From positions 1-64,000 of the forward strand of contig JAJRXC010000077.1 of assembly GCA_024276495.1 (NCBI GenBank): a stretch of DNA of 64,000 nt, in the 5' to 3' direction. The notes beneath the pieces were generated by a model. The model searched no databases, was not told the DNA's origin, and saw nothing but the letters and a program-made list of their open reading frames with translations. The position numbers and the translations under genes were made by a program. This DNA is from Actinomycetes bacterium. Lineage in GTDB: Bacteria; Actinomycetota; Acidimicrobiia; Acidimicrobiales; Aldehydirespiratoraceae. The first letter of the stretch is position 1; every line of letters starts with the position of its first letter. This document shows, one piece after another, positions 1-64,000 of the stretch.

Positions 1-450
1 CTGCACTTCCTCACCGAGAACCCGCAGCAGCGGGCGGCGTGGGCGGCCGACTTCGAGGAGATCGCCCCGACCGCGGTCGAGGAGATCGTACGCCTCGCAT
101 CACCGGTCATCTCCATGCGGCGCACCGTGACGACCGACGGCGCCGAGCTCGGGGGCCGCACCTGGAACGAGGGCGACAAGCTGATCCTCAGCTACTGGGC
201 CGCGAATCGCGACGAGTCGGTCTTCGCCGACCCGCTTCGTTTCGACGTCGCCCGCAGCCCCAACGACCATGTGGGGTTCGGTGCGCCGGGTCCGCATTTC
301 TGCATGGGCGCCCATCTGGCCCGACGCGAGATCACCGTCGCGTTTCGCGAGCTGTTCCGTCAGGTCCCCACGATCCATGCCACCGAGGAACCAGCGATTC
401 TGCGCAGCAGCTTCATCAACGGGGTCAAGCGCCTTCCCGCGTCGATCTGA
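1..450 (+). CDS. Cytochrome P450, C-terminal part (5' end outside window)
   Basis: An open frame runs from base 1 to a TGA at 448-450, giving the last 149 residues of a P450. The K-helix ExxR is at fragment residues 28-31 (EIVR). The heme-binding loop FGAPGPHFCMG carries the axial Cys at residue 101. Heme-thiolate monooxygenases of this kind hydroxylate small hydrophobic substrates using ferredoxin or reductase partners, none of which is visible here. The substrate cannot be read from this fragment. It is convergent with the APH-like gene, 19 bases away. Family assignment is secure; the N-terminal half is missing. Confidence 0.93.
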   Translation: MHFLTENPQQRAAWAADFEEIAPTAVEEIVRLASPVISMRRTVTTDGAELGGRTWNEGDKLILSYWAANRDESVFADPLRFDVARSPNDHVGFGAPGPHFCMGAHLARREITVAFRELFRQVPTIHATEEPAILRSSFINGVKRLPASI

Positions 451-469
451 CGTCGTCGGGTCGGGGCGC

Positions 470-1507
470 TCAGAGCGAGCCGGTTCGGAGGATCTCGTCG
501 GCCATCGCGACCAGGTTGTCGACCGCGGCGCGGGCGTCGGTGTCGGCGGTGCCCTCCTGATCTCCCATCGCCCCCGCCGCGAAGCGGACCCGTACCCCTT
601 CGCTGATGGCGGCGAGGCGCCAGTGCTGAAAGGCGACGTACCAGGGCAGCTCGGAGATGTCACGGTCGGTTCGGCGGCCGTAGCGCTCGAGCATGTCGAC
701 TCGGCTGCCGAAGCCGGCGGCTTTCGTGGGGACGTCGGCGAGGCGGCCCTGGGCTCTCGGATCGTCACCCCACCACATCGCCATTCCCGCCACGTCGGCC
801 AGCACATCGCCGAGGGTGCAAAGCTCCCAGTCGAGCACGGCGGCGACCGAGCCGTCGTCTCCCATCATGCAGTTGTCCATGCGATAGTCGCCGTGCACGA
901 TGCCCGCGCCCTGCTGGGGCGGAATCGAGTCGACGAATCGCCGGTGGAGATCGTGGAACAGGGGCATGTCGCGGTCGCTGCCCTCGTCGATCTGACGTTT
1001 CCAGCGCCGTAGCTGGCGGGCGCAGTAGTCCTCGGTGCGCCCGAGATCACCGAGCCCGACCGTCGCGGGGTCCAGGGCGTGGAGGGCGGCGAGGGTGTCC
1101 GTCAGGGATTCGGTCATCACCGGCCGCAGTGAGGGGTCGACGGCCTCTCCGTCGGCGAGGTCGAAGATGATCTTGCCGGCCACGAAACCCATGACGTAGA
1201 AGTCGGCACCGTTGACCGCCTCGTCTTGGCACAATCCGATCATCGGGGGCACCGGGACCGGCGTGTCCCGAAGGGCCGACATGATGCGGTGCTCGCGCGC
1301 CATGTCGTGGGCGCTGGCGAGAACGTGGCCGGTCGGCGGCCGTCGCAGGACCAGCAGCGTGCCGGCCCGATCCGTGATCCGGTATGTGAGGTTCGACGCG
1401 CCCCCGGTGATCAGCTCGAACTCGAGCGGTGGGGTCAGGTCGGGTCGACGGTCGAGGATCCACGCGCTGACCGGCTCGGCGTCGATGCCGCGGGGCGCGC
1501 GCATCAT
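470..1507 (-). CDS. Phosphotransferase family protein (APH / ACAD10-11 kinase-like)
   Basis: 345 residues. The start is the ATG at 1507, which overlaps the TGA of the upstream F420 oxidoreductase as ATGA, so the pair is translationally coupled. The kinase core is clear: an N-terminal lobe with ITGGASNLTYRI (about 33-44), the catalytic loop HGDYRMDN (205-212) and the metal-binding DWE (226-228). Proteins of this type resemble the kinase domain of ACAD10/11, which phosphorylates hydroxyacyl-CoA, and aminoglycoside phosphotransferases. In actinobacteria they usually sit among acyl-CoA and F420 enzymes, so a role in hydroxy-acid or lipid catabolism is more likely than drug resistance. That role is inference. 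Confidence 0.88.
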   Translation of the reverse strand: MMRAPRGIDAEPVSAWILDRRPDLTPPLEFELITGGASNLTYRITDRAGTLLVLRRPPTGHVLASAHDMAREHRIMSALRDTPVPVPPMIGLCQDEAVNGADFYVMGFVAGKIIFDLADGEAVDPSLRPVMTESLTDTLAALHALDPATVGLGDLGRTEDYCARQLRRWKRQIDEGSDRDMPLFHDLHRRFVDSIPPQQGAGIVHGDYRMDNCMMGDDGSVAAVLDWELCTLGDVLADVAGMAMWWGDDPRAQGRLADVPTKAAGFGSRVDMLERYGRRTDRDISELPWYVAFQHWRLAAISEGVRVRFAAGAMGDQEGTADTDARAAVDNLVAMADEILRTGSL

Positions 1508-2406
1508 CGTCCCCCGGGGGCGAGCGCCTCGAGCAGGCCCCAGTCGGGTTGGGAACGGTTCGCCGGATCGATTGGCTGGATGCACACGTGGGTGGCACCG
1601 GCGTCGTAGTGGGCCTGGATGCGTTCGGCGATAGCGGCGTCGTCGCCCCAGGCCATCACCGCGTCGAGGAACCTCGGGGCCCGATCCTCGATCTCTGCTT
1701 CGGTGAAGCCGAGCCGCAGCCAGTTGTTGCGGTAGTTGGGCAGGTCCGCGTACATGCCGAGTTGTTGCCGGGTCGTGTCGTGGGCGATCTCGGCATCGGT
1801 GGTGCGCACACACTTCTGCTCGACGCACAACCACGCGTCGGGGCCCATGATCTCGCGGGCCCGGGCGGTGTGCTCGGGCGTCGTCCAGTAGGGATGGGCG
1901 CCATCGGTTTTCTCGGCGGCCAACGCCAGCATCTTCGGGCCGAGGGCGGCGAGCACGACCGGCGGTTCCTCCTCGGGGGCCACGCCGATGTACATCGACG
2001 ATTCCATCGCGTCGAGATACGCCCGCATCGTCGCGATCGGCTTGTCGTACGGGAGGTTGCGGAGGCCCTCGACCATCGGTGCGTGCGAGACCCCGAGCCC
2101 GAGCACGAACCGACCACCGGAGAGCTCGGCGAGGCTCCACGCCCCCTGCTTCATCATGCCGGGATGGCGCATGTGGATGTTGGCGATGCCGGTGGCGACG
2201 ACCAGTGTCTCGGTCGCGTCGAGAAGGATCGTCGCGTTGACGAACGGGTCGCGTCCGAAGGTGTCGGGGATCCACAACGCCGAGTAGCCGAGCGCCTCGA
2301 TCCTCGCCGCGAGCTCGCCGGTTTCGTCGGTGGTCAGCATGTCGGTGAAGAACCACACCCCGGTGGTGGACAGTCGATCACGCGAAGACGAGGTGGTGCG
2401 AGACAT
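1504..2406 (-). CDS. LLM-class F420-dependent oxidoreductase
   Basis: 300 residues from the ATG at 2406 (MSRTTSSSRD...). An earlier in-frame ATG at 2475 would overlap the divergent monooxygenase start and adds an unconserved stretch. The sequence reads as a luciferase-like TIM barrel: early LGYSALWIPDTFGRDPFV, then ETLVVATGIANIH and LSGGRFVLGLGVSHAP, typical of the family that uses F420H2. Its substrate is unknown. It is the first gene of a two-gene unit with the APH-like kinase and is divergent from the Baeyer-Villiger-type monooxygenase, 67 bases away, which suggests shared control. Confidence 0.9.
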   Translation of the reverse strand: MSRTTSSSRDRLSTTGVWFFTDMLTTDETGELAARIEALGYSALWIPDTFGRDPFVNATILLDATETLVVATGIANIHMRHPGMMKQGAWSLAELSGGRFVLGLGVSHAPMVEGLRNLPYDKPIATMRAYLDAMESSMYIGVAPEEEPPVVLAALGPKMLALAAEKTDGAHPYWTTPEHTARAREIMGPDAWLCVEQKCVRTTDAEIAHDTTRQQLGMYADLPNYRNNWLRLGFTEAEIEDRAPRFLDAVMAWGDDAAIAERIQAHYDAGATHVCIQPIDPANRSQPDWGLLEALAPGGR

Positions 2407-2473
2407 GGCGCTCACCCTCGCAGGCCCGACGCGGAACTGGCAAGCAGGGCGAACCGGGTGCGATCCTGCACCC

Positions 2474-4090
2474 ATGTCGGACGATGTCGATGTCGATGCG
2501 GTGGTCGTCGGGGCCGGGTTCGCCGGTCTCTACATGCTCCACTCCTTGCGGGGTCTCGGTCTGTCCTGTCGGGTGATCGAAGCCGGCTCGGGGGTCGGCG
2601 GCACCTGGTACTGGAACCGCTACCCGGGGGCCCGCTGCGATGTGCCGAGCCTGGAGTACTCCTACGGATTCGACGATGACATCGCCCGGGAGTGGACCTG
2701 GACCGAGCGCTACGCGACACAGCCGGAGATCCTGCGGTATCTCGAGTTCGTCGCCGAGCGGCTCGACCTGTCCCGCGACATCACCTTCGACACGAGGGTC
2801 GTGTCGGCCGCCGTCGACGAGGGTGCGAGCCGGTGGGTGGTGACGACCGACAACGACGAGATGATCTCCTGCCATTTCCTGATCATGGCCACCGGGTGCC
2901 TGTCGGCGGCCAACCTGCCCGCGATCGACGGCGTCGACGACTTCGGCGGGCCGACGTACCACACCGGTCAGTGGCCCCGTGGGGGCGTCGACTTCACCGG
3001 TTTGCGCGTGGCCGTGATCGGCACGGGGTCGTCAGCGGTCCAGTCGATCCCGCTCATCGCGGAGCAGGCCGACCGGGTGATCGTCTTCCAACGAACTCCG
3101 GCGTATGCGGTCCCGGCCCACAACCGCCCGCTCGACCCGGCCGAGGTCGAACAGGTCAAGGCCGACTATCCACGATGGCGAGAGGTCGCCCGCAACACCG
3201 GCACGGGGTTCGGCGGCCACCTCGCCGCGCCGCTGGTCGGCGCGCTCGAGGTCGACGAGGAGGAGCGACGTCGGGTCTACGACGAGCGCTGGGCCGCAGG
3301 AGGTCTGGCCTTTCTCGGATCGTTCAACGACTTGATGTTCGTTCCCGCCGCCAACGACACCGCCGCCGACTATGTGCGCGAGAAGATCGCAGAGATCGTC
3401 GACGATCCTGAGTTGGCGCGTCGACTGAGCCCCGCCACCGTGATCGGCTGCAAACGCATGTGTGTCGACACCGGCTACTACGAGACCTACAACCGGGAGA
3501 ACGTGGAACTGGTCGACCTGAGTGGTTCGCCGATCGAACGGCTCACCGCCACCGGGATCGAAGTGGCCGGGACCGTCCACGAGTGTGACGCGGTGGTGTT
3601 CGCCACCGGGTTCGATGCCATGACCGGCGCGATCGACCGGATCGACATCCGGGGCCGGGGCGGCCTGGCCCTCAAGGAGAAATGGGCGGCCGGGCCACTC
3701 ACCTACCTCGGGCTCCAGGTCAACGACTTCCCCAACCTGTTCATGATCACCGGACCGGGAAGCCCATCGGTGCTGACGAACATGGTCGTCGCCATCGAGC
3801 AGCACGTCGAATGGATCCGCGACGTCATCGAGAAGATGCACACGGAGGCGCTGGCCACGATCGAGCCGGAGGCCGACGCCGAGGCAGACTGGGTCGCCTA
3901 CGTCAACGCGGTCGCCGAGCTCACCCTGTTCAACGGCTGCAGCTCCTGGTATCTCGGCACGAACGTTCCGGGCAAGCCCCGCGTGTTCATGCCACTCCCC
4001 GGCTTTCTCGACTACAAGCAGAGATGCGACGAGGTCGCGGCCGCCGGCTACGAAGGGTTCGTGTTCGGCGTCGCGATGCCGGCCCGTTGA
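2474..4090 (+). CDS. Flavin-containing monooxygenase, Baeyer-Villiger type
   Basis: 538 residues from the ATG at 2474. The FAD-binding GAGFAG is at 13-18, with GGTWYWNRYPGARCD (about 42-56) typical of cyclohexanone-monooxygenase-like enzymes. The full BVMO fingerprint FxGxxxHxxxWP is present (F157, H163, W167-P168), followed by the NADPH-binding GTGSSA. Such enzymes insert oxygen next to a ketone to give an ester or lactone. The conserved late motif GPGSPSVLTNM is also present. The TGA overlaps a TTG start of a small membrane protein (TTGA). Substrate is unknown; a terpenoid or cyclic ketone is possible given the P450 nearby. Confidence 0.93.
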   Translation: MSDDVDVDAVVVGAGFAGLYMLHSLRGLGLSCRVIEAGSGVGGTWYWNRYPGARCDVPSLEYSYGFDDDIAREWTWTERYATQPEILRYLEFVAERLDLSRDITFDTRVVSAAVDEGASRWVVTTDNDEMISCHFLIMATGCLSAANLPAIDGVDDFGGPTYHTGQWPRGGVDFTGLRVAVIGTGSSAVQSIPLIAEQADRVIVFQRTPAYAVPAHNRPLDPAEVEQVKADYPRWREVARNTGTGFGGHLAAPLVGALEVDEEERRRVYDERWAAGGLAFLGSFNDLMFVPAANDTAADYVREKIAEIVDDPELARRLSPATVIGCKRMCVDTGYYETYNRENVELVDLSGSPIERLTATGIEVAGTVHECDAVVFATGFDAMTGAIDRIDIRGRGGLALKEKWAAGPLTYLGLQVNDFPNLFMITGPGSPSVLTNMVVAIEQHVEWIRDVIEKMHTEALATIEPEADAEADWVAYVNAVAELTLFNGCSSWYLGTNVPGKPRVFMPLPGFLDYKQRCDEVAAAGYEGFVFGVAMPAR

Positions 4091-4665
4091 CCGAGCTGCT
4101 GGATTCCGCAGGATTGCGACTCGCCGGCTATGTCGTCGTCGCGATGGCGGCGTTGGTCTCGGGTCGGCGAGAACAGCGATCGACGTCGAGCCCCAGCGAA
4201 GGCTGTTGGCCGGCGTTTTGGTATCTCAGCGCGCTGCTGCTCGCTGTGATGGCGGCTTCGCGGGCCGTCGACATCGGCGATGTCGTTTCCGATGTGGGCC
4301 GGGACCGGATCCGGTCGGGCGGCTGGTACGACATCAGGCGCGCGTTCCAGGCGCTGATCGTCGGCACGGTTGCCGGGGTCTGGGCCGTCAGCGTCTTGGT
4401 GTCGACCTGGCGGGTTCCGGCCCGGCACCGGCGTTTTCTGCCGGCGGCGGTCATGTTGGGAACGCTCGCGGGCTTCGCTGCGGTCCGCGTCGTGTCGTTC
4501 CACTATGTCGACACGGTGCTCTACCGCCGCGACCTGTTCGGGGTGCGCGTCGTGGCCATCGTCGAGTTGGCCCTCCTCGCGCTCACCTTCGCGACGATGT
4601 TCTGGTTCCCGCTGGTTCGGCGAGGAGATCCCGAGGACCGGACCCCGTCGACCCCATCGCCATGA
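4087..4665 (+). CDS. Hypothetical multi-pass membrane protein
   Basis: 192 residues from the TTG at 4087, which overlaps the stop of the monooxygenase (TTGA). There is no better start in frame after the stop, and the frame upstream is a shadow of the monooxygenase gene. About five hydrophobic segments are visible, for example LAGYVVVAMAALVSG, FWYLSALLLAVMAASRAV, LIVGTVAGVWAVSVLVST, AAVMLGTLAGFAAVRVV and VELALLALTFATMFWFPL. I do not recognise a family. Coupling to the monooxygenase suggests co-expression but says nothing firm about function. It is convergent with the dodecin gene, 9 bases away. Confidence 0.65.
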   Translation: MTELLDSAGLRLAGYVVVAMAALVSGRREQRSTSSPSEGCWPAFWYLSALLLAVMAASRAVDIGDVVSDVGRDRIRSGGWYDIRRAFQALIVGTVAGVWAVSVLVSTWRVPARHRRFLPAAVMLGTLAGFAAVRVVSFHYVDTVLYRRDLFGVRVVAIVELALLALTFATMFWFPLVRRGDPEDRTPSTPSP

Positions 4666-4674
4666 GCGGGCTGC

Positions 4675-4881
4675 TCATCCCTGCTTGTAGCTGAGGCGGA
4701 GCTTGGTGCGAAACGCGATGACGTTGCCGTTCTCGATGAGCACGTCCATCTCGACGACCTCCGCGACGCGGAGGTCGTCGTAGGTCTTGCTCGCCTCCTT
4801 CACCGCGTTCTGGGCGGCTCGTTCCCATGAGTCGCTGCTCGATCCGATCAGTTCGATCACCTGATAGACGCGGTCCTCCAT
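4675..4881 (-). CDS. Dodecin
   Basis: 68 residues from the ATG at 4881, the usual dodecin length. The sequence follows the family closely: VYQVIELIGSSSDSW (5-19), a helix EASKTYDDLRVAEV (29-42), then a strand ending FRTKLRLSYK. Dodecins form hollow dodecamers that bind flavins; mycobacterial members also bind coenzyme A. The gene overlaps the stop of the acyltransferase gene by one base (TGATG), so the two are co-translated. The tail of that acyltransferase looks like a second copy of this fold, which makes the pairing unusual. Confidence 0.95.
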   Translation of the reverse strand: MEDRVYQVIELIGSSSDSWERAAQNAVKEASKTYDDLRVAEVVEMDVLIENGNVIAFRTKLRLSYKQG

Positions 4882-5789
4882 CACTTTCCTCCATGGTCGT
4901 GGGTCGGCTGGTAGCGGGTGGAGACGGCGAGATCGGTCTGGAACGAGATGCCGTCGGGGTCGAGAACCAGACGAAGCCCCTTGACCTGTCCGACCCGGGC
5001 GTCGTCGTAGCGCGTACACGCCTCGGTGACGCTGCGGCGGGCGCTCGCGGCCCAGCCGTCGCCCGAGGTGCGGAATCGGTGGACCTGATAGACGGACTCG
5101 GATCCTCCCCGGATCAGCGGCGGTTCGTCGTCGGCGAACTCCGACGAACGTTGCTGTGGGGTCATCGTCGCGATCGCCGCCATCACGTCGTCGGTCATCT
5201 GCTGACGACGCCGTCTCTTGGCGCCGCCGAGGTAGCGGGCCGGGTCGATCGGTTCGCCGAAGCGAATCGTCACCTTGCCGGTGCGGCGGGGCACGCTGCG
5301 ACCGATCGGCTGGACCTCGTCGGTGCCGACCAGGCCCACCGGAATGATCGGCGCTCCCGTCTGCAGGGCCAGGTGGGCGACCCCGGTGTGACCCTTGTGG
5401 AGGCAGCCGTCGCGGCTCCGGGTGCCCTCGGGGTAGATGCCGAGCAGCTCGCCGTTGTCGAGGAGCGCGGCAGCGGTGTCGAGCGCGGCCATCGACGACC
5501 GGGCCTGTTGGCGACGGATCGGCACCATGCCGACGGCGGGGAAGAGGTATCTCGTCTTCCAGCTGTCCATGTACTCGGCCTTCCCGAGGAACAAGACGCG
5601 GCGCGGTGCGGACAACATCACCATCGGCGTGTCGAAGAACGAGACGTGATTCGGTGCCAGGATCGCGGGGCCGTGCGCCGGGATGTTGTGGGCACCGGAG
5701 ATGTCGGCGTCGTAGAGGCGCCGGATCAACGGCCGCCCGACGCGGCGCAGCGGATCCGCCAACCACCCGACACCCCATCTCTCGGTCAC
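4881..5789 (-). CDS. PlsC-type acyltransferase with C-terminal dodecin-like domain
   Basis: 302 residues. Residues about 20-215 are a lysophosphatidate-type acyltransferase: catalytic HX4D as NHVSFFD (H48, D53), substrate-binding YPEGTRSRDG (119-128), and GAPIIPVGLVGTDE. PlsC enzymes move acyl chains from acyl-CoA or acyl-ACP to lysophosphatidic acid at the membrane face. Residues about 232-295 are extra. They align by eye with the neighbouring dodecin: VYQV at the start, a central Trp, TRYDDARVGQV against KTYDDLRVAEV, then a closing beta-strand. The acyltransferase call is firm. The dodecin-like tail is my own alignment and should be tested. Confidence 0.88.
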   Translation of the reverse strand: MTERWGVGWLADPLRRVGRPLIRRLYDADISGAHNIPAHGPAILAPNHVSFFDTPMVMLSAPRRVLFLGKAEYMDSWKTRYLFPAVGMVPIRRQQARSSMAALDTAAALLDNGELLGIYPEGTRSRDGCLHKGHTGVAHLALQTGAPIIPVGLVGTDEVQPIGRSVPRRTGKVTIRFGEPIDPARYLGGAKRRRRQQMTDDVMAAIATMTPQQRSSEFADDEPPLIRGGSESVYQVHRFRTSGDGWAASARRSVTEACTRYDDARVGQVKGLRLVLDPDGISFQTDLAVSTRYQPTHDHGGK

Positions 5790-5897
5790 GGCCTCATCAT
5801 GGCCCGAGTGAGTGACGCGGGCGAGGGAAACCGTGCCTGTTCACGAAGAGTTGGCTCCGATGTCAACCGGGCCGGGTGCCGTGTGCGTGATACTCAC

Positions 5898-6443
5898 GTG
5901 AATGCGGATCCGACACTCGACGGCGCGGCGGTGAGCGACGATCCGTTCGCCGGGCCCGAACTGCACTCGTTCGACGAGTGGTATCACCGCGAGTACCGCC
6001 GGGTCGTGGCGCTCGTCTACACATTTTCGGGCAGTCGCACCGCGGCTGAGGAGCTGACCCAGGACGCGTTTCTCGAAGCCCATCGCCGGTGGGGCACGCT
6101 CTCGACCTACGACGACCCCGGCGGCTGGGTCCGCAAGGTCGCGATGAACAAGGCCCGTTCGCGGTTTCGGCGGGCCGGAGCAGAGGCGAGGGCCTACGCC
6201 CGTCACATCGGGCGCCAACGCGACCTGCCGGCCGTGTTGCCCGAGTCGGCCGAGGCGTTCTGGGCCGCGGTGCGAAGCCTGCCGACTCAGCAGGCCAAGG
6301 TCGTGGTCCTGCACTATCTCGACGACCTCCCCGTCGACGAGATCGCCGACATTCTCGACATCGCGTCAGGGACCGTCAAGACCCACCTGCACCGCTCCCG
6401 TGCCACTCTCGCCGAGCGCCTCACCCCCGAGGATCTCTCATGA
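5898..6443 (+). CDS. RNA polymerase sigma factor, ECF/sigma-70 family
   Basis: 181 residues from the GTG at 5898; a second GTG at 5931 is equally plausible, as neither has a clear ribosome site. Region 2 is seen in YRRVVALVYTFSGSRTAAEE and LTQDAFLEAHRRW, followed by GGWVRKVAMNKARSRFRR. Region 4 is LPTQQAKVVVLHYLDDLPVDE with the helix-turn-helix IADILDIASGTVKTHLHRSR. It directs RNA polymerase to a small regulon. Its stop overlaps the ATG of the next gene (ATGA), so that membrane protein is the natural candidate for its regulator. Confidence 0.92.
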   Translation: MNADPTLDGAAVSDDPFAGPELHSFDEWYHREYRRVVALVYTFSGSRTAAEELTQDAFLEAHRRWGTLSTYDDPGGWVRKVAMNKARSRFRRAGAEARAYARHIGRQRDLPAVLPESAEAFWAAVRSLPTQQAKVVVLHYLDDLPVDEIADILDIASGTVKTHLHRSRATLAERLTPEDLS

Positions 6444-8386
6444 ACGACTTCGAAGAACTCGCCCGCCGCAGTGTGGAAGCCGCCGATGACAGCGTGCGTC
6501 GCCTTGCCGTTCCCGACCTCGTGGCCCGTCGCCGCCGTCGCCCGGTCGTGCTCGGCCTCGCGCTGGGCGTGCTGCTGCCCGTGGTCGGTGTCGTCATGTT
6601 GCAGTCCGGCGACGACTCCACCCCGACAGTCGTCGGACCCGAGACGGCGGGGGAGGGGCTGGCCGTCGACACCGGAGGCGCCCGCGACGAGCAGTTCTTT
6701 CGCCTCGAGTGGCCGACTTCGGGCGATTTCGATCCCATTGTCGCGGCCGATCTTGCCGGTGACGACGCCGACTTCCCCACGGCCACGACGAAGGTCTACG
6801 GCCGCGGTACTCCGGAGGACCCGTTCGCCCAGGCGGATCTCGTGATCGTGACGCTCGTCGAGGCTGAGGAGTTTGCCGGTGAGCTCTTTGGCGAGAGAAC
6901 GACCGTCCGAGGCAAGGCCGGCCGGATCGACCCGACGATGCTCAAACTCGGATTCCGCAGCGATGTCCGATGGCGCGAAACCAACGAACTGGTTGTGATG
7001 GTGTCGAGCCGGTCGATGACCCAGGAGGAACTCGTGGATATCGCGGAGTCGCTTGAATTCGATGGCCCCGAGGTGTCGTTCGACTCGCCGCTCGATCTCG
7101 TGATCGACACCGACACGCTGCCGGTTGCCTCCCCTCGGATGGGCTCCGTGAGCTGGATTCTCACCTACTCCCCCGCGATGGGAGGTGCGGAGAGGCCGGT
7201 GTCGCTCTACGCCGAGGAAGCGCGGCCGGAGGTTCTGCGGCTCCAGCGGTACTTCTTTGCGCCGGATGCCGAAGTTGTGGAGGTGCGCGGTGAGCGAGGC
7301 TGGCTCTCCACATCTCCCGGGCTGTCCCCGTTTGGTCTCAACACCACCGAACGCTTGATCTGGTCAGAGGGGGGAGTTGTCCTCTCGCTGGCGATTGGAG
7401 ACGGACCAGTGGCGGGTGGGCTGAGCGCGGTCGAGATAGCGGGAGAGCTGGTCCAGATCGACGAAGCCCGCTGGGCCGAACTCGTGGCGGCGGCCGCGCA
7501 GAACCGAGGCGAGATCGAGTTGATGGCACAGGGCGAGTTCGAGGCCGACGACCAGTCGCTCAGGTGGCAGTTGATGATCGACCGGTCGCTCTCGTTGTGC
7601 CTGTCGGTCGATTTCGGTGATCCCGTGCACACGAGCTGTACCGGCTCGACTTCCATCGCCGACGGGGTCCCCGCGACACAGGGGATCGGTTCGGTCAGCT
7701 TCTCCGTGGAGGAACGGTGGGTCGAGGTCTGGGGTCCGATCGGCGACGGTGTCGACCGGCTGGTTCTCGAGTCGCCCGACGGGGCTTCGGTCGATCTCGA
7801 GATCTACTCGCCGCAGTCGATCGAAACTCGAGTGGTCGGGTTGTTGATCCCGCTTCGCCCGGGTGACGGCGACTACGAGTTGGTCGCTCTGGCGGCCGAC
7901 GGCGCCGAGATCGAACGGCGAGCCTTCGCCGAGGGCCCGGTCCCCATCATCCCCGAGCTTCCGGAGGGAATCGAGGCGGCGCTCATCGTCGGGCGCGATC
8001 GTGACATCGCCTGGGAAGTTCGAGCGGACGCCGGCGGGGTCTGTATATGGGCAACCTTGCTGGATTCCGGATTCGACCTGGCGGGGTGCAGTCCCGGCTC
8101 AACAGTGAAACTCAGACTGGGGAATGAATCTGTGATCGGCGATGGTCTACTCGTCGCAGGAGTGGCACCGGCGTGTGTCGATGCGGTTCGACTCACACAT
8201 TCGGGGGAGTACACGGAGAAGGCAGCTCAGCTCACCGACCTGATTGATACGCCAGGGAAGCTCTTCTTCGCGTGGGCCACGACCGAGGGACCCGGCGCGA
8301 CGACGCTGTCCCTTCTCGATGAGCAAGGAGGAGTGATTGCTGCGTTTGTTCCCCTTGAGTCCGCGGAGGTCGAAGTCGTCTGCTGA
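6440..8386 (+). CDS. Membrane-anchored protein coupled to the sigma factor (possible anti-sigma)
   Basis: 648 residues from the ATG at 6440, coupled to the sigma gene by ATGA. A cytoplasmic N-terminus (MNDFEELARRSVEAADDSV, then RRRRR) is followed by one membrane segment, about residues 36-54 (VLGLALGVLLPVVGVVMLQ), and a roughly 590-residue outer part of no recognised family. No zinc anti-sigma HxxxCxxC motif is visible. Position and topology fit an anti-sigma factor or a sensory partner of the sigma factor. The N-terminal 35 residues are short for a classic anti-sigma domain, so this stays an inference. It ends 4 bases before the convergent CoA-transferase. Confidence 0.7.
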   Translation: MNDFEELARRSVEAADDSVRRLAVPDLVARRRRRPVVLGLALGVLLPVVGVVMLQSGDDSTPTVVGPETAGEGLAVDTGGARDEQFFRLEWPTSGDFDPIVAADLAGDDADFPTATTKVYGRGTPEDPFAQADLVIVTLVEAEEFAGELFGERTTVRGKAGRIDPTMLKLGFRSDVRWRETNELVVMVSSRSMTQEELVDIAESLEFDGPEVSFDSPLDLVIDTDTLPVASPRMGSVSWILTYSPAMGGAERPVSLYAEEARPEVLRLQRYFFAPDAEVVEVRGERGWLSTSPGLSPFGLNTTERLIWSEGGVVLSLAIGDGPVAGGLSAVEIAGELVQIDEARWAELVAAAAQNRGEIELMAQGEFEADDQSLRWQLMIDRSLSLCLSVDFGDPVHTSCTGSTSIADGVPATQGIGSVSFSVEERWVEVWGPIGDGVDRLVLESPDGASVDLEIYSPQSIETRVVGLLIPLRPGDGDYELVALAADGAEIERRAFAEGPVPIIPELPEGIEAALIVGRDRDIAWEVRADAGGVCIWATLLDSGFDLAGCSPGSTVKLRLGNESVIGDGLLVAGVAPACVDAVRLTHSGEYTEKAAQLTDLIDTPGKLFFAWATTEGPGATTLSLLDEQGGVIAAFVPLESAEVEVVC

Positions 8387-8390
8387 CCGC

Positions 8391-9623
8391 TCAGCCGAAG
8401 GCGCCGGCTGCCTTCAGGGCTTCGATCTCCTCGGCGGACCTCCCAAGGACCTCGGCCATGACGTCGTCGTTGTGTTGGCCGACGGTGGGGGCCATGGTGG
8501 GGCACGGGAGTGGGTCGCCGTCGACGAAGACCGGCAGTGGTAGCTGTTCGCAGCCGACCTCGTCGATCGGGTAGAAGCCCATCCGGGCCTGGAACTGGGG
8601 GTCGTCGCCGATGTTGGCCGGGGTGTTCACGGGGGCGATCGTGGTGTTGTGCTCGTTGGCGAAGTCGAGCCACTGCGCACAGGTCCTGGTCAGGAAGATC
8701 TGCTGGAGCTCACGCTGGAGCTCGGTGTTGCCCCGGGCGTGGTCGGCGAACTTCGAGCCGGGCCAGCGCTCGAAGAGGTCCATCCGGTCGACGCCCGCAC
8801 AGAAGTTCTTCCAGAACGCCTGCTCCGACGCCATGAACAGCACGTGGCCGTCGACCGCTTCGTACATCTGGTAGCGCACGCCCTCCCACATTCCCGCCAG
8901 GCCGGCGGGGCGCCGCTCGTAGTCGTCCGACGGGTTGCCGGTCACCTCATCGTCGGGGCGGAGGTAGGCGCGTTCGGATTCGATCCGGTACCAATCCATG
9001 TAGGCGGCGGCGTCGGACTGGGCCATCTCCATTTCGCAACCCTCACCGGTTTCGCGGGCCTTGATGATCCCGGCGAGAATCGCGATCGCGCCGACCATCG
9101 GGCCGACGTTGATGCCGACGTTGGGCATCGTCGGCGGGATGCGCGTGAAACCCTCGTCGTCGGTGACCGGTTGCACGATGCCGGCCCAGGTGTCGTAGGC
9201 GATTCCGTGGCTCGGCATGTCGCGATAGGGGCCGGTGGCGCCATAGCCGGACAAGGTGGCGAAGACGATCTTGGGGTTGACCGCCTTCAGCTCCTCGTAG
9301 CCGAGACCGAGCTTGGACAGGGTGCCGGGCCGCATGGCTTCGACGACGACGTCGGCGGTCGCGACCAGATCCCTGTAGACCGATTTGCCCTCGTCGGTCT
9401 TGAGATCGAGGGTGATGCTGCGCTTGCCGCGATGGGTGTGGAGATGCAGCAGGGAGATGTCGCCGATCATCGGCCAGGTCATCTGGCGGATGTAGTCACC
9501 CGCCGGAGACTCGACCTTGATGACGTCGGCGCCGAGATCGGCGAAGAAAGTGGCGACGTGACCGGGCCCGAGCAGGCTCGATTCGATCACGCGCACGCCG
9601 GAGAGAAGTGCGGCGCTGGACAT
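8391..9623 (-). CDS. CaiB/BaiF (family III) CoA-transferase
   Basis: 410 residues. The N-terminus LLSGVRVIESSLLGPGHVATFFADLGADVIKVE is diagnostic, and ADVVVEAMRPGTLSKLGLGYEEL is the conserved middle. Family members move CoA between acyl-CoAs and carboxylic acids, usually in degradation pathways. By eye the stretch where the catalytic Asp normally lies reads NVGINVGPMVGA (about 168-179) and has no Asp, so activity may be altered. A 17-bp inverted repeat at 9644-9660 sits 20 bases upstream of the ATG. Substrate is unknown. Confidence 0.9.
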   Translation of the reverse strand: MSSAALLSGVRVIESSLLGPGHVATFFADLGADVIKVESPAGDYIRQMTWPMIGDISLLHLHTHRGKRSITLDLKTDEGKSVYRDLVATADVVVEAMRPGTLSKLGLGYEELKAVNPKIVFATLSGYGATGPYRDMPSHGIAYDTWAGIVQPVTDDEGFTRIPPTMPNVGINVGPMVGAIAILAGIIKARETGEGCEMEMAQSDAAAYMDWYRIESERAYLRPDDEVTGNPSDDYERRPAGLAGMWEGVRYQMYEAVDGHVLFMASEQAFWKNFCAGVDRMDLFERWPGSKFADHARGNTELQRELQQIFLTRTCAQWLDFANEHNTTIAPVNTPANIGDDPQFQARMGFYPIDEVGCEQLPLPVFVDGDPLPCPTMAPTVGQHNDDVMAEVLGRSAEEIEALKAAGAFG

Positions 9624-9643
9624 GCGGGTGGGCCCCTTCGGGA

Positions 9644-9660
9644 TCTGACAGACCGTCAGA
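9644..9660. promoter_or_regulatory. Inverted repeat, likely TetR-type operator
   Basis: TCTGAC-agacc-GTCAGA, two perfect 6-base arms around a 5-base spacer, between the divergent CoA-transferase (ATG at 9623) and cystathionine beta-synthase (ATG at 9766). Size and position fit a dimeric repressor site such as TetR-family regulators of lipid catabolism use. No such regulator gene is in the window, so the protein is unknown. Confidence 0.5.
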
Positions 9661-9765
9661 AACTATCCGACGGGAATCACGGGTGACACATCCCGGTTGC
9701 ACAGGCGGAGTGCGCACGACGTGCGAGAATCGGCAGTAGATCGCGAGCGCCCGCCAGGGGGACGT

Positions 9766-11139
9766 ATGGAGATATTCGATTCGGTTCTCGACATGGTCGG
9801 TGAGACACCGCTCGTCCGGCTGCGCAGGGTCGGTGAGGGCCTCGCCTGCCCCGTCGTGGCCAAGGTCGAAGCGACCAACCCCGGTGGCAGCTCCAAGGAC
9901 CGGCCGGCCATCGCCATGATCGACGCCGCCGAGCGCGACGGTCTGCTGAAGCCGGGGGGCACCATCATCGAGCCGACGTCGGGCAACACCGGCATCGGCC
10001 TGGCGATCGTCGCCGCCCAACGGGGCTACAACTGCATCTTCGTGATGACCGACAAGGTCGGCGCCGAGAAGGTCGACCTGTTGCGCGCCTACGGTGCCGA
10101 GGTCGTCGTCTGCCCCGTCGCCGTCGCACCCGAGGACCCGGCCTCCTACTACTCGACCGCCGAGCGGCTCGTCAACGAGATCCCCGGCGCGTTCCGACCG
10201 AACCAGTACCACAACCCCACCAACCCGCAGGCCCACTACGACACCACCGGACCGGAGATCTGGCGCCAAACCGACGGGAAGATCACCCACTTCGTGGCCG
10301 GCGCGGGCACCGGTGGCACCATCAGCGGCGTCGGCCGCTACCTCAAGGAACGAAACCCCGACATCAAGATCGTGGCCGCCGACCCGGAAGGGTCCGTCTT
10401 CTCCGGAGGTTCCGGCCGCCCGTACCTGGTGGAGGGCGTCGGGGAGGACTTCTTCCCCGAGACCTACCACGCCGACCTGGTCGACATGACCATCGCGGTC
10501 AGCGACCGCGACTCGTTTCTCACCGCCCGGCGCGTCACCCAGGAAGAAGGGCTCCTGATCGGCGGTTCGTGCGGCACGGCAGTCAATGCTGCGCTCCAGG
10601 TCGCCGAGGATCTCGGCCCCGACGATCTCGTCGTCGTCCTCCTACCCGACAACGGACGTCTCTATCTGTCGACCGTGTTCAACGACGAATGGATGGCCGG
10701 TTACGGCTTCCTGCGGGCCGACGGTCCGGTCGTGGCCGACGTGCTCGGTTCCCGTCGCGAAGGCCTTCCCGAACTGCTCTACGTCCAACCCCATCAGACG
10801 GTGCGGGAAGCCGCGCAGATCATGCGCGAGCACGGCGTGTCACAACTACCGGTCGCCAAGAACGACATGCCGCTGGCCGCGGCCGAGGTCATGGGATCGG
10901 TGAGCGAGCTGCGGCTCATGGATCTCGCCTTCGACACCGACGCCGTCCTCGACAAGACCGTCGAAGACATCATGAGCCCGAAGCTGCGCACGATCGGGTC
11001 GGGCCAGCCGGTGGCGCTCGCCGTCGAGATGCTCGAGAACTGCTCGGCGCTCCTCGTGCTCGACGGCGGCCGGCCCCGGGCGGTCATCTCGAGCGGCGAC
11101 GTGCTCTCCTTCCTCTCGAAAGCGACCAACCATGGCTGA
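9766..11139 (+). CDS. cbs: Cystathionine beta-synthase
   Basis: 457 residues from the ATG at 9766, preceded by AGGGGGA. The PLP fold is clear: Schiff-base lysine K44 in GGSSKDRPA, PTSGNTGIGLA binding the substrate carboxylate, and GAGTGGTISG binding phosphate. The last about 120 residues form a pair of CBS domains (YVQPHQTVREAAQIM ... VEDIMSPKLRTIG). It condenses serine with homocysteine to cystathionine, the first step of reverse transsulfuration. The following gene overlaps its end by 8 bases and completes the pathway. Confidence 0.95.
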   Translation: MEIFDSVLDMVGETPLVRLRRVGEGLACPVVAKVEATNPGGSSKDRPAIAMIDAAERDGLLKPGGTIIEPTSGNTGIGLAIVAAQRGYNCIFVMTDKVGAEKVDLLRAYGAEVVVCPVAVAPEDPASYYSTAERLVNEIPGAFRPNQYHNPTNPQAHYDTTGPEIWRQTDGKITHFVAGAGTGGTISGVGRYLKERNPDIKIVAADPEGSVFSGGSGRPYLVEGVGEDFFPETYHADLVDMTIAVSDRDSFLTARRVTQEEGLLIGGSCGTAVNAALQVAEDLGPDDLVVVLLPDNGRLYLSTVFNDEWMAGYGFLRADGPVVADVLGSRREGLPELLYVQPHQTVREAAQIMREHGVSQLPVAKNDMPLAAAEVMGSVSELRLMDLAFDTDAVLDKTVEDIMSPKLRTIGSGQPVALAVEMLENCSALLVLDGGRPRAVISSGDVLSFLSKATNHG

Positions 11140-12325
11140 CGACCTCTTCGCGGATGCCGCATCGTGGGGCTTCGAGACCCGGGCGATCCGGGCCGGACAA
11201 CCCCACGACCCCACCAGTGGCGCCGTCGTCACACCGATCTCGTTGGCCACCACGTTCGTCCAAGAAGACGTCGGGGTGCACCGCGGCTACGAGTACTCCC
11301 GCACCGGCAATCCGACCCGTGCTGCCCTCCAGGCCTGTCTCGCGTCGCTCGAGGGAGCGGCTCACGGCCTCGCCTTCGCATCGGGCATGGCCGCGGAGGA
11401 CACCTTGTTGCGCACGCTGTCACCCGGCGACCACATCGTCCTCGGCGACGACGCCTACGGGGGCACCTATCGGCTGATCTCCGCGGTGCTCGCCCCGATG
11501 GGAATCGAATGGTCCGCCGTCGACCTGACCGACCCCACCGCCCTCGCGACCGCGATGCGACCCGAGACGAAGGTCGTATGGGCCGAGACACCGACCAACC
11601 CATTGCTCACCGTGGTCGACCTCACCGCGATTGCCGAGGTCACCCACGCCGGTGGGGCCATTCTCGTGGTCGACAACACCTTCGCCACGCCGTATCTCCA
11701 ACAGCCGATCTCCCACGGTGCCGATGTCGTCGTGCACTCCACCACGAAGTACTGCGGCGGGCATTCCGATGTCGTCGGCGGGTTCCTCGCGCTCGACGAC
11801 GACGAGCTGGCCGAACGCCTGGCCTATCTCCAGAACGCGATCGGCGCGGTCGGCAGTCCGTTCGACAACTTCCTGACCCTGCGTGGGTTGAAGACGCTCG
11901 CGGTGCGGATGGACCGTCACTGTGAGAACGCGACCGACATCGCCGACTTCCTGGAGCGCCGCGACGAGGTCGCCGAGGTCCTCTACCCGGGCCTTCCGAA
12001 CCACCCCGGCCATGCCGCGGCGGCACGACAGATGAAGAGATTCGGGGGGATGGTCTCGTTCCGGCTCAGGGCCGGGAAGGCCGCGGCGATGCGGTTCGCG
12101 GCGAGCACCCGCGTGTTCTCGCTGGCCGAGTCGTTGGGGGCGGTCGAGTCGTTGATCGAACACCCCGGGGCGATGACCCACGCATCGGCGGCCGGCTCAC
12201 CGCTCGAGGTCCCCGCCGACCTGATCCGGCTCAGTGTCGGCATCGAATCGATCGACGACCTGATCGGCGATCTCACCGACGCGTTCGACCGACTCTCGAC
12301 CCGGTCGGTTGGCGCCGACCGCTGA
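11132..12325 (+). CDS. Cystathionine gamma-synthase / gamma-lyase (PLP enzyme)
   Basis: 397 residues, Cys/Met metabolism PLP family. The PLP lysine is K206 in HSTTKYCGGHSDVVGG. YEYSRTGNPTRAALQ and AETPTNPLL are family hallmarks. Its ATG lies inside the last codons of cbs (8-base overlap), so the two are co-translated. With cystathionine beta-synthase next to it, gamma-lyase activity (cystathionine to cysteine) is the better guess, but sequence alone does not separate it from gamma-synthase (metB). Confidence 0.92.
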   Translation: MADDLFADAASWGFETRAIRAGQPHDPTSGAVVTPISLATTFVQEDVGVHRGYEYSRTGNPTRAALQACLASLEGAAHGLAFASGMAAEDTLLRTLSPGDHIVLGDDAYGGTYRLISAVLAPMGIEWSAVDLTDPTALATAMRPETKVVWAETPTNPLLTVVDLTAIAEVTHAGGAILVVDNTFATPYLQQPISHGADVVVHSTTKYCGGHSDVVGGFLALDDDELAERLAYLQNAIGAVGSPFDNFLTLRGLKTLAVRMDRHCENATDIADFLERRDEVAEVLYPGLPNHPGHAAAARQMKRFGGMVSFRLRAGKAAAMRFAASTRVFSLAESLGAVESLIEHPGAMTHASAAGSPLEVPADLIRLSVGIESIDDLIGDLTDAFDRLSTRSVGADR

Positions 12326-12381
12326 TCGGTCGCTGATCGGCTCCTCATACTCTCCACACATCCCCGGCCGATGGTTGTCGT

Positions 12382-13665
12382 GTGACCACGCACGCATCTT
12401 CCACCCGAGTCGAGATCGCCTGGCTGGCCCGACGGGCCGCATGGGGCCTCCGACCCGGGCAGCTCGATGAGCTGGAGACCCTCGGTACCGACGCGGTGAT
12501 CGATGTGCTCCTCGATCCCGACGGCAACGGTGTCGGCCCCGAATCCTCCCCGTGGGACGGGTTCGAGTATGTCGACGACAACGAGAACCGACGCGAACAG
12601 GGCCTGGAGGTGCTCGCCTCGTGGCTCGGCCATCTCGTCACCACCGACCGTCCCTTCGAGAACTCGATCGCGTGGTTCTGGCACGACCACTTCGCGGTGT
12701 CGGCCGAAGTCGTGCGCTACCTACCCGCCCTGCTCGACCATCTCGAACTGCTCCGTGACTCGGCGTTCGGCGATTTCCGCGAGCTGATCCGTGACGTCAC
12801 CACCGACCCGGCGATGTTGATCTTTCTCGACGGGACGACTTCCACCGGCGCGTCACCCAACGAGAACTACGGCCGCGAGCTCCTCGAGCTCTACACGCTC
12901 GGCATCGGCAACTACACCGAGGACGACGTGCGGGCCGCCGCCGTGGCGCTCACCGGATGGGTCGTCGCCCGACGTTTCGGCTACCAGGCCCGATTCGTGC
13001 CCCGACGTCACGACCCGACACCGCAGACCTTCCTCGGCACTCCCGGGGTGACCGGTGTCGACGCGGTCGTCGACACCGCGGTCGCGCATCCCGCCGTCCC
13101 CACGTACATCGCCGGCAAGATGGCCCGCCACTTCCTCGGCGATGTCGACGATGCCACGATCGATTCCCTCGCCGCCACGTTCGCGGCGAACGATCTGAAG
13201 GTCGCCCCGATGGCCCGAGCCATGCTCGAAGCCGGCATCGACGGCGCCGGTTCGCCCCAGGTGACGGCACCCGTGCCCTGGACGATCGCCGCGCTGAAGG
13301 CAACCGGTGCCGACATCGCACCGCGCATCCTCGCCGGTCTCCTTCGGCAGATGGGTCAGGTGCCCGGCCTCCCACCCAACGTCGGGGGCTACCCGGGCGC
13401 CGCCACCTGGCTCGCCTCGTCGTCGACCGCCGGCCGATTCACGATGGCGAACGCCCTGGCCCGCACGACACCCGACGACTCGCCGGTTCTGGCGGCGGCG
13501 GCCGGTGGCGACTACGACGAGTTGGCCGATCTCCTGCTCCGGCCCGAAGGCTTCAGCGACCCGACCATCGCCGCGCTGCGAGACCTCCCGAGCTCGGCCG
13601 CCCCCCGTCCCGGTGAGGCGGTGCTCGCCATCGCCCTCGCGTCCCCCGAACTCCTGATCCGCTGA
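12382..13665 (+). CDS. DUF1800 family protein
   Basis: 427 residues from a GTG at 12382. It opens WLARRAAWGLRPGQLDELETLG and carries WFWHDHFAVS, NENYGRELLELYTLGIGNYTEDDV and GWVVARR, the conserved core of DUF1800. No signal peptide is evident. DUF1800 genes are regularly paired with DUF1501 genes, as here (next gene 10 bases downstream). The pair is thought to concern exported or surface proteins, but the biochemical role is unknown. Confidence 0.88.
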   Translation: MTTHASSTRVEIAWLARRAAWGLRPGQLDELETLGTDAVIDVLLDPDGNGVGPESSPWDGFEYVDDNENRREQGLEVLASWLGHLVTTDRPFENSIAWFWHDHFAVSAEVVRYLPALLDHLELLRDSAFGDFRELIRDVTTDPAMLIFLDGTTSTGASPNENYGRELLELYTLGIGNYTEDDVRAAAVALTGWVVARRFGYQARFVPRRHDPTPQTFLGTPGVTGVDAVVDTAVAHPAVPTYIAGKMARHFLGDVDDATIDSLAATFAANDLKVAPMARAMLEAGIDGAGSPQVTAPVPWTIAALKATGADIAPRILAGLLRQMGQVPGLPPNVGGYPGAATWLASSSTAGRFTMANALARTTPDDSPVLAAAAGGDYDELADLLLRPEGFSDPTIAALRDLPSSAAPRPGEAVLAIALASPELLIR

Positions 13666-13675
13666 GAGAGCGACC

Positions 13676-15199
13676 ATGACCGACGACAGCCCCGACAATC
13701 CCCGTCCCCGGCCCCGGTGGGACCCGGCACCTCCGGCAACCCCGGAACCCGGCGTGCCCCTCGGTGGTCCGCCGGAGCCATCACGGCTGGCGATGCCGCC
13801 GTCGGCCCCGGCGACACCTCCGGCCGCGTCGGCCGAGCGCGACACGCCGCCCGCCGGAGACGGTCGACCCCCTTCGCCGGCCGGGCCGCTCTCCCGCCGG
13901 AAGTTCATCGGCATCGCCGGCGGGGTCGCGGGGGCCGCGGCGGCCGGCGGCGCGGCGTGGGCCGCGCTCGTCCGCGACCGCGTCGACGAGTCGGCATCCC
14001 GTCTCGCCGGCGTGACCACCACGGCGCCACCCACGACCATCCCGGCAACGACCACGACGCTCGGCGCCGGCTCGGGCGCGGCGGCCGGCGAACGGGTCCT
14101 CGTGGTCCTCGAGATGGCCGGCGGCAACGACGCGCTCAACACGCTGGTCAGCAGCGACGGCCGGTACCGCGATCGCCGTCCCGCGTTGGCGATCGCAGAA
14201 TCCGACATCGTCACGCTCTCCGGGGCCGACTACGGCCTGCATCCCGCGCTCGCCCCGCTCGCTCCCTACTTCGACGCGGGCACGATGCTCGCGGTGGCCG
14301 GATCGGGCATGACCGAACAGAGTCGTTCCCATTTCAAGGCGATGGACACGTGGTGGACCGGCGTCCCGGGTGCCACCTCGCAGACCGGTTGGCTCGGACG
14401 CTGGCTCGACGCCACCCTCGACGGTGAGAACGACCCGCTGAAGGCGATCGCTCTCGGCGGCGGCGGTCCGTCGCTGGTCGGCCTGAACACCATCTCGACC
14501 GTTGTCCGTTCGCCGGAGTTGTTCTCGCTGCGCACCATTAAAGGAGCCGACAACGACGCCCTCGTCGCCGCCTTCCTCGCGACGTCGGCGCCCCTGGCCG
14601 CCGAGCCCTATCTGGCCAACGCCCAGTTCGCCATCCCATCCACGTTGTCGGCTGTCGATCTGCTCGCCTCGGTGTCGGGAGGTGGCGAGGGCGATCCGGT
14701 CGGCGTCGGGCGAGGCGATCAGGCCACGGCCGGAACCCTGCTGCAGACCGCGGCCGGCATCATCGACCTCGGCATCGGGACGCAGGTGATCACCGTCGGC
14801 ATCAACGGGTTCGACACCCATGCCAACCAGGCGGCCAGGCACCAGGACCTGCTTCGCGACGTCGCCGACGGCATCGCCTCCTTCCTCACCCGCATCGAGG
14901 CCGACGGCAACGCCGACCGGGTCATGTTGATGACGACTTCGGAGTTCGGTCGTCGGGTTGCCGAGAACGGTTCGGGTGGCACCGACCACGGGAACGGCGG
15001 GTGTCAGTTCCTGTTCGGTCCCGAGGTCGCCGGCGGCCGGATCGTCGGCGAGCTCGACCTCGCCAACCTCGTCAACGGCGATCTCCCGACGGCGGTCGAC
15101 ACACTCTCGGTGTACGCATCCGCCCTCGACTGGCTCGGCGGCCCGACCGACGAGATCCTCGGCGCCGACTACGATCGCCTCGGTCTGCTGCGGGCCTGA
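13676..15199 (+). CDS. DUF1501 family protein with Tat-type signal
   Basis: 507 residues. A Pro-rich stretch (about 1-70) precedes the twin-arginine motif SRRKFIG (R74, R75), a hydrophobic segment (IAGGVAGAAAAGGAAWAAL) and a TTTAPPTTIPATTTT linker. The DUF1501 domain follows from about residue 140 (VLVVLEMAGGNDALNTLV) through FDTHANQAARHQDLL and EFGRRVAENGSGGTDHGNG. The family is related to sulfatase/alkaline phosphatase-like folds, with the THAxQ and DHG motifs conserved. The long tail before the twin arginines is unusual, and a downstream start is possible. It is coupled to the DUF1800 gene upstream. Confidence 0.88.
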   Translation: MTDDSPDNPRPRPRWDPAPPATPEPGVPLGGPPEPSRLAMPPSAPATPPAASAERDTPPAGDGRPPSPAGPLSRRKFIGIAGGVAGAAAAGGAAWAALVRDRVDESASRLAGVTTTAPPTTIPATTTTLGAGSGAAAGERVLVVLEMAGGNDALNTLVSSDGRYRDRRPALAIAESDIVTLSGADYGLHPALAPLAPYFDAGTMLAVAGSGMTEQSRSHFKAMDTWWTGVPGATSQTGWLGRWLDATLDGENDPLKAIALGGGGPSLVGLNTISTVVRSPELFSLRTIKGADNDALVAAFLATSAPLAAEPYLANAQFAIPSTLSAVDLLASVSGGGEGDPVGVGRGDQATAGTLLQTAAGIIDLGIGTQVITVGINGFDTHANQAARHQDLLRDVADGIASFLTRIEADGNADRVMLMTTSEFGRRVAENGSGGTDHGNGGCQFLFGPEVAGGRIVGELDLANLVNGDLPTAVDTLSVYASALDWLGGPTDEILGADYDRLGLLRA

Positions 15200-16111
15200 T
15201 CAGGTCTGCAGCGACAGCACCGCGTCGGCGAGGGCCTCCAGCTCGGCGTGCCAGTCGGCGGGTTCCCCGAACGGGAACAGCACGAACTTCGACGCGCCGA
15301 CCGAGATGTGCTCCTTCACGAGGGCGACGATCCGATCGTGGCTGGTCGCGACCACGTCGCGGGGGTCGGCATCGGGTTTGCGAGCGGCGACCCGATCCCT
15401 CACGACGTCGGGAATCTCCGACTCGTCCACGCCCGGAAGGTACGGGATCAACACGCCGTAGTGGCCGGGATCCATCGTCCGTCCGGCCTCGGCGGCCGCT
15501 TCCTCGATCATCTCGATCCCGTCGGCGACATGGCGCGGTGTGGTGAACGACGCGAGCCAGCCGTCGGCCAGTCGGCCGGTTCGTCGCAGCTCCGACGGCG
15601 CCTGCCCACCGAGCCAGACCTCGAACGGATCCTGGACGGGCTTGGGCAGCACCCGCGCTCCCTTCACCGTGAAGCGCTCGCCGTCGTGGTCGACCTCGTC
15701 CTCGGTCCAGAGTCGCCGCATCAGCGGCATGGCCTCCTCGAACCACGGCGCCCGTTCGGTGCGTTCCACCTGGAAGGCCTGATGTTCGGCGGTGTTGGCG
15801 ATGCCGAGCCCGAGCGCCGGATGGCAGCGCCCGCCGGAGATGACGTCGAGGCTCGCCAACATCTTGGCCATCAGGATCGGGTTGCGACCCGGCACGACCG
15901 ACACCGCAGGCCCGAACCGGAGCCGTTCGCTGCGCCCGGCCACGAATGCCATCGCCACGATCGGATCGAGCTGGGGGCTGTTGATGCGCTCGGGAAACCA
16001 GAGCGAATCGTAGCCGAGACGGTCGAGGTCATCGACCACACGCCCGAGCCCGTGGGGTTCGCCCAATAGCCGGGGGATCGCCCCGATGCCGTACCCGATT
16101 CGTACCTTCAT
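15200..16111 (-). CDS. LLM-class F420-dependent oxidoreductase
   Basis: 303 residues from the ATG at 16111 (MKVRIGYGIGAIPRLL); the frame extends 27 bases further without conserved residues. Luciferase-like TIM barrel: LDRLGYDSLWFPERI, SERLRFGPAVSVVPGRNPILMAKMLASLD, SGGRCHPALGLG. It probably uses F420; substrate unknown. It differs clearly from the F420 oxidoreductase near 2 kb, so the two are not a recent duplication. It ends against the DUF1501 gene (adjacent stops). Confidence 0.9.
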   Translation of the reverse strand: MKVRIGYGIGAIPRLLGEPHGLGRVVDDLDRLGYDSLWFPERINSPQLDPIVAMAFVAGRSERLRFGPAVSVVPGRNPILMAKMLASLDVISGGRCHPALGLGIANTAEHQAFQVERTERAPWFEEAMPLMRRLWTEDEVDHDGERFTVKGARVLPKPVQDPFEVWLGGQAPSELRRTGRLADGWLASFTTPRHVADGIEMIEEAAAEAGRTMDPGHYGVLIPYLPGVDESEIPDVVRDRVAARKPDADPRDVVATSHDRIVALVKEHISVGASKFVLFPFGEPADWHAELEALADAVLSLQT

Positions 16112-16191
16112 CCCGCCAGGCTCGCACAGCGCCGCCACACGGTCGGGGTCGGGAACGCTCCGGCGGGCCGAAACTGGGGCAGAGTGGCGGA

Positions 16192-16908
16192 GTGAGCGAC
16201 ACCGGATTCGAGCTGCGAGACGTCTGGGCGGGGGAGCGTGCGAATCCCCGGTTGGCCGGTGTCAGCGTCGATCTCTCCCCGGTCGGCATCACGGTCGTGG
16301 CCGGCGCGTCGGGATCGGGGAAGAGCAGCCTGCTGCGTCTGCTCAACCGCCTCGATGTGCCGACCGAGGGCACGATCCGCTGGGACGGGACCTCCCTCGC
16401 CGATGTCGACGTGTTGCGGCATCGTCGCGAGGTGGGCATGGTGTTCCAGCGCCCGACGGTCGCGCCCGGATCGGTGATCGACAACCTGCGAATGGGAGCC
16501 GCCGACCTCGACGAGGAGTCGGCCGGAGATCTCTGCCGCCTGGTCACGCTCGATCCCTCGTTCCTCGACCGCAACGCGGCGGAGCTCTCGGGCGGCGAAC
16601 AGCAGCGGGTGTGCCTGGCCCGAACGATCGCCACCGGCCCCCGCGTGATCCTGGCCGACGAACCGACGGCCTCGCTGGATCCCGAGGCGACGGAGGTGAT
16701 CGAGGCGCTGGCCCTGCATCTCGCCGAGCCCGACAGCCAGGCGCGGATCGGATGGATCTGGGTGTCGCACGACACCGGTCAGCTCCGCCGGCTGGCCGAC
16801 CGTGTCGTGGTGCTGGCGAACGGGTCGATCTCCGCGGCCGGTACGGTCGCCGAGCTCGATGCCGATCCCGCGCCCGAGGTGCGACGAGCCGTGGGGAGAC
16901 CCTTGTGA
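16192..16908 (+). CDS. ABC transporter ATP-binding protein, FetA/YbbL-like
   Basis: 238 residues from a GTG at 16192. Walker A is GASGSGKSS, the signature is LSGGEQQRVCLAR, Walker B is VILADEPTASLD, and the switch His is in WVSHDTGQL. The next gene is a FetB-type permease read from GTGA, so the two form one importer or exporter. FetAB is linked to iron export and oxidative stress in Escherichia coli; older annotations call the family phosphate-like. The substrate here is inferred only from the permease. Confidence 0.88.
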   Translation: MSDTGFELRDVWAGERANPRLAGVSVDLSPVGITVVAGASGSGKSSLLRLLNRLDVPTEGTIRWDGTSLADVDVLRHRREVGMVFQRPTVAPGSVIDNLRMGAADLDEESAGDLCRLVTLDPSFLDRNAAELSGGEQQRVCLARTIATGPRVILADEPTASLDPEATEVIEALALHLAEPDSQARIGWIWVSHDTGQLRRLADRVVVLANGSISAAGTVAELDADPAPEVRRAVGRPL

Positions 16909-17684
16909 ACACCGATCTGGCCGACATCGGGCTGGGCGGTCTCGCCCTCTCCGGGATTCTCGTCGCCGTCGCGCTGGCGCTGTCGCTCGTTCGTCGACTC
17001 GGCGTGGAGCGTGACCTCCTCATCGCTGCGCTGCGGGCCCTGGTGCAGTTGTTGCTCGTCGGTGTGGCGCTTCGGATCGTGGTGGACGACGACGATCCGC
17101 TCATCTGGACATGGTTGTGGGTGGTGACGATGTGTCTCGTGGCCTCCTGGACGGTTCGCCGTCGCGCCCCGGAGGTGCCGAACGTCATGGCGTTGGCCCT
17201 GGTGTCGTTCGCTGCCGCCGCGCTGGTCAGTCTCGGCGTGTTGTTCGGACTCGGCGTGTTCGAACCGACCGGGCGGGCGATCGTGCCGATGGCCGGCGTG
17301 ATGGTCGGCAACTCGATGACGGCCACGATCGTGGTCGCCCGTCGGATGGTGGCGGAGACCCACGACCATCGCGACCTCATCGAGGCGCGCCTCGCGCTCG
17401 GGCTGTCGTCACGCGACGCGTTCGCGCCGCACCTGCGTGAGGCGTTGCGGACCGGGCTGGTACCCCAGATCGAGTCGACCAAGACGGTCGGGCTCATCGC
17501 GCTGCCCGGCGCCATGACCGGGTTGATCCTGGCCGGCGTCGAACCGGTCGAGGCCGTACGGGTGCAGGTGGCGGTGATGTACCTGGTCCTCGGGTCCGTG
17601 GCGACGACGGCATCGGTCATGGCACTCGGTCTCACCCGGGGGCTGTTCACCGGCGACCACCGGCTGGCGGCGCCGCCCCGCTGA
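16905..17684 (+). CDS. FetB-like ABC permease (UPF0014)
   Basis: 259 residues from the GTG at 16905 that overlaps the ATPase stop (GTGA). About seven membrane segments. Conserved UPF0014 motifs are seen: LVQLLLVGVAL, MVGNSMTATIVVARRM and IALPGAMTGLILAG. It pairs with the FetA-like ATPase just upstream. Iron efflux is the best-studied role of the family; here it is inferred. Confidence 0.9.
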   Translation: MNTDLADIGLGGLALSGILVAVALALSLVRRLGVERDLLIAALRALVQLLLVGVALRIVVDDDDPLIWTWLWVVTMCLVASWTVRRRAPEVPNVMALALVSFAAAALVSLGVLFGLGVFEPTGRAIVPMAGVMVGNSMTATIVVARRMVAETHDHRDLIEARLALGLSSRDAFAPHLREALRTGLVPQIESTKTVGLIALPGAMTGLILAGVEPVEAVRVQVAVMYLVLGSVATTASVMALGLTRGLFTGDHRLAAPPR

Positions 17685-17734
17685 ACGATCGGGATCCGAC
17701 GTTCACGAACGGCGGCCCGCGCTAGCCTCCCGCG

Positions 17735-19261
17735 GTGCCTGATTCCCCCTGGCAGGGCGACGCCAGCTCACTCGTCGACGCGTTCCGAACCGGCGAGCGA
17801 TCGCCGGTCGAGGAGCTCGACGCGACGATCGCGGCGATCCAGACGAGCGACCTGAACGCGTTCGCCCACCACGACTTCGACGCGGCCCGAGACGGCGCCG
17901 CGGCCGCCGACGTGTCATTGCCGTTCGGTGGCCTTCCGTTCGCGATCAAAGAGCTCGAACCGGTGAAGGGATGGCCCTACACCGAGGCATCGCTCGTCTT
18001 CAAGGACCGGATCTCCGAGTACGACTCGACGATGGTGACACGGCTCCGCGGCGCCGGCATCGTGCCGGTCGGTGCGACGACGGCGAGCGAGTTCGGCGGG
18101 CTCAATGTCAGCGTCACCAAGATCAACGGCGTCACGGGAAACGCGTGGGACCCCACCCGCAGCGCCGGCGGTTCCTCGGGCGGGAGCGCGGCGGCCGTCG
18201 CCGGCGGCCTCGTCACGCTCGCCTGTGGCGGCGACGGCGGAGGCTCGATCCGCATCCCCGCCGGCTACAACGGGCTGCTTGGAATGAAGGGAACCTACGG
18301 CCGGATTCCCCGCGGCCCCCACACGTCGCTCAACCCCCACACGATCGTGCTGGGCTGTCTCGCCCGCTCGGTGCGCGACGCCGCGCGCTACTACGACGTC
18401 ACCGCGGGGCACGACCCGTACGACCCGACCAGCCTGCCGGCCGTCGACGGTTGGGAGCGGAATCTCGGTTCTCACGATCTGCGGGGTCGAACCGTGGTGA
18501 TCGACCCAACCCTCGGTGGAGTCGCCGTCGACGACGCGAGCCGCACGGCGGTCGAGGCGGCCGCGGAGGCACTGGTCGCCGAGCTCGGTCTGGTCCGGTT
18601 GGACCTGCCCGTGGAGATCCCCCGGATGGGCGGCGAGTGGATGATGGGCAACATCGCCGGCCTCTACGGCGAGATCGAGGACCTCTGGCCGGGTTGCGCG
18701 GCCGACATGACCGACGAGATCCGGGTTGGGATCCAACTCTCGGAGAACCTCTTCAACATGCGGGTCGCCGCGGCCGGGGAGATGCTCCGTCGTGAGGCCA
18801 ACGACGCGATGGGCGCGCTGTTCGAGCAGGCCGACTTCGTGATCACGTCCGCCAACCCCGGCCCGGCGTTCCCGGCCGACGCGTCGATGAGCAGTGACGA
18901 GAAGTCGTTCATCGACCTGGCCAGGGGCAACCGACTCGTGCAGATGAGCTTCGCCGGCGCGCTCAAAGCGGCGAGGGTCGTGAGCGGCTTCGCCCCCACG
19001 ACACCGAGGAGGCTTCTCGCCGCCGGGATGAAGAACTCACCGGAGCTGCTCGACATGGGCGCCCTGACGATTCCGGCCAACCTGTCCGGCAACCCGGCGA
19101 TATCGATTCCGGTCGAGCCCGTCGGCGGGCTGCCGATCGGCATGCAGGTCATCGGACGACACCACCGAGATGCCCTGCTGCTCGACCTCGCGCTCCACGT
19201 CGAACGGGCGCGTCCGTGGCCGCTGGTGGCCCCGGGCGCGCCCCGGGCGGTCAGGTCCTGA
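17735..19261 (+). CDS. Amidase (amidase-signature family)
   Basis: 508 residues from a GTG at 17735. The Ser-cisSer-Lys triad is visible: K72 in PFAIKEL, the Ser pair in [11 protein letters not shown] (147-148) and the nucleophile S171 in [13 protein letters not shown]. It hydrolyses a C-N amide bond; the natural substrate cannot be read from sequence. It is less likely to be GatA, since no gatB or gatC is nearby and the C-terminal half ([15 protein letters not shown]) is not GatA-like. Its 3' end overlaps the convergent fumarase gene by 11 bases. Confidence 0.9.
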
Positions 19262-20888
19262 GCTTCACCGGCGTGGTCACCTCGGCGTAGAAGTCGTTCC
19301 CCTTGTCGTCGACGACGATGAACGCGGGGAAGTTCTCGACCTCGATCTTCCACACGGCTTCCATCCCGAGCTCGGGGAACTCGAGGACCTTCACCTTGCG
19401 GATGGAGTCCTTGGCGAGGCGGGCCGCGGGACCACCGATCGACCCCAGATAGAAACCGCCGTGGGCGGCGCAGGCTTCGGTGACCTGACGGGATCGGTTG
19501 CCCTTGGCCAGCATCACGAGCGATCCACCGGCCGCCTGGAACTGCTCGACGTAGGAATCCATGCGGCCGGCGGTCGTCGGCCCGAACGATCCCGACGCGT
19601 AGCCCTCCGGCGTCTTGGCCGGACCCGCGTAGTAGATCGCGTGGTCGCGCAGGTAGGCCGGCATCGGCTCGCCGGCGTCGAGCCGCTCCTTGATCTTGGC
19701 ATGGGCGATGTCGCGGCCGACGACCAGGGTGCCGGTGAGCGACAGGCGGGTCTTGACGGGATACCGCGTGAGTTGGCTGCGGATCTCGTCCATCGGACGA
19801 TTCAGGTCGACCTCGACGACGTCGGTCGACAGGTCGTCGTCCGCGGTCTCCGGAAGGAAGCGGGCAGGGTCGGTCTCCAACTGCTCGAGGAAGACGCCGT
19901 CCGCCGTGATCTTCGCCCGGGCCTGACGGTCCGCCGAGCACGACACCGCGATGCCGACCGGGTTGGAGGCACCGTGGCGGGGAAGGCGGATGACCCGGAT
20001 GTCGTGACAGAAGTACTTGCCACCGAACTGGGCGCCGATGCCGAACTCCCGGGTCTGCTCGAGGACCCGCTGTTCCCACTCGAGGTCGCGGTAGCCGTGG
20101 CCGGTGGCGGCGTCGCCGGAGGTGGGAAGTGTGTCGAGATAGTGGGCCGAGGCGAGCTTGGCCGTCTTGAGGTTGAACTCCGCCGACGGGCCGCCGACGA
20201 CGAGCGCGAGATGGTAGGGCGGGCAGGCCGACGTGCCGATCGCCCGCAGCGCCTCGTCGAGAAAGTCGACCAGTGAGGTGTCGTTGAGGAGCGCCTTCGT
20301 CTTCTGGAAGAGGAACGACTTGTTGGCCGACCCGCCACCTTTGGCCATGAACAGGAAATCGTAGGTCGCGCCGGGCTTCGTGTAGAGCTCGATCTGGGCG
20401 GGAAGGTTGTTGCCGGTGTTCGTCTCCTCGAACATCGAGAGCGGCGCGAGCTGCGAGTACCGCAGGCTCGTCTGCGTGTAGGTGTCGAAGATGCCCCGGG
20501 AGATCCATTCGGCGTCGTCGGCCAAGGTGAGCACCTTCTCGCCCTTCTTGCCCATGACGATCGCGGTGCCGGTGTCCTGACACATCGGCAGGACACCGGC
20601 CGCGGCGATGTTGGCGTTGCGCAACAGCTCGGTGGCGACGAACACGTCGTTCGCCGAGGCCTCGGGATCGTCGATGATCGACGCGAGCTGTTCGAGGTGC
20701 TCGGTGCGCAGATAGTGGGCGATGTCGTGCATCGCCTCTCGGGTGAGGGATCGCAGCGTCTCGGGCTCGACCCGCAGCAGGGTCGTGCCGTCGATCTCGA
20801 TCGTCGAGACGCCACCGATGTCGAGTTTGCGGTACTCGGTGGAGTCGGGCCCGACGGGCAGGATGTCGGAGTAGGCGAACTCGGTCAT
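19251..20888 (-). CDS. Class I (4Fe-4S) fumarate hydratase
   Basis: 545 residues, full length for the fused class I enzyme with both halves (alpha about 1-320, beta about 340-545). Cluster cysteines are C103 ([11 protein letters not shown]), C222 (GTSACPPYH) and C317 (AVSCSADRQ). [21 protein letters not shown] begins the beta half, and [18 protein letters not shown] is the substrate-site segment. It interconverts fumarate and malate in the TCA cycle. The cluster makes it sensitive to oxygen and iron supply, so it depends on the Suf proteins encoded elsewhere in the window. Confidence 0.95.
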
Positions 20889-20920
20889 GGCCTCACGGTA
20901 GTGGTCGCTAGGGTCGCATC

Positions 20921-21208
20921 ATGACCCGGAGTGACGAACCGTCCGCGGGGGCCCGCATCGTCGACCGTCTCGCCCACGCCTTCTCCCCGGCCGAGTGGTC
21001 CCGTCGCTCGCTCGTCGTGACAAGCATCGTCTTCGTGGTGGTCGCGACGACCACGGTCGTTCAACGGGCCCTCGTCGCGCGAGGCGCCGTCGGGTGGGCG
21101 ATCACCGTCGCCCACGCACTGATCGTCGCGATCGTAGTGCCACTCCTCATCGTTCGGGCCGGCCGTGAGTGGCGCGCGGCTCAGGCGTCGATGGATGTGC
21201 CGGAGTAG
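20921..21208 (+). CDS. Small membrane protein, unknown
   Basis: 95 residues with two hydrophobic segments (about 31-50, LVVTSIVFVVVATTTVV; and about 58-80, GWAITVAHALIVAIVVPLLIV) flanked by charged ends. No family recognised. It starts 32 bases from the divergent fumarase gene and its end overlaps the convergent thioredoxin-like gene by 28 bases. The composition of a stable two-helix membrane protein and a good ATG support it as real. Confidence 0.55.
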   Translation: MTRSDEPSAGARIVDRLAHAFSPAEWSRRSLVVTSIVFVVVATTTVVQRALVARGAVGWAITVAHALIVAIVVPLLIVRAGREWRAAQASMDVPE

Positions 21209-21666
21209 GGCACCGGGTCGCCGGCGGACGGGATCGTCGGGCGACTCCATTCCGTCATCGTCGCGACGGCATCGGCCACGTCACGCCATGTTTCCGGGTC
21301 CCACGACTCGGCCTTGGCCACGACCGCGCCGTCTTGGCGGATGAGGAGGAACGCCGGGGCGACCTCGACCCCGAGACTTCTCGCGACGACCCGATCGGGG
21401 TCGGCGAAGGCGAGCGTGTCGTCGGCGTAGGGGCCGAGGAAGCGGTGGCCGTCGTCGGCCGAACAGGTGAGAATCCAACAGACCCGACAGTCGGCCTCGG
21501 CGAAGTGATCGAGGATCCGCTTCGAGGAATCGAGGATCCACGCACTCTCATGGGTGAACGGATCGAGCACGACCGCGACGAGCGGAAAGGTCGTCAACCA
21601 CTCGCGAAGTGGACGGGCGTCGCCGTCGAGCGGTTGGAGATCGAGGTCGAGAGCTGCGGTCACCAC
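21181..21666 (-). CDS. Thioredoxin-fold-like hypothetical protein
   Basis: 161 residues from a GTG at 21666 (another GTG follows at 21663). A longer frame to an ATG at 21771 would overlap the start of the divergent gene. The order of elements suggests a thioredoxin or peroxiredoxin fold: ...TTFPLVAVVLDPFTHESAW, then RVCWILTCSADD (Cys pair C-x4-C), ARSLGVEVAPAFLLIRQDGAVVAKAESWDPETW with the cis-Pro-like APAF. The usual CxxC is absent at the helix start. Function unknown; the fold is my inference. Confidence 0.5.
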   Translation of the reverse strand: MVTAALDLDLQPLDGDARPLREWLTTFPLVAVVLDPFTHESAWILDSSKRILDHFAEADCRVCWILTCSADDGHRFLGPYADDTLAFADPDRVVARSLGVEVAPAFLLIRQDGAVVAKAESWDPETWRDVADAVATMTEWSRPTIPSAGDPVPYSGTSIDA

Positions 21667-21762
21667 GGAGGAGAAAGCTAGCGCAGCGGGCCGCCGAGAG
21701 GTCACATCGGGGAGGATCTCGCCGTCCTGCTCATCAGCGTCCCGGCCCAACTGTACGATCCG

Positions 21763-22554
21763 ATGGTGCATCCGATCGAGCGGCTCCGCTTCGTGGCCCG
21801 CGCCGGTGAGGCGCCGACCGCCCCGCTGGTCCGGGAGGCCGCGGTCGCGCTCGCATCGTTCACTGACGATCCGGTCGAGTTGCTGACCGCCTGTCGTCAG
21901 CTGATCGAACGGCGCCCGAGCTGTGGACCGCTGCTATGGGTCGCGGCCCGCATGGTGACGGGAACCGACCCCAGCACCGAGGCCTGGGACGCCGTCGACA
22001 CGCTCGAGCGCGACACCTCGGCTCGGGAGCTGGCCCACGCCATTCCCGCCGATTCGACGGTGCTGATCATCGGCGCCTCCGAGATCTGCGGGGCCGCGGT
22101 CCTGCGCCGTCCCGACGTGGAGGTGCTGGTGGCCGACACGGTGGGGGAGGGATACGGGCTGGTTCGCCAACTCGAGGCCCGCGATCATCTCGTCGTCGAC
22201 GTGCCCCCGGCCGGGGTCGGCGCCGCCGCGGTGGAAGCCGATCTCGTTCTCCTCGAGGCCGAGATCATGCACGACCAGGCGGCGCTCGCCCGATCGGGGT
22301 CGAGGGCCGCAGCCGCAGTCGCCCGCCACGCCGACGTGCCGGTCTGGCTCGTCGCCGGGATCGGCCGGGTCGTCCCGACCCGCATGTTCGAGTGGGTCGT
22401 CGCCCGGGGAACCGACATCGACCCGTGGGACGACGACATCGAGACCGTGCCGCTCGGGTTGATCGACAAGGTCGCCGGCCCGGCCGGCCCGCAGCCGGTG
22501 CACGAGATCCGCTACCGCATCGATTGTCCGATCGCGCCCGAGCTGTTCCGATGA
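21763..22554 (+). CDS. eIF-2B/MtnA-like (ISOCOT-fold) hypothetical protein
   Basis: 263 residues. A helical N-terminal part leads into a Rossmann-like part: ADSTVLIIGASEICGAAVLRR, VEVLVADTVGEGYGLVRQL, EADLVLLEAEIMHDQAALARSGSRAAAAVARHADVPVWLVAG. This order resembles the eIF-2B alpha/beta/delta and methylthioribose-phosphate isomerase fold, in which a D is followed by a 'same fold, Gly-Ser/Thr-R-A' segment. The catalytic residues of MtnA are not evident. It overlaps the next gene by ATGA. Assignment is tentative. Confidence 0.45.
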   Translation: MVHPIERLRFVARAGEAPTAPLVREAAVALASFTDDPVELLTACRQLIERRPSCGPLLWVAARMVTGTDPSTEAWDAVDTLERDTSARELAHAIPADSTVLIIGASEICGAAVLRRPDVEVLVADTVGEGYGLVRQLEARDHLVVDVPPAGVGAAAVEADLVLLEAEIMHDQAALARSGSRAAAAVARHADVPVWLVAGIGRVVPTRMFEWVVARGTDIDPWDDDIETVPLGLIDKVAGPAGPQPVHEIRYRIDCPIAPELFR

Positions 22555-23780
22555 CCACGCGACGGTCACGGTCTCGTTGGTCGCGGGTCGTCACCGTGGT
22601 CGGCTTCGTCTCGGCGTTCGCGGCGGGCGGTGTCCTCGCCGCCAACACCATCGCCACCGACGAGTCGCCGCGATCCGTGTCGCCGACGGTGCTCGACTCG
22701 ACCGAGACCACCACCACGAGCACGACCACGACCACGACGACGACCACCACCACGGTGCCGCCGCCTCGAACCGCGACCCTCGCCTTCTCCGGCGACCTCC
22801 TTCCCCATTCCCCGGTGGTCGCCGCGGGCGCAGCCAACGCCGACGAGGGATGGGACTTCCGCCCGATGTTCGACGAAGTCCGTCCGATCCTCTCGGCGGC
22901 CGACCTCGCGATCTGCCATCTCGAATCCCCGATCTCGAGCACCGACAGCAACCTCAGTGGCTACCCGGTCTTCAACGCGCCACGGGCCTTCCTCGAGGCG
23001 GCCGTCGATGCGGGGTACGACGGTTGCAGCACCGCGTCGAACCACAGCTACGACCGGGGCAGCGCCGGCGTCCGGTCGACGCTCGACGTGTTCGACGACC
23101 TGCCCATCCGCCAGGCCGGCATGGCCCGCGACGCCGAACAGGATCTCGCCCCGGTGATCTACGAGGTCAACGACATCTCGGTCGCGCACATCTCGGCGGC
23201 GTACTCGCTCAACGGCTTCTCGCTGCCGGCCGACGAGCAATACCTGGTCGACCTGATCGATCCCGAACAGATCCTCGAAGAGGCCCGGATCGCCAAGGCC
23301 GCCGGTGCCGAGTTCGTCGTGGTCAGCCTGCACTGGGGCAACGAGTACCAGCAGGCCCCTTCGGCCGCGCAGGACCGATGGCTCGCCGAGATCCTCCCGA
23401 GCGACGAGGTCGATCTGATCATCGGCCACCATGCCCATGTGGTGCAGCCGATCGACAAGGTGGGCGACGAATGGGTCGTGTTCGGCCTGGGCAACTTCCT
23501 CTCCAACCAGTCGGCCAACTGCTGCACCGCGGTCACCCAGGACGGCATGATCGTGATCGTCACGCTCCTCGAGAACGACGCCGGTGAGATCAAGGCCACC
23601 GGTATCGAGTACACCCCCACCTGGGTCGACCGCAGCGACGGCTATGTGATCCGGGTCGCCGTCGGCGAGCCCGGACGCGAGGGAATCGCCGACATCTTGG
23701 CCGTGTCGGCAGAACGAACCGAAAGGATCGTCAGCGGTCGGCTCGGCCCCGACGACGGTCTCACCGTGGCGTCCCCCTGA
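22551..23780 (+). CDS. CapA-family (metallophosphatase-fold) exported protein
   Basis: 409 residues from the ATG at 22551 (ATGA with the upstream gene). A signal or anchor segment (about 12-31, VVTVVGFVSAFAAGGVLAA) is followed by a Thr-rich linker (about 50-68, mostly T) that should hold the catalytic domain outside the cell. The domain has FSGDLLPHSPV, LAICHLESPI, NHSYDRG, VSLHWGNEYQ and IIGHHAHVVQP, the CapA/PgsA set of metal-binding motifs. Family members act in poly-gamma-glutamate or capsule synthesis, but many are uncharacterised. No other capsule gene is nearby. Confidence 0.9.
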   Translation: MTTRRSRSRWSRVVTVVGFVSAFAAGGVLAANTIATDESPRSVSPTVLDSTETTTTSTTTTTTTTTTTVPPPRTATLAFSGDLLPHSPVVAAGAANADEGWDFRPMFDEVRPILSAADLAICHLESPISSTDSNLSGYPVFNAPRAFLEAAVDAGYDGCSTASNHSYDRGSAGVRSTLDVFDDLPIRQAGMARDAEQDLAPVIYEVNDISVAHISAAYSLNGFSLPADEQYLVDLIDPEQILEEARIAKAAGAEFVVVSLHWGNEYQQAPSAAQDRWLAEILPSDEVDLIIGHHAHVVQPIDKVGDEWVVFGLGNFLSNQSANCCTAVTQDGMIVIVTLLENDAGEIKATGIEYTPTWVDRSDGYVIRVAVGEPGREGIADILAVSAERTERIVSGRLGPDDGLTVASP

Positions 23781-23801
23781 CCGCGTCGCCGGCCTGCCCC
23801 C

Positions 23802-26348
23802 TCAGAACGCGACACCGTTTCGGGAGACGTCGAGGTAGCTTCGCAGCTCGTCGAGCGGCATCGGGTGGGCGAAAAGGTAGCCCTGGGCGAAGTCGCAACC
23901 GAGCATCGACAAACGGGTCATCGCCGACGAGGTCTCCACTCCTTCGGCGACCACCTCGAGACCGAGGTTCTGCCCCAACGCGACGATCGATTTCACGATC
24001 GTCGCGGCCGACTCGTCGCCGTTGCCCATCGCGAGGACGAACGACTTGTCGATCTTGATCTCCGAGACGGGAAGGCTCTGCAGGTTCGAGAGGCTCGAAT
24101 GGCCGGTGCCGAAGTCGTCGACGGAACCTCGCACGCCGAGCACACCGAGACGATCGAGGACCCCGTGCGCGAGGAGGGGATCGTCCATCACCTGGGTCTC
24201 GGTGAGCTCGAGGGTGACCCGGTGGCCGTCGAGCCCGGTGCGTTCGAGGGCCCCTCGGATCGAGTCGACGAACGCCGGCTCGTACAGGTTGCGGACCGAG
24301 ACGTTGACCGCCAGGTCCAGTGGTCGCCCGGCGCTGCGAAGATGGCGGATGTCCTCGGCGGCGCGTTCGAAAACCCAGCGGGTTAGCGGCCGGATCACGC
24401 CGGACACTTCGGCCACGTCGATGAACTCACCCGGGCCGATAAGGCCTCGCGCGCGGTGATGCCACCGCACGAGCGCTTCGACCCGCACAACGCGCGCCGA
24501 CGACAACTCGACGACCGGTTGGTAGTGCAGCACCAGCTCGCCGTTGTCGACCGCGTTGCGAAGCTGCCCCACGAGCGTGAGCCGCTCGAGGTTCGGCCGG
24601 TCCCGTTCCGGGTCGTACACGGCGACGCCGCCACCCCGCCGCTTCGCCGCGTACATGGCGATGTCGGCGTGTTTTCGAAGTGATTCTGCATCCTCGCCGT
24701 GCTCCGGATAGATCGCGACGCCGAGACTCGCCCCGCACTGCAGCGCCATCCCGTCGATCTCGTGGGGTTCGTCGAAGCAGGCCTGGATTCGTTCGGCAGC
24801 CCGAAGTGTGCGACGGGGCGAGACGTCGTCGGTCAACAACACGGCGAACTCGTCGCCTCCCAGCCGAGCGACGGTGTCGACGGCACGCAGCGCACCCCGC
24901 AAGCGCACCGCGACCATCTTGAGGAGACGGTCGCCCTGATCGTGCCCGAGCGTGTCGTTGACCTCCTTGAACTGGTTGAGATCGAGCAGCAACAGCGCGA
25001 CCGGCTTGTTGTCGCGGCCGGCCGCGTCGATGCCGTGACGGAGCCGGTCCTCGAGCAGGGCGCGGTTCGGGAGCCCGGTCAGCTCGTCGTGGAGGGCCTG
25101 ATGGCGCAGGGTGCGGGCGGTGATGACCCGGTCGGTGACGTCGACGACGTTGAGCCCCACGAGGTCGGCCGAGATCGAGAACGCCTCGAGGCTCAGGATC
25201 CGTTGACCGTCGCGGCGGAGGTCACCCGCCTCGGCCATCCGCTGGGTGTGGCCGGTGCGCGAGACGTCGACCATGAGCCGGAGGATGTCGGCGGCCCCGG
25301 GGCCGTCGAGGGCGCCGGTCACCGACGTGTTGACGAGGGCGGTGGCCGGATGGCCGGTGAGCCGCTCGTAGGCCGGGTTGACGGTGATCGTGGTGAACTC
25401 GCCGCCCTGCTCGGCGCGGGCCACGACCAGACCGACGGGGACCCGTTCGACCAGCTCGGCGAGGTTCCGGTTGGATTCCCGCACCCGGACCTCGTCGGTG
25501 ACGTCCACCACCACGCCGCGGGCGGTCAGCGGGGACCCGTCGGCGTCGGTGACGACACGGACCCGGTCCCGGACGTGACGCAACGAGCCGTCGGCGTCGG
25601 TGATCCGGTAGCTGAGCTCGTGGTCGCGCCCGGCATCGATCGCCGCCCTCGACTGACCGATGACCGACGCCCGGTCGAACGCCGGGATCCGCGACAGCCA
25701 GGCGCCGGGTCCCGACAGCGTGTCGGGATCGACACCGAGCACCTCGACCGCGTTGCCGGTCACCGTCGCGTCCACGAACGGATACGGGTGGGCTTCCCAG
25801 ACGATCGCGTCGATGCCGGCGAGCAACTGCTCGCGGTTCTCCCGGGCCAGCCGTTCCGAGTGGGCGATGGCGGCGATGAAGACCGTGACGCCGAACGACA
25901 CGCTGAGGTAGGCGAGGATCTGGGTGACACCACCCTGGACGTCGTAGCGCAGCGAGGCCGCGAACAGGAACGGCGAGCCGAGGATCGTCGCGAGGATCGT
26001 GGGGCGCCATCCGGCGGTCGCGGCCTGGCTCGTCGAGCCGAGCATCACGATCAACACGATCGGGGCCAACTCGGGCTGGATGGCGATCGCGGTCGAGCTC
26101 AGGGCTGCGTCGACGATCGGCATCCACCACGGAACGAAACGCAGTCGCGTGACGAGCTCTCGCATCGCGATGTTCGACGGAACGGCGAAGCCGAGCACGA
26201 AGACCGCGATGATCGCTTCGACCTCCGACGCCGGGAACAGGGCGATCAGTCCGAGGGCGCTGAGCCCCGCGATGCGGATCTCGAAGAAGAGCCGCCACAG
26301 GCCGCGCTCGAAGTCGGCCAGTTCCCTTCGCCGGATACCGAGGTTCAC
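23802..26348 (-). CDS. Membrane diguanylate cyclase/phosphodiesterase (PAS-GGDEF-EAL)
   Basis: 848 residues from a GTG at 26348; the frame continues upstream to 26456 but would overlap mutY. Order: about six membrane segments (1-175), two PAS-like regions (about 190-430), GGDEF domain with intact RLGGDEFAVLL, and EAL domain with VEALVRWHH, DDFGTGHSSLSNL and KIDKSFV. Both active sites look intact, so it may make and break cyclic di-GMP, switching with a membrane or PAS signal. It is divergent from mutY, 83 bases away. Confidence 0.93.
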   Translation of the reverse strand: MNLGIRRRELADFERGLWRLFFEIRIAGLSALGLIALFPASEVEAIIAVFVLGFAVPSNIAMRELVTRLRFVPWWMPIVDAALSSTAIAIQPELAPIVLIVMLGSTSQAATAGWRPTILATILGSPFLFAASLRYDVQGGVTQILAYLSVSFGVTVFIAAIAHSERLARENREQLLAGIDAIVWEAHPYPFVDATVTGNAVEVLGVDPDTLSGPGAWLSRIPAFDRASVIGQSRAAIDAGRDHELSYRITDADGSLRHVRDRVRVVTDADGSPLTARGVVVDVTDEVRVRESNRNLAELVERVPVGLVVARAEQGGEFTTITVNPAYERLTGHPATALVNTSVTGALDGPGAADILRLMVDVSRTGHTQRMAEAGDLRRDGQRILSLEAFSISADLVGLNVVDVTDRVITARTLRHQALHDELTGLPNRALLEDRLRHGIDAAGRDNKPVALLLLDLNQFKEVNDTLGHDQGDRLLKMVAVRLRGALRAVDTVARLGGDEFAVLLTDDVSPRRTLRAAERIQACFDEPHEIDGMALQCGASLGVAIYPEHGEDAESLRKHADIAMYAAKRRGGGVAVYDPERDRPNLERLTLVGQLRNAVDNGELVLHYQPVVELSSARVVRVEALVRWHHRARGLIGPGEFIDVAEVSGVIRPLTRWVFERAAEDIRHLRSAGRPLDLAVNVSVRNLYEPAFVDSIRGALERTGLDGHRVTLELTETQVMDDPLLAHGVLDRLGVLGVRGSVDDFGTGHSSLSNLQSLPVSEIKIDKSFVLAMGNGDESAATIVKSIVALGQNLGLEVVAEGVETSSAMTRLSMLGCDFAQGYLFAHPMPLDELRSYLDVSRNGVAF

Positions 26349-26431
26349 GCCAGCCCTTCCCACCGAACTCCCTGGCGTCCCATCGGCATCTCCGGTGGCC
26401 GACCTGAGGCCGGGATCCCTACGATCCCTCC

Positions 26432-27322
26432 ATGTCCTCGTCGCCGCCGCTCGCATCGACGGTGGTGGCGTGGGCCCGCGGGAACCTGAGAGATCTGCCG
26501 TGGCGGCGAACCCGGGACCCGTGGCGCGTGTTCGTCGCGGAGATCATGCTGCAGCAGACCCAGGTCGCCCGGGTGGTCGATCGCTGGACGGGGTTCGTCG
26601 AGCGCTACCCGGACCCGGCGACGTGCGCATCGGCGCCGCAGGCCGAGATCGTGCGCGGCTGGGAGGGGTTGGGCTACAACCGCCGAGCGGTGATGTTGCA
26701 TCGGGCCGCGACCCGGATCGTTCGCGACCACGCCGGTGCGGTCCCCTCCGGGCTCGACGAGCTGTTGGCCCTTCCCGGGGTCGGGCCCTACACCGCCCGG
26801 GCGGTGCAGGCGTTCGCTTTCGAGGCGCCGGTCGCCCCGGTCGACACCAACGTCGGGCGGGTGCTGGCGCGCGTCGCGGGCCGAGGGCTGGCGCGGCGCG
26901 ACGCCCAGGAGTGGGCCGATTCCCTCGTGCCGGTCGGCGAGAGCTGGCTCTACAACCAGGGGATGATCGAGCTCGGCGCGATGATCTGCACGAAGCCCTC
27001 ACCGGACTGTGGGCGATGTCCGGTACGCGGTCGGTGCGCGTGGCGGGGCATCGGCGACGATCCGGCCGTCGGCTCCGCCGGGTCGAGTCGACCCCAGCCA
27101 CCGTTCACCGGCTCGGATCGCGAGCTGCGGGGTCGCCTGGTCGATGCGCTTCGGCGTTCGCCCGTGGGCGTCGGGTCGCTCGGTTCGGTGCTGGGCTGTC
27201 GCGACGTCGGCCGCGGCGAGGCAGTCGTCGCCGGCCTCGTCGAGGACGAGCTGATCGAATTGGAGGGAGGGGTGATCCGCCTGGTCGGAGAGCGGGTTAC
27301 TCGGGGCCGGTCAGTGAGCTGA
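26432..27322 (+). CDS. mutY: A/G-specific adenine glycosylase MutY
   Basis: 296 residues. HhH-GPD core with catalytic E37 (FVAEIMLQQTQV), hairpin LPGVGPYTARAV, catalytic D138 (VDTNVGRV) and the 4Fe-4S loop C186-x6-C193-x2-C196-x5-C202. It removes adenine opposite 8-oxoguanine. The usual Nudix-like C-terminal domain (about 130 residues) is reduced to about 90 residues of unclear homology, as in short actinobacterial forms. Its end overlaps the convergent selenoprotein gene by 26 bases. Confidence 0.93.
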   Translation: MSSSPPLASTVVAWARGNLRDLPWRRTRDPWRVFVAEIMLQQTQVARVVDRWTGFVERYPDPATCASAPQAEIVRGWEGLGYNRRAVMLHRAATRIVRDHAGAVPSGLDELLALPGVGPYTARAVQAFAFEAPVAPVDTNVGRVLARVAGRGLARRDAQEWADSLVPVGESWLYNQGMIELGAMICTKPSPDCGRCPVRGRCAWRGIGDDPAVGSAGSSRPQPPFTGSDRELRGRLVDALRRSPVGVGSLGSVLGCRDVGRGEAVVAGLVEDELIELEGGVIRLVGERVTRGRSVS

Positions 27323-27815
27323 GCAGGCCGGCGATCGCCTCGTCGGCGATCGCCACCATCTCCTCGTCGGTGCGATCCTGGATCGGGTGTTCGGTCAACA
27401 CGTGGGCGACGTCGAGACCGAGCGACTTCGACTGGTCGGCGGCGGCGCCGGCGAATTCGATGGTGGCCACGAAGACCCCCGGGATGCCCCTTCGTTCGAG
27501 ATCGTTGATGTCGTGCACACTGCACGTCGTGCAACTGCCTCAATCGGCGAGAGCTTCGATCACCGCGTCGCAGCTGGTGGCGATCTCGTGGCGGAGATCG
27601 ACCGGCGCCGGTTTCGTGAACGTGGGTTTCGAGAACCGTCTCACCGTGGCCCCGAGGCCGGTCAGCTTCTCCTCGACCCGGTCGAGAAAGACGTTTCCCC
27701 GGGGTTTGCTGATGTCGAGCAGGGCGACGGTGAGGCCGTTGAGCGACTCGGGCCGGGTGACCCGTTCGCGGGTCTCGGGCCGGAGCTCGCCGGTGGGGTC
27801 GAGAACTGTGGTCAT
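27297..27815 (-). CDS. UGSC-family selenoprotein (in-frame TGA at 27540-27542 read as Sec)
   Basis: 172 codons if the in-frame TGA is read as selenocysteine at residue 92, giving ALAD-U-GSCTTCS. Ordinary gene calling would stop at 91 residues or call a separate 73-residue piece from a GTG at 27518; neither is a complete protein. The two halves are in one frame with no gap and join exactly at the family motif UGSC. The first half has LLDISKPRGN and the second PGVFVATIEFA. A perfect hairpin (27512-27526) follows the TGA as a bacterial SECIS would. The ATG overlaps the stop of the thioredoxin-domain gene (ATGA). The family is known but uncharacterised; a redox role is inferred from Sec/Cys (U92, C95, C98). 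Confidence 0.85.
27512..27526 (-). promoter_or_regulatory. Candidate bacterial SECIS hairpin
   Basis: On the mRNA, CGUGCA-GUG-UGCACG forms a perfect 6-bp stem with a 3-base loop. The stem starts 13 bases after the UGA, and the loop opens with G 20 bases after the first codon base following UGA. Known bacterial SECIS elements need a hairpin with a G at the start of the loop 16-37 bases downstream. The small loop is at the low end of what is reported. Confidence 0.6.
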
Positions 27816-29260
27816 CTGACGATCTCCTTCGTGACGGTGACACTACCCATCTCGCCGGTCACCCACCCGGCGATGGCGGCCGAGAAGAGGCCGGCCTGGC
27901 TGCCGCCGTGCACGACATGGATGCCGTCCGGCGGGAACTTCGGAATCTGCATGCCCGCGACGAGGTCGGGCATGCCCTCGTCGATCCCGTCGACCCCGGC
28001 GATGACCGAATCTCCGTCGATGAGCAGATGGGAGCGCAGCTCGTCGAGAAACCGGGCCCGGTCCCATCCGGCGTCCCGGAAGCGGTTCATGTGCTCGGGG
28101 GAGAGCACGATGACGGTGTCGAACTGCATCAACATCCGGGGGCTCGTGTTGGCCCGGAGCATCTCCGCGAAGTGCTTCGTGAGCGACTCGGCCCGCCGCG
28201 ACTTCTGGTCGAACAACAGGCGGGGACCCTCGCCGGGAAAGAGGGTGACCGTCGAGACGTCCGGGTCGAATCCCCGGGACTGCGCGAACGACTCCCACGG
28301 CGAGCCCTCCTCGTCCTCCGCGAAGCACAAGCCGATCTTCGACGGGCTTCCCTGCGTCGCCCGGTCGACGCCGCCGGGTTTGCCGCCGCCGACGTTTCGG
28401 ATGACCAGTTGCAGCGCCCGGCCGATCGTGTTGTTGGCGCGATTCCCCTGGCCGAGGAGGTTGAAGCCGCTGTTCATGCCGATCTCGTGCCGGATGGGAC
28501 CGTTGACGATGAGGATCGGACCGACCGGCATCGTGGTGGCCAACAGGCCGTGCATGTTGAACTCGTCGGTGCAGGCGCCCTCCACCGCGGCGAGCACGAC
28601 GGGAAGGTAGTCGGGCCGACAGCCGGCCATCACCGCGTTGACCGCGACCTTCTCGACGGTGCACTCGACCAGGTCGGGGGGAACGATCGAGACGATGTCG
28701 TCGGGGGCGCGGCTGGTGCCCTCGAGCATTCGGAGCACCCGGGCCTCGGTGGGGGGCACGACCGGCAGGCCGTCGCTCCAGCCCCGGTCGTACATCGCCT
28801 CCCACTCGTCCTCGAGGGCCGCGATCTCGACACGTCGGCTCGTCAGCGTGGATCCGGAGAAGCGCACGGCGAGCTCGTCGGTGCGGGTGGGATCGACGCT
28901 GAGGGAGCCGCATCCGGGCCGCATGTCGGGGAGGTCGGATCCGAGGCCGGGGACACCGGTCAGTTCCTCCCACTGATCGCGCGACCAGCCGACGACCGTC
29001 TCGTCGGCGACACCGTCGGTCACCCGGAGCAGGGTCGGGACGGTCTCGATGTCGTGATGCCAAGAGAGGGCCAGGTCGTGATCGTGGCGGACCCAGTCGG
29101 CCCGGACGGGGAAGTCGGGGTCGTCCTGGCTGATCACGGTGAGGTTCGCCCGATCGGCGAGGTCTTCGAGGACGGGGGCCACCAGGACACAGGTGGGGCA
29201 GTCCCGCTTCACGATCGCGACGAGACCATCGGGCAGCGGTGGCGGAGACGATTCGGTCAT
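27812..29260 (-). CDS. Thioredoxin-domain protein fused to UGSC-associated domain
   Basis: 482 residues from the ATG at 29260. Residues about 10-100 are thioredoxin-like with a CPTC active site (C21, C24). DMRPGCGSLSVDP follows. The rest (about 175-480) is an uncharacterised domain with DGLPVVPPTEARVLRML, VAVNAVMAGCRPDYLPVVLAAVE and NTIGRALQLVIRNVGGGKPG. This domain is regularly found with UGSC-family proteins. The TGA overlaps the selenoprotein start (ATGA), so the two are made together. I infer a redox relay in which the CPTC thioredoxin part reduces the Sec protein, or the reverse. Confidence 0.7.
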   Translation of the reverse strand: MTESSPPPLPDGLVAIVKRDCPTCVLVAPVLEDLADRANLTVISQDDPDFPVRADWVRHDHDLALSWHHDIETVPTLLRVTDGVADETVVGWSRDQWEELTGVPGLGSDLPDMRPGCGSLSVDPTRTDELAVRFSGSTLTSRRVEIAALEDEWEAMYDRGWSDGLPVVPPTEARVLRMLEGTSRAPDDIVSIVPPDLVECTVEKVAVNAVMAGCRPDYLPVVLAAVEGACTDEFNMHGLLATTMPVGPILIVNGPIRHEIGMNSGFNLLGQGNRANNTIGRALQLVIRNVGGGKPGGVDRATQGSPSKIGLCFAEDEEGSPWESFAQSRGFDPDVSTVTLFPGEGPRLLFDQKSRRAESLTKHFAEMLRANTSPRMLMQFDTVIVLSPEHMNRFRDAGWDRARFLDELRSHLLIDGDSVIAGVDGIDEGMPDLVAGMQIPKFPPDGIHVVHGGSQAGLFSAAIAGWVTGEMGSVTVTKEIVR

Positions 29261-29372
29261 GGTCGCCACCCTAGCCACGACGCGGTGGTGGCAGTCCAGC
29301 TGACAATAGAAGGAGATTTGTGTCACAGCCCTCTCGACGAACCCGACCACCGTTCGGTACGGTCGGCCCCCA

Positions 29373-30245
29373 ATGGGGGACGACATCGGATCGGTCGACG
29401 TGTCTTTTCACGGTGTTCGGGGGTCGACACCGTGCAGCTGCCCGACGTTGCAGCGCTACGGCGGCAACACCAGTTGTGTGTCGCTCGAGGCAGCCGGCCA
29501 CGACCCCATCGTGTTCGATCTCGGTACCGGGATGCGGCCGTGGGGAAGGTCCATGCCACCGGAAGATCCCCTCACCCTCCATGCCCTCGTCACCCATTTC
29601 CACTGGGATCACGTCCAGGGGCTTCCGTTCTTCACCCCGCTCCAATCGGCGAACACCGCGTTGCACGTCTACGGGCCCGGCGATCGCGACGCCTCGATGG
29701 AAGACACATTCGGGCAGTTCATGTGCCCGCCCTACTTCCCGATCCGGGTCAGCGACCTTCCCGCGTCGGTCCTCTTCCACGACGCCCACTCGTCGGACTT
29801 CGAGCTCGACGGCACCGAGATCATGTCGCGGCCGGTGCCCCACTGCGGAAAGACCAACGGCTATCGCGTGACCCGCAATGGCGTGTCGGTCGCCTACATC
29901 CCCGATCATCAGGAGCCGATCGACCGATCGACTCACGTCGATCCGGCCGTGCTCGAGCTGTGCGCCGACGTCGACGTCTTGATCCACGACGCGCAACTGT
30001 GGAGCGACGAGCTGGCGGCGAAATCGACCTGGGGTCACTGCACCCCCGAATACGCGGTGGAGGTCGCCGCCCAGGCGGGCGTCCACACCCTGGTGCTGTT
30101 CCACCACGACCCGTCACACACCGATGAGGACCTCGACGAGATGAGCGAACGCATCGAGGCGACCGCGATCTCGCGCGGGATCTCCAACGTGATCTGCGCG
30201 ACCGAGGGCCTGAAGCTCTCGGTCGGTTCCCGCCACGGATCCTGA
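29373..30245 (+). CDS. MBL-fold metallohydrolase
   Basis: 290 residues from the ATG at 29373. The metal motif is THFHWDHVQGLPFF (HxHxDH), with further metal ligands in IPDHQEP and DVLIHDAQL. VSFHGVRGSTPC and YGGNTSCV at the start mark the ribonuclease Z / PhnP-like subgroup of hydrolases. It probably cleaves a phosphodiester or a related ester; substrate unknown. It is divergent from the thioredoxin/UGSC unit across 112 bases that hold a short AT-rich patch (about 29301-29323), a likely promoter zone. Confidence 0.88.
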   Translation: MGDDIGSVDVSFHGVRGSTPCSCPTLQRYGGNTSCVSLEAAGHDPIVFDLGTGMRPWGRSMPPEDPLTLHALVTHFHWDHVQGLPFFTPLQSANTALHVYGPGDRDASMEDTFGQFMCPPYFPIRVSDLPASVLFHDAHSSDFELDGTEIMSRPVPHCGKTNGYRVTRNGVSVAYIPDHQEPIDRSTHVDPAVLELCADVDVLIHDAQLWSDELAAKSTWGHCTPEYAVEVAAQAGVHTLVLFHHDPSHTDEDLDEMSERIEATAISRGISNVICATEGLKLSVGSRHGS

Positions 30246-30333
30246 TCCGCCGGCGTCGCCATCCCGACCGGGAGAGGCGCTACCGTGCGCCAATCGACTC
30301 GGCGCATCGACGCCCGTGTATCCAGGAGAAGCC

Positions 30334-30822
30334 ATGCCCATCGACCCCAGCGAGTACCGCCGAGTCCTCGGCCACTTCCCGACCGGCGTCACCGTCGTGA
30401 CCGGCGCCGACGACGAGGGGGCGGTCGGCATGACCATCGGGTCTTTCGCCAGCGTCTCACTCGATCCGCCCCTGGTGATGTTCTGCCCGACCCACGACTC
30501 GACCACCTGGCAGCGGATCAAGGAAGCCGGCACCTTCTGCGTCAACGTCCTCGGCGACGATCAACTCGACCTGTGCGGCCTCTTCGCCGGAAAGGACGAA
30601 GACAAGTTCGCCGAGATCGAGTGGACGACCGAGCACACCGGTGCGCCGGTGCTTCCCGGTTCGATCGCGTGGATCGACTGCGACATCCACGCCGTTCACG
30701 ATGGCGGCGATCACGCCATCGTCGTCGGGCTCGTGAAGGCGCTCCGCACGGTCGACGAGCTCGACTCCCGAGGACCACTGTTGTTCTTCCAGGGTGGGTT
30801 CGGGCAGTTCGGGACCCTCTGA
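30334..30822 (+). CDS. Flavin reductase-like (FMN-binding split barrel)
   Basis: 162 residues from the ATG at 30334, which has AGGAGA 6 bases upstream; an in-frame GTG at 30316 lacks this. FPTGVTVVTG and GMTIGSFASVSLDPPLVMFC are the conserved flavin-contact motifs, with FCVNVLGDDQLDLC and FCxNVL typical of NAD(P)H:flavin oxidoreductases that feed two-component monooxygenases. No obvious partner oxygenase is adjacent. Confidence 0.9.
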   Translation: MPIDPSEYRRVLGHFPTGVTVVTGADDEGAVGMTIGSFASVSLDPPLVMFCPTHDSTTWQRIKEAGTFCVNVLGDDQLDLCGLFAGKDEDKFAEIEWTTEHTGAPVLPGSIAWIDCDIHAVHDGGDHAIVVGLVKALRTVDELDSRGPLLFFQGGFGQFGTL

Positions 30823-30823
30823 C

Positions 30824-31342
30824 GTGGCGGTCTACGCCCTCGGAGATCGGGTTCCCGACATCCACGACTCGGCCTACGTGCACCCCGAGGCAACGATCAT
30901 CGGCCACGCCGTCATCGGCCCCGATGCCAGCATCTGGCCCCACGCGGTCATCCGGGCCGACGACAACATCATCACGGTCGGGGAGGGGACGTCGATCCAG
31001 GACGGTGCGGTGCTGCACTGCACCCCGGAGCTCCCCACGACCGTCGGGAACTTCGTCACCGTCGGTCATCTCGCCCATCTCGAGGGTTGCCGGGTGCTCG
31101 ACCACGCCCTCATCGGCACCGGTTCGATCGTCCTTCACGACGCGGTGATCGGCGAACATGCGCTCGTCGGCGCGGCGGCGCTGGTGCCCGGAGGCGTCGT
31201 CGTCCCGCGGGCGGCGATGGCCCTCGGTGTTCCCGCCCGGATCCGCGAGGACGCCGTGTCCGAAGGCCACTCCGACCGCAACGTCGAGACCTACGTTCGG
31301 CGAAGCCGCCAGTTCGCGGCAGAACTGCGGCGACTCGACTGA
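30824..31342 (+). CDS. Gamma-carbonic anhydrase-like (left-handed beta-helix) protein
   Basis: 172 residues from a GTG at 30824, two bases after the flavin reductase stop; the frame also continues 30 bases upstream within that gene. Hexapeptide repeats run from HPEATIIGHAVIGPDASIWPHAVI to about residue 150. Zinc ligands of the family are in GAVLHCTPE and VGHLAHLEGC. Members include carbonic anhydrases and acyltransferase-like proteins of unknown substrate (YrdA/PaaY). The reaction cannot be settled by eye. Confidence 0.9.
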   Translation: MAVYALGDRVPDIHDSAYVHPEATIIGHAVIGPDASIWPHAVIRADDNIITVGEGTSIQDGAVLHCTPELPTTVGNFVTVGHLAHLEGCRVLDHALIGTGSIVLHDAVIGEHALVGAAALVPGGVVVPRAAMALGVPARIREDAVSEGHSDRNVETYVRRSRQFAAELRRLD

Positions 31343-31348
31343 GCAGAG

Positions 31349-31906
31349 ATGTCGACCCCTCCGTTTCGCGTTCTCTTCGTCTGTACCGCCAACATCTGTC
31401 GCTCGGTGATGGCCGAGCATCTCCTGCGGCGGGAGGCCGCGGCTCGCGACATCGACCTCGAGGTGACGTCCTGCGGCCTCCTCTTCGACGGCGAACCGGC
31501 ATCCGACGCCGTCATCGCCGTTCTCGACGAACGAGGCCTCGACGTGCGAGAACATCGATCCCGAAAGTTCGAGCCGTCGATGCTCGACGGCATCGGCCTC
31601 GTCTTGACGATGGAGCGGCGCCACGTCCGGGAGATCACGGCCGCGCACGACGAGGCGTCGGCGCGGGTCCACACGTTCGGCGCGTTCGTCACGTGGTTGC
31701 GCACCGACCTGCCGGGTGCGGCGGCGATCGACCCGCGCGAGCGAGTTGCCCGATTCGCCGCCGCCCGGCGGGCATCGGACCTTCTCGGCAACGGCGACGA
31801 CGAGGTGGAGGATCCCCACGGCCGTTCCAAGCGGGTTCATCGAAAGACGGCGGAGCGGATCGAAGATCTCTGCCAGGGACTCGTCGACGGTCTCTTCGCG
31901 GGCTGA
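31349..31906 (+). CDS. Low molecular weight protein-tyrosine phosphatase family
   Basis: 185 residues. The P-loop VCTANICRS has C12 and R18 (CX5R). The general acid region EDPHG is present near residue 149. It dephosphorylates phosphotyrosine or phosphoarsenate-type substrates; arsenate reductases share the fold, but CTANICRS is the phosphatase form. It starts 6 bases after the gamma-carbonic anhydrase-like gene and is likely in the same transcript. Confidence 0.9.
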   Translation: MSTPPFRVLFVCTANICRSVMAEHLLRREAAARDIDLEVTSCGLLFDGEPASDAVIAVLDERGLDVREHRSRKFEPSMLDGIGLVLTMERRHVREITAAHDEASARVHTFGAFVTWLRTDLPGAAAIDPRERVARFAAARRASDLLGNGDDEVEDPHGRSKRVHRKTAERIEDLCQGLVDGLFAG

Positions 31907-31960
31907 GTCGCACGGACCAGGTCTCCCGACCCGGGCCGGTTTGCCTACAGGTCACCGGTC

Positions 31961-33163
31961 GTGGCGCCGAAACTCACGGTGAGTCCAATGAGTCCACCAC
32001 GAGTTCCGAACCGCGCGCCTTCGCGATGGCGGCCTCCGGCCGGTTTTCCCGCGGTCGGAACCGAGGGCCGAGGGGTTGCCGAGCCCGATGGCACCGTCGT
32101 GTTGGTCAAGCTCCACGGCGGGCTCGACGGCTTGAGCGTCGTCATTCCCTACACCGACAGCGCCTATGTCGACCGACGACCGTCGATCGCGGTGGCGCGG
32201 CCCGGTGAGCGGCACGGCGCCGTCGACTTGGGTCGGGGACTCGGACTTCATCCCGCGCTCGCCCCGCTGCACGAGAGCGCGGGTCGAGCCGAACGGTTCG
32301 CGGTGATCTGTGGGGTCGGTGTTCCCGACCACGAGGACGGGGTGCGCAGCCATCTGCCGTCGCGAGAGTTCCTCCATCGCGGCGGCCGGGGCGAGACCGA
32401 GAGCTGGGTCGCTCGATTGCTCCGGTTCGAAGGGATGACCGACAGGGCCGCCTGGTCGTTCGAATCTGGGGCCCAACCGATGGTCGAGGGCGTCGCCGTC
32501 TCCCGCCCCGTCGTTGCGGTCGGGGCCGGCGCGGCATCGGCTCGTGCCGACACCTGGTCTCCCGAACGGCCGAAGCCGGGCCGCCCCGGTGTGTCACCGC
32601 AGTGGGCGGACATCGACTGGATGTCGTCGGCGGACCGACTGGCCCGCGGCTACCCGGAGGGCCGCCTCGGACGGTCGCTGGCCGCGACCGCCGACATGAT
32701 CCGGGCCAACCGCGGCCTGCGCCTGGTCGTCGCCGACGACGACGGCTACGACACCCACGTCGACCAGGGCGACGGACGTGGCGGAACCCTCACCCGCAAG
32801 CTCGACCGGTTGGCCAGGGCGATCGCGGCGTTCTGGACCGACGTCAGCGAACGCGACCCGGTCGACGGGCCCGTCACGGTGATCGTGATCACCGAGTTCG
32901 GACGGGCGATCGACGAGAACGACAGTGGAGGAACCGAGCACGGGCGGGGTGGTGTCGCCCTCGCCATCGGCGACGAGGTCGTCGGCGGTGTGCACGGCGA
33001 TCTTCCGTCGCTGGTCGCCGACGACGTGTGGCCGGTTTCGGTCGACATTCGTCGTGTTCTGGCCGACGCGGTGGCCAGTCACGGGTTTCGTCCGTGGAGA
33101 GGCGGGATATTCCCCGGCCTGCCACTACCGAACCGGTCGCTGGGATTGTTACTATCTCCGTAG
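31961..33163 (+). CDS. DUF1501 family protein, second copy, no signal peptide
   Basis: 400 residues from a GTG at 31961; ATG and other starts further in are possible, since the first 45 residues look unconserved. The DUF1501 core starts at [19 protein letters not shown] and has [16 protein letters not shown] and [20 protein letters not shown]. It matches the other DUF1501 protein (13676-15199) in motif order, but lacks the twin-arginine signal and a DUF1800 neighbour. Its TAG (33161-33163) lies inside the sufB upstream motif. Confidence 0.82.
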
Positions 33164-33169
33164 GAGAAA
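33151..33169 (+). promoter_or_regulatory. Suf-associated upstream motif (sufB copy)
   Basis: ACTATCTCCGTAGGAGAAA overlaps the end of the DUF1501 gene and a TACTAT -10-like hexamer (33150-33155). It matches the motif upstream of sufD (58218-58236) at 15 of 19 positions and contains the imperfect dyad CTAT-n4-GTAG. It is followed by a second TAGGAGAAA (33170-33178) that supplies the sufB ribosome site, so part of the match could reflect that. A shared Fe-S-sensing regulator is possible; none is in the window. Confidence 0.4.
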
Positions 33170-33180
33170 TAGGAGAAACC

Positions 33181-34584
33181 ATGGCGTCCACGGACATCGG
33201 TGTCGATCTCGGCAAGTACCAACTCGGCTGGAGTGACGAGGAGGACTATGTCTTCAAGCCCAAGAAGGGGCTCGACGAGGAGATCCTGCGCGAGATGTCG
33301 TGGCTCAAGGGCGAGCCGCAGTGGATGCTCGACTTTCGGCTCAAGTCCTACCAACGCTTCCGGCGACGTCCGATGCCCGAGTGGGGCGGCGACCTGTCCG
33401 GCATGGACTTCGACGACATCTACTACTACATCAAGCCGAAGGGCGGACTGAACGACGACTGGGACGAGGTCCCCGAATCGATCAAGAACACCTACGAGAA
33501 GCTGGGCATCCCCGAAGCCGAGCGGAAGTACCTCGCCGGGGTGACCGCCCAATACGAGTCCGAGGTCGTCTACCACAAGAACCGTGAGGATCTCGAGGCC
33601 CAGGGTGTGCTGTTCAGCGACATGGACACGGCGCTGCGCGAATATCCCGAGCTCCTGCGGGAGTACTTCGGCAAGATCATCCCTCCCAACGACAACAAGT
33701 TCTCCGCGCTCAACAGCTCGGCGTGGTCGGGCGGATCGTTCATCTACGTGCCGCCCGGCGTGCAGGTGGAGATGCCGCTGCAGGCCTACTTCCGGATCAA
33801 CGCGGAGAACATGGGCCAGTTCGAACGAACCCTCATCATCGCCGACGAGGGTTCGCAGGTGCACTACATCGAAGGCTGCTCGGCCCCGACCTACACCTCC
33901 GATTCGCTGCACTCGGCCGTTGTCGAGATCGTCGTCAAACCCTCGGCCCGGGTGACCTACACCACCATCCAGAACTGGTCCGACAACGTCTTCAACCTCG
34001 TCACCAAGCGGGCCTATGTCGAAGCCGAGGGCCACATGGAGTGGATCGACGGCAACATCGGCAGCCGCCTCACCATGAAGTACCCGGCGGTCGTGCTGGC
34101 CGGCCCGAAGGCATCGGGCGAGGTGCTGTCGGTCGCCTACGCCGGACCCGGACAACACCAAGACACCGGGGCCAAGATGATCCACGCCGCACCGGAGACC
34201 ACCTCCAAGATCGTCTCCAAGTCGATCTCCAAGGACGGCGGCCGCACCAGCTACCGGGGCCTGATCCGCATCGAAGACGATGCCTACGGCTGCAAGAGCC
34301 ATGTCCAGTGCGATGCTCTCATCCTCGACGAGGAGTCGGTGTCCGACACCTACCCCTACATGGAGGTCGGGTCGGGCGACGCGATCGTCGGCCACGAGGC
34401 GACGGTCTCGCGGGTCGCCGACGAGCAACTCTTCTACCTCCAGAGTCGTGGCCTCACCGAGGAGCAGGCGATGGGCATGATCGTCAACGGGTTCATCGAG
34501 CCGATCACTCGCACGCTCCCGATGGAGTACGCGGTCGAGTGGAGTCGGCTGATCGAGCTGCAGATGGAGGGCTCGGTCGGCTGA
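33181..34584 (+). CDS. sufB: Fe-S cluster assembly scaffold SufB
   Basis: 467 residues from the ATG at 33181, with AGGAG five bases before it. The sequence is typical actinobacterial Suf[89 protein letters not shown] and [21 protein letters not shown]. SufB forms the SufBCD scaffold that builds Fe-S clusters. Here it is alone: sufD and sufC lie 25 kb away at 58-60 kb. Confidence 0.96.
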
Positions 34585-34594
34585 CCGGCACCGG

Positions 34595-35161
34595 ATGACA
34601 TCTCGTCGGGAACCACCGCGACCGGCCGAGGCGGTGTGGAAGATCCACGGCGTTCGCCCGCTCTACGAGAGCCACTGGTGCGGGCTCGAGATCCTCGATG
34701 TCGAGATCCCGTCGGGTCGACGGTTCGACCACGAGGCGATCCGGGTTCCGCGCGACGCGGTCGGCACCGCCGTCGTCGTGGACGATGCCCTCCTCATGAT
34801 CTGGCGCCACCGGATGATCCCCGCCGTGTGGGGATGGGAGATCCCGGCCGGTGCCATCGATCCTGGCGAAGAACCCGCGCAGGCCGCTCGCCGGGAGGTC
34901 ATCGAGGAGACCGGGTGGGATCCCGGCGCCACCTCGGCGTTGTTCGCCTGGCACCCGTCGTCGGGGATGAGCGACCAACGATTCCACCTCCATCAGGCGT
35001 CGACGGCCACCCTCCTCGGCGAACCGACCGATCTCGACGAAGCGGTCGAGGTCGCCTGGATCCCGCTCGCCGATCTCGCCGCCATGGTCGCGGCCGGTGA
35101 GATCGTCGATGGTCTCACCATGGTCGCCGTGTGGCGCACGCTCGCCGACACGGCCCGCTGA
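34595..35161 (+). CDS. Nudix hydrolase (ADP-ribose pyrophosphatase-like)
   Basis: 188 residues. The Nudix box is complete: GAIDPGEEPAQAARREVIEETG (GX5EX7REUXEEXG). The region before it (PLYESHWCGLEIL...RVPRDAVGTAVVVDD) and the C-terminal part match ADP-ribose/NDP-sugar pyrophosphatases. Its ATG is 10 bases after the sufB stop, so it may be co-transcribed. Its end is 7 bases from the convergent SDR gene. Confidence 0.9.
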   Translation: MTSRREPPRPAEAVWKIHGVRPLYESHWCGLEILDVEIPSGRRFDHEAIRVPRDAVGTAVVVDDALLMIWRHRMIPAVWGWEIPAGAIDPGEEPAQAARREVIEETGWDPGATSALFAWHPSSGMSDQRFHLHQASTATLLGEPTDLDEAVEVAWIPLADLAAMVAAGEIVDGLTMVAVWRTLADTAR

Positions 35162-35168
35162 GCGCGGA

Positions 35169-35963
35169 TCAGCGCCGCCCGCCGTCGACGAGGAACTGCT
35201 GAGCGGTACAGGCGGCCCCGTCGTCGGCGGCGAGGAACAGCACCATCTGGGCGAACTCGTCGGGGTAGATCCGCCGCTTGAGGGCCTGATCGTTCAGGGT
35301 GCCCTTCTCGCCCTCGGGCGTCCACCATCTCGTGAGCTGTCGCTCGGTCGCGACCCAACCGGGGAGGACGGTGTTGACCCGGACGTTGTGGGGGCCGAAC
35401 GTGCGGGCGAGGGTGCGGGTGATGCCCTCGACGCCCGACTTCGCGATCGCGTAGCCGGGAAAGAAGTCCTCCTGCATCATGTAGCTGCTCGAGCCGATGT
35501 TGATGATCGAGCCGTTGCCGTCCTCGATCATCGCGGGCGCCGCGGCCTGGATGGCGAAGAAGTAGTGGCGGAGGTTCGTGTTGATCCGGTCGTCCCAGTA
35601 CTCGGGCGTCACCTCGTCCCATCGATGCCGTTCGTCGTTCGCCGCGTTGTTGACCAACACGGTGATGCCGTCGAAGTCGGCCTGGACCACCTCGATCGCC
35701 GCTCGGAGGGCGCCGATGTCGACGAGATCGACGGGATGGAACCGTGGCTCGTGGCGTGGCCCACGGGCCGCACAACGAGCCAGCGTCTCCTGCGCCTTCT
35801 CCTCGTTGATGTCGAGAAAGGCGACGCGACTGCCCTGACGGACGAACTGCTCGACGATCGCGCGACCGATTCCGTCGGCCCCGCCGGTCACGAGAACCGT
35901 GCGGTCGACGAGAGACGGGTAGGACGCGTAGTCGACGGTCGGAGCCGTTTCGGTCTCGGTCAT
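35169..35963 (-). CDS. SDR-family oxidoreductase (sugar dehydrogenase-like)
   Basis: 264 residues from the ATG at 35963 with GAGGAG upstream. Cofactor motif TGGADGIG, NNAAN, catalytic S (INIGSSSY) and YAIAK. FLDINEEK with an Asp after beta2 points to NAD. Last gene of the minus-strand operon led by the LacI regulator. In that setting oxidation of a sugar to its lactone (L-fucose or D-arabinose dehydrogenase-like) is a good fit, inferred from the lactonase-like amidohydrolase next to it. Confidence 0.88.
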   Translation of the reverse strand: MTETETAPTVDYASYPSLVDRTVLVTGGADGIGRAIVEQFVRQGSRVAFLDINEEKAQETLARCAARGPRHEPRFHPVDLVDIGALRAAIEVVQADFDGITVLVNNAANDERHRWDEVTPEYWDDRINTNLRHYFFAIQAAAPAMIEDGNGSIINIGSSSYMMQEDFFPGYAIAKSGVEGITRTLARTFGPHNVRVNTVLPGWVATERQLTRWWTPEGEKGTLNDQALKRRIYPDEFAQMVLFLAADDGAACTAQQFLVDGGRR

Positions 35964-35987
35964 TGGAATCTCCTCGGGTTGGTGCGA

Positions 35988-36791
35988 TCAGAAGTCGTAG
36001 AGCTCGGTCGGGTTGTCGACCAGCACCCGGGTCCGGGTCCGTGGATCGGGGAGCCAGTGATGCTGGAGGCGGGCGAGCTCGGTCGGTGACGGCGGGTCGG
36101 CGCAGCCCGGATGCGGCCAGTTGGTCGCCCAGAGCAGCCGGTCGGGGGCGTGGGCCACGAGATGTTCGATGAGTGGGTCGAGGTCGGCGTAGTCGGGCGG
36201 TCCCGTTTCGGACGACTCGTACGGGGCCGAGAGCTTCACCCATCCCCGCCGGCTCTCGACGAGGCGCGCCAGCGCCCGGAAGCTCCGGTGGGTCGTGGGC
36301 ACCGGCGGCATGAAGCGGCCCACGTGGTCGACGACGACCTCCACCGGCAGCCCGATCAGCTGATCGATGCGGTCGGCGAGCTCGTTCCCGTCGAGTTGGA
36401 GCTGGATGTGCCAGCCGAACGGCGCGATCCGGTCGGCGACCGCCGAGAGGCAGTCCCATCGCAGCGCGCCACCCTCGAGCATGTGGAAACGGGCGCCGCG
36501 GGCGCCGAGCCCGGTCAACCGGGCGAGCTCGTCGTCGCCGACGTGCTCGTCGACGACGACGACGATGCGAGCGTCGCGTCCGAACTCGGCGGCGGCCGCG
36601 AGTTGGACCCGATTGTCGAGCCCGTACGTCGTCGGCTGCACGATCACGACCCGTTCGAGCCCGAGGTCGGCCTGCACACGGCGGTACTCCCCCGGAGTGG
36701 CGTCGGGAGGGTGGAGCCGCGCCGCGGGTGCGCTCGGGAATCGATGGTCGTAGAAGTGCATGTGCGTGTCGCATGCGCCGGTCCGGTTCAT
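35988..36791 (-). CDS. Amidohydrolase (lactonase / PDC hydrolase-like)
   Basis: 267 residues. The N-terminal metal motif is DTHMHFYDHRFP, typical of the amidohydrolase_2 group that includes L-fuconolactonase and 2-pyrone-4,6-dicarboxylate hydrolase. VVVDHVGRF and RLLWATNWPHPG are also family motifs. It probably opens a lactone produced by the SDR gene just downstream. Its ATG overlaps the stop of the D-2-hydroxyacid dehydrogenase upstream (ATGA). Confidence 0.87.
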   Translation of the reverse strand: MNRTGACDTHMHFYDHRFPSAPAARLHPPDATPGEYRRVQADLGLERVVIVQPTTYGLDNRVQLAAAAEFGRDARIVVVVDEHVGDDELARLTGLGARGARFHMLEGGALRWDCLSAVADRIAPFGWHIQLQLDGNELADRIDQLIGLPVEVVVDHVGRFMPPVPTTHRSFRALARLVESRRGWVKLSAPYESSETGPPDYADLDPLIEHLVAHAPDRLLWATNWPHPGCADPPSPTELARLQHHWLPDPRTRTRVLVDNPTELYDF

Positions 36792-37777
36792 CGGGACCAG
36801 TACTCGCGAAGTCGCCGGGCCCGGTCGGCGTTCACCGTTCGCGGCGGGATCTTCCCGGACAAGATGGCCGCGACCTGTTCGACGCTGCTGGCCGCCTGGG
36901 CATCGGCGTTCTCCGGGGTGAGCCCACCGAGGTGGGGGGTCGCGACCACACCGGCCCGGGCCGCGAGCGTCGGTGACGGGCGTTGATCGGCCGCCCGGCC
37001 GACATCCATGCCGAGTCCGCCGAGGCGCCCGGAGTCCAGCGCGGCGCCGACCGCGTCCTCGTCGAGTAGCTCGCCTCTCGAGACGTTGATCAGAATCGTT
37101 CCCGGCCGAACGAGGGCGAGCTCCTCGGCCCTGATCAGGTTCTGCGTGGTCGGACCCCCCGGGGCCAGTGGGAACACGACGTCGGCCTCGGTCAACAAAC
37201 GCCGCAGGTCCACCGACTCGACCCCTTCGGGAGTCGAATCCAGGAAGGGATCGTGGACCAGGACCCGTTGCCCGAGCGCGACGAGCAGGTCGCCCAGGTA
37301 GGAACCGATCGCGCCGTAGCCGATGATGCCCGCGGTCTGGCCACGGAGCTGGCGTCCCGGTCGCTGCGGTGGAATCCGGCCGTCGTGGTAATCGCAGGTC
37401 GACGCGCTGATCGAGCGGGCCACGTCGATGTACAGACCGAGGGCGAGCTCGGCTGTCGACGCGATGAAGCTCTTGTCGGCGCGGGCGATCAGCACCCCGG
37501 CCGCGTCGGCGGCGTCGACATCGATCGTGCTGATGTCGACCGCGCAGCGAAGGAACGCGAGAAGTGCCGGCGACCGCTCGAACAGCTCACGTTCGCCGGG
37601 GGTCGCCCGGTGGGCGATGATGACCTCGCAGCCGTCGGCGGCGTCGATGAGCTCCGGGGTGGTGAGGTCGCGCTCGAGCGGGTTGCGGACGACCTCGACG
37701 AGGGCCGAGAGCGGCGCGATCGAACGCGCGTAGTAGGCGTCGAAGTCCTCGGGATCGTGGGTGACGAAGACTCGCAC
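36788..37777 (-). CDS. D-2-hydroxyacid dehydrogenase family
   Basis: 329 residues from a GTG at 37777 (VRVFVTHDPEDFD), five bases after the aldolase stop; the frame upstream is a shadow of the aldolase gene. NAD motif GIIGYGAIGSYLGD, catalytic NVSRGELLDEDA and TPHLGG. It resembles phosphoglycerate dehydrogenase and 2-ketogluconate reductase. It may reduce the 2-keto acid or an aldehyde product of the pathway. A second gene of the family lies two genes upstream. Confidence 0.9.
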   Translation of the reverse strand: MRVFVTHDPEDFDAYYARSIAPLSALVEVVRNPLERDLTTPELIDAADGCEVIIAHRATPGERELFERSPALLAFLRCAVDISTIDVDAADAAGVLIARADKSFIASTAELALGLYIDVARSISASTCDYHDGRIPPQRPGRQLRGQTAGIIGYGAIGSYLGDLLVALGQRVLVHDPFLDSTPEGVESVDLRRLLTEADVVFPLAPGGPTTQNLIRAEELALVRPGTILINVSRGELLDEDAVGAALDSGRLGGLGMDVGRAADQRPSPTLAARAGVVATPHLGGLTPENADAQAASSVEQVAAILSGKIPPRTVNADRARRLREYWSR

Positions 37778-37782
37778 CGCGA

Positions 37783-38580
37783 TCAGTAGATGGCGTCGTC
37801 GCCGTCGGGTCCGACCCCGCCGCGGGCCCGGTCGAGCTCCGACTTCAGCCCGATTCGTGCGGCGACGAGATCCGTCGTCGCCGTCACCATTCGGAACCCC
37901 GCCGCGGTCCTTCGCGGGGCGAGTGCGCCGGTGGCATGGCAGCCGGCGACGACCCCGGCCCGCCGGCACGCCTCGACGATCGCCGTGTAGGCCTGCGCGA
38001 AGACGGGTTCGTCGTCGTTGTTGCCGGGGGCGAGGCCGAGGCTGAGCGACAGGTCCGCCGGGCCCACATAGATCGCGTCGATGCCGTCGACCGCGAGGAT
38101 GTCGTCGAGGTTCTCGAGCGCCTCACCGGTCTCGATCATCGGAATGACCGCGATGTTGTCCGCGGCCCAGTCGACATAGTCGGTGCGGCGCATTCCGACG
38201 ACGGTCGGCCCGTAGCTCCGTGCCCCGGCCGGGGCGTAGCGGGCGGCCTGCACCACCGCCTCCGCCTGGGCGACGGTGTTGACCATCGGCACGATGACCC
38301 CGAGCGCGCCGGCGTCGAGCATCTTGCCGATGACGCCCGGCTCGTTCCACGGCACGCGAACGATCGGCGTGGAGCCGCCGAGCAGGATCGCCTGGATCAG
38401 CCCGACCGCGTCGGAGTACTCGATGGCGCCGTGCTGGGTGTCGACGCAGACGTAGTCGAACCCGGCTCGCGCCGTCGTCTCGGCCAGCACCGTCGACGGG
38501 ATGGCCAGCCACCCGCCGATGGTCGTGTCGCCGTTTCTCCATTGTTCGCGCAATGTTCGTTCGGGCCGCGTGGTGCTCAT
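37783..38580 (-). CDS. HpcH/HpaI family aldolase (2-keto-3-deoxy acid aldolase-like)
   Basis: 265 residues from the ATG at 38580. Class II pyruvate-type aldolase with GFDYVCVDTQHGAIEY, PIVRVPWNEP, GALGVIVPMVNT, EARSYGP-type GARSYGPTVVGM and MIETGEALENLDDILAVDG. Members split 2-keto-3-deoxy sugar acids or hydroxy-ketoacids into pyruvate and an aldehyde. In the operon it would act after dehydration of the opened lactone; no dehydratase gene is seen in the window. Confidence 0.9.
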   Translation of the reverse strand: MSTTRPERTLREQWRNGDTTIGGWLAIPSTVLAETTARAGFDYVCVDTQHGAIEYSDAVGLIQAILLGGSTPIVRVPWNEPGVIGKMLDAGALGVIVPMVNTVAQAEAVVQAARYAPAGARSYGPTVVGMRRTDYVDWAADNIAVIPMIETGEALENLDDILAVDGIDAIYVGPADLSLSLGLAPGNNDDEPVFAQAYTAIVEACRRAGVVAGCHATGALAPRRTAAGFRMVTATTDLVAARIGLKSELDRARGGVGPDGDDAIY

Positions 38581-38605
38581 GGTCGTCGGGTCTACCACGC
38601 CGTTC

Positions 38606-39529
38606 TCACGGCGAAGGAGTCACGATCGTCGCGGGCCGGCCTTCCACGACCGCCAGGGCGTTGTCGAAGGCGTGTTCGAACAATCGTCGGCGACCGGCGC
38701 CGGTGGACGAGGCGACGTGCGGCGTGATGATCACGTTGTCGCGGTCGAGGAGCGGATGGGAGACGGGAAGCGGTTCGGGGTCGGTCACGTCGAGCGCGGC
38801 GCCGCGGAGATGGCCGGAGTCCAGCGCGTGGAGAAGCGCGGTGTGGTCGACGAGCGAGCCCCGGGCGCAGTTGACGAGGTGGGCGCCCGGTGGCATTCGG
38901 GCGAGCTCGGCGGTGGAGATCATCCGGTACGTGGCCGCGGTGGCCGGTGCGTGCAACGAGACGACATCGGCGGCGGCGAGGAGATCGTCGAGCTCGACGA
39001 GGCGGATCTCGGCGACGGGGGAGCGGTCGAGCATCGGGTCGGCGGCGATCACCTCCATCCCGAGGGCCAACGCGGCGGCGCCGACCCGGCGGGCGATGCG
39101 GCCGAGCCCGACGAGTCCGAGGGTCGCGCTGTCGAGCTCGAGTGCCGTCGCGATCACCGGACCGCCCTCGCCCCGCCGGGCCCGGAGCTGTTGGATGGGG
39201 AGCTCCTTCGTGATGGCCAGGATGAGGGCCAGGGTGTGCTCCGCGGTGCTGACGCTTGGTGCGTCGGGCGCGTTGCAGACGACGACCCCGGCGGCCGACG
39301 CCGCGGCGACGTCGACATTGTCGTAGCCGATGCCCATCCGGGACACGACCTGCAGGTCGGGGAAGCGGGAGAAGCGCTCGGCATCCCACTCGTGACGGAT
39401 GCCGATGATCGCGGCGACCGCACCGGGGATGGTGGCGTCGTCGGGTCCGATCAACTCGGCCCGTCCGGCTGCGTGGGCGAGGTCGTCGTCGGTGATCTCG
39501 CGATCGACATGGAAGACCGGCTTCGTCAT
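38606..39529 (-). CDS. D-2-hydroxyacid dehydrogenase family (C-terminal-binding protein-like)
   Basis: 307 residues from the ATG at 39529. RMGIGYDNVDVAAASAAGVVVCNAPD, GLVGLGRIARRVG (NAD motif), HAPATAATYRMI, LVNCARGSLVDHTAL and TPHVASST are all family elements. It is a different subgroup from the other dehydrogenase in this operon (36788-37777), with a C-terminal-binding-protein-like style. Substrate unknown. Confidence 0.9.
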   Translation of the reverse strand: MTKPVFHVDREITDDDLAHAAGRAELIGPDDATIPGAVAAIIGIRHEWDAERFSRFPDLQVVSRMGIGYDNVDVAAASAAGVVVCNAPDAPSVSTAEHTLALILAITKELPIQQLRARRGEGGPVIATALELDSATLGLVGLGRIARRVGAAALALGMEVIAADPMLDRSPVAEIRLVELDDLLAAADVVSLHAPATAATYRMISTAELARMPPGAHLVNCARGSLVDHTALLHALDSGHLRGAALDVTDPEPLPVSHPLLDRDNVIITPHVASSTGAGRRRLFEHAFDNALAVVEGRPATIVTPSP

Positions 39530-39560
39530 GGGTCGTGCTCCTGATCGTTTCCTCGGATGT

Positions 39561-40253
39561 TCACGTGCAGGGTCCGGCATCGACGGTCGTCGGGCCCGCG
39601 GCGGCCAGGGCCGTCGCGATCTCGTTGCCGTCGAGGGCGAACCCGGCCCGTCTCGAGCGGCTGGCCGCGTAGACGATTCCGACGACCTCCCCACCGGTGG
39701 TGACGACCGCGGCGCCGGAGTCGCCGTGGGAGACGTCGGCGTCGAGCTCGATCGCTCGCCGCTCGACGATCTCGTCGACATAGATGTCCTCGATGGTGAC
39801 GACGAGACGTTTCGTGACCGTCATCGGGCTCGCCACGAATCGGTCGTCGGCGCGCCACGCCAGGACCCAGCCCGATTCGCCGCCCGCCGCGTTCGAGACC
39901 GGGAGCGGGTCGGCGTCGAGTCCGGGAACGGCCAACACGGCCAGGTCGACGCGGGGGTCGAATCCGACGAGCGTCGCGGCGCGCCGGATGCCCGCGGAGT
40001 CGATCACGACGAGCGCCGACGCGCCGGCGACGGTGTGCGCGGACGTCATCACCCGTTCCCGGGCCAGTACCGCACCGCTCCCCAACGCCGGAACCAGAGA
40101 GCACCCCGACGCCTCGACCCCCACGGCGGCTCGGAGGTAGCCGTCCGGTGAGGCCGCCGGAGACTCCTGACCACAGGAGGCGACGATGAGCGCGACCGCG
40201 GCGATCATCCCCGCGGTCCGACGGGCACCGATCCGATCCGCGGTCGGCGTCAC
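39561..40253 (-). CDS. Trypsin-like serine protease lipoprotein
   Basis: 230 residues from a GTG at 40253 that overlaps the PhyH stop (GTGA). A lipoprotein signal ends at VASCGQ, so it should be anchored outside the cell membrane. Catalytic residues are in place: His in MTSAHTVAG, Asp in DPRVDLAVLAV, Ser in SHGDSGAAVV. This is the S1/HtrA-like core without a PDZ domain. It sits between catabolic enzymes with which it has no obvious link. Confidence 0.88.
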   Translation of the reverse strand: MTPTADRIGARRTAGMIAAVALIVASCGQESPAASPDGYLRAAVGVEASGCSLVPALGSGAVLARERVMTSAHTVAGASALVVIDSAGIRRAATLVGFDPRVDLAVLAVPGLDADPLPVSNAAGGESGWVLAWRADDRFVASPMTVTKRLVVTIEDIYVDEIVERRAIELDADVSHGDSGAAVVTTGGEVVGIVYAASRSRRAGFALDGNEIATALAAAGPTTVDAGPCT

Positions 40254-41095
40254 CGACGTCCTTCGGCGTTGACCGCGTCGGCCTCGTCGAGAACCTGGGG
40301 ATACGGGTAGTCAATCCCGAGGAGCTGCCGCAGCATGGGCGTGGCCCGGGCCACGACGTCGGGGTCGACCACGGAATGGTCCTCGAGTGGGCGGACGAAC
40401 TTCGGCAGATACTCGACGAGCACCCCGATCCGGTCGCCGTCGGATTCGTTCGGCATGGCGCAGTGCCAGCACATCCCGTTGAAGACGACGACGTCGCCGG
40501 CCTTCCCGGTCGTGCGGATGGCATCGCGATCGAAGGCCGCCTGATCGTCGGGGTAGCGCAGGTCGCCCTGGCTGTAGGGCACGAACGCGGTGGCCCCGTT
40601 CGCCTCGGTGAAGTCGTCGAGCAACACCGTTGCCTGCAGGTTCATGGGAAAGCTGCTGTTGATGTTCGTGGGGAACGACGAACGCTCGTAGAGGTCCCAG
40701 TACGGGTAGTCGATGTGGGGTTCCTGGCCGGGACCGCCGGGGAGAAGCCGGTTGGCGGCGATCGAGCCCATCTGGAACTCGTCGCCCAGGAACGCGGCGG
40801 CGATCGCCGTGACCTGGGGTTGCTGGGCCATCGTCTCGAAGACCTCGCCCTTGTTGAGGAGGTTCCAGACCCGACGTTGCCGGTCGAGCCGGTCGGGGTT
40901 GGCGCCCTGGAAGTGGGTCACCTTCTCGGCCTCACGATCGGAGTGGCGCAACACGAGCTCCCGGGCCCGGGCGACGGTGGCCTCGTCGAAGGCCTGACGG
41001 ATGACGATCGCACCCGCGCCGGTGAGCAGCGTCTCGACGATCTCGTCCAGGTGGGCGTCGATGTCGTCGGGTCGATATCGGGCGAGGTCGGTCAT
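40250..41095 (-). CDS. Phytanoyl-CoA dioxygenase (PhyH) family
   Basis: 281 residues from the ATG at 41095, which overlaps the LacI stop (ATGA). Iron ligands: HID in QEPHIDYPYW and the distal His in MCWHCAMPN; 2-oxoglutarate-binding Arg in DRIGVLVEYLPKF. Non-heme Fe(II)/2-oxoglutarate oxygenases of this type hydroxylate a carbon, sometimes leading to demethylation. In a sugar or inositol catabolic operon it might act on a methylated substrate, but this is speculation. Confidence 0.88.
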   Translation of the reverse strand: MTDLARYRPDDIDAHLDEIVETLLTGAGAIVIRQAFDEATVARARELVLRHSDREAEKVTHFQGANPDRLDRQRRVWNLLNKGEVFETMAQQPQVTAIAAAFLGDEFQMGSIAANRLLPGGPGQEPHIDYPYWDLYERSSFPTNINSSFPMNLQATVLLDDFTEANGATAFVPYSQGDLRYPDDQAAFDRDAIRTTGKAGDVVVFNGMCWHCAMPNESDGDRIGVLVEYLPKFVRPLEDHSVVDPDVVARATPMLRQLLGIDYPYPQVLDEADAVNAEGRR

Positions 41096-42117
41096 GGGTC
41101 GCTCTGGAGTTGTCGTGGGTCGGGGGGTGGCCCGGTGCTCGACCGGGTCACGAGCGAAGGTGTCGCGACGTGGCGGATCGCCGCCGTTCGATCGTCGTCG
41201 AGGCGTTCGAGGAGAAGATCGACCGCGATTCGGCCCATCTCCTCGCGGGGCTGGTCGATGGTGGTGAGCGACATGTGGTGCATCGCGGCCATCGCGGTGT
41301 TGTCGTAGCCCATGATCGACAGATCGCCGGGCACGTCGAGGCCCAGGTCCTCGGCCCGGTCCAGTGCACCGACCGCGGTGAGGTCGTTGGCCGCGAAGAT
41401 CGCCGTCGGTGCCGTGCCGCCGGTCAGGAGCTGGTCGGCGCCGCGTACCCCACCCTCCTCGGTGAAGTTGCCCTCGACGATTCGGATGGCATCGTCGAGC
41501 CCGAGCTCGCGCATGGCCCGTTCGTAACCTGCTCGCCGCGGTGGGCCACCGGCGCCTCGCCCGCCGTCGATGTGGGCGATCTCGCGGTGGCCGAGGTCGA
41601 ACAGGTGACGGACGGCGAGGCGGGCACCGATGCGTTCGTCGGTGTTGACGGTGTCGACCTCGGGGATCCGCAGCGTGCGGCCGAGCAGGACGATCGGGCA
41701 GGTGTCGGCGGCAGCTCGGATCTCCGGGGTCGGCAGGCGTGGGCCGGTCAGGATGAGACCGTCGACCCGAAACCGCAGGAACGTCTCGATCGCATCGGTC
41801 TGGCCGGACCGTCCGGTGCGTTCGGTCGCGAGGAGCAGCTGGTAGCCGGCCTCGTCGGCCCTCGCCTGGATGCCGTCCACGGCTTCGGCGAAGAACGGGT
41901 TGTGAAGGTCGTTGATCATCACGCCGAGGGTCATCGTGCGGCGACTGGCGAGGTTCCTCGCCAAGATGTTGGGGCGGTAGCCGAGCTCTGCGGCCGCCTC
42001 GAGCACGGCCTGGCGGCGCCGGTCGCTGACGTTGGATGCCTCTCTCATCACGAGGGAGACCAGGGCACGGGACACCCCCGCGACGCGGGCGACGTCGTCC
42101 ATGGTCGGCTGCGCCAT
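41092..42117 (-). CDS. LacI-family transcriptional regulator
   Basis: 341 residues from the ATG at 42117, with GGAGGAG upstream; in-frame codons further upstream lack the domain. The helix-turn-helix (TMDDVARVAGVSRALVSLVM) and hinge with LARNLAS are followed by a periplasmic-binding-protein-like sensor (MTLGVMINDLHNPFFAEAV). It leads the minus-strand operon. The TAGAGCGCTCTA palindrome at 42214-42225 in the divergent promoter region is a likely target, so it probably controls both operons in response to a sugar, inositol or a derivative. Confidence 0.92.
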   Translation of the reverse strand: MAQPTMDDVARVAGVSRALVSLVMREASNVSDRRRQAVLEAAAELGYRPNILARNLASRRTMTLGVMINDLHNPFFAEAVDGIQARADEAGYQLLLATERTGRSGQTDAIETFLRFRVDGLILTGPRLPTPEIRAAADTCPIVLLGRTLRIPEVDTVNTDERIGARLAVRHLFDLGHREIAHIDGGRGAGGPPRRAGYERAMRELGLDDAIRIVEGNFTEEGGVRGADQLLTGGTAPTAIFAANDLTAVGALDRAEDLGLDVPGDLSIMGYDNTAMAAMHHMSLTTIDQPREEMGRIAVDLLLERLDDDRTAAIRHVATPSLVTRSSTGPPPDPRQLQSDP

Positions 42118-42165
42118 CCCCGATCTCCTCCGGCGGTGTTCTGGTCGCCACTCTTCGTGAATGGC

Positions 42166-42195
42166 TTGACAGGCTCGGTTCGGCACCCTAATGAT
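42166..42195 (+). promoter_or_regulatory. Putative promoter of the inositol operon
   Basis: TTGACA (42166-42171, a perfect -35 match) and AATGAT (42190-42195), 18 bases apart. The LacI-type palindrome begins 19 bases after the -10, about the start of transcription, so bound repressor would block initiation. The iolE-like gene starts at 42246. Confidence 0.55.
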
Positions 42196-42213
42196 GTGGG
42201 CGACCCAAGGCAA

Positions 42214-42225
42214 TAGAGCGCTCTA
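42214..42225. promoter_or_regulatory. LacI-family operator TAGAGCGCTCTA
   Basis: A perfect 12-bp palindrome, TAGAGC-GCTCTA, with the central CG typical of LacI-family operators. It lies 97 bases before the LacI start and 21 bases before the iolE-like TTG start. It is the only such palindrome I noticed in the region. Confidence 0.7.
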
Positions 42226-42245
42226 ATCGATTCGGGGGACGACGC

Positions 42246-43220
42246 TTGAGCATCATGGATCGGCTTTCCGGGGCCCCGGTTTCCTGGGGCGTCTGCGAAG
42301 TTCCCGGCTGGGGTGTGGAGCTCCCGCCGGATCGGGTCCTGCGCGAGATGCGCGAGGTCGGGCTCCGCGCGACCGAGCTGGGCGCCGATGGGTACCTCCC
42401 GTCGGAACCCGATGCCCTCCGGAAGCTGGTCACCGAGACCCACGGCCTCCAGATGATCGGCGGGTTCGTGCCGCTGGTCGTCCACGAACCGACCCAGTCG
42501 GCCGCAACGATCGAGGCGGTCCACCGAGCGGCGACGCTGATGTCGGGCGCCGGGGGCACCGTCTTCGTCTCCGCCGCGGTGACCTCATGGGACTGGGAGC
42601 CACGGCGTCGCATCGATCACGACGGTTGGCGCCACGCGATGGACATGTTCGCGACCATCGACGAGATCGTCGGTGAGTACGGGATGGTGCAGGCCCTCCA
42701 CCCGCATCTCGGCACCATCATCGAATCGGCCGACGAGGTTCGCCGGGTTCTCGACGGCAGCGATGTCGGATGGACACTAGACATGGGTCATCTCATGATT
42801 GGAGGAGTCGACCCGCTGCAGTTCGCCTCCGACGCCCTCGCGCGCATCCGCCACGTCCACCTCAAAGACGTCGATCTCTCACTCGCCGGCGGGGTCCGCT
42901 CCGGGCGCGAGAGCATCATGGCGGGCGTACAGGCGGGAATGTTCACCAGTCTCGGGCTCGGCGACGTGCCAGTGGCCGAGACCATCCGTTTTCTCGAAGC
43001 CTCCGGGTACGACCAGTGGTACGTGCTCGAGCAGGATGCTGCCATCACGGGGCCGGTGCCCCTGATCGGCAGTGGGCCAATCCTCGATGTTCGAACGAGC
43101 ATCGAGTTTCTCCGAACGATCGATGCCGATCTGGGTGAACCCCCAGCGGGGCGCTGCCCGGACTCGAGTGTCGACGATCGGATCATGGAATATCCCACAG
43201 GAGGGGAAGAAAATGCGTAA
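42246..43220 (+). CDS. iolE: Sugar phosphate isomerase/epimerase, IolE-like (inosose dehydratase)
   Basis: 324 residues from a TTG at 42246; an ATG at 42255 is the main alternative. AP_endonuc_2-type TIM barrel: PVSWGVCEVPGWG, GLRATELGADGYLP, ALHPHLGTIIES, WTLDMGHLMIGG and IRHVHLKDVD, with metal ligands His/Asp/Glu as in inosose dehydratase. IolE dehydrates 2-keto-myo-inositol, the second step of inositol breakdown. Start of the plus-strand operon; the context with iolB, C, D and G makes this the best call. Confidence 0.82.
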   Translation: MSIMDRLSGAPVSWGVCEVPGWGVELPPDRVLREMREVGLRATELGADGYLPSEPDALRKLVTETHGLQMIGGFVPLVVHEPTQSAATIEAVHRAATLMSGAGGTVFVSAAVTSWDWEPRRRIDHDGWRHAMDMFATIDEIVGEYGMVQALHPHLGTIIESADEVRRVLDGSDVGWTLDMGHLMIGGVDPLQFASDALARIRHVHLKDVDLSLAGGVRSGRESIMAGVQAGMFTSLGLGDVPVAETIRFLEASGYDQWYVLEQDAAITGPVPLIGSGPILDVRTSIEFLRTIDADLGEPPAGRCPDSSVDDRIMEYPTGGEENA

Positions 43221-44298
43221 ACGATACAAACTGGTGGCCGTACTGGCCGCGATCGTGATGCTCGCGGCCGCGTGCGGCAACGACACGTCCGACGACAACG
43301 CGGGGGTCGACAACGGCAGCGCCGAAGGCGGCGACAGCGGTGCCGACGGTGGTGGAGACGGTGGCGACACCGGCGGTGACGCCGGCGACGAGGGCGACGG
43401 CGGGGGCGGAGAAGCCGTCGATCAGACCCAGGGTGGAGATCTCACCTTCAACATGATCACCCACTCCGACGATGGTCCGTTCTGGTCCGTGGTCAAGCGG
43501 GGCGCCGAGGCGGCCGCCGCCGACGTCGGGGTCACCTTGATCTGGAACCCGGGTAACAACGACCCGCAGGTCATGGTGCAAGACATCGAAGCGGCCATCG
43601 CCGCGGGGACCGACGGCATCGCTGCATCCCTGCCCGATCCCGACGCGCTCACCGGGCCGCTCCAGCGGGCCGTCGAGGCCGGAATCCCCGTCTACACGCT
43701 GAACTCGGGCGTCGACTTCTACAAGGAGATCGGGGCGACCACCCACATCGGCCAGACCGAAGTCGTGGCCGGAAACGGCGCCGGTGAACGGTTCAACGCA
43801 GCCGGTGCGCAACACGTGTTGTGCGTCTTCCAGGAGGAGGCCAACATCGGTCTCAACGAGCGCTGCCAGGGTCTCGAAGAGACCTTCGACGGCGACGTGA
43901 CCGTTGCCTTCGGCGGGCTCGACACCGACCAGACGGCGCAGGAGAACACGATCAACGCCATCCTCGCCGAGGACGAGTCGATCGATGCGGTGCTCGGCAC
44001 CGGACCGGTCATCGCGATCTCGGCGCTGCGTGCATCTCAGGCCGTCGGTCGCGACGCCATGATCGGTGGCTTCGACATCACGCCGGAGATCATCGACGCG
44101 ATCGAAGCCGGTGACATCGCCTTCACGGTCGACCAGCAGCAGTACCTCCAGGGGTACCTGCCGGTCATCCTCATGTACCTCGAGGTCACCAACCAGAACA
44201 CCGCCGGTGGCGGCCTCCCGGTCCTCACCGGCCCGGGCTTCGTCACACCGGACAACGCGGCCGAGGTCAAGGCCCTCGTCGCAGCCGGAACCCGGTAG
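43213..44298 (+). CDS. Sugar ABC transporter substrate-binding lipoprotein
   Basis: 361 residues from the ATG at 43213, preceded by GGAGGGG. Lipobox MLAAACG (C21), then a Gly/Asp/Glu-rich linker (about 22-75), then a periplasmic binding protein of the ribose/inositol type ([52 protein letters not shown]). It captures the sugar outside the cell for the permease and ATPase genes following. Inositol is inferred from the operon. It ends in a strong palindrome and hairpin (44298-44363). Confidence 0.9.
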
Positions 44299-44315
44299 TC
44301 GTCTCGCGAGACGAC
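44298..44315. promoter_or_regulatory. Perfect 18-bp palindrome at the end of the binding-protein gene
   Basis: GTCGTCTCG-CGAGACGAC starts on the last base of the stop codon. On RNA it can form a 7-bp stem with a tetraloop. Together with the next hairpin it probably protects or punctuates the highly expressed binding-protein message. Confidence 0.5.
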
Positions 44316-44323
44316 GAGTGTGA

Positions 44324-44363
44324 TCGGCGGAGCCGGACCCGACACCGGGTCCGGCTCCGCCGA
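44324..44363. terminator. 18-bp perfect hairpin, attenuator/partial terminator
   Basis: TCGGCGGAGCCGGACCCG, loop ACAC, then its exact complement. This is very strong, but no U-run follows. It lies between the binding-protein gene and the permease, where such hairpins commonly give the binding protein a higher message level than the membrane subunits. Confidence 0.6.
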
Positions 44364-44409
44364 CAGCACGCAACACGAGTAGACAGAACGCGCAGGGGGG
44401 ACACAGGAA

Positions 44410-46311
44410 ATGACAATGGCCGCAGAAGCGACCGACGAGCACGACAAGGACGACAAGGACGACGAACGGCTCGCCTACCGAGGAGTCGTCCAGCGCATGC
44501 TCGTGCGCCCCGAGATCGTCGGCATCATGGCCGCCGTCCTCATCTATCTGCTCTTTTGGGGGGTCACCCGCCCCTTCGGCAACGCAGCCGGTGTGGCCAC
44601 CGTGCTCGATGTCTCGGCCACGCTCGGCATCATGGCCGTCGCGGTCGGCGTGCTCATGATCGGCGGGGAGTTCGATCTCTCCTCGGGAGCGATGACCGGG
44701 GCCATGGGCATCATCATCATCCTCCTCGTCAAGGAGACGGGGGAGATGGGGGGCGCCGGGCTCAGCTACTGGATCGCCATTCCGCTCTCGTTGGCGATCG
44801 CCCTCGGCATCGGCTGGCTCAACGGCGCGATGGTGGAGAAGACCGCGCTCCCGAGCTTCATCGTGACCCTGGGCACGTTCTTCGTCCTCAAGGGGCTCAA
44901 GCTGGCCGGGTCGAAGCTCATGGTCGACCAGATCCAGGTCGGCCGGGCCGACGAAGGCCCCCACTACAACTTCTGGCAGAACGTCTTCGGATCCACCTGG
45001 GAGCGACGAGATCACGTGTGGGACGCCCGCGACGGCGTCTACACCGTGCTGCTCCTCATCGGCGGTCTGCTCTTGACGGTCGCCCTGTTCGAGCTTGTCT
45101 TCCGCCGCCGGGCAGAGCTGAACGCCGCCGGCCTTCCGGTGTTCGTCGTGGGACTGGCCGGCATCGCCATCGGGGTGGTGCTCATGCACGCCCTCGACGG
45201 CACCGACTGGCTCCCGATGTTCGTGATCGCGACATCCGGTGTCGCCGGTGCGGTCGGCCTCGGCATGTGGCGCTACCAACCGATCGCGGCGCGGGGCGCG
45301 ATCACCTTCGCCCCCGATGTCGTGAGGCCGGTCGGGATCGGTCTGGCCGCCCTCGCCGCGGCCATCGTCGCCGCCCTCGTCCTCGACCCGGCCGACGATT
45401 CCGACATCGTGCCGTTCGTCACCGAACAGGGTCTTCGGGCGATCCTGTTCATGTTGTTGGCGGCCGCGGCCGCGACCTTCGTCGCCATCGCCAACTATCG
45501 GGCCCGCGAGATCTCGGTCATGACGAAGTCCGCCGTGTTGGGCCTGGCCGCGGTGGTCACATTCGCGGTCGCCCTGTTCATCCAGAGCGAGTCGCAGAGC
45601 ACGAAGTTCCGCACCGAGCTCTTCGCGATCCTGGCGATCGGGTCGCTGCTCGTGGCTGCGTGGACGGTGGTCTCGACGATGTTCGAGACCCGGCGAGCCG
45701 AGGATCCGGCCGCCGACCGACTCGGTCGGAGGATCGCGATGGTCGGAGGCGGCCTCGTGCTCCTGGGGGTGCTCGTGCGATTGTTGTTCGTCGTCCAAGC
45801 GGAGATCGACGCCGACAATCGCAGCGTGCTCGCCGTCTTCAGCATCCGCATCGTCTGGTTCGTCGCCTTCGTCGCGGTGATGTCCTACGTCTTGCGCTCG
45901 ACACCGTTCGGGAGCTGGGTCTACGCGGTGGGCGGCAACAAGGAGGCCGCCCGCCAGATCGGTGTGCCGGCCGCCCGGACCAAGACGCAGCTGTTCATGC
46001 TCGTCGCCGGGGCCGCCTGGCTCGTCGGCATCCTCCTCGCCTTTCGGCTCAACAGCATCCAGGCCAGCACCGGCAACGGGTTGGAGTTCGAGTACATCAT
46101 CGCCGCCGTCGTCGGTGGGACGTTGCTGACCGGCGGGTACGGCTCGGTGCTCGGGGCGGCGATCGGGGCGCTGATCATGGCGATGTCTCGCCAGGGGATC
46201 TCCTTCGCCGGCTGGAACTCCGACTGGCGCCAGGTGTTCCTCGGCACGATCCTCTTGTTGGCGGTGGTCGCCAACGGCTATGTCCGACGGATCGCGGAGT
46301 CGGCCCGATGA
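44410..46311 (+). CDS. Sugar ABC transporter permease with large central insertion
   Basis: 633 residues from the ATG at 44410. Residues about 35-175 are the N-terminal half of a RbsC/XylH-type permease ([31 protein letters not shown]). Residues about 480-633 are the C-terminal half ([47 protein letters not shown]). Between them are about 300 extra residues with some eight hydrophobic segments, not found in ordinary 320-400-residue family members. The insertion keeps the frame and has no stop. Its stop overlaps the ATPase start (ATGA). Confidence 0.87.
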
Positions 46312-47081
46312 CCAGTCTCCTCGCGCTCGACGGCCTCGCCAAGTACTACGGCAACATCATCGCCCTCGAAGGGGTCACCACCACGGTCGAAGCCGGGGAG
46401 GTGACGTGTGTGCTCGGCGACAATGGCGCCGGGAAGTCCACCTTCATCAAGATCCTGGCCGGTGTGCACCAACACGACGCAGGAGAGGTCCGCCTCGAGG
46501 GTGAGGTCGTGCGCTTCAACTCGCCCCGCGATGCGTTGGCCAAGGGCATCGCCACCGTGTACCAGGACCTCGCCATGGTGCCGCTGATGTCGGTCTGGCG
46601 GAACTTCTGGCTCGGAGCCGAACCGACGAAGGGGCGGTTCCCGTTCACCCGGATCGATCAGCAGATGGCGAAATCGGTCGCCAAGGAAGAGCTGTTCAAG
46701 ATGGGAATCGACATCCGGGACGTCGAACAACCCGTGGGCACGCTCTCGGGCGGTGAGCGCCAGTCCGTGGCGATCGCCCGGGCCGTGCACTTCGGCGCGA
46801 AGATCCTCATCCTCGACGAGCCGACATCGGCGCTCGGGGTGAAGCAGTCCGGGGTCGTGTTGAAGTACATCGTCGCCGCCCGCGACCGTGGCCTCGGGGT
46901 GATCTTCATCACCCACAATCCCCACCACGCCTATCCGGTCGGCGACCGCTTCATGATCCTCAACCGGGGTCAGTCCCTGGGCAACTTCGCCAAGGCCGAT
47001 CTCCCCCGTGACGAGCTGGTGAAGATGATGGCCGGCGGGGCCGAGCTCGACCAACTGACCCATGAACTCGAGGGGGCATGA
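46308..47081 (+). CDS. Sugar ABC transporter ATP-binding protein (single domain)
   Basis: 257 residues from the ATG at 46308. Walker [10 protein letters not shown], signature [13 protein letters not shown], Walker [13 protein letters not shown], switch His in FITHNPHHA. Most carbohydrate-uptake (CUT2) ATPases have two tandem ABC domains of about 500 residues; this has one, like FrcA. It would work as a homodimer. Followed by a spacer with a 13-bp inverted repeat. Confidence 0.9.
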
Positions 47082-47098
47082 ACCCTCTCGGCCGCCTC

Positions 47099-47142
47099 CA
47101 CTCGGAACCGTCGGTCCTTCCCTTCTCCAACGGTTCCGAGTG
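47099..47142. promoter_or_regulatory. Inverted repeat between ABC ATPase and iolC
   Basis: CACTCGGAACCGT and ACGGTTCCGAGTG are exact complements (13 bp) around an 18-base loop (47112-47129). It fills most of the 72-base gap before the iolC ATG (47154). It could be an mRNA processing or stabilising hairpin or a protein-binding site; the loop is CT-rich. Confidence 0.5.
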
Positions 47143-47153
47143 AGGCGAGATCG

Positions 47154-48107
47154 ATGGCCGCCGCGTTCCCACTCGAGGATCTCGAGATACTGACCCTCGG
47201 GCGTTCGTCGATCGATCTCTACCCCGAGCAGCTCCGGGTCCCGCTGGCCGACGTCTCCACCTTTCGCAAGGCGCTCGGTGGCAGCCCGACGAACGTCGCG
47301 GTGGCGGCGGCCCGACTCGGACGCCGCGCCGCGCTGATCACCCGCGTCGGCGACGACGCCTTCGGCGGGTTCGTCCGCCAGGCGCTGCGGGGCTTCGGCG
47401 TCCACGATGCCTTCGTCAGCGCCGATCCGGATCTGCTCACCCCGGTGGTCTTCTGCGAGCTGTTGCCGCCGGAGGACCCGACACTGTTCTTCTACCGGGA
47501 ACCGCGGGGACCCGAGATGAACCTGACGGTCGACGACCTGCCGATGGACCACATCGCCACGGTGCCGCTGTTCTGGACGGCCGGATCCCGGTTCGCCCAG
47601 GAGCCGAGCCGTTCCGCCGCGATGGCGGCGCTGGCCCATCGGGCCCGGCGCCCGCACACCGTGCTCGACCTCGACTACCGGCCGATTTTCTGGTCCTCGC
47701 CACAGGAGGCGAGCGAGCTCATCGGGCCGGCGATCGAGCACTGCACGGTGGCCGTCGGCAACCGCGACGAATGTGAGATCGCCGTCGGCAGCCGTGACCC
47801 CGATGAGGCCGCCGACCGTCTGCTCGAGCGGGGAGTGACCCTGGCCGTGATCAAGCTCGGCGCCGACGGGGTCATGGTGGCGACAGCCGAACAGCGGTCG
47901 TACGTCTCCCCCATCCCCGTCGAGGTCGTGTGCGGCCTCGGCGCCGGCGATGCGTTCGGCGGGGCGCTGTGCGACGGGTTGCTGGCCGGCCAGGACCCCG
48001 AGGAGATCGTCCGACGGGCCAACGGGGCCGGGGCGATCGTGGCCGGCCGTCTGATGTGCAGCGACGCCATGCCGACCCCCGACGAGATCGACGAGGTGCT
48101 GCGATGA
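47154..48107 (+). CDS. iolC: 5-dehydro-2-deoxygluconokinase IolC
   Basis: 317 residues, PfkB-type sugar kinase. Substrate motif KALGGSPTNVAVAAARLGRR, catalytic GAGDAFGG near residue 265, and the IolC-like start LEILTLGRSSIDLYPEQ. It phosphorylates 2-deoxy-5-keto-gluconate in inositol breakdown. Its TGA overlaps the aldolase ATG (ATGA). Confidence 0.9.
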   Translation: MAAAFPLEDLEILTLGRSSIDLYPEQLRVPLADVSTFRKALGGSPTNVAVAAARLGRRAALITRVGDDAFGGFVRQALRGFGVHDAFVSADPDLLTPVVFCELLPPEDPTLFFYREPRGPEMNLTVDDLPMDHIATVPLFWTAGSRFAQEPSRSAAMAALAHRARRPHTVLDLDYRPIFWSSPQEASELIGPAIEHCTVAVGNRDECEIAVGSRDPDEAADRLLERGVTLAVIKLGADGVMVATAEQRSYVSPIPVEVVCGLGAGDAFGGALCDGLLAGQDPEEIVRRANGAGAIVAGRLMCSDAMPTPDEIDEVLR

Positions 48108-48991
48108 TCACCGACGATCGATGGGCCGCGCTCCTCGAGACGCGGGCGACCGATCCCGGGGCCGTCGCCGAGGCCTACGCCGGTCGCCGACGACGGCCAC
48201 TGCTGGCCGCGGACGGCCGCACGTTCCTGCTCGCGGCCGATCATCCGGGCCGGCGGGCGCTCGGCGTCGGCGACGATCCGTTCGCGATGGCCGACCGGCG
48301 GGGGCTGCTCGACCGACTCGTCACCGCCTTGGCGGACCCCGGCGTCGACGGGGTGATGGCGACGCCCGACGTTCTCGACGAGCTCGCCCTGCTCGGCGCG
48401 CTCGATGGCCGGGTCGCGATGGGATCGATCAACCGGGGTGGACTCCAGGGCACCGTCTGGGAGCTCGACGACCAACCGACCGCGCACGACGTGGCGGCGG
48501 TCGTGGCGCAGGGCCTCGACGGGGCCAAGCTGTTGCTGCGCATCGATCCCGAGGACGCGGCATCGAAGGCCACGATCGAGTCGTGTGCCCACACGATCAG
48601 CGAGCTGGCCCGGGCCGGCGTCGTGGCGATGGTCGAGCCGCTTCCGTACACGACCCGCGACGGCCGGGCCGTGCTCGACCGCTCCGACGACGAGCTCGTT
48701 CGTTGCGTCGCAGTGGCGTCGGCGTTGGGCGCGAGCTCGGCGCACACCTGGTTGAAGCTTCCGGCGACCGAGGCCGTCGAACGGGTCATGGCCACCACCA
48801 CCCTCCCCGCCCTCATCCTCGGCGGGGCCCCCGGTCCGGATCCCGACACCGCGTTCGACGCGTGGCGTCGGGCGATGGCCGTGCCCAACGTCCGGGGCCT
48901 CGTCGTCGGCCGAAGTCTGTTGTTCCCGCCCGATGGTGACGTCGCCCGCGCCGTCGCCCAGGCGGCCGAGATCGTTCACGGAGTGCCATGA
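48104..48991 (+). CDS. Cgl0159-type (beta/alpha)8 aldolase
   Basis: 295 residues from the ATG at 48104. The order FLLAADHPGRRALGVG, GAKLLLRIDPED, VAMVEPLPYT, WLKLPAT and ALILGGAPGPD fits the class I DeoC/LacD-like aldolases. In Corynebacterium glutamicum the homologous position in the iol cluster is held by Cgl0159. It likely splits the phosphorylated product of IolC to dihydroxyacetone phosphate and malonate semialdehyde, replacing IolJ. Coupled on both sides (ATGA). Confidence 0.82.
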   Translation: MITDDRWAALLETRATDPGAVAEAYAGRRRRPLLAADGRTFLLAADHPGRRALGVGDDPFAMADRRGLLDRLVTALADPGVDGVMATPDVLDELALLGALDGRVAMGSINRGGLQGTVWELDDQPTAHDVAAVVAQGLDGAKLLLRIDPEDAASKATIESCAHTISELARAGVVAMVEPLPYTTRDGRAVLDRSDDELVRCVAVASALGASSAHTWLKLPATEAVERVMATTTLPALILGGAPGPDPDTAFDAWRRAMAVPNVRGLVVGRSLLFPPDGDVARAVAQAAEIVHGVP

Positions 48992-49911
48992 CCCCCGATC
49001 TGCTTCGTCCCCACGGATCGCTCGCCGATGGTCGCGATCCCGTCCACCTCACGCCGCAAGACGCCGGCTGGAGCCACTGTGGTCTTCGCGTCCTCACCTT
49101 CGATCCGGGTCGGTCCCGCTCGGTCGACACCGCCGGGGCCGAGATGGTCGTGTTGCCGCTCTCGGGGGCCGTCACGGTCGAATGCGAAGGAGAACGATTC
49201 GAGCTCGCGGGTCGGGAATCGGTCTTCAGTCGCGTCACCGACTTCGCCTATCTCCCCTGCGACTCGACCGCGGTGCTCACGAGCCCGACCGGCGGCGAGT
49301 TCGCCCTGTGCACCGCGGCGACCTCCCGGAAGCTGACCCCGAAGTACGGACCGGTCGACGGCATCGAGATCGAGATCCGCGGGGCGGGCCCCGCGACCCG
49401 CCAGGTCACCAACTTCCTCAGTCCGACGGTGTGGGACCACGCCGACAAGCTCATGTGCGTCGAGTTGCTGACGCCCGACGGCAACTGGTCGTCGTATCCG
49501 CCCCACAAACACGACGCATCGCCCGAATGCGAGGTGAACAACGAGGAGATCTACTACTTCCGCATCGGCAAGGCGGGAACCACCGACTATTGCGCCGACG
49601 GGTTCGGCATGCACCGGACCTACACCGGCCCGGGAGATCCCGGCGAGCCCTTCGAGATCGACACGTCGGTGCACGACGGCGACGTCTTCCTCATCCCGCG
49701 TGGATACCACGGGCCGTGCATCGCCGCGCCGGGCTACACGATGTACTACCTCAACGTCCTGGCCGGTCCGGGCGGCGAACGGTCGATGGCGTTCTGCGAC
49801 GACCCGACCCATCACTGGGTGCGCGACGAGTGGGAGGGAATGGCGACCGACCCGCGGTGTCCGATGACGAACGCGAACGGAGTGATCGGTGAGAACGGAG
49901 GCCGACCATGA
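48988..49911 (+). CDS. iolB: 5-deoxy-glucuronate isomerase IolB
   Basis: 307 residues, coupled by ATGA at both ends. Bicupin with metal ligands in SYPPHKHD, CEVNNEEIYYF and DVFLIPRGYHGP. It isomerises 5-deoxy-glucuronate to 2-deoxy-5-keto-gluconate, the step just before IolC. Length and motifs are standard. Confidence 0.93.
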   Translation: MTPDLLRPHGSLADGRDPVHLTPQDAGWSHCGLRVLTFDPGRSRSVDTAGAEMVVLPLSGAVTVECEGERFELAGRESVFSRVTDFAYLPCDSTAVLTSPTGGEFALCTAATSRKLTPKYGPVDGIEIEIRGAGPATRQVTNFLSPTVWDHADKLMCVELLTPDGNWSSYPPHKHDASPECEVNNEEIYYFRIGKAGTTDYCADGFGMHRTYTGPGDPGEPFEIDTSVHDGDVFLIPRGYHGPCIAAPGYTMYYLNVLAGPGGERSMAFCDDPTHHWVRDEWEGMATDPRCPMTNANGVIGENGGRP

Positions 49912-51083
49912 CGAGCCGACGGCGACTCGGGGTCGGAGTGATCGGCTTCGGTTGGATGGGGCAGGCCCACAGCCGTTCGTATCGACGCATCCCGACCCTG
50001 TTCCCCGAACGCACCTACGACCCCGATCTGGTGCTCATCAGCGACAACGTGTCGGCCCGCGTCGACGACGCCGTCGACTCGTTCGGCTTCCGGGAAGGGA
50101 CGACCGACTGGCGGGCGGTCATCGACCATCCCGATGTCGATGTCGTCAGCATCTGCGCGCCGAACATGTTGCACGAGCCGCTCGCGATCGCCGCGGCCGA
50201 GGCGGGCAAGCACGTGTTCTGTGAGAAGCCCGTCGGCGGCACGCCGGCCCAGACGGTACGCATCGAAGCGGCGACCCGGGCCGCGGGGGTGACCACCGGT
50301 GTCGGGTACAACTATCGCTGGGCCCCGTTGGTGCAGTACGCCAAGCAGTTGATCGATGCCGGTGAGCTGGGTGAGATCACCAACTATCGCGGCCGCTTCT
50401 TCTCGATGTACGGCTCCGATCCGATGGGGTTGCTCTCGTGGCGGTTCATGCTCGGCGAAGCGGGCCACGGCGTCTCCTCCGACATCTTGAGCCATTCGGT
50501 CGACCTCGCCCACATGCTGGTCGGCCCGATCACCGACGTCGTCGGAACCGGCCACACGTTCATCCCCGAGCGGCCGCTGCCCAAGAAGGGAGGAACCCAC
50601 TACGACCGGGGCGAACCGGGCGACCCGATCGGCAGCGTCGAGAACGAGGACTACTTCGGGGCGATGGTGGAGTTCGAGAACGGGGCGCAAGGCGTCTTCG
50701 AGTCGTCACGGTCGATCATCGGCCCGGAGAGCCAGAACGCGTTCGAGGTCTACGGCACCAAGGGGTCGCTGAAATGGAACCTGGAGACGATGAACGAGCT
50801 CGACGTCTTCCTCGTCGGTCAGAAGACGCGGGGCTACACGAAGGTCTACGGCGGTGACCGGTATCCGTATCACGGCCACTTCGTGCCCGGCGACGCGAAC
50901 GCGATCGGATTCGAGGACATGTTGACCATCGAGGACCACGAGTTCTTGTCGTCGGTCGCGGCGGACCGCCAACACACCCCCGGGTTCGCCGAGGCGATCG
51001 ACTACGTCAGTGTGCAACAGGCCCTGTTGACATCCTGGGAGACGCGCCGGTGGGAGCGCGTGACCCGGCTGGCCCCCCGGTAG
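49908..51083 (+). CDS. Gfo/Idh/MocA family oxidoreductase (inositol dehydrogenase-like)
   Basis: 391 residues from the ATG at 49908. NAD motif GVIGFGWMGQAHS, CEKPVGG with the catalytic Lys, and SHSVDLAHMLVG. It is longer than the IolG-type enzymes downstream, and its C-terminal half (KKGGTHYDRGEPGDPIGSVEN) differs. Probably oxidises another inositol isomer or derivative; one of three Gfo/Idh proteins in the operon. Confidence 0.86.
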   Translation: MTSRRRLGVGVIGFGWMGQAHSRSYRRIPTLFPERTYDPDLVLISDNVSARVDDAVDSFGFREGTTDWRAVIDHPDVDVVSICAPNMLHEPLAIAAAEAGKHVFCEKPVGGTPAQTVRIEAATRAAGVTTGVGYNYRWAPLVQYAKQLIDAGELGEITNYRGRFFSMYGSDPMGLLSWRFMLGEAGHGVSSDILSHSVDLAHMLVGPITDVVGTGHTFIPERPLPKKGGTHYDRGEPGDPIGSVENEDYFGAMVEFENGAQGVFESSRSIIGPESQNAFEVYGTKGSLKWNLETMNELDVFLVGQKTRGYTKVYGGDRYPYHGHFVPGDANAIGFEDMLTIEDHEFLSSVAADRQHTPGFAEAIDYVSVQQALLTSWETRRWERVTRLAPR

Positions 51084-51092
51084 GGAGTGATC

Positions 51093-52937
51093 ATGGAGAC
51101 TGTCCGACTCACCACCGCCCAGGCGATCGTTCGCCATCTCGTCGCCCAACGCACGATTCTCGGTGACGGGACCGAGGCGCCGCTCTTCCCCGGCGTCTAC
51201 GCGATCTTCGGTCACGGCAACGTCACCTGCCTCGGCCACGCCCTCGAACAGGCCAAGGACGAGCTCCCCACATGGCGGGGCCAAAATGAGCAGGGCATGG
51301 CCCTGGCCGCCGCGGCCTACGCGAAGGCGACGCGACGTCGTCAGATCATGGTCGCCACCTCGTCGGTCGGCCCCGGCGCGACCAACATGATCACCGCGGC
51401 CGGCGTGGCCCACGCCAACCGGCTCCCGCTGCTCCTGCTCGCCGGCGACACGTTCGCCGGCCGGATCCCCGATCCGGTCCTGCAACAGGTCGAGCACTTC
51501 GACGATCCCTCCACGACGGTCAACGACGGCTTCCGCCCCGTGACGCGCTACTGGGACCGCATCGTGCGTCCCGAGCAGCTCGTGCACTCGTTGCCCCAGG
51601 CCATCGCGACGATGCTCGACCCGGCCGACTGCGGACCGGCCCTCCTCGCCCTGCCCCAGGACGTGCAGGCCGAGGCGTTCGACTTCCCGATCGCCTTCTT
51701 CGAACCGCAGCTCCACGAGATCTCCCGGCCCCGCCCGGACGCCGGTCAGCTCGACCGGGCCGCGGCGGTGCTCCGCGACGCCACGAAGCCGCTGATCGTC
51801 GCGGGCGGAGGCGTGCACTACTCCTTCGCCGAAGCCGAGCTGGTCTCCTTCGCCGAGCGGCACGATGTCCCGATCGTCGAGACGATGGCCGGCAAGGCGA
51901 GCGTCGTCGCCGACCACCGGCTCTACGCGGGCCCACTCGGGGTGACCGGCTGCGAGGCGGCGAACAACCTCGCCGCGCAGGCCGATGTCGTGTTGAGCAT
52001 CGGTACCCGCCTCGGCGATTTCACGACGGGTTCCTGGACGGTGTTCGAGAACGAGGCCACCACGATCATCGGTCTCAACGCGGCCCGGTTCGATGCGATC
52101 AAGCACCGTTCCGTGCCGGTCGTCGGCGACGCCCGAGAAGGACTCACCGAGCTGTCGTCCCGGCTGGGCGACTGGCGAACGGGTGGCGGCTGGAGTGAGC
52201 GGGCCGTGGTCGAGGTCGCCGGCTACCACGCGTACATCGACGAGCTCGCCGCGCCCGGCGATGGAGTCCCGACCTACGCCCAGGTCGTCGGGGCCGTCGA
52301 CCGCGGCCAGCAGCCCGGCGATCACGTCGTGGCCGCGGCCGGCGGTTTTCCAGGGGAGGTGAACAACGGTTGGCGGGCCCGGGAGATCAACAGCTTCGAC
52401 TGCGAGTACGGCTTCTCCTGCATGGGCTACGAGATCTCCGGCGGTTGGGGCGCCAAGATGGCGATGCCCGACCGGGAGATCATCGTCTTCGTCGGCGACG
52501 GCTCGACGATGATGCTCAACAGCGATCTGTACAGCTCGGTCCTGTCGGGTCACAAGATCATCGTGATCATCTGCGACAACGGCGGGTTCGCGGTGATCAA
52601 CCGGCTCCAGGTCAACCAGGGTGGGGCGCCGTTCAACAACATGATCGCCGACAGCCGGATCGTGGAGGAGGTGCGGGTCGATTTCGCGGCCCTCGCCGCG
52701 GCCCAGGGGTGCCGTAGCGAGACGGTGACATCGATCGACGAACTCGAAAAGGCGATGGAGCGGGCTCGGGCCGCGGATCGCACCTACGTCATCGCCCTGC
52801 GGACCGACCCGGATTCGTGGACCGAAGGTGGCGCGTTCTGGGAGGTCGGGGTTCCCGAGGTCTCCGATTCGGCGAGTGTGCGGGCCGCCAAGGTCGATCT
52901 CGAGGCGGGCAAGCGGGCCCGAAGGGTGGGCTGGTAG
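51093..52937 (+). CDS. iolD: THcHDO acylhydrolase IolD
   Basis: 614 residues from the ATG at 51093, with AGGGAG upstream; GTG at 51087 is an alternative. ThDP enzyme fold: catalytic Glu in GQNEQGMALAAAAYAKA, and cofactor-binding GDGSTMMLNSDLYSSV with VIICDN. IolD hydrolyses trihydroxycyclohexane-dione to 5-deoxy-glucuronate. The last codon is followed directly by the SDR ATG. Confidence 0.93.
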   Translation: METVRLTTAQAIVRHLVAQRTILGDGTEAPLFPGVYAIFGHGNVTCLGHALEQAKDELPTWRGQNEQGMALAAAAYAKATRRRQIMVATSSVGPGATNMITAAGVAHANRLPLLLLAGDTFAGRIPDPVLQQVEHFDDPSTTVNDGFRPVTRYWDRIVRPEQLVHSLPQAIATMLDPADCGPALLALPQDVQAEAFDFPIAFFEPQLHEISRPRPDAGQLDRAAAVLRDATKPLIVAGGGVHYSFAEAELVSFAERHDVPIVETMAGKASVVADHRLYAGPLGVTGCEAANNLAAQADVVLSIGTRLGDFTTGSWTVFENEATTIIGLNAARFDAIKHRSVPVVGDAREGLTELSSRLGDWRTGGGWSERAVVEVAGYHAYIDELAAPGDGVPTYAQVVGAVDRGQQPGDHVVAAAGGFPGEVNNGWRAREINSFDCEYGFSCMGYEISGGWGAKMAMPDREIIVFVGDGSTMMLNSDLYSSVLSGHKIIVIICDNGGFAVINRLQVNQGGAPFNNMIADSRIVEEVRVDFAALAAAQGCRSETVTSIDELEKAMERARAADRTYVIALRTDPDSWTEGGAFWEVGVPEVSDSASVRAAKVDLEAGKRARRVGW

Positions 52938-53750
52938 ATGAGCGGATCGTTCGACGGCCGGGTCGCAGTCGTCACCGGCGGCACCCAGGGGCTCGGTGAG
53001 GCGACGGCCCGCCTGATGGCCGAACGGGGCGCGGCCGGGCTCGTCATCGTGGGTCGCGACGCGGCCCGGGGCGACGCGGTGGCGTCGGAGCTGTCGGCGG
53101 GCGGTTGTCGCACCGTGTTCGTCGCGGCCGAGCTCGGCGACGTCGAACAGTGTCGGCGGGTGATCGAGGTCGCGGCGCGCGAGTTCGGCACCGTCCACGC
53201 GCTGGCCAACGTCGCCGCGTCGACCGATCGGGGCACGGTTTGGGACACCACACCGGCGTTGTGGGACCAGATGATGGCGGTCAACCTGCGCGCCCCGTTC
53301 TTCCTGCTCCAGGGGGCTGCCGATCTCATGCAGCGAACAGGGGTGCCAGGATCGATCGTGACCGTCGGAAGTGTCGCCGGCGAAGGAGGCGCACCGAACC
53401 TCCTGCCCTATTCCGTGTCGAAGGGCGCGCTGCAAGCGATGACGAAGAACGCCGCCTACTCCCTCGCCCGCCACCGCATCCGGGTCAATCTGTTGCAGCT
53501 CGGCTGGATGAACACGCCGGCCGAGCACCGGATCCAGGTCGACCAGGAAGGACAACCCGAGGATTGGCTCGCGGCCGCGGCGGCCGCGCAACCGTTCGGT
53601 CGGCTGATCGGCACCGACGAGGCGGCCCGGGCCATTTACTATCTGGCCGGCGACGAGTCGGGGCTGATGACAGGGGCGGTCATCGACTTCGACCAGTCGA
53701 TCGTCGGCGCCGGTCCCCAGCCGGTACCCGGGCCCGAGGTCGTGCGATGA
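52938..53750 (+). CDS. SDR-family oxidoreductase in the inositol operon
   Basis: 270 residues starting on the base after the iolD stop. TGGTQGLG, NVAASTDRG, SVAGEGG with catalytic Ser and YSVSKGAL. NADP/NAD preference unclear. With three Gfo/Idh genes it suggests the operon handles several inositol isomers. Overlaps the next gene by ATGA. Confidence 0.88.
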   Translation: MSGSFDGRVAVVTGGTQGLGEATARLMAERGAAGLVIVGRDAARGDAVASELSAGGCRTVFVAAELGDVEQCRRVIEVAAREFGTVHALANVAASTDRGTVWDTTPALWDQMMAVNLRAPFFLLQGAADLMQRTGVPGSIVTVGSVAGEGGAPNLLPYSVSKGALQAMTKNAAYSLARHRIRVNLLQLGWMNTPAEHRIQVDQEGQPEDWLAAAAAAQPFGRLIGTDEAARAIYYLAGDESGLMTGAVIDFDQSIVGAGPQPVPGPEVVR

Positions 53751-54727
53751 TCCGGGTCGCCGTGATCGGCGTCGGCGGCATGGGTGCCTGCCATGCCCGC
53801 AACATCGCCGAGTCAGCCGGCGCCGCGGTGGCGTGGGTTGCCGATCCGGCGACGGACGTGGCCCGGGCGTTGGCATCCGAAGTCGGGGCGTCCTGGACCG
53901 CCGACGGTCACGAGGCGTTGGCGGATTGCGACGCCGTCGTCGTCGCGTGCCCCGACCGGTTCCACGCCGAGTTCGTCCTCGACGCGATAGACCGGCGGTT
54001 GCCGGTGCTGTGCGAGAAGCCGTTGACAGTGGAGCTCGACGACGCCCGCCGGGTCGTCGACGCGGAGTCGGCGGCAGGCCGACGCCTGGTCCAGCTCGGG
54101 TTCATGCGGGTCTACGACGAACGGCACGAACAGGTCCGCGACGCGCTCGGTCCCCTCGGCCCGGTCCACCACCTCCGGTGTGTGCACCGCAACACCGCGG
54201 GAGCGCCACGCACGGTCGAGCAGCTGCTCGTCGAATCGGTCATCCACGACATCCACACGGTTCGCTGGCTGTCGGGAGACGAGATCGTCGATGTCGTCAC
54301 CTCCGTCGTCCCCGGCCCGCAGAGCTCGGCCCGCTTCCTCTTGCTCACCTGCCGGTTGGCCGGTGGGGGAGTGGCCACGATCGAGTTCGACGACGGCGCG
54401 GCCGGATACGAGGTCTCCGTCGAGGTCTCGGCCGAGCACGGCAACGTGGTCTCCTCGGATCCCCATCGGGCCGTGGTTCGGGCCGACGGCCGGATCTCAT
54501 CGGAGATCGGCGACGACTGGTTCGCCCCGTTTCTCGACACCTACCGCCGCGAGATGCGGGTCTGGCTCGACTCGGTCGCGTCCGCGTCCGCGACCGGTCC
54601 GACGGCCTGGGACGGCTTCGCGGCCCAAGCCGTCGTCGGCGCCGCGGTCGCGTCCCATCACTCCGGCGCGGTCGAAGCGGTCGATCTCCCGCCGCAGCCC
54701 GATCTCCACCGAAACGAGGACGCATGA
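53747..54727 (+). CDS. Gfo/Idh oxidoreductase, actinobacterial IolG-type inositol dehydrogenase
   Basis: 326 residues from the ATG at 53747. NAD motif AVIGVGGMGACH, catalytic CEKPLTVELD, LGFMRVYDERH and VIHDIHTVRWLSG. LHCVHRNTAGAP-type RCVHRNTAG is like the Corynebacterium inositol dehydrogenases. A second enzyme of the family follows, with a rhizobial-type sequence, so the two probably differ in isomer or position. Confidence 0.86.
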   Translation: MIRVAVIGVGGMGACHARNIAESAGAAVAWVADPATDVARALASEVGASWTADGHEALADCDAVVVACPDRFHAEFVLDAIDRRLPVLCEKPLTVELDDARRVVDAESAAGRRLVQLGFMRVYDERHEQVRDALGPLGPVHHLRCVHRNTAGAPRTVEQLLVESVIHDIHTVRWLSGDEIVDVVTSVVPGPQSSARFLLLTCRLAGGGVATIEFDDGAAGYEVSVEVSAEHGNVVSSDPHRAVVRADGRISSEIGDDWFAPFLDTYRREMRVWLDSVASASATGPTAWDGFAAQAVVGAAVASHHSGAVEAVDLPPQPDLHRNEDA

Positions 54728-55725
54728 CCGTTCGAATCGTCGTGTTGGGCACCGGCCGGATCGGGAGCATGCACGCGGCCCTCGTGGCTCGTCAGGTCCC
54801 CGGCGCCGAGTTGGCCGGTGTCTTCGACGTCACCGACAGCGCCGCGGCGATCGGGGCCGAGCTCGACTGCCCGGTGGCCGCCACGCTCGACGACGCCCTC
54901 GCGATCGACGCCGATGCCGTCGCGATCTGCACGTCGACCGACACGCACGTCGACATGATGGTGGCCGCCGCCGGAGCCGGTCGGGCCATCTTCTGCGAGA
55001 AGCCGGTGTCGCTCGACCTGGGCGAGGTCGATCGTGGCCTCGCGGCCGTCGAGGCGGCGACGGTGCCCCTGCAGATCGGTTTCAACCGTCGTTTCGACCC
55101 GAGCCACAGAGGAGTCGCCGATGCCGTCGCTACCGGCCGGCTGGGCGAGGTCCACCTGTGCAACATCACCAGCCGGGATCCCGGCCCGCCACCGATCGAG
55201 TACATAGCGGCCTCCGGGGGGATCTTCTGCGACATGACGATCCACGACTTCGACATGGCCCGTTTCGTGACCGGCAGCGACGTCATCGAGGTCTACGCCA
55301 CCGGTGCCGTTCGCATCGACCCCGAGATCGGCGAGGCCGGAGACCTCGACACGGCCGTCGTGGTCCTCACCCACGAGAACGGTGCGATCACGACCATCGA
55401 CAACAGCCGCCGGGCCGTGTACGGCTACGACCAGCGGGTGGAGGCGTTCGGATCCCACGGCATGGCGGGCTCCGACAACTTCCACGAGGCGAACAGCCGG
55501 GTGGCGACGAGCGCAGGGTTCGAGTCGCCCCCGCTGCAACACTTCTTTCTCGAGCGCTACACCCGCAGCTATCTCGATCAGTGGGACGCCTTCGTCGAGA
55601 TGGTGCGCGACGGCACACCGAGCCCGGTGAGCGGCGCCGACGGCCGGGCGCCGCTCGTCATCGGCCTCGCCGCGTGGAAGAGCGTGCAGGAGCGGCGACC
55701 CGTTCGCTGCGACGAGATCACGTGA
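54724..55725 (+). CDS. iolG: Inositol 2-dehydrogenase IolG
   Basis: 333 residues from the ATG at 54724 (ATGA). GTGRIGSMHA, CEKPVSLDL, IGFNRRFDPSH, ITSRDPGPPPIEYI, MTIHDFDMARF and NSRRAVYGYDQRVE are closely like the rhizobial and bacillar IolG/IdhA. It oxidises myo-inositol to 2-keto-inositol, the entry step. Stop overlaps the next start (GTGA). Confidence 0.92.
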   Translation: MTVRIVVLGTGRIGSMHAALVARQVPGAELAGVFDVTDSAAAIGAELDCPVAATLDDALAIDADAVAICTSTDTHVDMMVAAAGAGRAIFCEKPVSLDLGEVDRGLAAVEAATVPLQIGFNRRFDPSHRGVADAVATGRLGEVHLCNITSRDPGPPPIEYIAASGGIFCDMTIHDFDMARFVTGSDVIEVYATGAVRIDPEIGEAGDLDTAVVVLTHENGAITTIDNSRRAVYGYDQRVEAFGSHGMAGSDNFHEANSRVATSAGFESPPLQHFFLERYTRSYLDQWDAFVEMVRDGTPSPVSGADGRAPLVIGLAAWKSVQERRPVRCDEIT

Positions 55726-56657
55726 AGGCGCTCATCACCGGCGGAACCGGATTCGTCGGCTCGAACATCGTGGAGGTGTTCGCCCACGGCCACGGAGCCG
55801 ACGTCCTCGTCCCCACCCACTCGTTCACCCCGGTCGACGCGGACTACCGACACGAGCCCTGCGACCTCACCGATGCCGGTGCGGTCGCGGCGATGGTGCA
55901 GCGCTTCCGGCCCGACGTCATCGTGCACACCGCGATCCTGAACGACTTCGCCCGGATCTACCGGGAGCGGGAGGTCTCCTGGAACAGCTATGTGGGGGCG
56001 ACCCGCTGCCTCGTCGAGGCGGCGAACTCGGTCGACGCCAAGATGATCTTCGTCTCGACCGACTGGGTGTTCGACGGCACCCAGTCGGGGGCGGTCGAGA
56101 CGACACCGCCCAACCCGGTCAACCTCTACGGCGTGATGAAGATGGCCGGCGAGCTCGTGGTGTCCGAAGGCGCCGCCGACGGTGCCGTCGCCCGGATCTC
56201 CGGGGTGAACGGCATCCATCGGGCCCGCCCGTCCGTTCCCCGGGCCCAGGATCGCGGGTTCGGATACTTCGTCGCGTCGATCGTCGATTCGCTGCGGGCC
56301 GGGACCCCGTTTCGGGTCTGGGAGTCCGACGACATCAACATGATCGCCACCCCCAGCCTGGCCACCGAGAGCGCCGAGATGATGTGGCGGATCGCCGACC
56401 TCGACCGCACCGGGACCTTTCATTGCTGCGGGCGCGACTCGGTGTCTCGCCGCGGGCTCGCGTTGGCGACCTGCGACGCCTTCGGCCTCGACCCCGACCA
56501 GCTGGCGTTCGGCCCGCCCGATCCCGACGACGCGCCCGGCGTGCCGATCCCCTACGACACGAGCCTCGACGCGACGGCCACCGCGGCGGCGCTCGACTAC
56601 GAGCTTCCCTCGCTGTCGGCGCTGCTCGCGAAGTTCCGGCTCGAGTACGAGCGGTAG
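55722..56657 (+). CDS. NAD(P)-dependent epimerase/reductase (RmlD-like)
   Basis: 311 residues from a GTG at 55722. Rossmann ITGGTGFVGSNIVE, MIFVSTDWVFDGTQ and YGVMKMAGE (YxxxK). RmlD-type reductases act on nucleotide sugars; here it is the last gene of the inositol operon, so its substrate is unclear. It ends 4 bases from the convergent ROK gene with no visible terminator. Confidence 0.85.
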   Translation: MKALITGGTGFVGSNIVEVFAHGHGADVLVPTHSFTPVDADYRHEPCDLTDAGAVAAMVQRFRPDVIVHTAILNDFARIYREREVSWNSYVGATRCLVEAANSVDAKMIFVSTDWVFDGTQSGAVETTPPNPVNLYGVMKMAGELVVSEGAADGAVARISGVNGIHRARPSVPRAQDRGFGYFVASIVDSLRAGTPFRVWESDDINMIATPSLATESAEMMWRIADLDRTGTFHCCGRDSVSRRGLALATCDAFGLDPDQLAFGPPDPDDAPGVPIPYDTSLDATATAAALDYELPSLSALLAKFRLEYER

Positions 56658-56661
56658 CGCC

Positions 56662-57609
56662 TCACCCGCCCAGCGGCAGGTCGAGGCTCATCAACGCGGC
56701 GCCGATGGTGCTCGCGTCGGCGCCGAGCTCGGCCAGCACCACGTCGACCACGGGTCGCCGGGCCTGGCCGGGGAGAAGGACACGAAGCCATCGATCGACG
56801 CCATCGCGAAGCGGGGCACCGATGGTGGTGAGGCCGCCGCCGAGCACGACCCGCTCCGAGTCGAGGACCAGGATCAGGTTGGCGATTCCCCTCGCGACCT
56901 CGCGGCAGAACTCGTCGAAGATCGCCGTTGCCGCCTCGTCGCCCCGGCTCTCGGCCTCGGCCAGATGAAAGCCGGTGATGTCGTCGACCGACCCGGCCAG
57001 GGTCACGCCGAGCGGGAACCGGCCGGCAGCAGCGGCCTCTCGTCCCATCCGCCCGAGGGCGGTGCCGGAGGCGAAGTACTCCCACGGGCCCGCCTGACCG
57101 GTGTGATGGGTCGGGCCGTCGACGTCGATCACCATGTGGCCGCTCTCGCCCGCGAACCCGTTGGCTCCGAGAATGAGCGCACCGTTGGCGATGAAGCCCG
57201 TGCCGATCCCCGTGCCGAGGGCGACGAAGGCGAGATCGTCGACCCCGCGACCGGCGCCGAGCTTCGCCTCGGCCCAGGCGCCGGCGGTCGCGTCGTTGAT
57301 GACCGTCACCGGGCAGCCGGTGGCCTGCTCGAGCTCGGGCCCGATCGGGTACTCGACCAGTTCCGGGAGGTTGGGGGAGTAGCGGACGACCCCGGATTGA
57401 TGGGCCAGCCCGGCGATGCCGAGGCCGATGGAGTCGATGACCGAGCTGTTGCGGTCGCGAAGCTCGCCGACCATCTCGACCAGCTTCGCCAGCAACACCG
57501 GCCCGGCGCCGGCGCTCGATCGTGAGGTGCGGTCGAGAACCGCGCCACTGTTGGCATCCAAGAGAATGCCGCGGGCGTTTGTCCCGCCGACGTCGAACCC
57601 GATGATCAT
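56662..57609 (-). CDS. ROK-family sugar kinase
   Basis: 315 residues from the ATG at 57609. DVGGTNARGILLD (phosphate), INDATAGAWAEAKLG (substrate/catalytic Asp), LGTGIGTGFIANG and GANGFAGESGHM. The usual zinc CxCGxxGC element is replaced by THHTGQAGPW, with no Cys. It may phosphorylate glucose or a related sugar. Convergent with the inositol operon. Confidence 0.88.
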   Translation of the reverse strand: MIIGFDVGGTNARGILLDANSGAVLDRTSRSSAGAGPVLLAKLVEMVGELRDRNSSVIDSIGLGIAGLAHQSGVVRYSPNLPELVEYPIGPELEQATGCPVTVINDATAGAWAEAKLGAGRGVDDLAFVALGTGIGTGFIANGALILGANGFAGESGHMVIDVDGPTHHTGQAGPWEYFASGTALGRMGREAAAAGRFPLGVTLAGSVDDITGFHLAEAESRGDEAATAIFDEFCREVARGIANLILVLDSERVVLGGGLTTIGAPLRDGVDRWLRVLLPGQARRPVVDVVLAELGADASTIGAALMSLDLPLGG

Positions 57610-57679
57610 GAGGCCGCCAGCGTAGGCGAGTTTCTCCGGTTCCTGCCCCTCTACCCCTTGCCTGGTTCACCGCGCCACA

Positions 57680-58177
57680 ATGGTCCCCATGCCAATGCGC
57701 CAGGACTGCAAGTACTTCGAGTCCCGTAGCTATCCGAACGGTGACACCGTGCGGAAATGCGATCTCGATCTCGCTCCCGAGGCACCGTGGCGGTGCCCGG
57801 AGAACTGTCCGAAGTTCACCCGTCGACTGGCCGACGTCAACTGGAGCCACGGCACGCTCGTCACGCCGGCGACCCCCGACGAACCGGCGAGTCTCGGCGA
57901 GGACGACAGCATCGCGGCCTTGCTCGACGCGGCCGAGGACATCATCAACGAAGCGGTTCCGTCGGCGTTGGCGGATCTCGATGCCGAGCGGCAAAAGCGT
58001 CAGGGTGGTCGATTGCGCCGGACCCTGCGTCGGGCATCGGGAGGGTCGCTCGACAAGTCGTCTCGGAGGTCGGCGAAGAGCTCCGGGAAGAAGTCGGTCC
58101 GGAAGAACAAGCCGCCCAAGGCGCCCGGTGAGGGCATGGGGGAGAAGTTCCGACGGCGCTATCGCGACGGTCGCTGA
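57680..58177 (+). CDS. Small Cys-containing protein with basic tail, unknown
   Basis: 165 residues from the ATG at 57680, with alternative ATGs at 57689 and 57695. Four Cys near the start, C9 (QDCKYFESR), C27 (VRKCDLD), C39 and C43 (WRCPENCPKF), suggest a metal or Fe-S site. The C-terminal third is Lys/Arg-rich (SSGKKSVRKNKPPK). No family recognised by eye. It lies just upstream of sufD, so an Fe-S link is possible. Confidence 0.65.
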   Translation: MVPMPMRQDCKYFESRSYPNGDTVRKCDLDLAPEAPWRCPENCPKFTRRLADVNWSHGTLVTPATPDEPASLGEDDSIAALLDAAEDIINEAVPSALADLDAERQKRQGGRLRRTLRRASGGSLDKSSRRSAKSSGKKSVRKNKPPKAPGEGMGEKFRRRYRDGR

Positions 58178-58217
58178 CCATCAGCGCCACGCGTCTCGAT
58201 GGCGTTGGTCGATTAAC

Positions 58218-58236
58218 ACTACGTCGGTAGGATAAA
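58218..58236 (+). promoter_or_regulatory. Suf-associated upstream motif (sufD copy)
   Basis: ACTACGTCGGTAGGATAAA, 15/19 identical to the sufB copy at 33151-33169, containing the perfect dyad CTAC-gtcg-GTAG. It ends 51 bases before the sufD GTG (58288) and overlaps a possible -10, TAGGAT (58228-58233). Confidence 0.45.
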
Positions 58237-58287
58237 CCCCCGTCCGCCGGTCGATTCTCGACCCGCCCGATCCCTCGGATCCCTGCT

Positions 58288-59547
58288 GTGACCGACTTCT
58301 CACCCGACGCCGCCCGTGCGCTTCCCGGCCCGTCCTGGCTCGTTGATCGACGGGTCGCCGCCGCGACGGCATGGGCCGCCACGCCGATACCCGACGCCGC
58401 CGCGGAGGAATGGCGCTACAGCCCGATCGGGGAGCTCGACCTCGACCGGTACGCCCCTCCCACCGGGCTCGGCGACGCGCCGATGCCGCGGCTCGACATC
58501 GAGCCGGCGGCGATGGTTCGCACGGTCAACGGAAGGTTGGTGGCAGTCGACGTCGACGACGAGTTGATCGCGGCCGGCGTGCACGTCGGCCGGCTCGTCG
58601 ACCATCCCGACGGGGCCGATCTGTTCGGGGCGGTCGCCTCGGAGGCGGGCGACTACTTCACCGCGCTCAGCGACGGGTTCGCCCCCGATCCGATACTCGT
58701 GAGCGTGCCCCGAGGCGTCGAGGTCGATCGTCCGATCGTCGTCACCCACCACGCGGCCGGCGACGGTGCCGCCGCCTTCCCCCGACTGGTCGTCCGAGTC
58801 GAGGAGAACGCCGGCGTCGAGGTGCTCGACCACCACACCTCCGACGAGGATGCCGAGATCCTCGTGTGTCCCGTCGTCGAGCTCGAGCTCGCACCGGCGG
58901 GCCGGCTGGGCTACCTCAATGTCCAGGAGCTCGGCGACCAGACCTGGCAGATCGGGTCGCAATTGGCCCGCGTCGGTCGCGACGCGACCCTGACCGCCGC
59001 CACCGCCGCGTTCGGTGGGTCCTACGCCCGGACCCGCGCCGACACCCGCCTGGTCGGGCAGGGGGCCCACGGTGATCTCCTCGCCCTCTACTTCGGCGAC
59101 CGTCGACAGAACCTCGACTTTCGGACCTACCAGGATCACGTGGCGCCCGACACGACCAGCAACCTCCTGTACAAGGGGGTGGTGAGCGGCCACTCGCGCA
59201 GCATCTACACCGGGTTGATCCGGGTCCGTCCCGGGGCGCGGGGCACCAACGCCTTCCAGACGAATCGCAACCTCAAGCTCGGCGATGCCGCCTGGGCCGA
59301 GTCGGTGCCCAACCTCGAGATCGAGAACAATGATGTGCGTTGCAGCCACGCGTCGACGGTCGGCCCCGTCGACGAGGACCAGCGCTTCTATCTCGAGAGT
59401 CGCGGGGTGCCGTCCGCGGACGCCGAGCGTCTCATCGTCGCCGGATTCCTCGCCGAGGTGATCGAGTCGATGCCGGTGGCCGCGGCCGGTCACAAGATCC
59501 GCTCCGCGATCGCGACGAAGCTCGCCCGCCAGGCGGTGGCGGTCTGA
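58288..59547 (+). CDS. sufD: Fe-S cluster assembly protein SufD
   Basis: 419 residues from a GTG at 58288. EEWRYSPIGELDLDRY at the start is typical of SufD, as are LYFGDRRQNLDFRTYQDHVAPDTTSNLLYKG, SRSIYTGLIRV, NRNLKLGDAAWAESVPNLEIENNDVRCSHASTVGPVDEDQRFYLESRG. It works with SufB and SufC. Coupled to the Rieske gene by TGATG. Confidence 0.95.
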   Translation: MTDFSPDAARALPGPSWLVDRRVAAATAWAATPIPDAAAEEWRYSPIGELDLDRYAPPTGLGDAPMPRLDIEPAAMVRTVNGRLVAVDVDDELIAAGVHVGRLVDHPDGADLFGAVASEAGDYFTALSDGFAPDPILVSVPRGVEVDRPIVVTHHAAGDGAAAFPRLVVRVEENAGVEVLDHHTSDEDAEILVCPVVELELAPAGRLGYLNVQELGDQTWQIGSQLARVGRDATLTAATAAFGGSYARTRADTRLVGQGAHGDLLALYFGDRRQNLDFRTYQDHVAPDTTSNLLYKGVVSGHSRSIYTGLIRVRPGARGTNAFQTNRNLKLGDAAWAESVPNLEIENNDVRCSHASTVGPVDEDQRFYLESRGVPSADAERLIVAGFLAEVIESMPVAAAGHKIRSAIATKLARQAVAV

Positions 59548-59891
59548 TGTCCGCCCACACACTGTTTCCGTTGGAGGAGATCGAGCCGGGAACGGCCCGC
59601 AAGGTCACCGTCGAGGGCCACGACATCGCCCTGGTGCGGATCGACGACGACGTCTACGCGATCGGCGACACGTGCTCGCATGCCGAGGTCTCCTTGTCCG
59701 AGGGGTTCGTGGAGGCCGACGACTGCATGATCGAATGCGGTCGCCACGGTGCGCTCTTCGATCTCCGAACCGGCGAACCCGCGAGCCTTCCAGCCGTACG
59801 GCCCGTCCCGGTCTACGACGTCGCGGTCGTCGACGGCGTGGTGCGGCTCACCATCGGCGACCCGGAATCCGACGAGACGGAGGCGACATGA
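59547..59891 (+). CDS. Rieske-type ferredoxin of the Suf cluster
   Basis: 114 residues. The 2Fe-2S ligands are C43-x-H45 (TCSHAE) and C64-x2-H67 (CGRHGA). Similar small Rieske genes stand between sufD and sufC in other actinobacteria (for example Streptomyces), where they are misnamed dioxygenase ferredoxins. It may supply electrons for cluster assembly. Coupled on both sides. Confidence 0.92.
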   Translation: MSAHTLFPLEEIEPGTARKVTVEGHDIALVRIDDDVYAIGDTCSHAEVSLSEGFVEADDCMIECGRHGALFDLRTGEPASLPAVRPVPVYDVAVVDGVVRLTIGDPESDETEAT

Positions 59892-60670
59892 GCGAACTCG
59901 TCATCGAGGGTCTGAGAGCAGCGGTCGAGGGTCAGGAGATCCTCACCGGCGTTGACCTCGTCGTGCGGTCGGGTGAGGTCCATGCCGTGATGGGGCCCAA
60001 TGGATCGGGAAAATCGACCCTGTCCCACGTGCTGGCCGGCCGTCCCGGCTACGAGGTCCTGGGCGGCTCGGTCCGCCTCGACGGTCTCGAGCTGTTGACC
60101 CTGCCGGCCTGGCAACGGGCCGAGGCCGGGTTGTTCCTCGCGATGCAGTATCCGACCGAGGTGCCCGGGGTGGCCCTGCGCGACCTTCTTCGGGCGTCGG
60201 TCCGTGCCAGCGACGAAGCCGACGAGATCGAGTCGCGGATGCGGATAGAGGCGGGCCGGATCGGGTTCGACGAGCGGTTCCTCGAGCGGCCGCTCAACGT
60301 CGATCTCTCGGGCGGGGAGAAGAAGCGAAACGAGACGCTGCAGATGGGGGTCCTGCGCCCCAAGTTCGCCATTCTCGACGAGCTCGACTCCGGGCTCGAT
60401 GTCGACGCCTTGCGGATGGTCAGCCGCCGGGTGGAGGAAGCGACCGTGGAAGACGACCTCGGCGTGCTCGCGATCACCCACTACAGCCAGCTGTTCGAAC
60501 AGCTCCGGCCCGATGTCGTGCATGTGTTCGCCGCCGGCAGGATCCAGGAGAGCGGCGGTGCCGAGCTGGCCACCGAACTCGAATCGACGGGCTACGAACG
60601 CTGGGTCGAATCGGCGACACCGGCGGCGGCTACGCGGCCCGACGATCCGTTCGCCGACCCGCTGGCCTGA
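59888..60670 (+). CDS. sufC: Fe-S cluster assembly ATPase SufC
   Basis: 260 residues from the ATG at 59888. Walker A GPNGSGKST, SufC-specific FLAMQYPTEVPGVALRDLLR, signature LSGGEKKRNE, Walker B AILDELDSGLDVDAL, and THYSQLFE. It drives the SufBCD scaffold. Coupled to the pterin dehydratase gene by TGATG. Confidence 0.96.
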   Translation: MSELVIEGLRAAVEGQEILTGVDLVVRSGEVHAVMGPNGSGKSTLSHVLAGRPGYEVLGGSVRLDGLELLTLPAWQRAEAGLFLAMQYPTEVPGVALRDLLRASVRASDEADEIESRMRIEAGRIGFDERFLERPLNVDLSGGEKKRNETLQMGVLRPKFAILDELDSGLDVDALRMVSRRVEEATVEDDLGVLAITHYSQLFEQLRPDVVHVFAAGRIQESGGAELATELESTGYERWVESATPAAATRPDDPFADPLA

Positions 60671-60957
60671 TGGCCGCCGGCCTGCTCTCCGATGCCGAGA
60701 TCGACGCGTTTCTCGACGTCCATCCCGGCTGGGCGCGCGACGATGGTGGGCTGCGCCGCACCTTCGAGTTCGAGGACTTCAACCAGGCGTTCGGCTTCAT
60801 GTGTCGGGTCGCGTTGATCTCCGAGCGGCTCTTCCACCATCCCGAGTGGAGCAACGTCTTCAACCGGGTCGACATCCGGATCACCGATCACGATGCCGGC
60901 GGGATCTCGACGAACGATCGCGACTGGATCGAGAGGGTCGACCTCCTGGTCAGATGA
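60670..60957 (+). CDS. 4a-hydroxytetrahydrobiopterin dehydratase
   Basis: 95 residues, the family length. LFHHPEWSNVFNRVDIRI with H56-H57 and TDHDAGGIS (H74) carry the active-site histidines. It recycles pterin carbinolamine. It is coupled to sufC; a functional link to Fe-S assembly is not obvious. Confidence 0.93.
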   Translation: MAAGLLSDAEIDAFLDVHPGWARDDGGLRRTFEFEDFNQAFGFMCRVALISERLFHHPEWSNVFNRVDIRITDHDAGGISTNDRDWIERVDLLVR

Positions 60958-60970
60958 CGGCCCCGAGCGG

Positions 60971-61975
60971 TCAGCCGCCGGAGTCCCCGCGCAGGACCGG
61001 ATCGACCGGTCCGCCGGTCCAGTCGTAGATCACGACCGCGCCGGCCGTCGAGATCGAGGACTGGGCGATCTGGAACAAGACACCGCCGAAGACGGCGGCC
61101 CATCCACTCGCGGCGCCCAGCGGCGCGCTCACGATGTTGATGCCCATCGAGATCGCGAAGACGACCAACGTCAGGGCGAGGATCCGTCCTGCGACGGGCG
61201 CCCACCGGTCTCTGACGAGATCGATCGCGCCCCGAAGCGGTGGCGTCTCCCTCGGACCCACGATGAGCATCGCGAAGGCGATGTAGCCGAACGGGTAGAA
61301 CGCGATGATCGCCGCGATCAACGCCGGAGCGATGATGAGCAGGCTGAACGCCGACACCCACACCGCCAGCACGACGACCAGGCCGAGCCCGGCGAGCAGG
61401 AGCAACATGCCGAGCGTCCACAGCAAGTAGATCCCGACGATCCGGGGGAGTCGACGCATGGTCTGGCGGTAGGTCTCGGCAACCGGAATCGGTACGCCGG
61501 CATTGACCGATGCGAGATGCACGAACATCAGGACGGGGGTCAGGATCGTGCCCGCCAGCACGGCGACGCCGCCGACTCCCCAGCCGATGATGCTGCCCGT
61601 CCCCGCCTCGAACTCGATGGAGTTGACGAAGCGGTTGTCGGCCCGGTTCCCGTCGGGGTCGAAGCCCGGTTCGGTGATCCGACCGAGGATCTCGCCGATC
61701 CCCGGGGAGAGCGCCGCGTCGAACGCGAGGTACAAGATGACGATTCCGGCCACGAGGAGCAGCGCCACCGGCACCACGAGGACGACGAGCTCGCGCCAAC
61801 ATCGGCCGAGGAGCGAGAACGTGTCGGGCACGACCTGCCAGGCCGAGCCGGAACGACCCCCCGCGGGCGGCGGCTCCTTCGGCGCGCGGTGCTCGGTCCA
61901 CTGGTCGCCGTCCCAGTATCGGTGCTGGCCGGCGTGCTCGGGATCGTCGTACCATCCCGCCGGAACGTCAGTCAT
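60971..61975 (-). CDS. DUF2510-containing multi-pass membrane protein
   Basis: 334 residues from the ATG at 61975. Residues about 5-30 (GWYDDPEHAGQHRYWDGDQWT) are a DUF2510 module, common at the N-terminus of actinobacterial membrane proteins. About six hydrophobic segments follow. A glycerophosphoryl-diester-phosphodiesterase-like membrane domain is possible (LRGAIDLVRDRWAPVAGRIL). Function unknown. Confidence 0.85.
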   Translation of the reverse strand: MTDVPAGWYDDPEHAGQHRYWDGDQWTEHRAPKEPPPAGGRSGSAWQVVPDTFSLLGRCWRELVVLVVPVALLLVAGIVILYLAFDAALSPGIGEILGRITEPGFDPDGNRADNRFVNSIEFEAGTGSIIGWGVGGVAVLAGTILTPVLMFVHLASVNAGVPIPVAETYRQTMRRLPRIVGIYLLWTLGMLLLLAGLGLVVVLAVWVSAFSLLIIAPALIAAIIAFYPFGYIAFAMLIVGPRETPPLRGAIDLVRDRWAPVAGRILALTLVVFAISMGINIVSAPLGAASGWAAVFGGVLFQIAQSSISTAGAVVIYDWTGGPVDPVLRGDSGG

Positions 61976-62008
61976 GGGCGAGACCGTATCGCCACGTACG
62001 CTCGGTCG

Positions 62009-62662
62009 ATGGTGATGGAGCGATTCGAGGAGTTCGTCGACCCGGTCGACGGCACCCGCTGGACCGTCGATGTGGGTTTCCTGGGCTCTCGGTGGCGGTG
62101 CATCTGGGGTGAAGGCTGTCAGGGAATCCTCGACGAACCGGCGGAGGCGCTCGGTCACGGTTGCTGCTCGGTCGGGACCGAGCTTCTCGACGAGGAAGAG
62201 GCGATGACCCTCTCGGCTCTGGCCGCGACCCTCGACCCCGACCTGTTCCAGTTCCGCGCCTGGGCCGACGAACACGGCATCTTCGAAGACGAGCGGCGCC
62301 GACGGACGATCACCGTCGACGGCGCCTGCGTCTTCCTCAATCGTCCGGGATTCCGGGGTGGGGCGGGATGCGCGCTGCATCGCCAGGCCCTTCGCGATGG
62401 AGAGCGGCCGATCGACACGAAGCCATCGGTGTGCTGGCAACTCCCACTCGTGGTCGAACACGAGGCCGACGGCCGGGCCCGGCTCCGCCGGTGGGGTCGC
62501 GGCGACCGAGGCCCGGAGGGGGCCACGATGGCCTGGTGCTGCACCGAGGGAGACAACGCCCAGGTCGGGAGCAAGCCGACGGCGGAGGAGTTGGCCGACG
62601 AGCTCCGGGCTCTGGTCGGACCGGAGGTCGCGGTGGCGATTCGGCGATGGGTGGCCGACTGA
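62009..62662 (+). CDS. Cys-rich YkgJ/DUF3109-like protein
   Basis: 217 residues from the ATG at 62009 (a second ATG at 62015). Cys-rich blocks CIWGEGCQG, HGCCSVG, GACVFLNRPGFRGGAGCALH and SVCWQLPL resemble the metal-chelating YkgJ/DUF3109 layout. The ATG is 33 bases from the divergent membrane-protein start. A zinc or Fe-S site is inferred. Confidence 0.7.
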   Translation: MVMERFEEFVDPVDGTRWTVDVGFLGSRWRCIWGEGCQGILDEPAEALGHGCCSVGTELLDEEEAMTLSALAATLDPDLFQFRAWADEHGIFEDERRRRTITVDGACVFLNRPGFRGGAGCALHRQALRDGERPIDTKPSVCWQLPLVVEHEADGRARLRRWGRGDRGPEGATMAWCCTEGDNAQVGSKPTAEELADELRALVGPEVAVAIRRWVAD

Positions 62663-62671
62663 TCGCCGAGG

Positions 62672-64000
62672 TCACCGCCCGTCGGCCGCCGCCACCAGCT
62701 CGTCGAGGGCGACGGGGATCGCGTCGGCGATCGTCCACGGGTCCGGGACCAGGGTCGGACACGACATCAAGCCGAAATGGAGCTCGTCCGCGCTCGAGAC
62801 GACGGTGAGGTTCACGCCGGATCCATAGAGCAGGGGCCCCATCGGGTACATCGCGTCGACACGGGCACCGGCCAAGAAGAGGTCGAACGGCGGTCCGACG
62901 ACGTTCGAGATGATCAGGTTGAACACGGGAGGCGTGCGCTCGTCGAGTCCGGCCGCGCTCCATGTGCGGGCCGCCAACGCGATCGCGGCCGGGGGAAGGG
63001 TGTCGGTCCAGTTGATCTCGTGGCGGGCCGTGAGCTCTTCGCGGACGGCCTTCCCCTGGACGCTGCTGGCACGGATGGCCCGGAGCCGCTCAGCCGGATC
63101 CTCGACGTCGGTCGCCAACGAGCAGAACAACGCCGCGACCTTCGTTCCGATCTCCGAGTCGTCGGGATCGGCGCGGAGGGAGACGGGGACCTGGGCGATC
63201 AGCGGCTTGTCGGGGAGGGCGTCCGATGCGAGGAGGTAGTGACGAAGCGCCCCCGCGCTGATCGCCATGACGACATCGTTCAGCTTCACCCCGAACGCGT
63301 CCTTGACGGCTTTGGCATCGGCGAGAGAGACGACCGCGGAGCTGAACCGTCGATCCGGGGTCAGGCGGCCGTTGAGAGAGGTCCGGGGGGCCTGCAACGG
63401 CTGGGCGGGTGGGTTCTCGCCGAGGGCGTGGCGCCCCATCGTGATGCCCTGGCGAAGGAGCTGGCGGGAGAACCGGCCCACCCGCAGCGGCCACGTCACG
63501 GAGTGCACGGCGGCCATCCCCACCCGCTCGATGAGCGCGGGAACGGCTTCGGGTTCGTAGGGAGGAGGTTCGGGGTCCGGGTCCGGCTCCGCCTCGGTGT
63601 CGTACAGCAGCGTGATCATCTCGGTCCCGGAGCTCCCGTCGATGATCGAATGGTGGATCTTGGCCAGCAGCGCCTGGCGGCCGTCGTCGAGTCCCTCGAT
63701 GAGCCACATCTCCCACAGTGGGCGGGTGCGGTCGATCTTGTAGCCGACCAGACGGCCGACGAGGTCGCCGAGCGCCCGCTGGTCCCCCGGTCCGGGGACG
63801 GCCACGCGGTGCACGTGGTTCGCGATGTCGAAGTCGGGATCGTCGACCCAGATCGGCCGTTCGAGGCGAAGCCGGAACGGGCCCTCCACCAGCTTCCAGC
63901 GAAACTGGGGCGCATGGTGGATCCGGCGGCGGAGCTGATCGACCACCGCATCGAACGAGAAGCGGTCACTCGTGCTCGGATCGAGCATGATCAGCGCCGA
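62672..64000 (-). CDS. Wax ester synthase/diacylglycerol acyltransferase (WS/DGAT), N-terminus outside window
   Basis: The frame runs off the window end with codons in phase past the ATG at 63988 (SALIMLDPSTSDRFSFD), so the N-terminus lies outside. The catalytic HHSIIDGSSG (HHxxxDG) is present, with LNDVVMAISAGALRHYL and NLIISNVVGPPFDLFLAG. It esterifies diacylglycerol or alcohols with acyl-CoA to make storage lipid, as in many actinobacteria. Confidence 0.92.
   Translation of the reverse strand, partial: SALIMLDPSTSDRFSFDAVVDQLRRRIHHAPQFRWKLVEGPFRLRLERPIWVDDPDFDIANHVHRVAVPGPGDQRALGDLVGRLVGYKIDRTRPLWEMWLIEGLDDGRQALLAKIHHSIIDGSSGTEMITLLYDTEAEPDPDPEPPPYEPEAVPALIERVGMAAVHSVTWPLRVGRFSRQLLRQGITMGRHALGENPPAQPLQAPRTSLNGRLTPDRRFSSAVVSLADAKAVKDAFGVKLNDVVMAISAGALRHYLLASDALPDKPLIAQVPVSLRADPDDSEIGTKVAALFCSLATDVEDPAERLRAIRASSVQGKAVREELTARHEINWTDTLPPAAIALAARTWSAAGLDERTPPVFNLIISNVVGPPFDLFLAGARVDAMYPMGPLLYGSGVNLTVVSSADELHFGLMSCPTLVPDPWTIADAIPVALDELVAAADGR

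Follow-up and report, generated by a model that had tools for sequence, protein, structure and literature searches.

Dodecins are single-domain proteins that form flavin (or calcium) cages, and enzyme-studded dodecin cages have so far, to our knowledge, been laboratory constructs only. A storage function for flavins and coenzyme A has been ascribed to dodecins (PMC8044443). In the engineered mtDod, which derives from the flavin-type dodecin of M. tuberculosis, the 12-mer exposes its termini on the outer surface, and the expression of a plain and a fused gene from one message yields heterododecamers; mixing plain with cargo-bearing subunits was the remedy proposed by the authors for crowding and insolubility (PMC7414021). 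Rv0379 of Mycobacterium tuberculosis (SecE2, “calcium dodecin”; 3onr) is a separate small protein without an acyltransferase domain. On the enzyme side, the PlsC protein of Thermotoga maritima (TmPlsC, 5kym), a 1-acyl-sn-glycerol-3-phosphate acyltransferase, carries HX4D and EGTR motifs and lacks a C-terminal dodecin domain.

The window, which is the whole 64,000-nucleotide stretch of actinobacterial DNA analyzed here, contains a gene pair in which these two protein families meet. Its enzyme shares the HX4D/EGTR motifs with TmPlsC, but, unlike TmPlsC, it continues into a dodecin domain, and the stand-alone dodecin encoded next to it has Rv0379 as its closest solved relative. The arrangement resembles the engineered mtDod fusions, in which cargo is attached to a dodecin subunit and plain subunits from the same message dilute it (PMC7414021). 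Whereas those constructs are man-made, the pair in the window is natural, builds on an Rv0379-type dodecin, and comprises two clearly different subunits. The literature covered, mostly papers available without subscription, contained no dodecin–enzyme fusion and no link of dodecins to the PlsC-type acyltransferase family. The dodecin–acyltransferase fusion appears to be undescribed so far, and it combines two known components, a dodecin domain and an enzyme of the PlsC type, rather than being a new kind of system.

Organization of the gene pair

The first gene (4881..5789, reverse strand) starts with GTG and encodes a PlsC-type acyltransferase of 302 residues with a C-terminal dodecin domain. 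The acyltransferase domain spans residues 30–153 (5331..5702, reverse strand), and a conserved linker, EPPLIRGGSE, occupies residues 222–231 (5097..5126, reverse strand), as seen in an alignment of nine fusions and in a tenth from genome G943. The dodecin domain, hereafter the tail, covers residues 232–296 (4902..5096, reverse strand) in a β-α-β-β order, and its assignment draws on pairwise, profile–profile, and predicted-fold evidence. The second gene (4675..4881, reverse strand) encodes a stand-alone dodecin of 68 residues of the Rv0379 (calcium dodecin) type, which is recognized by PF07311 with 80.3 bits against the Pfam gathering score of 22.5, has 3onr as its best PDB match, and represents the only PF07311 match in the whole genome. 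The stop codon TGA of the acyltransferase and the start codon ATG of the dodecin have one base in common, in agreement with the one-base overlap described in an initial sequence-only reading of the locus. Seven other acyltransferase-like regions occur in the genome, the best of which shares 56% identity over residues 7–216 and lacks the tail, so the fusion is a specialized paralogue and not the sole such enzyme of the cell.

Several neighboring genes differ between the window and its relatives. Divergent from the acyltransferase, positions 5930–8386 of the window hold an ECF sigma factor-like gene and, after it, a large protein read in a different frame. The acyltransferase of G508 and G511 instead adjoins a homologue of the gene at 8391–9623 (class III CoA transferase-like), which suggests either an insertion of the 5930–8386 gene pair in the window or its loss from those two genomes. 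On the other side, positions 1–4090 group a cut P450-like frame, an APH-family kinase, a luciferase-like monooxygenase, and an FMO-like monooxygenase gene, and this group is common to G508 and G511.

The acyltransferase domain

The acyltransferase domain matches PF01553 over residues 30–153 with 102.1 bits (E 2.6e-29; Pfam gathering score 23). The HX4D motif (H48, D53) and the PEGTR motif (120–124) are intact, and N47, H48, D53, P120, E121, G122, T123, and R124 are invariant in an alignment of 25 proteins. The more specific model TIGR00530 (1-acylglycerol-3-phosphate acyltransferase) gives 81.2 bits, below the NCBI cut-off of 102.95. In the predicted model, the fold closest to the front part of the protein is that of TmPlsC (5kym; residues 1–212, Z 20.5, 26% identity). 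The enzyme is best explained as a PlsC-type acyltransferase of (lyso)phospholipids whose catalytic motifs are intact, its substrate class being putative.

Non-fused homologues bear short low-complexity tails at the site where the fusions bear the dodecin domain. Across families, the C-termini of many such relatives (e.g., L091, L093, L104, and L105) end in RRSSADVL or RRSSAxVL after the low-complexity stretch, and this ending is a possible docking motif.

The tail as a diverged dodecin domain

The sequence-only reading had proposed by eye that the end of the enzyme resembles the adjacent dodecin, and this resemblance is confirmed. In a single BLASTP comparison, residues 232–302 and the stand-alone dodecin share 22 of 62 positions (35% identity, 60% positives, E 7e-11). 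Their Smith–Waterman score of 86 lies far above that of 20,000 shuffled sequences (mean 21, standard deviation 4, maximum 47; z = 16), and no 71-residue segment from the six-frame translation of the window scores above 44, apart from the segments of the dodecin and the tail themselves. A profile–profile alignment of nine tails with eight adjacent dodecins, following the suggestion of a profile search, gives a probability of 98% and E 1.9e-14 over 64 columns, and a profile of five tails picks up stand-alone dodecins from further genomes, with E-values mostly between 1e-12 and 1e-5. General family models largely miss the domain, though: PF07311 does not match the tail of the window and matches four of the nine tails weakly (best E 0.022), and the NCBIfam models do not detect a dodecin in the tail, so a domain of this kind would escape notice in annotation by Pfam and NCBIfam. 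The nearest solved protein is 3onr (Rv0379) for tail and stand-alone dodecin alike, at E 1.3e-14 for the latter and at E 0.046 for the tail alone, a value that is weak by itself.

Structure prediction, also suggested beforehand, returned a dodecin fold for the tail. In the AlphaFold2 model of the full protein, strand 232–243, helix 246–260, and strands 265–277 and 280–292 are predicted, with block pLDDT values of 73–90 from residue 241 on, and values fall below 50 in the EPPLIRGGSE linker. The same elements are obtained when the tail is modeled alone from an alignment of four tails with no dodecin row. These predictions are of monomers only; superposed on solved dodecins, the predicted tail gives Z scores of 7.8–9.1 with rmsd values of mostly 1.2–2.6 over 60–68 residues (Rv0379: Z 8.4, 29% identity). 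A Foldseek search with the tail-only model returned dodecins as its first 24 matches, with 3onr (Rv0379) at the top and probabilities of 0.98–1.00, the E-values being weak (4e-3 at best) because the chain is so short. Sequence comparison and modeled fold together confirm residues 232–296 as a diverged dodecin domain.

Ligand-site residues and dodecin type

The ten tails and the adjacent dodecins were compared, in one alignment, with 57 stand-alone dodecins from other Actinomycetota. The adjacent dodecins belong to the Rv0379 type, with Trp19, Glu20, Ala22, Arg38, Asp46, Arg58, and Ser64 invariant. At the flavin-site positions (W38, R45, and Q57 of the T. thermophilus dodecin), flavin dodecins carry Trp, Arg, and Gln, and the Rv0379 type carries Val/Ile, Asp, and Arg. 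The equivalent residues in the window are V39, D46, and R58 in the stand-alone dodecin and V39, R46, and Q58 in the tail; the flavin-site Trp occurs in none of the ten tails, nor does the full Trp/Arg/Gln set. The central Trp that the sequence-only reading had pointed out is indeed present, but it corresponds to the Trp at the helix start of Rv0379-type dodecins and not to the flavin-stacking Trp. Flavin storage, considered for both proteins, was rejected because the flavin-site Trp/Arg/Gln residues are replaced (by Val/Asp/Arg in the stand-alone dodecin); the link to flavin raised in that reading is thus not supported, and storage by either protein appears unlikely from the residues present. 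For the storage of CoA, also raised there, the analysis yielded no pointer.

The full Rv0379-type signature (SWExAA, R38-V/I39, Asp46, and Arg58) is found in the stand-alone dodecin, which has SWExAA, DDxRVA, and the missing flavin Trp in common with Rv0379 itself. The tail differs from Rv0379 in lacking Asp46 and Arg58, two residues that never vary in the Rv0379 type: D46 and R58 are present in 66 of 66 dodecins of this type and in none of the ten tails. The tails retain a core comprising Tyr6, Trp19 (8/10, with Phe in the other two), Ala23, Asp36, Arg38, Val39 (9/10), and Ser64, together with an invariant Asp35 and Gly40 and a conserved DDxR motif. They lack Glu20, Asp46, Arg58, Phe65, and mostly Gly13, all of which are invariant in stand-alone dodecins, and are one residue short in strand 1. 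Charges are reversed at several positions, E10 being replaced by Arg in 8/10 tails, K60 by Glu or Asp in 9/10, and D46 by Arg in 5/10. This pattern suggests that the fold of the tail has been kept and its ligand face rebuilt.

Dodecin types substitute for each other inside one family. A genus mate without the fusion (G512) has a flavin-type dodecin (L181; LDWFEV, then Q and R), and another genome of the family (G538) carries an atypical dodecin that lacks the usual signature (L187).

Distribution and pairing

The fusion was surveyed by scanning the genomes of 84,980 species for peptide patterns, an approach sensitive to close relatives only, and by whole-genome searches, with profile searches covering Actinomycetota. 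This survey, as proposed in the sequence-only reading, located the fusion in about ten genomes, all from one actinobacterial order: the window, G508 and G511 of the same genus, G530 and G532 of a second genus, G535/L002 of a third genus, L003 and L004 from assemblies titled Actinomycetes, and G170/L083 and G943 from two other families of the order. It is present in 6 of 51 genomes of the family and in 3 of 397 in an even draw of the order; neither the draw of the class (395 genomes) nor that of the phylum Actinomycetota (396 genomes) contained a fusion besides that of the window. The fusion is rare and patchy, yet recurrent.

The coupling to a stand-alone dodecin noted at the outset extends to every genome in which the fusion was found. 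The dodecin gene directly follows on the same strand at a spacing of −8 to +21 nt (overlaps of 1, 4, or 8 bases; gaps of 0, 19, or 21 bases). Among the 51 genomes of the family, an Rv0379-type dodecin occurs in the six that carry the fusion and in no others, and two of the remaining genomes have other dodecin types and no fusion. Such co-occurrence is inflated by shared descent, yet it spans three genera and two further families. Two reverse controls were negative. No dodecin lies within the examined flanks of non-fused acyltransferase loci, and Rv0379-type dodecins from other members of the class and phylum lack an acyltransferase of this kind within about 1.5 kb. In the 396-genome draw of the phylum, stand-alone dodecins were found, a few of them in long open frames, and none of those examined had such an acyltransferase within about 1.5 kb. 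With both controls negative, the gene linkage goes with the fusion. A wider operon was considered and rejected, as beyond the close relatives (G508, G511, and G535) no other gene is common to the surroundings, where an amidase, a P450, an MTTB-family methyltransferase, or a transporter may be found instead; because the surroundings otherwise differ, the two genes constitute a unit. The EPPLIRGGSE segment is near-invariant in all ten fusions and absent from non-fused homologues; docking to the cage or to the enzyme domain is a possible role for it.

Evolution and selection

In a phylogenetic tree, the tails form one clade and the adjacent dodecins another, each with a support of 100/100, and related genomes are grouped much alike in both. 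This pattern fits a single origin of the pair followed by joint inheritance. The tails have diverged strongly (branch length 2.95), and with this long branch and 68 columns their branching point is not readable from the tree. A recent tandem duplication of the neighboring dodecin into the acyltransferase gene is unsupported, given that the tails group apart from the adjacent dodecins and the two clades are not sisters, at the low resolution of 68 columns.

Between G508 and G511, the enzyme has a dN/dS of 0.07, the tail one of 0.13, and the dodecin one of 0. At larger distances, the ratio is 0.18–0.66 for the tail and 0.06–0.23 for the dodecin, values that are rough because synonymous changes are near saturation in distant pairs. 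The linker shows zero amino-acid change in most pairs, and the conservation of the stand-alone dodecins is far above that of the tails. Judged by these substitution rates, the tail is a maintained domain under purifying selection, not a decaying one.

A possible mixed cage and its alternatives

The best reading, given about an even chance, is that the two genes encode one assembly, a mixed dodecin-like cage displaying acyltransferases; a dodecin-based particle with such a display had been suggested in the sequence-only reading. Both proteins would be made from one message in tight coupling, and the tail, its ligand-site residues lost, would act as a packing domain, so that the two proteins could build a joint dodecin-like cage, either the 12-mer or a trimer-based portion of it, with acyltransferase tails filling some of the positions. 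As dodecin termini lie on the outer surface, the acyltransferase domains would sit outside, joined via EPPLIRGGSE, and several active sites could engage the membrane simultaneously. Tail homology and fold, strict pairing, gene order, and constraint on both genes, with the analogy to mtDod, would support such a cage; we infer from them the co-assembly, its stoichiometry, membrane avidity, a benefit to lipid synthesis, and an effect on activity. The fuller picture of a natural two-component enzyme cage, in which the acyltransferase is anchored via a specialized dodecin subunit and the remaining subunits are supplied by a dedicated Rv0379-type dodecin, is advanced tentatively, as a possibility that falls somewhat short of probable. 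The strong divergence of the tails, with their loss of otherwise invariant residues and of one residue in strand 1, weighs on the other side, since oligomer contacts could have been lost as well, and the better conservation of the stand-alone dodecin would also fit a dodecin acting by itself.

An alternative is that the tail self-assembles only, giving an acyltransferase homo-oligomer, with the stand-alone dodecin forming a separate cage and the genes lying together by common origin. The reversed charges at positions 10, 60, and 46 of the tails would suit such an insulated, self-matching assembly, as would the separate clades of tails and adjacent dodecins, but the same changes could be balanced inside a single sheet or could, on the contrary, favor mixed contacts, and strict co-occurrence and gene order across differing surroundings would not be needed; this alternative is considered unlikely. 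A regulatory role, in which the tail, with or without the stand-alone dodecin, senses calcium, CoA, flavin, or a lipid intermediate to tune the acyltransferase, is suggested by the name of the nearest solved relative (3onr, calcium dodecin), the described storage of flavins and coenzyme A by dodecins (PMC8044443), and the DDxR motif conserved in the tails. With the flavin residues absent from both proteins and the D46 and R58 of the dodecin type (66/66) missing in all ten tails, ligand sensing is judged unlikely. That the tail is a mere stabilizing or membrane-positioning appendage, with no connection to the dodecin protein, accords with the low-complexity tails that it would replace at the same place in non-fused homologues, but would leave the constant neighbor gene and the near-invariant linker unexplained, and is thought very unlikely.

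Implications

The conserved fusion, always paired with a plain subunit, connects the Rv0379 dodecin type to membrane lipid synthesis. If the mixed cage is real, the pair would provide a natural precedent for dodecin-based enzyme display, hitherto the work of engineers, and would give dodecins a scaffold role in membrane lipid synthesis.

Follow-up and report, generated by a model that had tools for sequence, protein, structure and literature searches.

Results

Genes and features at the locus

Within the stretch of 64,000 nucleotides analysed here (the window), we located a minus-strand gene predicted to encode a small redox protein, a UGSC-family selenoprotein, together with a partner gene immediately upstream of it (Table 1). 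The UGSC frame starts at the ATG at 27815, and 91 residues precede an in-frame TGA (27542-27540). Beyond the TGA come seven sense codons (GGC AGT TGC ACG ACG TGC AGT) and then a 73-residue ORF that a mechanical search reports on its own, from GTG 27518 to TAA 27297, and that is the C-terminal part of the UGSC protein. Joined, these parts make 91+1+7+73 = 172 residues in one frame, with no frameshift. An earlier, sequence-only reading of this DNA had described just such an arrangement, two minus-strand pieces of 91 and 73 residues parted by a TGA and seven sense codons, and its coordinates and counts proved exact. Translation with the TGA read as selenocysteine (Sec) also reproduced the motif that it had proposed, ALAD-U-GSCTTCS, which occupies residues 88-99 (ALADUGSCTTCS); the UGSC motif itself is invariant across 34 aligned members. 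A genome search found the gene in single copy in its own genome. At its 3' end, it overlaps the convergent mutY-like gene by 26 bases (window 27297-27322).

Table 1. Positions of the features described in the text (window coordinates).
Feature	Position	Strand	Remarks
UGSC-family selenoprotein CDS	27297..27815	-	172 aa including Sec92; stop TAA 27299-27297
Sec codon, in-frame TGA	27540..27542	-	Residue 92; TGA kept in relatives, exceptions TAG or Cys codons
Predicted bacterial SECIS hairpin	27497..27542	-	From the UGA onward; based on fold, nucleotide constraint and covariation
SECIS apical stem and loop (predicted)	27526-27521 with 27517-27512; loop 27520-27518	-	
SECIS loop bases (predicted)	G23 = 27520; U24 = 27519	-	Numbered with the U of UGA as 1
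Partner gene	27812..29260	-	482 aa from ATG 29260; mechanical ORF opens at 29386
ATGA overlap of partner stop with UGSC start	27812..27815	-	
Thioredoxin-like domain of the partner	28985..29236	-	Residues ~9-92; profile against PDB thioredoxins, best E 2.3e-5
MutY-like A/G-specific adenine glycosylase, convergent neighbour	26432..27322	+	Outside the UGSC system; profile matches

The joined protein belongs to a known family

We scored the joined protein against the two curated profiles for the family, reading the TGA as a residue. It matched NF041046 ('UGSC family (seleno)protein') with 144.9 bits (cut-off 125; E 1.8e-42) over profile positions 2-146 of 147, and PF24696 ('UGSC') with 140.9 bits (cut-off 25). 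Both scores lie above the curated cut-offs, and the sequence match is far above chance. Each match runs through the TGA as one stretch, in agreement with the earlier proposal that the 172 residues form one domain unbroken by a frameshift. The window gene is thus a well-supported new member of the known UGSC selenoprotein family, sharing with it the full-domain match, the exact UGSC motif and the position of the Sec.

The sequence-only reading overstated the novelty of this gene. Zhang and Gladyshev described UGSC in 2008 as one of the major families of selenoproteins in the Global Ocean Sampling (GOS) data; with 255 Sec sequences in those data, it is an abundant environmental selenoprotein family (PMC2398784), and curated NCBIfam and Pfam profiles exist. 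Recent reviews list UGSC without a function (PMC13188914, PMC9312934).

The genome encodes the selenocysteine machinery

The 4.33-Mb genome from which the window derives contains every component of the selA, selB, selC and selD set that the earlier reading had proposed to look for: selA (394.9 bits; cut-off 267.9), selB (275.3 bits; cut-off 242.25), which adjoins selA on the same contig, selD (368.6 bits; cut-off 125) and a tRNA-Sec with the anticodon UCA (64.6 bits; gathering score 47). The selD gene carries an in-frame TGA of its own, in the context GUGCK (locus L018 1501-2418; genome G000, contig C48:14587-15504), so this genome has at least two selenoprotein genes. A rough scan of in-frame TGA candidates found no second selenoprotein in the window. 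The candidates at 35990 and 31340 mark ordinary gene boundaries. At 15202/15197 a convergent pair of genes terminates, each frame continuing into the antisense of the other gene.

The in-frame TGA is conserved, and is replaced by TAG together with the tRNA anticodon

We assembled a relatives' set of 100 genomes, from the same genome through its genus, family and order. UGSC matches occurred in 67 of the 100 genomes and, among the matches listed, nearly all contained exactly one TGA. A selA match accompanied UGSC in 65/67 positive genomes, versus 15/33 genomes that lacked UGSC (65/2/15/18; Fisher p 4e-9, a value that is indicative, as the genomes are related). Across 136 distinct UGSC sites, chosen by the C/U-G-S-C motif, the codon was TGA in 134 and a Cys codon in 2. 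Judged by their record titles, the loci that we fetched came from Actinomycetota, Acidobacteria, Chloroflexi, Myxococcota and Gemmatimonadota bins, and from Alpha-, Beta-, Gamma- and Deltaproteobacteria. The presence of TGA at the identical place in relatives argues that the codon at 27540-27542 is not a sequencing error, one of the outcomes that would have undone the earlier reading; another, a true stop in the homologues, is likewise countered by these sites.

Two Geodermatophilaceae, a Blastococcus (locus L123) and a Geodermatophilus (locus L164), have TAG at the UGSC Sec site. We found that the tRNA-Sec of both has the anticodon CUA; ARAGORN labels this tRNA Pyl on the basis of the anticodon, and the Rfam model identifies it as tRNA-Sec. 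This switch to UAG, along with UGSC-motif proteins that show it, has already been reported in work that PMC5330540 cites. That one stop codon is exchanged for another in step with the anticodon of tRNA-Sec strongly indicates that this codon is translated.

A covarying SECIS hairpin follows the UGA

The predicted fold of the window mRNA from this codon onward has three elements: a stem in which the UGA itself takes part, an internal loop, and the apical hairpin CGUGCA-GUG-UGCACG. By itself, this hairpin folds no better than shuffled sequences (z -0.5 to -1.2), and an Rfam search at the hairpin gave no match. Because the single-sequence fold does not rise above the shuffles, we relied on comparative evidence.

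Of 134 Sec genes, 122 have G-U at loop positions 23-24. For the prokaryotic SECIS, G23 and U24 have been named as loop bases (PMC8659212); unlike the element described there and the E. coli SECIS, which have a bulged U17, the UGSC family has C at this position. Ser at +7 is always encoded by AGT (114/114 Sec genes), and Cys at +7 always by TGT (8/8). The equally conserved (invariant) Ser at +2 uses AGT in just 23/134, and across eleven window genes AGT accounts for 3% of Ser codons. The two Cys-form homologues carry TCG and CTG at the loop codon. From these codon counts, the G23-U24 loop is fixed even where it costs rare codons.

The apical stem covaries. Among 30 distinct G-U sequences, 96% of cells were paired, and 0/2000 shuffles equalled this value (shuffle mean 90%). 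Most clearly, Trp TGG at +6 goes with GTC for Val at +8 in 13/13 genes, and Cys TGC with Val goes with GTG in 76/76, a compensatory change of the stem from TGC..GTG to TGG..GTC; these counts come from related sequences and are not independent events, and the changes fall in separate subfamilies. Further stem pairs combine TGT with CTA, in one sequence, and AGC or GGC at +6 with CTC at +9. These comparative sequence data are decisive for a SECIS hairpin after the UGA, and they give the earlier Sec reading of the TGA additional backing. The locus illustrates well that constraint on the loop and covariation in the stem can support Sec decoding with nothing but sequence to go on.

In natural fusions of UGSC to its partner (loci L079, L080, L083 and L091-L098), the SECIS-loop codons differ (GCC GTG ATG CGG), so the hairpin, if present there, has a shifted loop relative to that of unfused genes.

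Together, these results indicate that the UGA at 27542-27540 is almost certainly decoded as Sec. They bear out the earlier reading: each of its refuting outcomes that could be put to the sequence data was answered in its favour. From established knowledge of the pathway, SelB would carry Sec-tRNA-Sec to the UGA, and Sec would be inserted at residue 92. The alternative is that translation really ends at the TGA, or that the TGA is a sequencing error, and that the gene is a UGSC pseudogene, decayed or truncated. In its favour are the mechanical ORF that stops at the TGA and the second start at GTG 27518, yet we reject this reading as extremely improbable, given an identical TGA common to several phyla, a frame conserved beyond it to the end, selABCD in the genome, synonymous constraint with stem covariation 3' of the TGA, and a TAG switch that goes with the tRNA-Sec anticodon switch.

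UGSC is paired with a conserved partner

The earlier reading had noted an ATGA link between the UGSC gene and the gene upstream. We found this overlap, which probably reflects translational coupling of the two genes; what that reading missed is that the upstream gene is conserved as a partner. Among 105 loci in which both genes were found, UGSC lay directly 3' of the partner, on the same strand and within 165 nt, in 96. Several of the remaining loci are the fusions mentioned above, in which UGSC forms the N-terminal part and the partner domain the C-terminal part. Eight loci had a partner without an adjacent UGSC, and all eight of their genomes (8/8) carry UGSC elsewhere, with a TGA. No other conserved neighbours were seen in the loci sampled. 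In one Aquabacterium bin (locus L153 4992-6509), selA directly follows the partner-UGSC pair.

The thioredoxin-like domain of the window partner has the sequence CPTC at residues 21-24 and, among the aligned loci, was present in the UGSCTTC subfamily only. The remainder is a conserved core of ~340 residues from an unnamed family, which had no match in a Pfam profile search and whose invariant residues include Asp163, Gly164, Cys214, Arg274, Arg281 and Asp299. In 2008, UGSC was reported as fused to 'Unknown_1', a conserved domain (PMC2398784). Unknown_1 is probably the partner core domain, and the pairing probably the same. Fused forms also occur among the present loci; the window differs in having two separate, ATGA-coupled genes and a partner with an extra thioredoxin domain.

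From these observations, we conclude that the window gene is very probably a UGSC gene that decodes Sec and shares an operon with its partner. Since the two genes lie side by side in most loci and are fused in others, their proteins, on this genomic evidence, probably form one two-subunit selenoenzyme.

Predicted structure and remote similarity

The AlphaFold2 model of the UGSC protein, built with 34 window and locus sequences, had a mean pLDDT of 92.4. It shows five strands alternating with helices and places Sec92 just before the helix 93-108. Its best fold matches were flavodoxin-like, lumazine synthase, receiver-domain and similar alpha/beta folds, and no thioredoxin folds were among the fold matches listed; a sequence search of the PDB with the UGSC profile gave no hit. 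The predicted fold is parallel alpha/beta and not obviously thioredoxin. A thioredoxin-like fold for UGSC was suggested in 2008; the model makes it less likely, and a fold's absence from the matches listed is not decisive against it.

For the fusion protein of the same genus (locus L083), the model had a pLDDT of 83.8 and a pTM of 0.87, which suggests a defined domain arrangement in the fusion. For the partner domain, a fold search with this model gave nothing beyond weak and unreliable matches, the best being class I fumarate hydratase (E 1.1e-3, TM 0.17-0.28).

We also found a weak local similarity between UGSC and GrdB, the glycine reductase selenoprotein B (TIGR01917/TIGR01918), over ~43 residues around the Sec (E 5.8e-5); it was seen in 25/34 UGSC members. 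The score, 22.2 bits for a local match only, is far from the 602.2-bit cut-off for GrdB, and the proteins differ in length (172 residues for UGSC, ~431 for GrdB) and in partner. The similarity is a weak lead for the chemistry of UGSC and does not indicate family membership.

A two-subunit selenoenzyme as a possible function

A concrete two-subunit hypothesis for UGSC follows from its conserved partner, from the natural fusions and from the fold prediction, and it is in this arrangement and in the function of UGSC, rather than in a new family, that the interest of the locus lies. That UGSC and its partner make up one two-subunit enzyme is, in our judgement, likely. More tentatively, the Sec chemistry may be GrdB-like, with the partner as the substrate subunit. 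Sec92 would sit at the N-terminus of the helix that follows strand three in a parallel alpha/beta domain, where it and Cys95 (U-x-x-C) could form a selenenylsulfide, with Cys98 as a third thiol in the UGSCTTC subfamily. The partner core domain would supply substrate binding, and its fused thioredoxin domain (CPTC) would reduce the oxidised Sec centre, such that the pair would act as a GrdB-like, thioredoxin-linked selenoreductase. Equally tentative is the broader proposal that the pair is a widespread selenoenzyme, so far unrecognised, in which a flavodoxin-like domain carries a GrdB-like Sec centre and is joined by a substrate domain from a new family and, in the UGSCTTC subfamily, by a thioredoxin module.

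The UxxC motif and the thioredoxin domain on the partner would also suit a general thiol-dependent peroxidase or disulfide oxidoreductase with Sec inserted and a thioredoxin-like fold, to which the partner brings only reducing power. We consider this somewhat unlikely: the confident AlphaFold model alternates beta and alpha elements and best matches flavodoxin-, receiver- and lumazine-synthase-like folds, and conservation in the partner is highest in its core domain, which is kept in paralogous pairs and in fusions without the thioredoxin domain. Retention of the core where the thioredoxin domain is missing suggests that the partner does more than supply electrons.

It is improbable that UGSC is not a catalytic reductase and instead binds or delivers selenium or a metal, as in selenium handling. 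The placement of a UGSC gene ~5-11 kb from selA in several related genomes, and of selA after the UGSC gene in the Aquabacterium genome, fits such a role, but in the relatives' set a selA match occurs without UGSC in 15 genomes, which argues that UGSC is not part of the Sec machinery, and in the loci sampled the pair has no other conserved neighbour.

Variation within the family

Compared with other UGSC proteins, the window protein stays inside the family and is set apart by its UGSCTTC subfamily motif, with a third Cys, and by a partner with a fused thioredoxin domain. A further subfamily, with the motif UGSCSSGS or UGSCSSSS (loci L021-L027 and L029-L031), has selA at the distance given above in several of its genomes, and its members carry a C-terminal extension with a CAEC-type motif.
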